Source of the DNA: Candidatus Levybacteria bacterium RIFCSPLOWO2_12_FULL_39_17
Lineage (GTDB): Bacteria > Patescibacteriota > Microgenomatia > Levybacterales > GWA1-39-11
Length of the DNA stretch: 32,132 nt
Direction: 5' to 3'
NCBI GenBank assembly: GCA_001782675.1
Contig: MFPJ01000042.1
Coordinates: forward strand, 1 to 32,132
Shown one piece after another: positions 1 through 32,132 of this stretch (position 1 is the first letter of the stretch; every line of letters begins with the position of its first letter). The notes under the pieces are model-generated. The model had not been told where the DNA came from. It saw only the letters and a program-made list of their open reading frames with translations, and did no database searches. The position numbers and the translations under genes were made by a program.

Positions 1-2
1 CG

Positions 3-305
3 TACCCGGGAATAAACGGTACAACTTATCTTTTTGCCCACTCGGCCGACAATTTCTGGAATGTGGGGCGCTATAACGCGGTTTTTTACCTTTTAAAAGA
101 ACTTGAGGCGGGAGACGAAATTTATATATTCTTTAAAGGTAAAAGGTATAATTACACTGTTTATGATAAGAAAATTGTTGAGGCAAAAGAAGTAGATTTT
201 GTTGACGCGGCGCTTGGTACGGGAGAGCGGATAATTCTTCAAACCTGCTGGCCCCCGGGGACGGATTGGAAAAGACTCCTAATCTTCGCGAAGCCGAAGC
301 AATAA
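3..305 (+). CDS. Sortase family protein, 5' truncated by window edge
   Basis: Frame open from base 3: YPGINGTTYLFAHSADNFWNVGRYN...RIILQTCWPPGTDWKRLLIFAKPKQ. Sortase catalytic His (AHS), Cys (QTCWPPG) and Arg (WKRL) are all present. Confidence 0.88.
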   Translation, partial: YPGINGTTYLFAHSADNFWNVGRYNAVFYLLKELEAGDEIYIFFKGKRYNYTVYDKKIVEAKEVDFVDAALGTGERIILQTCWPPGTDWKRLLIFAKPKQ

Positions 306-380
306 AGCATTGTCTTTTTGTTATTTCGGCGAGCCTAACCATATTTGTAATTTTTAAAGCTTAGCGCTAGAATAGATCAT

Positions 381-1160
381 ATGAAAAAGCAGCCTCTAAT
401 CCTTCTTGCTGTTTTTTTATTTGCATCAATTTTGATTTTCTTAAATAATGATTTTCCGGCAGTAAAATTTCTTTCAAATGTTACGCAAACGGTTTTTTCC
501 CCGCCAAAAGCCCTTCTTTACGATTTGAGGGTTTTTATAAGCCGGGGGGATGGAGCAGAACTTCGTAAAATTAAGGAAGAAAACACAAGGCTTTCTGAAA
601 AACTAATTGAATTTCAAAGATTGAAAGGTGACAATGAAGCTTTGAGAAGCCAATTTGAGACGGCGGAAACAAAAAAGTTCAATCTTTTGCCGGCTCGCGT
701 GATCGGATTCCTGGGAAGATTTTCCAGTCCGGTCTCTTTAATTATTGATCGCGGGCAAAGACATGGAGTCAAAGTGGGAATGGCGGTTGTTTTACAAAAC
801 AATCTAGTTGGCAAAATAATTCAAGTTTCCCCTTCTTATTCGCAAGTAATACTACCTTTAAATGAAAAATTTTCAGTTCTTGGAAAAACAGCAGAGGGGA
901 ATGTCCCCGGGGTAACAAGAGGAGTGGAGGATTTCATTTTGTTGGACCGTGTGCATGTCAATGAAAAAATAACTCCCGGAGAATTAATTCTGACAAAAGG
1001 AGAAATAAATGAAAAGGGCTTTGGTGTTCCTCCCGATTTTATTATTGGCCGCGTCAATTCGGTTAACAAAAACGAAAGCCTTCCATTCCAGACGGCAAAA
1101 ATTGAGGCTCTTGTTTCATTTTCGAAACTTAATCTGGTTTTTATACTTTTATCCGTCTAA
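381..1160 (+). CDS. mreC: Rod shape-determining protein MreC
   Basis: N-terminal TM, coiled coil, then the MreC beta domain (ARVIGFLGRFSSPVSLIIDRGQRHGVKVGMAVVLQNNLVGKI). Followed directly by an MreD-like gene and PBP2. Confidence 0.9.
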   Translation: MKKQPLILLAVFLFASILIFLNNDFPAVKFLSNVTQTVFSPPKALLYDLRVFISRGDGAELRKIKEENTRLSEKLIEFQRLKGDNEALRSQFETAETKKFNLLPARVIGFLGRFSSPVSLIIDRGQRHGVKVGMAVVLQNNLVGKIIQVSPSYSQVILPLNEKFSVLGKTAEGNVPGVTRGVEDFILLDRVHVNEKITPGELILTKGEINEKGFGVPPDFIIGRVNSVNKNESLPFQTAKIEALVSFSKLNLVFILLSV

Positions 1161-1570
1161 TGAATTTAAGATTAATTTTAGTTTTATTGATTCTTGCGTC
1201 ATTGTTTTTTGAAACCGCAATCTTGGCTCTTCCTTTCCTTTTTATCGTTTCAATTTTATCGTTCATGCTTTTCCCGGATTTAAAAACACTTATTCTTGTC
1301 TTTGTTGCAGGGATACTTCTTGATATTCTCAAAGTCAACACCGTAGGTTTAACTCCCATTATAATCATCAGCTCCTTTATTGTTTTGGTTTTTATAAAGC
1401 GCGTTTTTGAAGTAAGGGATTTCAGAATTAATCTTTTAATTTTATTTTTTTCCTCTTTTGTTTTTGCAAATTTTGCTTCATATAGCGATAATCTCCTAAT
1501 ATATTTTTTGATTTTCGGGAGCATTTGGTTTTCTCTTTCTTATTTTCTTAAAACCCGACTCTTATGGTAA
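1160..1570 (+). CDS. mreD: MreD-like rod shape-determining membrane protein
   Basis: Very hydrophobic 136 aa protein starting at the mreC stop; position between mreC and PBP2. Confidence 0.7.
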   Translation: MNLRLILVLLILASLFFETAILALPFLFIVSILSFMLFPDLKTLILVFVAGILLDILKVNTVGLTPIIIISSFIVLVFIKRVFEVRDFRINLLILFFSSFVFANFASYSDNLLIYFLIFGSIWFSLSYFLKTRLLW

Positions 1571-1610
1571 AAATAGGCCAATGCGATTGTCATTCTGAGC
1601 GTATGTATTT

Positions 1611-3380
1611 ATGGTAAAGATTGGTCCTGCATTTTTTGATTATGTTTCATCGGAAAAAATTGGCAGGAAAAAAAACTTTGGAAATTTTATTTCTTTTGAA
1701 ATATTATCCCTCTTTCCCATTCTTTTCCTGATTTTGTTCTCGACAATTATTATTTTGCGGCTTTTTTATGTGCAGATTTTAAGAGGAGATTATTATTCAA
1801 ATCTTTCGGATGAAAACAGGACAAGGACTGAAGTATTGGCCGCTCCCCGCGGAATCATATATGATCGGAGAGACAAACCTTTGGTTGCAAATAGTCCTTC
1901 ATTTAAAATTCCTGAGGGAGAAAAGGTCAAAAGGCTCTCAAGAGATGAGGCTTTAAAGCTTATATCCGCGGGTAAGCCTGTCGAAAACGATATACAAAGA
2001 GAATATTTATATAAAGATGTTTTTGCTCATGTCTTGGGTTTCTTGGGACAGGTTTCAGAAGATGAGATAATCCTTCCCGGTTTTTCAGAATATGGCATAT
2101 CCGATTTTGTCGGGAAAATTGGTCTTGAGGCAGAGTATGAAAAAATGCTTCATGGAAAAAATGGAAAAAAACTTTCAGAGGTGGATTCGGAAGGAAAATT
2201 CATAAGAGAGCTTGGGAAACAAGAACCAACTGCAGGCGAAAACCTTAGAACAACTTTAGATCTTGATATTCAAAAGGCTGTTCATGATGCTTTTTCAGAT
2301 TATACGCGCGGAGCGGCGGTAGTTTCCGACCCTAGAAACGGTGCGATTTTGGCCTTATATTCAAAACCTTCTTTTGATCCCAATGTTTTTACCCATGATG
2401 AAAGCTATGAAGCTCCGGGTGAATATAAATATCGGGAGAGCATTTTAAATGATTCCGAAAAACAGCCCCTCCTGAATCGTGCCATATCCGGCTCTTATCC
2501 TCCGGGATCAACTTTTAAGCTTGTAACAGCGATTGCAGGGCTTGAAAGCGGAGCAATAAAGTCTTCGACAATTATTGAAGATACGGGAATTTTGCGTGTC
2601 GGGAGTTTTTCTTTTGGGAACTGGTATTTTCTGCAGTATGGAAAAACTGAAGGAAGCCTTGATGTTGTACGAGCTATTAAGCGCTCAAATGATATATTTT
2701 TCTATAAAACAGGCGAGCGTACAGGAGTAGATACCATCTCTTCTTACGCCAATAAATTTGGACTGGGGAAGAAATTGGGAATTGATCTTCCGGGAGAAAT
2801 TCAAGGGACAGTTCCTTCTCCTTCATGGAAAGAAAAAACGATTGGCGAGCAGTGGTATCTTGGAGACACATATAATTATGGGATTGGACAGGGGTATCTG
2901 CTGACTTCGCCCCTGCAGATCAATATGATGACGGCAGCTTTTGCCAATGGAGGTACTTTATATGAGCCACATCTTTTCAAAAATAAAAAATTAAAAATAA
3001 AAAATAAAAAACTTGTAGATAAACAATATATCGATTTAGTTAGGGAGGGTATGCGGCAATCCTGCGAAACAGGAGGGGTGGCATGGCCTTTGTTTGATTT
3101 TAAAGTTAAAAACGAAAGACTGCCTATTGATGGAAAGGATTTTATTGAAGACGATGCGACAAGCTCTGCTAAAATGACCAAAATAAAGATTGCGTGTAAG
3201 ACGGGAACAGCAGAGGTTGGCGACAAAGAAACTAAGCCGCATGCGTGGATAACTCTTTTTGCGCCGTTTTATAAACCGGAAATAGCTATAACGGTTTTGG
3301 TGGAAAATTCAGGGGAAGGCTCATCTGTTGCCGGCCCCATCGCCAAAAAAATCCTAATCGATTATTTCGAAAAAAAATAG
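1611..3380 (+). CDS. mrdA: Penicillin-binding protein 2 (peptidoglycan transpeptidase)
   Basis: N-terminal TM, APRGIIYDRRDKPL dimerisation motif, catalytic SGSYPPGSTFKLVTA (SxxK), KRSND (SxN) and CKTGTAEVG (KTG). Confidence 0.92.
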   Translation: MVKIGPAFFDYVSSEKIGRKKNFGNFISFEILSLFPILFLILFSTIIILRLFYVQILRGDYYSNLSDENRTRTEVLAAPRGIIYDRRDKPLVANSPSFKIPEGEKVKRLSRDEALKLISAGKPVENDIQREYLYKDVFAHVLGFLGQVSEDEIILPGFSEYGISDFVGKIGLEAEYEKMLHGKNGKKLSEVDSEGKFIRELGKQEPTAGENLRTTLDLDIQKAVHDAFSDYTRGAAVVSDPRNGAILALYSKPSFDPNVFTHDESYEAPGEYKYRESILNDSEKQPLLNRAISGSYPPGSTFKLVTAIAGLESGAIKSSTIIEDTGILRVGSFSFGNWYFLQYGKTEGSLDVVRAIKRSNDIFFYKTGERTGVDTISSYANKFGLGKKLGIDLPGEIQGTVPSPSWKEKTIGEQWYLGDTYNYGIGQGYLLTSPLQINMMTAAFANGGTLYEPHLFKNKKLKIKNKKLVDKQYIDLVREGMRQSCETGGVAWPLFDFKVKNERLPIDGKDFIEDDATSSAKMTKIKIACKTGTAEVGDKETKPHAWITLFAPFYKPEIAITVLVENSGEGSSVAGPIAKKILIDYFEKK

Positions 3381-3420
3381 TTATTGTTTTATTAAAATTA
3401 TTGTTGTATTCTTTTAATCT

Positions 3421-3810
3421 ATGTTAAGCCAAAATGACCTAAAACAAATACAAAAGATATTCAACCCCGTACAAGTAGACGTTTCGGATTTGAAGAAAGA
3501 TGTTTCGGGCTTGAAAGTGGACGTTTCGGATTTGAAGAAAGATGTTTCGGATTTAAAGACAGATGTTTCAGGCTTGAAAGTGGACGTTTCGGATTTGAAG
3601 AAAGATGTTTCAGGTTTGAAAGTAGACGTTTCGGGCTTGAATAAAGGCTTGACGCAAACACAAAAAGACGTTAAAGACATTAAGAAAGATGTTGCACAAA
3701 CGCGTAAAGATGTAAAGGTGATAATTTCATATTTTGATCGTGAATACGTAGAACTTCGAAAAAGAATAGAGCGAATTGAAGAATTCCTCAGATTACCTCC
3801 AGAAAATTAG
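3421..3810 (+). CDS. Heptad-repeat coiled-coil protein
   Basis: ORF MLSQNDLKQIQKIFNPVQV(DVSDLKK/DVSGLKV)n...; repeated 7-aa units, then a charged C-terminal helix. Confidence 0.75.
   Translation: MLSQNDLKQIQKIFNPVQVDVSDLKKDVSGLKVDVSDLKKDVSDLKTDVSGLKVDVSDLKKDVSGLKVDVSGLNKGLTQTQKDVKDIKKDVAQTRKDVKVIISYFDREYVELRKRIERIEEFLRLPPEN
3466..3645 (+). repeat. 21-bp tandem repeat encoding heptads
   Basis: Repeated gacgtttcggatttgaagaaa / gatgtttcgggcttgaaagtg units, about 8 copies, in frame. Confidence 0.85.
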
Positions 3811-4634
3811 TTAGTGAATCTAAAGGCTGAGAGGATTTGGTCAAAGACAGAATTTTCGGAATATACAATTAGATAATAAAATCCATTGCGCTCAATCTCT
3901 ATAATTCTATTTGTTCCTAACGGCATTATAAAGCCTTCGTATTTCCCGCTGTATCCTGAGCTGTTCAATGTATAAGTATATGCTGTTTCGCCGGAGAAGG
4001 TGATTTCTTGAAAGTTTCTTATTACCGACTTTGTATTATTCTTATTAGCAATATTGCTTTCATAATTTTGCTTTGCAATCTCTTGCGGGGGCGTGTCTTT
4101 GTAGACAGTGTTTTTGAGTTCAGTTATTCTAAGCTCGATCAAAGGAGTATTGCTTGGGTCAAATGACTGATCGCACTCCTCGCAAATAATCACTTCATTC
4201 GCTTCTTCAGCTTTTGGTGGGTCTATTCCGACTCCTATAGCCTTCATATCTTCAGGTAATTTCAATGAAAAGCTACCATAATTATTTTCAAAGGTTTTCC
4301 AGGTGGCGGTGGGATCGGGGGCCACCGGCCCAGAGGGCCTCTGGCCCGGAGGGCAGGGGGCAAATTCACAATTTGGTCCGGTTCGGCCAACCGCCGAACC
4401 ATCAGGGCAAATTTTTACCTCCTGCGTGCAGGCTTTTTGTTCGGTTTTGTTCAAAACAAGAAAATATAAAGAAGCTATTCCAATTACTATTAAAAACACA
4501 ATAATCGAAATTAAAATCGGGAGTTTAAATTTGGGTTTAGTCGGTGGAGGGGGACTTGCAGGTATTTGTTCGGTTGGCGAAGTTTGAACTGGCGGATTGT
4601 TTGATATATTCGTGTTTTGATTGTTTTCTTCCAC
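3807..4634 (-). CDS. Single-TM membrane-anchored protein with small Cys motif
   Basis: Pro-rich N-terminus, TM (LPILISIIVFLIVIGIASLYFLVL), CTQEVKICPDGSAVGRTGPNCEFAPCP motif, then a soluble domain; SD-like sequence not checked. Confidence 0.75.
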   Translation of the reverse strand: MEENNQNTNISNNPPVQTSPTEQIPASPPPPTKPKFKLPILISIIVFLIVIGIASLYFLVLNKTEQKACTQEVKICPDGSAVGRTGPNCEFAPCPPGQRPSGPVAPDPTATWKTFENNYGSFSLKLPEDMKAIGVGIDPPKAEEANEVIICEECDQSFDPSNTPLIELRITELKNTVYKDTPPQEIAKQNYESNIANKNNTKSVIRNFQEITFSGETAYTYTLNSSGYSGKYEGFIMPLGTNRIIEIERNGFYYLIVYSENSVFDQILSAFRFTN

Positions 4635-4685
4635 AAATCAAGTATTTCACCTACAATGGTGCTTGTCAAGGAAAAATTTTAAGGT

Positions 4686-4865
4686 TTATCTTCCTAAATT
4701 TATTACCCCCGGATAGGAAATTTGCTGTCTTCCCTGACTTTGCTCTCCATAACCAAAACCAAAAACCAGAAAAGAGAGCAGGATAAACAATATCAAAACC
4801 CCGAATTCTATTAAGAAAATTCTTGATAAGGGATTACCTTCCAATGGTTTCCAAGTATTATCCAT
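4686..4865 (-). CDS. Small membrane protein (59 aa), below ORF-track cutoff
   Basis: Reverse-strand reading gives MDNTWKPLEGNPLSRIFLIEFGVLILFILLSFLVFGFGYGEQSQGRQQISYPGVINLGR*; AGAGGTG upstream. Confidence 0.5.
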   Translation of the reverse strand: MDNTWKPLEGNPLSRIFLIEFGVLILFILLSFLVFGFGYGEQSQGRQQISYPGVINLGR

Positions 4866-4908
4866 AACTATTTCTGATTCACCTCTTTGTTACAAGTCCG
4901 TTCACACA

Positions 4909-5016
4909 TTAAATAAAATAAAATAAAAGAAAAAGAACAATTGCCAGCAGCATACCTCCCAGCAAAAATCCCATTTCCGAGCCGGATGAATGTCCGTGAT
5001 AACTATGATTGTCCAT
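4909..5016 (-). CDS. Small His-rich single-TM peptide (35 aa), below ORF-track cutoff
   Basis: MDNHSYHGHSSGSEMGFLLGGMLLAIVLFLLFYFI*; AAGGAG lies about 10 nt upstream of ATG. Confidence 0.55.
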   Translation of the reverse strand: MDNHSYHGHSSGSEMGFLLGGMLLAIVLFLLFYFI

Positions 5017-5160
5017 TTTTAAAAAACTCCTTTACTACCAAATATAATTCTTTATGATTAAAAAAAATTATTAGCAGGGTAAGAGATTTGAAAGAAGAAG
5101 CGCCGGATTGCTCGGAAGCGCACCGGACGAAATCAAACGAAACTGTGGTATTCTATTTTT

Positions 5161-6309
5161 ATGGAAAAAGATTTTTACCTTTCTTTTTCATTATCTCCTA
5201 TTGGTCCGAAAAGATTTAAGAAATTACTTGAGATTTTTGGTTCGGCAGAAAAAGCCTGGAAGCGAGCAGAGGACGATTTCAAAAAAGCAGGAGTGGGGGA
5301 GAAAGTTTTTGCAAAATTTGATCTTTTCAGAAAAAAACTTGATTGTAAACAATATTTGGAAAAGCTTAAAAAAACAAAAGTCGAAATAATTGCGCAATTT
5401 GAAAAAGAATATCCTAAAAAACTTCTGGAATTGTCCGATGCGCCAATTGTTTTGTTTGCAAAGGGAAATAAAAATCTGCTTTTTGCAGAAAATATTATCG
5501 GAGTTGTCGGAACAAGAAAAATTACCTCATACGGAAAACAGGTAACCGAAGATTTAGTTTCCTCACTCAGTTCGGCAGGTTTTATTATCGCATCGGGTAT
5601 GGCACTGGGGGTTGACGGAATAGCTCATAAAACAGCCATCGACTGTCAAGTCAAATGGCAAGGGGTACCCTTGCCAAGCTTGCCAAAAGGGTCGACGATT
5701 GCGGTTTTGGGGTGTGGGGTAGATTGTCCTTATCCGCGGGAAAATCAAAATTTATACGAGGAGATCCTTGATTCAGGAGGATTAATCATTTCCGAATATC
5801 CTCTCGGTATGTTAGCCAATAAAGGGACTTTTCCGGCCAGAAATAGAATTATTGCAGGCATAAGTTTAGCAGTTCTCGTGACAGAAGCAGGTAAGGATTC
5901 CGGTTCTTTAATTACCGCGTCAAACGCGGCCTCGCAGGGAAGAACAGTGTTTGCGGTTCCCGGGCCGATAACCTCCAGAATGTCGGACGGCACATCAAAA
6001 TTATTGAAAGAGGGAGCGGTATTGGTAAGTTCGGCGGAAGATATTCTGGAATCATTAAATATAAAAAATATCCCGACGAATTTCATTCGTGCGGGATCCC
6101 GTATGAAAACTATCATCGGGACATTTAAAAAATTTAAGATATCAAGAGAGGAGAGGAAAATTCTTGGAGCAATCGAATATGAGGGATTAACGATTGATGA
6201 GATTTCGAGAATGACGAAAATCCCAATCGGAAAATTGTCAATAATTCTTTCAGAAATGGAACTAAAAGGATTGGTTAAAAACTCGGGAGGAAAATTTTCG
6301 TCGATTTGA
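5161..6309 (+). CDS. dprA: DNA processing protein DprA
   Basis: GVVGTRKITSYGKQV, SGMALGVDGIAHKTA, TIAVLGCGVDCPYPREN, GTFPARNRIIAG, GSLITA; DprA Rossmann fold plus C-terminal winged helix. Confidence 0.94.
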   Translation: MEKDFYLSFSLSPIGPKRFKKLLEIFGSAEKAWKRAEDDFKKAGVGEKVFAKFDLFRKKLDCKQYLEKLKKTKVEIIAQFEKEYPKKLLELSDAPIVLFAKGNKNLLFAENIIGVVGTRKITSYGKQVTEDLVSSLSSAGFIIASGMALGVDGIAHKTAIDCQVKWQGVPLPSLPKGSTIAVLGCGVDCPYPRENQNLYEEILDSGGLIISEYPLGMLANKGTFPARNRIIAGISLAVLVTEAGKDSGSLITASNAASQGRTVFAVPGPITSRMSDGTSKLLKEGAVLVSSAEDILESLNIKNIPTNFIRAGSRMKTIIGTFKKFKISREERKILGAIEYEGLTIDEISRMTKIPIGKLSIILSEMELKGLVKNSGGKFSSI

Positions 6310-6337
6310 CAACTTTTCCGCGGCCGCGGAAAAGTTG
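6310..6337. repeat. 28-nt perfect palindrome directly after dprA stop
   Basis: CAACTTTTCCGCGGCCGCGGAAAAGTTG equals its own reverse complement; no T-tract follows. Confidence 0.9.
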
Positions 6338-6366
6338 CCCATTTCTAGCTTTATGTTTGCGTTCGG

Positions 6367-6789
6367 GTGAAAAATTTATATAATAATTTAATGTCGCAAG
6401 CGGGGGAAACTTTTTTTACGGTTGTCGGATGCATGGACGGTCGCGTTCAGGAGCCCGTTACCGCGTTCGGCCGAGAAAAATTCGGCGCAAAATTCGCAGA
6501 TACGATAACAGAGGCAGGAATCGTTGGTTTAATTGCACGTGGTCCTGACCAGAACTTTGTCGAAAATCTAGAATTCAAGCTGTTGGTTTCAATTGAGAAG
6601 CATCATTCGAAGGGTATTTTGGTTGACGGCCATCAGGAATGCGCAGGAAATCCTGTTGATGACGAAAGACACAAAGAAGATGTCCGAAAATCCGTCGAAT
6701 TTATTCGAGAACTTATTGAAGACAAAGTCCCAGTCACCGGCGTTTTTGTTGTCCGCGACGGAGATAGTTGGAAAGCCGAAGAAATTTAG
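6367..6789 (+). CDS. Small beta-carbonic-anhydrase-like protein
   Basis: CMDGR (CxDxR) and HQECAGNP (HxxC) zinc/catalytic motifs in a 140 aa protein. GTG start at 6367, or ATG at 6391. Confidence 0.65.
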   Translation: MKNLYNNLMSQAGETFFTVVGCMDGRVQEPVTAFGREKFGAKFADTITEAGIVGLIARGPDQNFVENLEFKLLVSIEKHHSKGILVDGHQECAGNPVDDERHKEDVRKSVEFIRELIEDKVPVTGVFVVRDGDSWKAEEI

Positions 6790-6829
6790 TCTTGCTTTCA
6801 GTTTTTAGTTTTGCTAAAATACTTAAGTC

Positions 6830-6925
6830 CTAAGACAACGGGCAAACAATAAGACCCGTAGAGGAGAGCTATTAGCTAAGGACCAAAAGCCAATAGTCAA
6901 AACACTCCTCGAGGAGTGTTTTTTT
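6830..6925 (+). promoter_or_regulatory. L10 (rplJ) leader with attenuator hairpin
   Basis: AGACAACGGGCAAACAATAAGACCCGTAGAGGAG resembles the L10-leader consensus; followed by AACACTCCTCGAGGAGTGTT and a T-run ending at the rplJ ATG. Confidence 0.75.
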
Positions 6926-7438
6926 ATGCCGTCACAGAAGAATATACAATTGCTAGGCGAATTAAAACAGAAAGTGGATAAATCTACTGCGATGTTTTTT
7001 GTGGACTACGCTGGTCTTACACATAGGCAACTTGAGGAGGCAAGGCGGGAACTAAAAGAGGCTGATTCTGAAATCGCGATTATCAAAAATACTCTCATGA
7101 GCCTTGCGCTCAAAGAAAAGAAAGTCGATACAAAAGAAAAACTTCAAGGTCCTCATGCCACCTTATTCTCATACGGTGATCCAATTAAGACTGCAAAAGT
7201 ATTGGCTTCGTTTATTAAAAAATACGGTTTGCCAAAAATAAAATTCGGGTTTTTCGAAAATGCAATCATTGATGAAACAATAATAACAAAACTCTCAACT
7301 TTGCCTTCACGTGAAGTCATTCTCGCAAAACTTCTTGGTACACTCAATGCTCCAATCTCAAATTTCGTTTATGGACTTAATGCAAACATAGTGAAGCTTG
7401 CAATGATTTTGAAGGAAATCGACAAGAGCAAAAATTAA
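6926..7438 (+). CDS. rplJ: 50S ribosomal protein uL10
   Basis: KSTAMFFVDYAGLTHRQLEEARRELKEADSEIAIIKNTLMSLAL; followed by rplL. Confidence 0.93.
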   Translation: MPSQKNIQLLGELKQKVDKSTAMFFVDYAGLTHRQLEEARRELKEADSEIAIIKNTLMSLALKEKKVDTKEKLQGPHATLFSYGDPIKTAKVLASFIKKYGLPKIKFGFFENAIIDETIITKLSTLPSREVILAKLLGTLNAPISNFVYGLNANIVKLAMILKEIDKSKN

Positions 7439-7562
7439 TTCAGAGTTTAGATTTCAGAGTTCAGAATTAAATTTAGAGTTTAAAATTATAAATTCTAAAC
7501 GCAGTCTGAATTATAAATTTTGAATTCTAAATTATATTGAAGGGGGGTGCAAATAAATAAAT

Positions 7563-7967
7563 ATGGCAGAGAAAAAATTAACAAAAGAACAATTAATGGA
7601 AGCAATTGAGGGAATGTCGGTTCTGGAGTTATCCGAGTTAGTCAAAGCACTTGAGGAGAAATTCGGAGTTACAGCTCAGGCACCGGTTGTCGCGTCAAAC
7701 GCGACTGGCGCAGTCGCAGATAACACGGCATCGACTGAGCCTGTCGAGGAACAAACAGTATTTAATGTTTGGATTCAAGATGCTGGCGCAAATAAACTTT
7801 CAGTTATTAAGACTTTAAGAGAATTAGTTCCGACTTTAGGCCTTAAGGAAGCAAAAGATTTAGTTGACGGAGCGCCAAAAGAGGTAATGACGGCAGTCAA
7901 CAAAAAGACAAGCGAAGAGGCAAAACAAAAACTCACGGCCGCAGGGGCCGCGGTTGAATTGAAATAA
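7563..7967 (+). CDS. rplL: 50S ribosomal protein bL7/L12
   Basis: [33 protein letters not shown] ... [31 protein letters not shown]...[15 protein letters not shown]. Confidence 0.96.
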
Positions 7968-8027
7968 TTAGAATTTTTGCTTTTTGATATTTGATATTTG
8001 ATATCGAAATTGGTACAATTTCGGAGT

Positions 8028-8309
8028 ATGGCTTTTAAATGTGATAATTGTGGAAAATCGCGCTCGATGGGGCACAGAGTTTCCCATGCAAAAAATAGAA
8101 CAAATCATGCTTTCAAACCAAATATTCAAAGAAAGAGAATAATGGTAGACGGCAAATCTATCCGTGGCAAACTCTGCGCTAATTGTATTAAAACTTTAAG
8201 AAAAGTCAGGAAAGTCCGCCTCGGATCGACCGAGTCGAGACGGGTGAAAGCCGCGAAAGAATCGAATGTCCTTCAGGATAGCCATTTGCAAAGTCCGCAA
8301 ATCGCATAA
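8028..8309 (+). CDS. rpmB: 50S ribosomal protein bL28
   Basis: MAFKCDNCGKSRSMGHRVSHAKNRTNHAFKPNIQRKRI with CxxC...CANC zinc ribbon. Start at the internal Met, not at ORF start 7998. Confidence 0.88.
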   Translation: MAFKCDNCGKSRSMGHRVSHAKNRTNHAFKPNIQRKRIMVDGKSIRGKLCANCIKTLRKVRKVRLGSTESRRVKAAKESNVLQDSHLQSPQIA

Positions 8310-9072
8310 TTTTCTTGCCCTCGACCTGAATTTTTTCTTCCGGCAGAAGTTTTATAATTTTTTCTTTACCATTTAATTTTGCACGAAACCAGACCGTAGG
8401 CCAAGGGTAATATGCCCGGATCATGCGAGCGAGTTTGGGAGGTTGGGGCGGTTTGGTTAAATCGATCAAACCCGATTCGCGAGTTAGTCTTTCGGTAAAA
8501 GTTGCTTTTGAATGGTTTTGTTCAACCGGTTTTAATTCGCCAGATATATACTTTGGAAGGACTTGAGAAAGTAACACAGCTCCCTTTTGAAACAACCGCC
8601 GATAAAGTGTTTCCGATGTGTCGTTTAGTTTAATTATTTCTTCGATCTGTGCCAACATTAGTCCGTGGTCAACTTCTTCATCCAGCTTGATAATAGAGAC
8701 TCCGGTTGTCGGATCGCCATTTAAAATTGCCGCTTGTCCGGGACTTGCGCCACGATATTTTGGCAAGAGAGAAGGGTGGATATTGATTATTCCGAGAGGG
8801 AAAATGTCTAACACGCTCTTTGGAACAATAGTTCCAAAATATGCTAAAACCGCAATTTTCGCACCAAATTTCTTTATTTTTTCAAGAGTTTCTCGATCAA
8901 ATTCTTTGATCGAAATATAGTTTATGTCCTTATTTTCTAGATATAAAATTAAATCGCCGTTCTGACCTGTTTCGGTTGTTACAACGAATCTTAAATCAAA
9001 ATCTTTGTTTAAAGCTTCGATAATCGGCGCAACATACGGCCCGGCACCAAAAAAAACAACTTTTTCCCTCAT
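8206..9072 (-). CDS. fmt: Methionyl-tRNA formyltransferase
   Basis: IINIHPSLLPKYRGASPGQAAILNGDPTTGVSIIKLDEEVDHGLMLAQ; adjacent to def. Confidence 0.93.
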   Translation of the reverse strand: MREKVVFFGAGPYVAPIIEALNKDFDLRFVVTTETGQNGDLILYLENKDINYISIKEFDRETLEKIKKFGAKIAVLAYFGTIVPKSVLDIFPLGIINIHPSLLPKYRGASPGQAAILNGDPTTGVSIIKLDEEVDHGLMLAQIEEIIKLNDTSETLYRRLFQKGAVLLSQVLPKYISGELKPVEQNHSKATFTERLTRESGLIDLTKPPQPPKLARMIRAYYPWPTVWFRAKLNGKEKIIKLLPEEKIQVEGKKIMRFADFANGYPEGHSILSRLSPVSTRSIRGGLS

Positions 9073-9677
9073 ATTTCTATTTCTTCGAATTCGTCTTCGC
9101 CCTTTTCATTTTTATAAGAACGGTAAAGTTGTTCGCCTTGTTCTATCACGTGTTTTGTGAATAGGATTCCGTCTAAATGGTCAAGTTCATGTTGAATTAC
9201 TATTGCGGAGAATCCCCTGAAATCTTTCACATGCTCTTTTCCGTTTTCATCCCGATAGCTAATTTTTATCACTTTTTTTCTACAAACATTCCCCCAAATA
9301 TTGGGGATAGACAGACATCCTTCAAGCAATTTTTTTTTCGAGTTTTTTTGGCCAGAGGACAATCGTCCTTTGGACGAGGCTTTCATATACTCAATTTTTT
9401 CTGAGTTTGAAAAAGCAGGAACTGCCATGCCTTGCGCCTCAATGATTTCAGGATTTACAAAAACCAAACCCCTCTTTTTCTCATCGGGTTTTGCCAAAAA
9501 AATTCTTTTTGAAACTCCAACCTGAGGAGCAGCAAGCCCCACGCCTTTGGGGTCAACTGTGGCATCTAAAGCCTCTGACATTTCGGCAATAACTTCCTTA
9601 AGTTTTTTATCAAACTTTAATACGGGTTCGGACTTTTTGAGAAGAATAGGACTTGGTGTGACAATGATTTTCAGCAT
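9069..9677 (-). CDS. def: Peptide deformylase
   Basis: GVGLAAPQVG, EGCLSIPN, QHELDHLDGILF; 4-bp overlap with fmt. Confidence 0.94.
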   Translation of the reverse strand: MLKIIVTPSPILLKKSEPVLKFDKKLKEVIAEMSEALDATVDPKGVGLAAPQVGVSKRIFLAKPDEKKRGLVFVNPEIIEAQGMAVPAFSNSEKIEYMKASSKGRLSSGQKNSKKKLLEGCLSIPNIWGNVCRKKVIKISYRDENGKEHVKDFRGFSAIVIQHELDHLDGILFTKHVIEQGEQLYRSYKNEKGEDEFEEIEI

Positions 9678-9719
9678 AATGCTTGAATTATAAAGAAGAA
9701 CGGATTTTTCTTCAAGGAT

Positions 9720-12020
9720 TTATTCAAGAGTTTTTAAAAGTTGCTTGGCAGCGTCGTTGTCGGAATTTATGTTTGTTAATATAAAATTGAGATTTTCTTT
9801 TGCAAGTTTGCGCAAGACCGCCGCGTTTCCCGGGTCTTCCCGGGCAAGCTGTGAATAGAAAAGCCCCAGAGCATAGTAAGCATCAACATAGTTGTTTTTC
9901 ATTTTTTTTGCTTGATTCAATAGTTCTATGGTTTTAGCGGTTTCTCCCTTCTGATTGTAAAAAAGGGCCATATTATAAATAATTTTTGGATCGGTTGGCG
10001 CAAGCACTTGCGCTTTTTTAATTGAATCAAGAGCCGAATCTAAATAGGAAGGATCTAGTTGGGAGAGAGCAAATAAAACCCTTGTCCTTGTTTTGTAAAA
10101 TACAACATTTCCCCGATGACGGGAGACTACCTCATCGCTTAATGATTTTGCTTGATTTGCAAATTTGGCTGCCTCCGAACCCTGATTCTGCTGACTTAAT
10201 AAAACCGCGAGAGTAGCCATATTTATTGACAATTCGTCTTTATATAAATCTTCAGAGGGAAGCATTTTAACGGCTTCGGATAAAGGCGTAAAAGCTTGGG
10301 TAAATTCTCCTGCCTTATTGAGATTGTATCCCAGGGCATATTTTTTATCCGCGAGCCAGAAGTTAAGAAGGTAAAATTCATAAAAAAGGGCAACTGCCGC
10401 AACTATAAATATTCCCGCCATCTTAAAAATATTAATTTCCTGCTCGCGACTTTTCTCCTTTTTATTCGGATATGTAAAGGATTTTGATAAGGCCTCACGA
10501 TTCGTGAGTTCAAAGAAGAATAGGGGAAGGAAAAAAAGAAAAAGATTAAGGATCACAACCGAAAATCCAAAAAAGCTTGAAACAAGAATCGCTGTAAAAC
10601 TTCCTAAAATTGCAATCGAAATGGGAGAGAAAGCAGAATGTTTATGGCGCGATAGGGTTTTTAAGCAGTAGTAATAGAAAAAAGCGATCAGAAAAAGATA
10701 CGAGCCAAGCCCGAAAGCGCCGGTTGTTGCAAGATAATTTAAGTATTCGTTATGTGCTTTGTTGTATAGATAATCCCACTCGGAAGTTAAATTATGCTCA
10801 ATTGGCTTGACTTTATAGTACGCAAAGGCAAAAGTCTCGACTCCCGTCCCAAAAAGCGGATTTCTGCTAAATAATTCAAGGGCTCCGCGCCAGACAATAA
10901 GCCTTATTTTGCTTGATTCTGTTCCTCCCGTCTCTGCCTGTTTTGCAGGACTTTGCTTGCTTTTTTCTTTTGTTTCTCGTAAAGCTTCTTGTGGCTTTTT
11001 TGTCAAAGCAGTCATTAAACCTTGCGCAGTTGTGTATTTATTAAGAGTTGGAATTGGACTACCTATTAAAAATGTTGTTATGGCAAAAAGCAAAGTTGCC
11101 GCCAAAACATACCTTAAAAATTTATCCCTAATTAATCCGGCCGCGCTATATTTTCTAAATTTAAAGAAGAAAAGAAGCAAAAAAGAAACAAGAATTCCCA
11201 AAGCCAGACCCAGGAAGCTTGATTGAGATCGGGTATAAAGGAGGGCAAGGTAATATAAAAATAAAAGCCCCAAGAATAGCGCGGGGATCATGTAGGCCTT
11301 TTTAATATCTTTTATATTTATATTTGATTCCGGCAGATTCGATAGCCCGAATCCGATTCCGATAGGAATTAGTACCGCAAGAAATGTTCCCAACCAATTT
11401 GGCTGTCCTAAAGTAGAAAAGATTCTTATCGTGGGCTTGAATGATTCACCCCAGCATGAAACATCCAAAGTTCCGCGAAAAAGAAAACAAGTGGGATCAT
11501 AGCCAAAATGCGAAGGGAGTCCCCATAAGGTAACAATCAGGCCTGATATTAGAGAGACAAAGAGAATTTTGTAGCTAACTGGTGCTTTTGAATCGCTTTT
11601 CGTGAGATTGGTTGCAAAAGCATAGTATAAAAATATATACGCAATCATTGAAAAGAGGCCGCCGTTGAATCTTGAATAATAACCCCAGAGGGAAACATGC
11701 GGCTCAATTGATACAATAGTTGAGATTATTTGAGAAGCAAGAAATAGGGCAATTGGAATATCAAGAGGAGTTCTTCTTATTTCGATTTGTCCGCTTATGA
11801 TCATTTTTGAAGCCCACAGAAAAAAAATTAAAATCGAAATCCCAAAAACAAACCACATTTTATTGAATTCAAATAACTCGTATGTGGCGGGAAACATTAC
11901 AAGAGGTACAAAAAAGAAGAGGGCATAAAAACTCCACTTGATGAGCGAGTCAATTCGGGAAATCCAATCCGATCTCATGACAACAAATTCGAGTTTAACA
12001 CAAAGCAAAATTACGAACAA
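9720..12020 (-). CDS. O-antigen ligase/polymerase-like membrane protein with C-terminal TPRs
   Basis: Many TM segments; TLGQPNWLGTFLAVLIPI and GTGVETFAFAYYKVKP...NKAHNEYLNYLATTGAFGLGSYL are typical of the Wzy_C family; TPR-like tail. Alternative start near 11978. Confidence 0.8.
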   Translation of the reverse strand: MFVILLCVKLEFVVMRSDWISRIDSLIKWSFYALFFFVPLVMFPATYELFEFNKMWFVFGISILIFFLWASKMIISGQIEIRRTPLDIPIALFLASQIISTIVSIEPHVSLWGYYSRFNGGLFSMIAYIFLYYAFATNLTKSDSKAPVSYKILFVSLISGLIVTLWGLPSHFGYDPTCFLFRGTLDVSCWGESFKPTIRIFSTLGQPNWLGTFLAVLIPIGIGFGLSNLPESNINIKDIKKAYMIPALFLGLLFLYYLALLYTRSQSSFLGLALGILVSFLLLFFFKFRKYSAAGLIRDKFLRYVLAATLLFAITTFLIGSPIPTLNKYTTAQGLMTALTKKPQEALRETKEKSKQSPAKQAETGGTESSKIRLIVWRGALELFSRNPLFGTGVETFAFAYYKVKPIEHNLTSEWDYLYNKAHNEYLNYLATTGAFGLGSYLFLIAFFYYYCLKTLSRHKHSAFSPISIAILGSFTAILVSSFFGFSVVILNLFLFFLPLFFFELTNREALSKSFTYPNKKEKSREQEINIFKMAGIFIVAAVALFYEFYLLNFWLADKKYALGYNLNKAGEFTQAFTPLSEAVKMLPSEDLYKDELSINMATLAVLLSQQNQGSEAAKFANQAKSLSDEVVSRHRGNVVFYKTRTRVLFALSQLDPSYLDSALDSIKKAQVLAPTDPKIIYNMALFYNQKGETAKTIELLNQAKKMKNNYVDAYYALGLFYSQLAREDPGNAAVLRKLAKENLNFILTNINSDNDAAKQLLKTLE

Positions 12021-12101
12021 GATGCTTTATCCAAAAGTGGCAACTTTTCCGCAGCCGCGTAATTTTTGACCAAATGTTATAGTTTGTCATATTGACAGAT
12101 C

Positions 12102-12404
12102 ATGAAAAACCAGCGCTATACTAATTCCCCTATGAAAAACCAAAAGATAGAAAATGATATTGATGCAAAATGGGAAAGAACAATGAGGTATTTAAATCTG
12201 ATGTTCGCGCAGTGGGATATAAGGGATAAGATCAAACACGAATTTCCCGAAAAATATTTTGAATCTGAGAAGTCTTTATGTCAAATATTAATAGATAGAG
12301 ATATCATTGAATGCGATCATTCAAAAGCAATCCGTAGATTGAGGGAAAGAATTTATGATCTTGAAAAAAGAATCACCCGCCTCGAATCCCCAACCAATCC
12401 CTAG
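12102..12404 (+). CDS. Hypothetical small charged protein, coiled-coil C-terminus
   Basis: 100 aa ORF (DAKWERTMRYLNLMFAQWDIRDKIKHEF...RLRERIYDLEKRITRLE). Confidence 0.5.
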   Translation: MKNQRYTNSPMKNQKIENDIDAKWERTMRYLNLMFAQWDIRDKIKHEFPEKYFESEKSLCQILIDRDIIECDHSKAIRRLRERIYDLEKRITRLESPTNP

Positions 12405-12458
12405 ACTGCTGTATTTTTGCATTGATTTATTCTAGGGATTAAGCTATATTCTTATAAT

Positions 12459-13661
12459 ATGTTCGACAGCTTATTTAGTTTATTCTCGCATGATCTTGGT
12501 ATAGATCTTGGGACTGCAAATATTTTGGTGCATGTTAGAGGTAAAGGTATTGCGATCAGGGAGCCCTCAATTGTTGCCCGTCATAATAAAACAAAAAAAA
12601 TTATAGCAGTTGGAGCCGAGGCGAAAAAAATGTTAGGTAAAACTCCCGGGACAATTTCTGCGATTAAACCTCTTGAACATGGGGTGATTTCTGATTTTGA
12701 CGCGGCTTCTTACATGCTTCAGTATTACATAAAAAAGGTGCATGAGGTGGGAACTCCTTTTTACCAATTGGCGCGCCCGCGGGTCGCGGTTGGAATACCA
12801 TCCGGGGTAACGGAGGTAGAGCGGCGTGCTGTTTGGGAAGCGGCGCTTCAAGCGGGCGCGCGGGAATGCTATTTGATTGAAGAACCAATGGCTGCTGCGG
12901 TTGGAGCAGGAGTTTCTGTTTTTGAACCTACGGGAATTATGCTTGTTGATATTGGAGGCGGAACCACTGAGATCGCGGTAATTTCTCTTGGCGGGATAGT
13001 CGTAAACCGATCATTAAAAATTGCGGGGAACGAGATGGATCAGGCTATTATTAATTACATCCGTTTAAGGCACGGCCTTTTAATTGGCGAGAAGACAGCG
13101 GAAGAGGTGAAGATAAAAATAGGAAGCGCATATAAACAAAATAAAAAATCAACCCTTCGGCTTCGCTCAGGGCGAGAAATAAAAAATCAACCCCGATTAG
13201 ATCGGGGTCAAAAATTGGAAGAATCAGAGGTAAAAAACGAAGAAAAACAAATGAAAAAAAATGACATGGAGGACGTGGCTATCGATGAAGGTTTGGGGAA
13301 GGAGAGGATTGCAATAATAAGGGGTAGGGATATAGAAACAGGTTTGCCCAAGAGCCTGCGTATGAACGAAATTGAAATAAGAGAGGCAATCGGACCAATA
13401 ATTTCTCAGATTATTGATTCTGTTATGGAGGTACTCGAAGAGACTCCACCGGAATTGACCGGCGACATATTAGAACATGGAATTATGGTGACGGGCGGAG
13501 GGTCTCTTATTCCGGGAATTGATGAGCTTATAACTGAGAGATCAAGGATCCCGGTGATATTGGTTGAGGATCCGCTTACCACGGTGGTGCGGGGAACTGC
13601 CAGGCTTCTTGAAGAACCCAACCTTCTTAATCAAGTCAAGGTCACTGGCGGCCTGAGATAA
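12459..13661 (+). CDS. mreB: Rod shape-determining protein MreB with insertion
   Basis: DLGIDLGTANILVHVRGKGI, VDIGGGTTEIAVISLGGIV, MVTGGGSLIPGIDELI; atypical segment at about 13130-13290. Confidence 0.94.
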   Translation: MFDSLFSLFSHDLGIDLGTANILVHVRGKGIAIREPSIVARHNKTKKIIAVGAEAKKMLGKTPGTISAIKPLEHGVISDFDAASYMLQYYIKKVHEVGTPFYQLARPRVAVGIPSGVTEVERRAVWEAALQAGARECYLIEEPMAAAVGAGVSVFEPTGIMLVDIGGGTTEIAVISLGGIVVNRSLKIAGNEMDQAIINYIRLRHGLLIGEKTAEEVKIKIGSAYKQNKKSTLRLRSGREIKNQPRLDRGQKLEESEVKNEEKQMKKNDMEDVAIDEGLGKERIAIIRGRDIETGLPKSLRMNEIEIREAIGPIISQIIDSVMEVLEETPPELTGDILEHGIMVTGGGSLIPGIDELITERSRIPVILVEDPLTTVVRGTARLLEEPNLLNQVKVTGGLR

Positions 13662-13967
13662 TTTTCTTCGAATCCCATTCCATTCAAAGCATAACATAAA
13701 TAGCATAGCAAAATTAGTCTTTCGCTTCTAGCGGGGGGGTCTTAGATAATGAGAGTGGGTAAAAAATAACGGCAGAAATTATTTATAGTTTGAGCCTAGC
13801 TCGATTACGGTTTAGCTTTAAAAGTAATTTTAAGAAACAAATATCGTCTGAGGCTAAACAAGTACTAATAATTTGTCCAGATGGACTTTAATTCATCGAT
13901 TATATTGATTCAACAATCCAAACATCTAAATTCTACCCACTGTTATTATCGTAGAGCCCTAGCGGGG

Positions 13968-13996
13968 TTGACAATAGGCCTTATATACATTATTAT
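13968..13996 (+). promoter_or_regulatory. Sigma70-type promoter for the 16S rRNA gene
   Basis: TTGACA, 17-nt spacer, TATTAT; about 190 nt upstream of the 16S 5' end. Confidence 0.7.
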
Positions 13997-14137
13997 ATAG
14001 ATGTTGATTTGGAAGATCGCCTTAATTTGGTTATTACATCAATGATTTGTTCGTAAACACATTTTAACTTCGAAACTTAAGACAAGACAAGCTTTGCCTT
14101 GCATCTCCCAAATCGGCTTGAAATTTGAATTTGCTCC

Positions 14138-14168
14138 TTGACAACAAGACGTTCAGATAGTGGTAGGA
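14138..14168 (+). other. 5' arm of 16S precursor processing stem
   Basis: TTGACAACAAGACGTTCAGATAGTGGTAGGA is complementary to 15901-15935 flanking the other end of 16S. Confidence 0.85.
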
Positions 14169-14183
14169 TCTTTTTGCAATTTT

Positions 14184-15750
<1,567 letters not shown>

Positions 15751-15900
15751 AAATTAGATAACGGATATTAGATTTTGGATTTTAGATATTTTTATCTTTT
15801 ATCCAACATCCGTAATCCAATATCTGGTTTTCCCTTCTCCTGGGACCTTTTAGTAAAAAGGAATGGAGCCTTCTTGAGTTCGCTCAGGAAGTAAAACCAT

Positions 15901-15935
15901 TCCTACCACTATCTGAGCGTCTTGTTGTTTGTCAA
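15901..15935 (+). other. 3' arm of 16S precursor processing stem
   Basis: TCCTACCACTATCTGAGCGTCTTGTTGTTTGTCAA is the reverse complement of 14138-14168 with one G-U pair and a small bulge. Confidence 0.85.
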
Positions 15936-15994
15936 ATTAATCTCTCAGCTTTGCTTCTCTTGACATTTTCCGAGCTATTCCCTACTATTATATT

Positions 15995-18139
15995 GTGGAG
16001 CAAAAAGAGGAAATAAAGCCGCAAACCAATTCTCTGGAGTCCAAAGAAAATCCAAAGTCCTTCTTAATCTTTATTGTTGTTGCGCTTCTGGTTCTTGGAC
16101 TTTCTGCCGGTGTCTATCTTGGAACAAAAAAAGAGCAAAACCCACAAGCACCCCAAGAACAAAAAAAGGAGCAGGCAAGTTTTAATTCTATCTCAAAACA
16201 TACACTCGTTTTTGGGTATTGGGATTCAAATTCTTCCCATATTAATGCTGTAGACTTGAATTCGGGAGTCATACAGGAGGTTGCCGTTCTATCTTCAAAT
16301 ATTAAGAAGGTTACGGTTGTTTCTCCCCAGAAATTAATACTCATCAACCAGACGGATTCAAGAGACCATGGCAAGGAAATAGCAAGTTATGATTTAGGAT
16401 CAAAGCTGACAAGTCCCCTTGTCCCAGCTTCTTCGGGGTTCGGAATAGATGACTATGTCAGTTCTCCCGGCAAACGCTTTCTTGCAACATGGGAAGTAAT
16501 TCCCGGAGGGTCGAGCCTATTGGGAGGCAAATCCCGTGTCTATTCTGTGGATCTTCAGAATCCTGAAGTAAAGAATCTTATTTATGATGAAACCTTCTCA
16601 GCGGGTGTTCCTGTCCATTACCCCGTGGCAGTTCTTGATAATGGAGAAATCTTTCTTGACACTTTTGAGGCCAATACAACTGCCGGGTGGGCAAACGGAA
16701 TGAGTGTTTCAAATTTCACAGGACAGGACAAAAAAGTGCTTTCCTCAATGCTCAGCGGGACATACGGAACGCAGCCAACCTTATCACCGGACGGAAAATA
16801 TCTTGCTTTTGCAGGCTATGATGGGAGTTTGGGATCCGGAATATTTTCGGTAGCTCAAAATGAAAACTTCAGGCAGGCAATTCTTTCTCCAAATACCGTT
16901 GAGATCCTAGATACCAATACGAAACAGCGGATAAGACTGCCAAAATTATCAGGTTTAAACAGGTATCCTAATGTCGCGTGGGATCATGCTTCCGGAAATG
17001 TTATTTATTCCCTTATTTCAAAGAATTCAGCAAATAATGGTGTTTACCTTTATGATATCTCAAAATCCGACTTTAAAAGATTAAGAAGCAGTAAGGAAGG
17101 AGAGCAGAATGATTATTCCGTCATTTCAACACTAAGCAATAATAATTTATTATCAGGAATAAAAGATCCGTCTTCCTCATCTTTGGGCAATCTTGGTGAA
17201 AAATACGCATCTTCATTCAGCGAGATCTCGGTTTACGATTATGCTTTGGAAAAAAGAACTCTCATTGGTGTAAATCAGAGCTTAATCCAATACTTGACTG
17301 TTCTTCAAAATAACTATTTTAAAGACGCGAGAGAAATAGGAAGAATTGATACGAGCAAAGGGGCTGATCGAGAGAAAAATCAACTTCAGCTTCAAACATT
17401 TGTTTTAAAACCCAGCCTTGAACCTAAAAGAATTGAACAGCAAACCTTGCCTATTTGCCGTAATCTTGCGGCAGAACAATGTAATTCCCTGCTTGGTACA
17501 AATTTTGATTCGGATCAAAAAGGTAAAACTTCTAATAATCAATATAATGCCTGCTTTAATCAGCAATTTAAGGAGTTAAGAGCGACACAGGGAGCCTGCT
17601 CAGACAGCCCTTTGTACCTTTACGGGCAGGAAGGGCAAAGAATAGAAATTAAAATAGAGACAGATATTTCTTCATCAAATATTAACTACAATGGAAATTA
17701 CAATGTCGTTTTGGGTAAAAAAGGCGCCATAATTTCAGGCGGAAGGGAAGTTGATAATATAAGTTTTGATTATGTTTCCGCACTAAGACGGCTGCCAAGA
17801 TTAGAATATGGCAAAACGGTCAGGAGCCAAGATTTGAGCTTGATTCTTGAGGAATTTGGCAAGAAACTGGGCCTGAATGATAGGGAGATAAATGATTTAA
17901 TCCTCTCTTTGGAGGGAAAAATTTCGAGTCCTTATGTTTTTGTTTCCTTTTATGATGAAGTAGCATCAAAAGCGATCCTGCCAATTTCATTTAATCCCGC
18001 GCCCGATATTTACAAAAATATTGTTTTTTTCCTTAAGCCTCTTGATGCTCCGCTTGTTTCCGTCGCCCCGCAATTTCCAGAAGTTCCACAGCGTCAAGGT
18101 TTCACCGCGGTTGAAGTAAGCTACATTATTGACAACTAG
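15995..18139 (+). CDS. Membrane-anchored protein with WD40/PD40-like propeller repeats
   Basis: GTG start; N-terminal TM (SFLIFIVVALLVLGLSAGVYLGT); PTLSPDGKYLAFAGYDGS-type propeller motif. Confidence 0.7.
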   Translation: MEQKEEIKPQTNSLESKENPKSFLIFIVVALLVLGLSAGVYLGTKKEQNPQAPQEQKKEQASFNSISKHTLVFGYWDSNSSHINAVDLNSGVIQEVAVLSSNIKKVTVVSPQKLILINQTDSRDHGKEIASYDLGSKLTSPLVPASSGFGIDDYVSSPGKRFLATWEVIPGGSSLLGGKSRVYSVDLQNPEVKNLIYDETFSAGVPVHYPVAVLDNGEIFLDTFEANTTAGWANGMSVSNFTGQDKKVLSSMLSGTYGTQPTLSPDGKYLAFAGYDGSLGSGIFSVAQNENFRQAILSPNTVEILDTNTKQRIRLPKLSGLNRYPNVAWDHASGNVIYSLISKNSANNGVYLYDISKSDFKRLRSSKEGEQNDYSVISTLSNNNLLSGIKDPSSSSLGNLGEKYASSFSEISVYDYALEKRTLIGVNQSLIQYLTVLQNNYFKDAREIGRIDTSKGADREKNQLQLQTFVLKPSLEPKRIEQQTLPICRNLAAEQCNSLLGTNFDSDQKGKTSNNQYNACFNQQFKELRATQGACSDSPLYLYGQEGQRIEIKIETDISSSNINYNGNYNVVLGKKGAIISGGREVDNISFDYVSALRRLPRLEYGKTVRSQDLSLILEEFGKKLGLNDREINDLILSLEGKISSPYVFVSFYDEVASKAILPISFNPAPDIYKNIVFFLKPLDAPLVSVAPQFPEVPQRQGFTAVEVSYIIDN

Positions 18140-18142
18140 TTT

Positions 18143-18442
18143 CTAGTTTTTGGGTTGGGTGCAGCAGAAAGCCTGTCTTCCCAACGAAGTAGTGCACATC
18201 TCATTTCCATCATATTTCACAATTTCCCCCGAAAGACAATAGGATTGAGGCCGGCAGGTGTTTGTGGTTCCGTCAGGATTGACAGCGGGACAGCCGGGCG
18301 TTCCTGTAACTTCAGATGAGGGCACCTCTGTTGCTTCCTGTCTAATATCCTGCTTCTGATTAACCAGGAAAATTGTGACAGGCAAGGAAATAGCAACGAA
18401 CAAGAAAACAATTCCGCTGATTGTTTTATAACCTTCTCCCAC
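18143..18442 (-). CDS. Small anchored Cys-rich protein
   Basis: MGEGYKTISGIVFLFVAISLPVTIFLVNQKQDIRQEA anchor followed by a Cys-rich domain ending FCCTQPKN. Confidence 0.7.
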   Translation of the reverse strand: MGEGYKTISGIVFLFVAISLPVTIFLVNQKQDIRQEATEVPSSEVTGTPGCPAVNPDGTTNTCRPQSYCLSGEIVKYDGNEMCTTSLGRQAFCCTQPKN

Positions 18443-18534
18443 TAAAATTAGTATTGGAGAAAATTAAAATTTTGTCAACCCCAAAGATATCTTAAATAGA
18501 TTTTGAGCTCAATTTGTGCTAAACTATTTATTCT

Positions 18535-18606
18535 GGCGCGGTGGCGAAGTGGTAACGCGGGGGTCTGCAAAACCTCTATGCGAGGGTTCGATTCCCTTCC
18601 GCGCCT
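18535..18606 (+). tRNA. tRNA-Cys (GCA)
   Basis: GGCGCGG/CCGCGCC acceptor, anticodon loop CTGCAAA, T-arm GAGGGTTCGATTCCCTT, discriminator U; CCA not encoded. Confidence 0.93.
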
Positions 18607-18811
18607 CAAGTTGTTAGCCTCCAAAGCCTTTACTTTTTTAATTGGACAAATCGCACAAAAAGCTATAGTTTTCCCGGTGGCCGCGGCAATTTATATTACT
18701 AATGCAATAGCAAACGAATTTGAAAGATCTTGAGAGGTGGTATTCAAAAATCCCGACCCTCCGGGGAGAACAGCCGATCTTTTTTTCGGGGATTGATAGT
18801 GAGTCGAAGAG

Positions 18812-18883
18812 TGGGTCGCCTAAGAGTCGAACTTAGCACCTCTTTCTTATCAGGAAAGCGTTCTACCGATGAACTAGCGACCC
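18812..18883 (-). tRNA. tRNA-Ile (GAT)
   Basis: Reverse strand GGGTCGC...GCGACCC acceptor, CTTTC-CTGATAA-GAAAG anticodon arm, CTAAGTTCGACTCTTAG T-arm. Confidence 0.93.
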
Positions 18884-19128
18884 AAATAATTCTTCAAAAC
18901 TTTTTTTAAATGTGTTCGTCCCCAACCAGTTTTAAAAAACTTCTCTCTGGTTGTCGCATCTCGCTGGTTTAGATAACCTTCTAAATAAATTAGCTTAAAA
19001 GGTTTTCTATGTTTCGTAACATTCACTTTGCCTAAGTTGTGTTCCGCTAATCTTCTTAAAATGTTATTCGAATAACCAACGTACAATTTATTGTCCTTCA
19101 GACTTTGTAGAATGTACAAGTAGTACAT
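18874..19128 (-). CDS. GIY-YIG domain protein (YhbQ/UPF0213-like)
   Basis: MYYLYILQSLKDNKLYVGYSNNILRRLAEHNLGK...TKHRKPFKLIYLEGY; single-domain GIY-YIG family. Confidence 0.85.
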   Translation of the reverse strand: MYYLYILQSLKDNKLYVGYSNNILRRLAEHNLGKVNVTKHRKPFKLIYLEGYLNQRDATTREKFFKTGWGRTHLKKVLKNYLGR

Positions 19129-19145
19129 TCAAATATTTTATCAAA

Positions 19146-19215
19146 GTTCACGAAACCGTTCTTTACCCGTCAAGGTTTTTGCCGAACAAAAATTTAGTCG
19201 GGTAAACCGGTGAAC
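19146..19215. repeat. Nested inverted repeat / structured element
   Basis: GTTCAC(19146)...GTGAAC(19215) encloses TTTACCCG(19162-19169)...CGGGTAAA(19199-19206). Confidence 0.55.
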
Positions 19216-19277
19216 TAAGTGCCCGAGATTTTATATTTTAACAAAGTTTAAGGCTGAAAGACAAGGGATAGCCTTGT

Positions 19278-19913
19278 CTATTGTGCTTGAGGGGGTGGGG
19301 TAGTTATGGCCGGACTTGCCGGAGAGAGCGTTTGTTTTGAAAGCGTAAGATTTAGGGAAAGAGCTTCCTTGAGCACCGATTCATTCTCCCCCAAAACCGT
19401 AACCATGGTTTTATTTAGAAATACGATCGCTGTGTTTACGGGAGGATTGAAGGATTTTTGAAAATAAAGAGTGGCAATTCTTCCAATGCCTCTTTTCGCT
19501 TCGTCTCCGGGACTGATGGCAATTGCATAGGAAATCCTTCCCGTCTCTTGGTTTATATCATTAAATAAAACAGCAGCGGAAGGACCAAAGAAATCGGTCT
19601 CGGCAAGACTTGGAGTCAATTTGACGCCAGTTATAGCCTTCGGATCAAATACTGCTTCAATTTGAACTCCGCTGATATCAACGGGTCCTGTTTCAATCAT
19701 GATATCCACAGTTGAAACAGGAGTTATTTGTTCTGAAAGATCGATATTTTGAGGGTTGAAAAAAATCCGGGCTGTTTTTTGGATTACCTTTTTGGTTGGT
19801 TGGGGAGAAACCTCATTGCGGGATTTTTGATTTTCAGCGCTTGCCGCCAAAAATAGCAAGACTCCCGTGACTGCCGCCAGTATTAAAATTAAAATTGTGG
19901 TTTTCTTAGGCAT
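19278..19913 (-). CDS. Membrane-anchored cohesin-domain-like protein
   Basis: N-terminal TM; ARIFFNPQNIDLSEQITPVSTVDIMIETGPVDISGVQIEAVFDPKAI...ISYAIAISPGDEAKRGIGRIATLYFQ matches the cohesin beta-sandwich pattern; Pro-rich C-terminus. Confidence 0.7.
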   Translation of the reverse strand: MPKKTTILILILAAVTGVLLFLAASAENQKSRNEVSPQPTKKVIQKTARIFFNPQNIDLSEQITPVSTVDIMIETGPVDISGVQIEAVFDPKAITGVKLTPSLAETDFFGPSAAVLFNDINQETGRISYAIAISPGDEAKRGIGRIATLYFQKSFNPPVNTAIVFLNKTMVTVLGENESVLKEALSLNLTLSKQTLSPASPAITTPPPQAQ

Positions 19914-20046
19914 AGTAGTAATATTAAATATAAAAAATAAAATATAAAATATCTGTTTTCATTTTATGCAACTTGGCCTTCTCCTGTCAATTCCCCCAGT
20001 TAATACTAAATACTTAATACAAAATACTAAATACTGCGCGAAGCGC

Positions 20047-22893
20047 TTAGTCTCCGTTTCTTATCGCAAAACCCCTAAGCAATATATTAAGATCCATCTC
20101 CTCAACTTTCCCGTCATCATTTAAGTCCGAAAGGGTCTTTTTATCGCAGGTTTTATCTCCAAAGCAGGAGATAAAGATATTGTAATCCAGGATGTCCATG
20201 GTATTGTTTTGATCCAAGTCTCCCGAGACAAGGGCGACCTGAGGGATTTGAGACGAAGTTCCCGGAAGTCCGCTTAGATTTTGAATTCCGGAAGCAAGTT
20301 TAAGCAAAGTATTATCAAGCTTTATTTTAATCGTGTGCGGGCCTGAAAGTGTTTGCCCCGTATTTACATTTCCCGCGAACTTTGTTCCGTCAAAAGTGAG
20401 AGTGCCTGACGAATTCGCAACTTCCTGATTTTGGGCATTTTTTATAATTATCCTTGCTTCCCGTGTTTTTCTTGCCGGATTCGTATTGCCGCCCGCGCCG
20501 CTTCCGATTCCGGGCATTACGGCCGAGATTAAAAGAGGAATTCCCCCTTGTGGTTGAGTCGGAGTCACGGTAACGGTTGGAACTCCGGTGAGACCAGCCG
20601 TTGGTGTTCTGGTGGCAGTGGGCGTGGAAGTGGTGGGAGTCGAGGTTGGCGGCGGAGCAGATGGTTGATAGCAGACTGTGGCATGAAGCGTGGTTGCATA
20701 TTGACCACCATCAGGGTTAGCAAGAGATTCTGCCTCTAATTCGAGATTCTGGATGTCTGTCAATGTCCATGAGCCGCCGCCAGGCTTGCTAGTGAACTGT
20801 TCTTGATATGTAGTATAGGCTTCGCTGCTGGCCATGGTTCGCGTAGCGCCGAGATTCTTGTTTGTTCCCAGCACCTGATTAGCTCTTGCCCGATGCGTCA
20901 AACTGCCCCAGTTTGTTCTTGCCCTCCATTCTGCGGTTACCCAATTAATGGTAGTGCCAGATTGAATGTTAATCGGATTTGCCAATGCGTAACGTTGAAT
21001 CTCCCCAGCAGTACCTTCAAATATCTCGGATGTATCATCATCGTGAGGAGCATTAACTGCAGTTACTTTGTTTATGCTGTTCCACCACTGGTCAGGACTA
21101 CTAACAGCAGTAGTCTCTAGGGTTTCTTGGCTGCCTGAACACGCCAGCGGAGATGGTACGGGGGTTGAAGTGGACGGTGGAGGAGTGGACGATGACCCTG
21201 TACAGCAGCATACATTGTCGCCGCAGGGGGCTGAAGGGAAAAAGTAGCCCTTCCCGCCTGACGTACAAGAAGTTTTACTGCCGCAATAACCGCCTGAAAA
21301 CTTTTGCTTTACACATTCGCTGCTGCACGAGCTTGGGGGCGACTTAGTGGGGGTGGGGGCGCCGCCGGAACAGCAGCATCGAACTGCGCCCGGAGGGCCT
21401 TCAACATCACATTTTTGATTTCCTACATCACTATAACCTGATGAGCATATGCCCATACATGTTCCGTTTGAATATCCATTTGAAGTACAGTAATTACTAC
21501 AGGTTGACCCCCCCGTACTTGCTACGCAGGCTCCGTTTTGACATACCTTGCCGGTACCGCAAGGAGTGGCAGTGCCCCCTGGTAAACATCCGCCTGCATT
21601 GCAATAGACCTGCATGACGCTCGTATTGTTATAACAGTAATCCTCAACAGAAGCGCCGCTTACACCGGTACACTTGCCTTTTACAGTTGGATCATTAGTG
21701 GGATCGGTATCCGTGCATGTCCCCCCGCCTGCGGCCGCATAAGTTACGGTAGCGGTCCAAGTCGTCCCTCCCGTAACTCGAACACTGCAGAGGCGATCGG
21801 CAATAGCATCATTATCATTGCACCCGTCCCACTTAGAGAAATTATAAGTTATGCCATTGGACAGAAATTGTTGTGGCGCGTCCAAGCGCGTAACAATGTC
21901 GCCGGTGCTGGGCTTGGAATAACCATCAGCGTCAGTGGTGCCGCCGAATCCTCCTCCATAACCATCGGTGATGGGCACGCCGGTGATCGGTGAAGATTTA
22001 ACTACAAGAGTATTGGTGCCTCCGCCGCCGGTTCCGCTGCAGTCGTCTCTTGTAGTAAAACTCCAGGGCAAACTATTGGTTTCTCCTGCCGCGTTTTTCG
22101 ATTTTACCCCCCAATAATACTTCCAGCCGGGGATTAGTCCCGTTTGGGCGTAGGGTGTGCTGGTAGAGATTGGAACAACGCCCGCATCAGTGAAGGGGTC
22201 ATTATTGCCGTCATTATCACCGTCAACATAAAGCGTGTTGGTAGTGCCCGAGTCTGCGCTCCACGAATATGAAACCTTGACCGTGTTTCCCTCGCAGATT
22301 CCAACAGATGTGCTGTTGTTTGTGGGCGATGATAAAGTTGGGACATTTGGCTTGGATGTCGCAGGAGGGGGCGGAGCATCGGTGGTTGCGGGAGGAGGGG
22401 GCGGAGTGCTGTCACACTGAACATCCTGATCGGCAAACTTATATATAAGATCATTAGAGTCGCCTTTAGGATATATAGAGTAGTCAACGGTAGTCCTACT
22501 GCTACAATTTGTATCCCATTCCAATTCATAAGTCGTTGTTTCGCCATCAAGGGGATCATCTATATCATCAAATGCCACCCAAAGTTTACTAATTTCCGAA
22601 CCCGCAGGTATAGTGACAGAGCCACTTATTATTGTGTCAGTTCCGCCTGAAGTTTTTTTCTGTTTGAATCTGTAATCTACAATTCGGAATATCGTGCCCT
22701 CCTTATTGATAAATGCTGCTTGCATGTAATCTTTATGTGCTCCGACTGCGGCTCGTTGGCGGATGTCTTGCTGTTGGCCGACAAGAGAAATTGTGATCGG
22801 AATAGATAGGGCAAGGGCTCCTATAAATAGAATTGCCGCGGTTCTTTTATAAGAAGAAAATATAAATTCAATACCGGTCTTTAATTTTTCCAT
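20047..22893 (-). CDS. Large multidomain surface protein: anchor, FN3-like, Cys-rich repeats, Pro/Thr linkers, C-terminal dockerin
   Basis: N-terminal TM plus LVGQQQDIRQRAA; FN3-like domain at about 22050-22340; two CCC-ending Cys-rich segments; dockerin GDLDQNNTMDILDYNIFISCF...SDLNDDGKVEEMDLNILLRGF. Confidence 0.85.
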   Translation of the reverse strand: MEKLKTGIEFIFSSYKRTAAILFIGALALSIPITISLVGQQQDIRQRAAVGAHKDYMQAAFINKEGTIFRIVDYRFKQKKTSGGTDTIISGSVTIPAGSEISKLWVAFDDIDDPLDGETTTYELEWDTNCSSRTTVDYSIYPKGDSNDLIYKFADQDVQCDSTPPPPPATTDAPPPPATSKPNVPTLSSPTNNSTSVGICEGNTVKVSYSWSADSGTTNTLYVDGDNDGNNDPFTDAGVVPISTSTPYAQTGLIPGWKYYWGVKSKNAAGETNSLPWSFTTRDDCSGTGGGGTNTLVVKSSPITGVPITDGYGGGFGGTTDADGYSKPSTGDIVTRLDAPQQFLSNGITYNFSKWDGCNDNDAIADRLCSVRVTGGTTWTATVTYAAAGGGTCTDTDPTNDPTVKGKCTGVSGASVEDYCYNNTSVMQVYCNAGGCLPGGTATPCGTGKVCQNGACVASTGGSTCSNYCTSNGYSNGTCMGICSSGYSDVGNQKCDVEGPPGAVRCCCSGGAPTPTKSPPSSCSSECVKQKFSGGYCGSKTSCTSGGKGYFFPSAPCGDNVCCCTGSSSTPPPSTSTPVPSPLACSGSQETLETTAVSSPDQWWNSINKVTAVNAPHDDDTSEIFEGTAGEIQRYALANPINIQSGTTINWVTAEWRARTNWGSLTHRARANQVLGTNKNLGATRTMASSEAYTTYQEQFTSKPGGGSWTLTDIQNLELEAESLANPDGGQYATTLHATVCYQPSAPPPTSTPTTSTPTATRTPTAGLTGVPTVTVTPTQPQGGIPLLISAVMPGIGSGAGGNTNPARKTREARIIIKNAQNQEVANSSGTLTFDGTKFAGNVNTGQTLSGPHTIKIKLDNTLLKLASGIQNLSGLPGTSSQIPQVALVSGDLDQNNTMDILDYNIFISCFGDKTCDKKTLSDLNDDGKVEEMDLNILLRGFAIRNGD

Positions 22894-22989
22894 TAAAAGC
22901 TCCTAGAATTAGAATAAGCAATAATAATTAAATTGTCAAATAGTAAACTAGTAAACGGTAAGCTAGACTAGAGCTTATCCGACAAATCT

Positions 22990-23008
22990 GGCAAGGCCCG
23001 GCCTTGAC
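22990..23008. repeat. REP-like palindrome, copy 1
   Basis: GGCAAGGCCCGGCCTTGAC upstream of the RAYT gene; CAAGGCC-C-GGCCTTG stem. Confidence 0.85.
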
Positions 23009-23032
23009 AGGACGCCGAAGGTTATGTATGCT
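23004..23032 (+). promoter_or_regulatory. Candidate promoter of the transposase gene
   Basis: TTGACA (edge of REP copy), 17-nt spacer, TATGCT; predicted start at or near ATG 23039. Confidence 0.5.
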
Positions 23033-23722
23033 AAAAATATGCCTTCTAGAAATAGAATTAAATCTTATGTAGAAAACGGATATTATCATCTTTACAATCG
23101 GGGCGTGGATAAACGAACCATATTTCAAGACAAAAATGATTGCATTGTGTTTTTGAGCTTATTGAAACAATATCTTTCTCCAAAAGAAGAACTTAAGAAT
23201 TTCGTAGGTTTTAATTTGCGTCTTAATCGATTAATGCGAACGAATATGTACGGAGAAATAGAGCTTCTCTCATTTGCGCTTATGCCAAACCATTTTCATT
23301 TATTGATAAAACAAATTGAGAAAAATGGAATTGCCAAATTTATGATACGTTTATGCACTTCTTACTCGATGTATTTTAATAAAAAATATGAACGCATAGG
23401 GCATCTGTTTCAGGATCGCTACAAAGGAGCTCTTGTATTGGACGATAGCTATCTTCTCCACTTATCTCGGTATATTCATCTCAACCCTAAGAAGACAATA
23501 AAAGGTAAGATAAATTTCCAAGAGTTCACAAGTTATCCGTATTATTTGGGCCTAAAAAAAGCGAGTTGGCTTAAGCCGGACTTCGTCCTTGAATATTTTA
23601 GTAATAAAGAGATTGGCAATTACAACGGTTCCTACAAGAAATTTGTGGAGGAGTATAAAGAAGGCTTTACCAGCGAAGAGGTTCTTGGCGATCTTGCTCT
23701 CGATATAGGCGAAGAAGATTGA
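23024..23722 (+). CDS. REP-associated tyrosine transposase (RAYT, Y1/IS200-like HUH family)
   Basis: NGYYHLYNRGVDKRTIF, LMPNHFHLLIKQ (HUH), CTSYSMYFNKKYERIGHLFQDRYKG (Tyr), YIHLNPKK. Alternative start 23039 (MPSRNRIK). Confidence 0.93.
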   Translation: MYAKNMPSRNRIKSYVENGYYHLYNRGVDKRTIFQDKNDCIVFLSLLKQYLSPKEELKNFVGFNLRLNRLMRTNMYGEIELLSFALMPNHFHLLIKQIEKNGIAKFMIRLCTSYSMYFNKKYERIGHLFQDRYKGALVLDDSYLLHLSRYIHLNPKKTIKGKINFQEFTSYPYYLGLKKASWLKPDFVLEYFSNKEIGNYNGSYKKFVEEYKEGFTSEEVLGDLALDIGEED

Positions 23723-23737
23723 ACTCTGGCAGGTTTT

Positions 23738-23756
23738 GGCAAGGCCGGGCCTTGAC
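23738..23756. repeat. REP-like palindrome, copy 2
   Basis: GGCAAGGCCGGGCCTTGAC downstream of the RAYT gene, same orientation as copy 1. Confidence 0.85.
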
Positions 23757-23782
23757 ATCCCAGTTTCTGCTATAATTCCCTT

Positions 23783-24352
23783 ATGGTTCTTTCGGATCGA
23801 GATATTAAGGCGGCAATAGCCGAGAAGAGAATAGTAATAACACCACAACCTGATTTTAGGACGCAACTTGGGACTTGCTCGATTGATTTAAGACTTGGCA
23901 ATGTTTTTCGAGTATTTAACCATAGTAGTTACCCATATATCGATCCGTCTAAAAAAGACTATACTTCCGAAATCACAAAGAAAGTTATAGTTAAAAACGG
24001 GAAAGATTTTATAATGCAGCCGGGAGACTTCGCGCTTGCCGCAACACTTGAGCGCGTAAAAATTCCGGATAATATGATGGGAAGACTTGAAGGAAGGTCA
24101 TCGCTTGGGCGAATCGGAATAGTTGTTCATTCGACAGCCTCAATATTTGACGCCGGCTGGGATGGTAATTGCGTTTTAGAACTTGGGAACCTGGGAAGAA
24201 TGGCCGTAAAACTTACTCCCGGCATGAGAATATGCGCAATGAGTTTCGAAGAGCTTTCAAGCCCGGCAGAAGTGCCTTACTCAAAGAAAAAAGACGCAAA
24301 ATATAAAACTCAAAAAGAACCTTTGGAATCCAAATTCCACGAGGAGAAGTAA
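23783..24352 (+). CDS. dcd: dCTP deaminase
   Basis: MVLSDRDIKAAI, LGTCSIDLRLGNVFRVF, GRLEGRSSLGRIGIVVHSTASIFDAGWDGNCVLELGN, DAKYKTQKEP. Confidence 0.93.
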   Translation: MVLSDRDIKAAIAEKRIVITPQPDFRTQLGTCSIDLRLGNVFRVFNHSSYPYIDPSKKDYTSEITKKVIVKNGKDFIMQPGDFALAATLERVKIPDNMMGRLEGRSSLGRIGIVVHSTASIFDAGWDGNCVLELGNLGRMAVKLTPGMRICAMSFEELSSPAEVPYSKKKDAKYKTQKEPLESKFHEEK

Positions 24353-25356
24353 GCTGCTTTAAATAAGTGAGTCGTATCCCTTCTTAAAACCGGCACACAG
24401 CCTAAGAGTTCAGGCTCTGCATAAACACCTCTTTCATTGAGGGGAAGCAACTGCGCAAGCCTTTCCCCACAATATTGTTCAAGAGCTCCTCTAGGCAATT
24501 GTCCGTTTTCTTCAAGAAAAGGTAAAATATCTTCGACAGAAGTAGGATAATCAATAACAGCTCTCATTATAGAAGATCTCTTTAGCCAAAAAGCCTTACG
24601 TTTCGCTTCTCCTGTAATCTTTTTTGTAATTGGATTGTAAATATGATTCTCACCTGTTACGCCGACAAAAAATAATACCGGAATTTTTCCTTGTCTTTGC
24701 ATGTAGCGAACAAGCATTCTTATCCCGTTTTGTTCAAGCTCAATCATCCCTTTAATTTCCCCTGGCCTGCCACCGGGCTTTTGCCTTCCGCTTTCAACCG
24801 ACCCTTCCGGAAGCACTATTGGAATTAAACCTTCCTCTACTGTATGCATAAGAGCATTGTATTGTTCTTCTCTATTTCTTGGTGTCCCATTTCTCGCCTC
24901 TTTTTCTCGTACAACATATAAAGGTTTAACACCAAGTTTCACAAGAGTGGGTTGTGCTAACTTAAAATAAGTTACTACTTCTTCATCTTGTTCTTCTGTG
25001 TCTAGGCTGCTTGCGAACAGGAAACGAGATCCTTTAATTTGCTGGTCATGTGGTAAAACAGAATTAGCGATATTTTTTATGTCTACTGCTTCTTCCATTG
25101 GAGGAAATCCGCCTGGATGGGATTTATGAGTTCCGAGAACAATAGGAAAGTGTCTGCCATCTCTCATAATATTCCGAACATAATCTCCATAGTAAGGCGG
25201 ATGGTTTCGTGGAGAGTGAAGGATAACGGGTTCGCGTCGTAGTGAAAAAATATATCTTTCGGCACTCTTCAGCCGAGATTTTCTATGACCTGGTTCCCTA
25301 GGCTTTTCTAAGGTTCTTCCTGCTGCTTCGATTGACACAATCTGATATTTTACCAA
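24310..25356 (-). CDS. Divergent PlsC-like acyltransferase family protein
   Basis: FPIVLGTHKSHPGGFPPMEEAVDI and PIVLPEGSVESGRQKPGGRPGEIKGM resemble the HxxxxD-like and EG(T/S)R-like acyltransferase blocks. Confidence 0.45.
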   Translation of the reverse strand: MVKYQIVSIEAAGRTLEKPREPGHRKSRLKSAERYIFSLRREPVILHSPRNHPPYYGDYVRNIMRDGRHFPIVLGTHKSHPGGFPPMEEAVDIKNIANSVLPHDQQIKGSRFLFASSLDTEEQDEEVVTYFKLAQPTLVKLGVKPLYVVREKEARNGTPRNREEQYNALMHTVEEGLIPIVLPEGSVESGRQKPGGRPGEIKGMIELEQNGIRMLVRYMQRQGKIPVLFFVGVTGENHIYNPITKKITGEAKRKAFWLKRSSIMRAVIDYPTSVEDILPFLEENGQLPRGALEQYCGERLAQLLPLNERGVYAEPELLGCVPVLRRDTTHLFKAAYFSSWNLDSKGSF

Positions 25357-25410
25357 AAATTTGGCAATTTTAAAAATATCTTTCCTATGATATCATTTTA
25401 AAACAAGTAA

Positions 25411-26094
25411 ATGAAATATCCAATTGATTTTGAACTTGAATTTCAAAGGCATAATTATCCCGGCAAGCTTATTGCCCTGGAAGGAATCGATGGTAGTGGA
25501 AAAACAACTCAGGCATTGGAATTGGTCGAATCTCTTAAAAAAGAAGGAATAAAAACAGTTTACACAAAAGAGCCGACGGACGGAGAGATCGGTAAAATGA
25601 TCCGGCGAATTTTAACCGGCGAGAAAAATTTTGAACCGGTATCTTTTCAATATCTTTTTGCAGCAGATAGAGTAGAGCATCAAGAGGAAATAATTGGTTT
25701 TCTTAAAAAAGGGAAAATTGTAGTTTCGGATCGTTATTTCTGGTCGTCAATACCGTACGGCGCAACGGACAGGGGAATAGATTTTAAGAAAAGCCAAGAC
25801 GAGGCCAATATTTTGCTTGTTTGCTACAGCATTCTTTCTTTATATCATCAATTTATCGCGCCTGATATTACTGCATATCTTGAGGTATCAGCGGATGCCG
25901 CACTTAAACGACTTTCTGCCATAAGACACAATGTGGACATATATGATAAGCTCGAGAAACTTAAAAGTATTGCCCGCGGTTATGAGTGGTTAATAAGAAA
26001 ATTTCCGAGAGAGCTTACTGTTATTGATGGAAGTAAATCGATCGATAAAGTTTCAGAGGAATTATTCGAAAAAGTTGTAAAGATCACCTCTTGA
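25411..26094 (+). CDS. tmk: Thymidylate kinase
   Basis: LIALEGIDGSGKTTQALELVESL, TKEPTDGEIGKMIRR, VVSDRYFWSSIPYG. Confidence 0.93.
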   Translation: MKYPIDFELEFQRHNYPGKLIALEGIDGSGKTTQALELVESLKKEGIKTVYTKEPTDGEIGKMIRRILTGEKNFEPVSFQYLFAADRVEHQEEIIGFLKKGKIVVSDRYFWSSIPYGATDRGIDFKKSQDEANILLVCYSILSLYHQFIAPDITAYLEVSADAALKRLSAIRHNVDIYDKLEKLKSIARGYEWLIRKFPRELTVIDGSKSIDKVSEELFEKVVKITS

Positions 26095-26121
26095 AAATAC
26101 ATAATACTTGCTACATAATAC

Positions 26122-26670
26122 TTGATACTTATGATTTTAGGGCCTGGAAAATTATTGGAGCTTGTCCACAAAAAGAAATTAGTCGAGGGTTTGTCAGAAC
26201 GGGAATTGACGAATCCTGAGGGGGCGGGGTTCGATCTTCGACTGGGCGAAGTCTACAAAATAACCGGCGATGCTTTTTTGGGGGAAACGGAAAGAAAAAC
26301 TCCGAACATAAAACTTGTTCAAAAATATAAAAAAGGATCAAAAAACAAGATCAAAATAAAACCTGGAGACTTTTACCTTGCAACCACAATCGAATCGGTC
26401 AATACCCCTAAAAATTTAACCATTAATTTTAAGCCCCGGACAACTACATTTCGCTCCGGTCTGTTTCTTAGAACCGGCAATGTCGCACCGGGATATTGTG
26501 GGAAATTAACATTCGCACTCAAGAATGAAGGACCGATAACGGTCGAGATTGAAATGGGAGCACGAATTGTCCACGCGCAATTTGAGGAAGTTTCAGGCGG
26601 AGGGTCAATGTACCGCGGACAATGGCAAGGCGGCCGCGTCTCAACAGCAAAGCGGGAAAAACAAGTATGA
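26122..26670 (+). CDS. dCTP deaminase/dUTPase-superfamily paralog, active site apparently altered
   Basis: GAGFDLRLGEVYKI, IKPGDFYLATTIESVNTPKNL, RSGLFLRTGNVAPGYCGKLTFALKN, MGARIVHAQFEEVSG. Confidence 0.75.
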   Translation: MILMILGPGKLLELVHKKKLVEGLSERELTNPEGAGFDLRLGEVYKITGDAFLGETERKTPNIKLVQKYKKGSKNKIKIKPGDFYLATTIESVNTPKNLTINFKPRTTTFRSGLFLRTGNVAPGYCGKLTFALKNEGPITVEIEMGARIVHAQFEEVSGGGSMYRGQWQGGRVSTAKREKQV

Positions 26671-26784
26671 AATACTACAAATACTACAAATGCCACAAAT
26701 ACTACAAATATTTCAATGATATCCAAACGGAATAATTGAACTATTGGAAATTGGTAGTATTGGTACTGTATTGGTAGTATTAAT

Positions 26785-27747
26785 ATGAGCAAAGCGAATA
26801 AACATCCCGAATATCAATATTTAGATTTGGGACGAGAAATCTTAAAGAATGGAATAAAACAGGTTGATCGGGGGACAAAAGTTGCAACAACAAGCGTTTT
26901 CGGCGTTAGGCATGAGTATGATTTATCAGAAAGTTTTCCTCTGCTCACCACAAAAAGAGTTTACTGGAACGGAGTCCTCCATGAGTTATATTGGTTTTTT
27001 TCAGGACAGACGAACATTAAATACTTGGTTGATCGAAATGTCCACATCTGGGATGATTACCCCTTTAAAAAATTTAAAATCAAAAATCAAAAATCAAAAA
27101 TAACGAAAGAAGAATTTATAGAGAAAATAGGAACCAATTCGAAGTTTGCCCGGCGGTGGGGAGAGCTTCCTCGAATTTATGGCGAAATGTGGAGGAAGTG
27201 GCCGACTCGCAAAAAAGGGCGGACAATAGATCAATTGCAATGGGTGGTTGATGAACTTAGACAAGATCCTAATGCTCATAACGCAATTGTTAATTCGTGG
27301 AATCCTGAATATTTATATACAATGGCAACGCGAGAAGATGCGTCGTTGTTTCCAATTTGCCATAATATGTATCAGGTAAGTAATCGAAACGGTAAGCTTA
27401 CTCTCCTTTTATATCAAAGAAGTTGTGATTTTTTCTTGGGCGTTCCTTTTAATATTGCAAGCTACGCCTTGCTAGCAGTTGTTTTGGCAAGGATCTTAGA
27501 ATTGAAACCCGGGAAATTTATTCATGTATATGGAGATATACATATTTATGAAAATCATATCGAGCAGGTTAAGGAGCAATTGAAACGGAAACCCCGGCCG
27601 TTTCCGACTGTTCGAATAGTTGGGAAATTAAACAAGCTGGAGGATTTTACTCCTGACAAGGTAATTCTCGAAGATTACGATCCTTATCCTCCCATCAAAG
27701 CAGAGCTAACCGTTTCCGGCGGATTTTACCAAAAGAGTAGTAAGTAG
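26785..27747 (+). CDS. thyA: Thymidylate synthase
   Basis: FPLLTTKRVYWNGVLHELYWFFSGQTNIKYL, YQRSCDFFLGVPFNIASYALL, GDIHIYENH; Cys here reads FPICHNMYQ. Confidence 0.95.
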   Translation: MSKANKHPEYQYLDLGREILKNGIKQVDRGTKVATTSVFGVRHEYDLSESFPLLTTKRVYWNGVLHELYWFFSGQTNIKYLVDRNVHIWDDYPFKKFKIKNQKSKITKEEFIEKIGTNSKFARRWGELPRIYGEMWRKWPTRKKGRTIDQLQWVVDELRQDPNAHNAIVNSWNPEYLYTMATREDASLFPICHNMYQVSNRNGKLTLLLYQRSCDFFLGVPFNIASYALLAVVLARILELKPGKFIHVYGDIHIYENHIEQVKEQLKRKPRPFPTVRIVGKLNKLEDFTPDKVILEDYDPYPPIKAELTVSGGFYQKSSK

Positions 27748-27792
27748 TATGTAGAATGTATCATGTGCGATTTCATACTTGCTACTTACTAC
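27737..27792 (+). terminator. Hairpin at thyA 3' end
   Basis: GTAGTAAGTAG (27737-27747, includes thyA stop) pairs with CTACTTACTAC (27782-27792). Confidence 0.45.
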
Positions 27793-27817
27793 ATAATACA
27801 TAATACCATTTTAACCT

Positions 27818-28336
27818 ATGGTTAAAATTTCGATGATTGCGGCGATTGGCAAAAATAGAGAACTTGGGGAGGGGAATAAATTAATTTGGCATATTTCTTC
27901 CGATTTGAAAAGATTTAAACAATTAACGATGGGGCACCCGGTGATAATGGGGAGGAAAACTTTTGAATCGATTAATCGATTGCTTCCAAATCGAATAAAC
28001 ATTATTGTTACCAGGGATCCGGATTTCACTGTCGAGGGAGCAATAGTTGTAAATTCGGTAGAGGAGGCAATCGAAAAAGCAAGGAACACTGAAGATATCC
28101 GCCTTCGCCAAAGCTTCGGTGGGCAAGGCGAAATTTTTATAATCGGTGGGGCGCAGATTTATGCCTTGGGAATAAAGTTTGCGGACAAATTATATTTAAC
28201 AAAAATTGATGCTGAAGCGCCATCCGCCGACGCCTCCTTTCCCGACTATTCGGAATTTAAGAAAGTAGTCCGGAGGGAAGAAGGAGAAGAAAACGGATTA
28301 AAATATGAATTCGTAGAGCTGGCAAGAGAAGCTTAG
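27818..28336 (+). CDS. folA: Dihydrofolate reductase with small insertion
   Basis: MVKISMIAAIGKNRELGEGNKLIWHISSDLKRFKQLTMGHPVIMGRKTFESI...EIFIIGGAQIYALGIKFADKLYLTKI. Confidence 0.95.
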   Translation: MVKISMIAAIGKNRELGEGNKLIWHISSDLKRFKQLTMGHPVIMGRKTFESINRLLPNRINIIVTRDPDFTVEGAIVVNSVEEAIEKARNTEDIRLRQSFGGQGEIFIIGGAQIYALGIKFADKLYLTKIDAEAPSADASFPDYSEFKKVVRREEGEENGLKYEFVELAREA

Positions 28337-29601
28337 GATTTCTTATTCGAAGCTATTATATTCAGCCAGCCGCTTTTAAGAGGATCAAAAGGTTCTCTGA
28401 AAAGATAGTCCCAATGTTTTCCATCGAAAGAAGAGCCGAAAAATTTTATATCTTTAAACTTTTCATTCTCAAGTAAACTTTTCATTTTCTCCTGGTCGGT
28501 AAATGCCATCACGCTGTTTCTCGTCCCGGACCATTTCCATCTTTTTCCGTCTGAAACAAGAATAGCAAAAGTTTTCAAAATAGTTTTGTCATGAACAGGA
28601 GGGTCATAAAATTCGACAAAACAGTATTCTCTTATAGGTTCCTCGCGTGAATTTACAAAACTGAAGTTAAGGAGCCTTTTGTTAACCTTTAAAATTTTTT
28701 CAAAATTAGTATTTTGGAAAATCATGACGCCATCTTTTGACAAATAGCCCGAGGCTCTTTTTAATAAATGTCTATAATTTTTAGGATTGTGAGAGAATGT
28801 ATTTCCCAAAAAAAGAATGGCGTCAAAATTTGTATCTAAATCAAAAAGCAATTCTTCAGCATCTTTATGCCAGAAATGGACATTTCCGTAGTCTTTACTT
28901 GATAATGCCACCTTTCTCCTGTTTGCCTCCCTAATCATCGCGTTGCTTCTGTCTACTCCAATTACCGAGTATCCGTGCCTTGCCAATTCGATTGAATGGT
29001 CACCTGTTCCACACCCAACATCAAAAACCGTTTTAACATTGTGTTCCTTGAATACCCTTAATAGATCAGGCATTTCATATTTCAGTCGGTTTTCCCAATC
29101 AACCGTAGCATAATATGTTTTTGAGAGGAAGTCGTTATAATCTTCATTCTCTGTGAAAAGAAGTTTTTCTCCAATCAAACTCCTGTATACATCCCCTTTT
29201 GATATCATCCCCATCAATTTATTATCTTCATCAACCACAGGAAGTCTTCCAACATCTCTTGCTTCCATCAGGGATTTTGCTTTAAGAAGGGGAGTGTCCG
29301 GCTTGACCGTTACAGAAAATTTAGACATCAAAGTGCTCACAGGAAGAGACAATATTGTCATGGCCTTTTCTTCCATTTCTTCAAAATTAGACTCATGTAC
29401 GGAATCCTCAATAAATTCCTGAATAGTGGGGTAAAATTTTTTGAGGATATCGGATTCTGTTATAAAGCCTACAACTTTTTTTCCTTCACAAACAGGAACT
29501 CCGTTAATGTTTCTTCCGAAAATTATTAAAGCGGCTCGCTCAACCTTGTCATCAGGTTTTACAAAATCAACTTGTCTTGACATTACATCGCGTACTTTCA
29601 T
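28333..29601 (-). CDS. Tandem CBS-domain protein fused to class I SAM-dependent methyltransferase
   Basis: MKVRDVMSRQVDFVKPDDKVERAA...VVGFITESDIL and LMSKFSVTVKPDTPL...LMGMISKGDVYRSL (two CBS), then VFDVGCGTGDHSIELARHGYSVIGVDRS (motif I). Confidence 0.88.
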   Translation of the reverse strand: MKVRDVMSRQVDFVKPDDKVERAALIIFGRNINGVPVCEGKKVVGFITESDILKKFYPTIQEFIEDSVHESNFEEMEEKAMTILSLPVSTLMSKFSVTVKPDTPLLKAKSLMEARDVGRLPVVDEDNKLMGMISKGDVYRSLIGEKLLFTENEDYNDFLSKTYYATVDWENRLKYEMPDLLRVFKEHNVKTVFDVGCGTGDHSIELARHGYSVIGVDRSNAMIREANRRKVALSSKDYGNVHFWHKDAEELLFDLDTNFDAILFLGNTFSHNPKNYRHLLKRASGYLSKDGVMIFQNTNFEKILKVNKRLLNFSFVNSREEPIREYCFVEFYDPPVHDKTILKTFAILVSDGKRWKWSGTRNSVMAFTDQEKMKSLLENEKFKDIKFFGSSFDGKHWDYLFREPFDPLKSGWLNIIASNKKS

Positions 29602-29713
29602 GTTGCCTTTTTGTGTTCAGTTGCAACCTACTTTATCATTTAGGTAGAAAAATATCAAGGGGTGTGATATAATCCACAACGCCCCTTTTAAATAAGGAGG
29701 CTTTTTAGTAGAT

Positions 29714-30817
29714 ATGGCATCAGAACAATTCAAACCAGATAATCGAGGGGAGCAAGATACGCTTTCTTTTCCCGAAACTAAAGAAGAAGTTAAGGAAAGA
29801 GCATTCATGGTGCTTGATGCTTATGGAAAGCGAGCCGTTCCGGTGCTTCGGGACATGGTGAGAAAAGGGGAAGGGAGGCAAGTCATTGCTACTGTCCCAG
29901 GTAGGAAAGAAGACCGACAGCTTGGCATTGATGCCACCGGAGAGCATATGCTAACAGGCTTGGTGAGAGATCTTAATTTGCCCGCAGTTATTAGGGGTGA
30001 GCATAACGACTATAGGTCAGAAAATATGGATAGTTTAAAACCGGGAGGCCATTATGTAATCCTTCCAATAGACTCTTTTGATAATACTAGCCAGTATCAA
30101 AAAGATCTTGATACATCCCCCTACACTGTGGTTAGCGCCTTTTTTAACGGAGAAGAGGGAGAGCCCATAGGAGGCGTCGTCGGAGATATAAAGGATAACC
30201 GAGTTTATATGATAAATAGGCAGGGACATCCTGTTGTTTTGGATCTTGAAACCGGAGAAGAAAGGAGAATTTTTAAGTCAAATATTAGTGATATTAGAGA
30301 TCCGGATTTCACTCTCGCAACATATCTTGGCAGCAATGAGTATTCTCTTGAATTCTGGGTATGCTATAGACATTTAATTAGAGAAATGGATCCGAAAGGG
30401 ATTTTATATGCCGGAGGCGGAGCTTTTGTTCCGGCGCTCGTGGCAAGAGGAGCAGCAGTTGCTTACGTGATGTTTAATGAACCAAGGACAGAAACTGATG
30501 CCGGAGCGGGTCTGGCTTTATTGGCCGGTCTTGATGTGGTAACAGTTGATAGAGAAACTTATGAAATTACTCCCTATAGGTTTGATGTTTCGAAGCATGG
30601 CACTCGCGACCAATTGTTTATTATGTCTAACGAAAGGGCGACAACAGAAAAATTGGTGGAAGAACTACGAACCGGAGACCGGATAATCGCAGAGAGCGAA
30701 TGGCTTGCAAACTTTGGCAAAGCAGTCCTACGATTAAGACCTGATCTTGCAGGAGCTTTGGCTGAAGAAATAGGAAAACTTCCAGATTCACTATCAAATC
30801 CTCCTGTAGGGAACTAA
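29714..30817 (+). CDS. Divergent inositol-monophosphatase-superfamily-like protein
   Basis: IRGEHNDY, ILPIDSFDNTSQY (cf. DPIDGTxN), TVVSAFFNGEEGEPIGGVV, ETDAGAGLALLAGL (cf. WDxAAG). Confidence 0.5.
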   Translation: MASEQFKPDNRGEQDTLSFPETKEEVKERAFMVLDAYGKRAVPVLRDMVRKGEGRQVIATVPGRKEDRQLGIDATGEHMLTGLVRDLNLPAVIRGEHNDYRSENMDSLKPGGHYVILPIDSFDNTSQYQKDLDTSPYTVVSAFFNGEEGEPIGGVVGDIKDNRVYMINRQGHPVVLDLETGEERRIFKSNISDIRDPDFTLATYLGSNEYSLEFWVCYRHLIREMDPKGILYAGGGAFVPALVARGAAVAYVMFNEPRTETDAGAGLALLAGLDVVTVDRETYEITPYRFDVSKHGTRDQLFIMSNERATTEKLVEELRTGDRIIAESEWLANFGKAVLRLRPDLAGALAEEIGKLPDSLSNPPVGN

Positions 30818-30833
30818 GGGATGCCATTCAGCT

Positions 30834-32132
30834 TCATTCAGGGTAAAATGGGAATTTGGAGCAGAGGGATTTTACTTCGGCCGCAATTTTTACCAGTTTT
30901 TTGTTCTTATCAATTTCAAGCCGAACTTTCCTCATAAATTCCGCGCGTTCTTCTTTTTTTTCGGGAAGCTTATAATTTTTGACTTCTTCAATAACCATGT
31001 TTATCCATGTAGCTATTTTAACCATTTCTTTTTCTTTCATTCCCCGAGTTGTGATTGCCGGAGTTCCAAGACGGATACCCGAAGGGTAGAAGGGTGGCAT
31101 ATTGTCATTTAAAACCAGGTTTTTATTCACAACGATATTTGCCGCTTCCAAAGCATAAGCGGCGATCGCTCCGTTTACTCCTTTGTTTCTCAAATCTGCC
31201 AAAATTAAGTGGTTATCTGTGCCGCCACTCACAAGCTCGAATCCATACTTTGTTAACTCTTCCGCCAAAGCTTTGCAGTTTACAATAATCTGCTTTGCGT
31301 ATTGTTTGAAAGCCGGCTTTGAAGCCTCAAGAAGGGCAACGGCAATGGCCGCTGTTTGATTGTCATGCGGTCCCCCCTGCAGTCCGGGAATTATTGCGCT
31401 GTCTATTAATTTTGGCAAATCGGGATTTTTTGAAAGTCCTTTCTCAGTCACCATGATAAGCGCGCCGCGCGGGCCGCGTAAAGTTTTGTGGGTCGTGGTT
31501 GTTATAATGTGCGCGTAGGCAACAGGGTTCGGATGAACTTCCCCGACAATAAGACCTGTGATGTGAGAAATATCCGCCATGAGATACGCCCCCGATTTGT
31601 CTGCAATTTGCCCAAATCGTTTAAAATCTACAAGACGGGGATAAGCGGTAAAGCCGCAAACTATAATATCGGGCTTTTCGGCAACGGCAATTCTTTCGAT
31701 CTCTTCATAGTCTAATGATCCGTCTTTCCCAAGTTCGTAATTGATAGAATTAAAAAACTTGCCTGAAATATTGAGTTTCAAACCATGAGTTAAATGTCCT
31801 CCGGATGCAGCGGACAGTCCCATTATTTTGCCTTTCAAAGGCTCAAGAAGAGCAAAATAAACGGCAGTATTTGCCGGAGAACCGGACAATGCTTGAACAT
31901 TAACATAAGGAACTCCGAACAATTTTTTTGCTCGTTCTTCCGCTAATATCTCGACTTCATCAATGATTTTGTTTCCCTGATAATAACGCTTTTTAGGGTA
32001 ACCCTCGGAATATTTAACATTTAAAATAGAACCGAGAGCTTCAAGAACTGCAGGTGATGGATAGTTCTCGGATGGAATCATTTCAAGGACTTCCTTTAAT
32101 CTTTTTTCCTCAAGTCTTATTAATTCGTAAAT
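30834..32132 (-). CDS. glyA: Serine hydroxymethyltransferase, 5' end beyond window
   Basis: MIPSENYPSPAVLEALGSILNVKYSEGYPKKRYYQGN, TTTTHKTLRGPRGALI; frame stays open to 32132 (IYELIRLEEKRLKEVLE upstream of the ORF-track Met). Confidence 0.96.
   Translation of the reverse strand: MYELIRLEEKRLKEVLEMIPSENYPSPAVLEALGSILNVKYSEGYPKKRYYQGNKIIDEVEILAEERAKKLFGVPYVNVQALSGSPANTAVYFALLEPLKGKIMGLSAASGGHLTHGLKLNISGKFFNSINYELGKDGSLDYEEIERIAVAEKPDIIVCGFTAYPRLVDFKRFGQIADKSGAYLMADISHITGLIVGEVHPNPVAYAHIITTTTHKTLRGPRGALIMVTEKGLSKNPDLPKLIDSAIIPGLQGGPHDNQTAAIAVALLEASKPAFKQYAKQIIVNCKALAEELTKYGFELVSGGTDNHLILADLRNKGVNGAIAAYALEAANIVVNKNLVLNDNMPPFYPSGIRLGTPAITTRGMKEKEMVKIATWINMVIEEVKNYKLPEKKEERAEFMRKVRLEIDKNKKLVKIAAEVKSLCSKFPFYPE

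Follow-up and report, generated by a model that had tools for sequence, protein, structure and literature searches.

A conserved pair of adjacent X-dockerin and membrane-anchored cohesin genes in Levybacteria: a probable non-cellulosomal surface-docking system

Introduction

Why does a Levybacteria-type Patescibacterium (CPR) with a genome of 0.9 Mb carry a cohesin gene directly beside a dockerin gene? Cohesins and dockerins are known to recognize each other specifically, as receptor and ligand. To our knowledge, the mechanism by which CPR bacteria retain large proteins on their surface and adhere to partner cells is largely unknown. We analyzed a 32,132-nucleotide stretch of this genome (the window) together with genomes of the same order. 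The two genes quite probably encode a non-cellulosomal surface-docking pair, which retains adhesin-like cargo at the membrane.

Results

Locus and gene order

The features of the locus are as follows.

19278..19913, minus strand: cohesin gene ("socket"), 211 aa, membrane-anchored, with a single cohesin (ORF, family, AF2 and Foldseek)
20047..22893, minus strand: dockerin-bearing cargo gene, 948 aa (ORF; Dockerin_1)
19914..20046, strand not applicable: intergenic gap of 133 bp
19990-19961, minus strand: sigma-70-like site inside the gap, 11/12 match (consensus scan only)

The ORF list agrees with the first-pass annotation in that the genes are adjacent and run in the same direction, with the dockerin gene upstream. 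A promoter-like site was detected by the consensus scan for both genes. The strong site in the gap allows separate transcription of the cohesin gene, which may have its own promoter besides the upstream one; the two genes may therefore not be strictly co-transcribed. Family profile searches of the whole genome revealed exactly one cohesin of the TM-cohesin family and one dockerin. The genome also contains three sortase genes, one of them at the window start (6-296, sortase domain), so the cohesin–dockerin clip would not be the only anchoring route of the cell.

Several other features of the window were recorded. A full-length 16S rRNA gene is located at 14181-15748, and no 23S rRNA gene was found inside the searched stretch 13500-20100. 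The ORF at 3421-3810 has near-perfect heptad-like repeats (VSDLKKDVSGLK...) and likely forms a coiled coil. A 99-aa Cys-containing protein, similar to the cargo protein in its N-terminus, is encoded at 18143-18442. Its homologue in the congener G001 (L003 622-993) is also located downstream of the cohesin gene, which indicates that local synteny is kept within the genus.

The membrane-anchored cohesin

Two features were distinguished within the 211-aa protein.

19344..19775, minus strand: cohesin domain, about residues 47-190 (alignment, PDB profile, AF2, Foldseek)
19842..19901, minus strand: transmembrane anchor at the N-terminus, residues 5-24, preceded by MPKK (sequence)

In the single-protein scan, the window cohesin alone gave no Pfam match above the threshold, and the search of its genome with PF00963 (Cohesin) returned no match. 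Relatives were not found by a single-protein back-translated query against genome contigs; a narrow-alignment search retrieved them at 20 named loci, in records of Candidatus Levybacteria / Levyibacteriota and other Microgenomates. Among the aligned family members, 28/29 matched PF00963 (best E 4e-13), and the family profile returned almost exclusively cohesins when compared with all PDB sequences. The AF2 model of residues 40-200 was a pure beta fold with pLDDT 92.6 and pTM 0.86. All 50 Foldseek matches listed for this model were solved cohesins (TM up to 0.78); CohA2 of Clostridium acetobutylicum was at the top of the list, which included the anchoring cohesins OlpA and OlpC. The cohesin-like beta-sandwich suspected in the first-pass annotation was thus confirmed at the level of fold, and judging by family profile and model, the product of 19278-19913 is a cohesin. 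Q84, E86, G125, and G144 are among the columns that are invariant in all 29 aligned members. With the YDP anchor as reference point, Q84 and E86 would lie on the strand by which the C. thermocellum cohesin faces dockerin.

Residues T5, L8, I9, and L12 of the anchor are near-invariant across the family, and an AXA-like site behind the hydrophobic helix was detected in only 8/29 members. The helix is probably an uncleaved anchor. From the positive-inside rule, together with the absence of any consistent cleavage motif behind the helix, we predict a topology that exposes the C-terminal part outside. The helix and the all-beta domain are connected by a linker containing Pro and Thr.

The dockerin-bearing cargo protein

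The 948-aa protein comprises the following parts.

20050..20223, minus strand: dockerin, residues 891-948, at the extreme C-terminus, with two calcium loops and the Cys pair C910/C916
20224..20547, minus strand: X-like module, about residues 783-890, abutting the dockerin (family alignment A8)
21190..21720, minus strand: Cys-rich region, residues 392-568, with 24 cysteines (sequence)
22024..22347, minus strand: FN3-like module, residues 183-290, a weak match (PF00041 E 0.054, PDB FN3con E 0.044)
22780..22842, minus strand: hydrophobic segment near the N-terminus, residues 18-38, with GQQQDIRQRA behind it (sequence)

We define a dockerin by two duplicated 12-residue calcium loops (DxNxDxxxxxxD), each with an F-helix. 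Both loops of the previously annotated two-repeat dockerin are present (residues 892-903 and 923-934), and AF2 modelled the helices in a homologue. Pfam Dockerin_1 (PF00404) matched residues 891-938 with 19.9 bits in the single-protein scan, just below the cut-off of 22.9, and with 26.2 bits, above the cut-off, in the genome search. The family dockerin profile matched the window copy with E 1.1e-23 and no other dockerin of that type in the genome. In nearly all family members the dockerin lies at or close to the extreme C-terminus, and the Cys pair is conserved, with at least two cysteines in 54/55 dockerins.

Immediately N-terminal to the dockerin is a module that the first-pass annotation lacked. 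This beta-type X-like module of ~100 aa was found in 63/77 dockerin ORFs, always in the same position; its only two occurrences without a dockerin were in ORFs cut at the locus end. Its consensus is ...GIG..GD...NP....R.....Y....G.F.G....G.....G.Y..K.K....L....PGI..I..G. A search of PDB with the module profile up to E 10 matched solely the X-modules of the ScaA XDoc from Acetivibrio cellulolyticus (E 0.05, 32–41 residues covered), which is suggestive of kinship with cellulosomal X-modules. Related transthyretin-like folds also carry this motif, and the match therefore falls short of proof. The order of the X-like module and the dockerin is likewise suggestive of an XDoc (X-module–dockerin) layout, in which an Ig-like X-module adjoins the dockerin on its N-terminal side.

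Of the other modules proposed earlier, the Cys-rich one was recovered in the sequence, and the FN3-like one stands as a tentative assignment. No Pfam family matched the Cys-rich region, and outside the parts listed the protein has no assignment. As previously noted, there was no glycoside hydrolase, and Pfam and NCBIfam scans found no enzyme domain of any kind. Pfam PAGK and Defensin_2 and NCBIfam SAR2788, which appeared in the scans of the two proteins, were far under the cut-offs and were dropped. The protein ends in the dockerin (...FAIRNGD), and an LPXTG-type C-terminal sorting signal is absent.

The N-terminal hydrophobic segment is a putative export signal or anchor. An N-terminus composed of a hydrophobic helix, P-[LIV]-T, a few residues, and Q..Q..RQxA is shared by the products of 20047-22893 and 18143-18442 and several surface proteins of relatives; it seems to be a motif peculiar to the clade, serving export or anchoring. 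The cargo could be anchored by its own helix, the dockerin–cohesin contact only closing a loop or linking the protein laterally into a coat. The QQQDIRQRA stretch without a classical AXA site speaks for such anchoring, as do cohesins in eight dockerin proteins of relatives, which would permit chains. However, the segment may be a cleaved signal, and C-terminal dockerins of known systems serve attachment; we consider anchoring by the cargo helix rather unlikely and favor retention through the dockerin.

Conserved pairing across the order

The TM-cohesin family was found in 69/82 genomes of the order and the dockerin family in 61/82. Both were present in 57 genomes and neither in 9; 12 genomes had the cohesin only and 4 the dockerin only. 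With phylogeny ignored, the co-occurrence was significant over all 82 genomes (Fisher p 4e-4) and in the high-quality genomes (Fisher p 0.017). A dockerin gene was located immediately upstream on the same strand of 46/65 stand-alone cohesin genes (a gene of G038 that appears twice being counted once), which corresponds to 45/57 genomes, with a median gap of 89 bp in the 46 pairs. Since most of these ~1-Mb genomes hold few dockerins, such adjacency is far beyond chance. Conserved co-occurrence in relatives, on which the first-pass annotation had made its proposal depend, was therefore observed.

The exceptions were concentrated in a few lineages, e.g., G024/G027/G031 and G012/G028, in which the neighbours of the cohesin gene are different ones, for the most part housekeeping genes, and a dockerin was not detected. 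Genomes with a TM-cohesin and no detectable dockerin were G012, G015, G024, G027, G028, G031, and others. Such cohesins are possibly orphan sockets, have a diverged partner, or capture a dockerin protein of another organism.

Interaction of the two proteins was addressed by a fusion model and by coevolution tests. The model was built for the relative L073, whose neighbouring dockerin and cohesin genes are naturally in frame, and the intervening stop codons were read as residues. AF2 folded both domains, and the model showed no confident interface between them (pTM 0.55). A mirror-tree test of cohesin–dockerin coevolution was not significant, nor was a partial Mantel test of the two distance matrices (p about 0.11; 43 pairs). 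The lack of interface confidence and of a coevolution signal, together with the 12 genomes in which a cohesin but no dockerin was detected, would fit an independent membrane-tethered cohesin with an adhesive or structural role and a dockerin that binds elsewhere. We regard this as improbable, given the adjacency in 45/57 genomes, the significant co-occurrence (phylogeny ignored), the specific receptor–ligand relationship known for these domains, and the lack of a second cohesin of the TM-cohesin family in the genome of the window. The reading of the two proteins as docking partners is retained below.

A second set of cohesin-like proteins in the order, of ~370-436 aa, was also recorded. Several of these proteins are also terminated by a dockerin and may possibly be chain-forming adaptors. 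Pfam cohesins were detected in 111/380 sampled Patescibacteria genomes, often in frames of 450-550 aa and sometimes in tandem genes. The phenomenon may thus extend well beyond the order.

Cargo of the relatives

Domains identified in the 77 scanned dockerin proteins were SdrD_B (17), VWA (10), CarboxypepD_reg (10), cohesin (8), SpaA (5), subtilase (3), CBM_4_9 (2), and GH26 (1). The neighbouring gene in the nearest relative, the congener G001, encodes a protein with VWA, SdrD_B, and a dockerin. The first-pass annotation favored adhesion over polysaccharide degradation; the far greater frequency of SdrD_B, VWA, SpaA, and CarboxypepD_reg upholds this preference. It is a tendency with exceptions, since one GH26 protein and three subtilases also have this dockerin. 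The cargo, including that of the window, resembles adhesins more closely than enzymes, although part of the set is probably enzymatic.

A cellulosome in the strict sense is a multi-cohesin scaffoldin integrating many dockerin-bearing cellulases. The genome of the window has one cohesin of the family, one dockerin, and a cargo without a catalytic domain, and the absence of scaffoldin and enzymes rules out cellulosome membership. A reduced cellulosome, in which the cohesin would recruit secreted hydrolases for degradation of polysaccharides or proteins, is quite unlikely: Microgenomates cohesins and dockerins have been published as a cellulosome (PMC9123182) and GH26, subtilase, and CBM_4_9 do occur in dockerin proteins of relatives, but the neighbouring anchor has a single cohesin and no tandem scaffoldin, non-catalytic modules such as SdrD_B and VWA dominate the cargo, and no enzyme domain was found in the only dockerin protein of this genome.

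Discussion

Levybacteria probably use cellulosome-type parts to fasten large proteins to the cell surface, and the best reading is that the clip holds adhesin-like proteins at the membrane independently of sortase. The 211-aa protein would be inserted in the cytoplasmic membrane by its N-terminal helix and expose a single cohesin to the outside, carried by a short linker rich in Pro and Thr. The cargo protein of 948 aa would be exported and then retained at the cell surface by calcium-dependent binding of its C-terminal X-like module and dockerin to the cohesin. Its FN3-like, Cys-rich, and beta modules would face outward and make contact with partner cells or surfaces. Where a relative has several dockerin proteins, its one or two cohesins could be a shared socket for interchangeable adhesins.

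A wider proposal is more tentative, and we hold it to be possible but on balance doubtful: Levybacteria, and possibly many Patescibacteria, may display interchangeable host-contact adhesins via a dedicated, reversible, calcium-gated clip of X-dockerin and TM-cohesin, which would be a display system of CPR epibionts separate mechanically and evolutionarily from cellulosomes. If this display reading is true, the double proteins with cohesin and dockerin would build chains or coats. The system is compact, with two genes conserved across the order, and the idea of the cohesin as an adhesin socket can be tested with two recombinant domains. Our data also suggest that "cellulosome" annotations in Microgenomates, and the carbon-cycling inferences derived from them, may need revising.

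Proteins with cohesins and dockerins are known outside cellulosomes (Peer et al. 2009, as cited in PMC10066038). The fold of the window cohesin matches such non-cellulosomal cohesins from Archaeoglobus (2xdh) and Clostridium perfringens (2vo8, 2jh2) by Foldseek; unlike the other cases, the Levybacterial one combines an order-wide adjacent pair, a TM-anchored single cohesin, and an X-like module in Patescibacteria. Closer in phylogeny, Ca. Shapirobacterales express cohesin and dockerin genes, and "cellulosomes" of Ca. Roizmanbacterium have been mentioned (available text of PMC9123182, its ref. 117). Both belong to the Microgenomates clade and share the same domain families; that text presents them as evidence for cellulose degradation and makes no mention of gene pairing, a TM-anchored cohesin, the X-like module, or adhesin cargo. 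A study of Patescibacteria genetics lists, among the essential genes that it discusses, the one for SEML1_0315, a Saccharibacteria protein with a dockerin; targeting of host glycans is only a speculative role for it (PMC10633639). In searches of the open-licence literature on dockerins of Microgenomates, Patescibacteria, and CPR, an adjacent X-dockerin/TM-cohesin unit was not found described. While Microgenomates cohesins and dockerins and XDoc adhesion complexes are known, this conserved adjacent unit appears to be new.

OlpA of Clostridium thermocellum is held by SLH domains. OlpA and OlpC (3ul4, 4dh2), both matched by the window model, resemble the Levybacterial protein as single surface-anchoring cohesins; their partners, unlike the Levybacterial cargo, are cellulosomal enzymes or scaffoldins. 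The XDoc of CttA and the ScaE cohesin form a cell-adhesion complex of Ruminococcus flavefaciens (PMC4266597), and a related XMod-Doc:Coh complex has been described from a gut Ruminococcus (PMC7456326). Adhesion complexes of the CttA–ScaE type are distinguished by the extreme mechanical stability of XDoc:Coh. In contrast to CttA–ScaE, the Levybacterial anchor is an N-terminal TM helix, and the cargo has no recognised cellulose-binding module and no cellulosome around it. The X-module kinship is suggestive (E 0.05). Both systems have one cell-attached cohesin, a non-catalytic adhesin cargo, and a module adjoining the dockerin, which is an X-module in CttA and an X-like one in Levybacteria; in our best reading, the Levybacterial pair would work like the CttA–ScaE complex.
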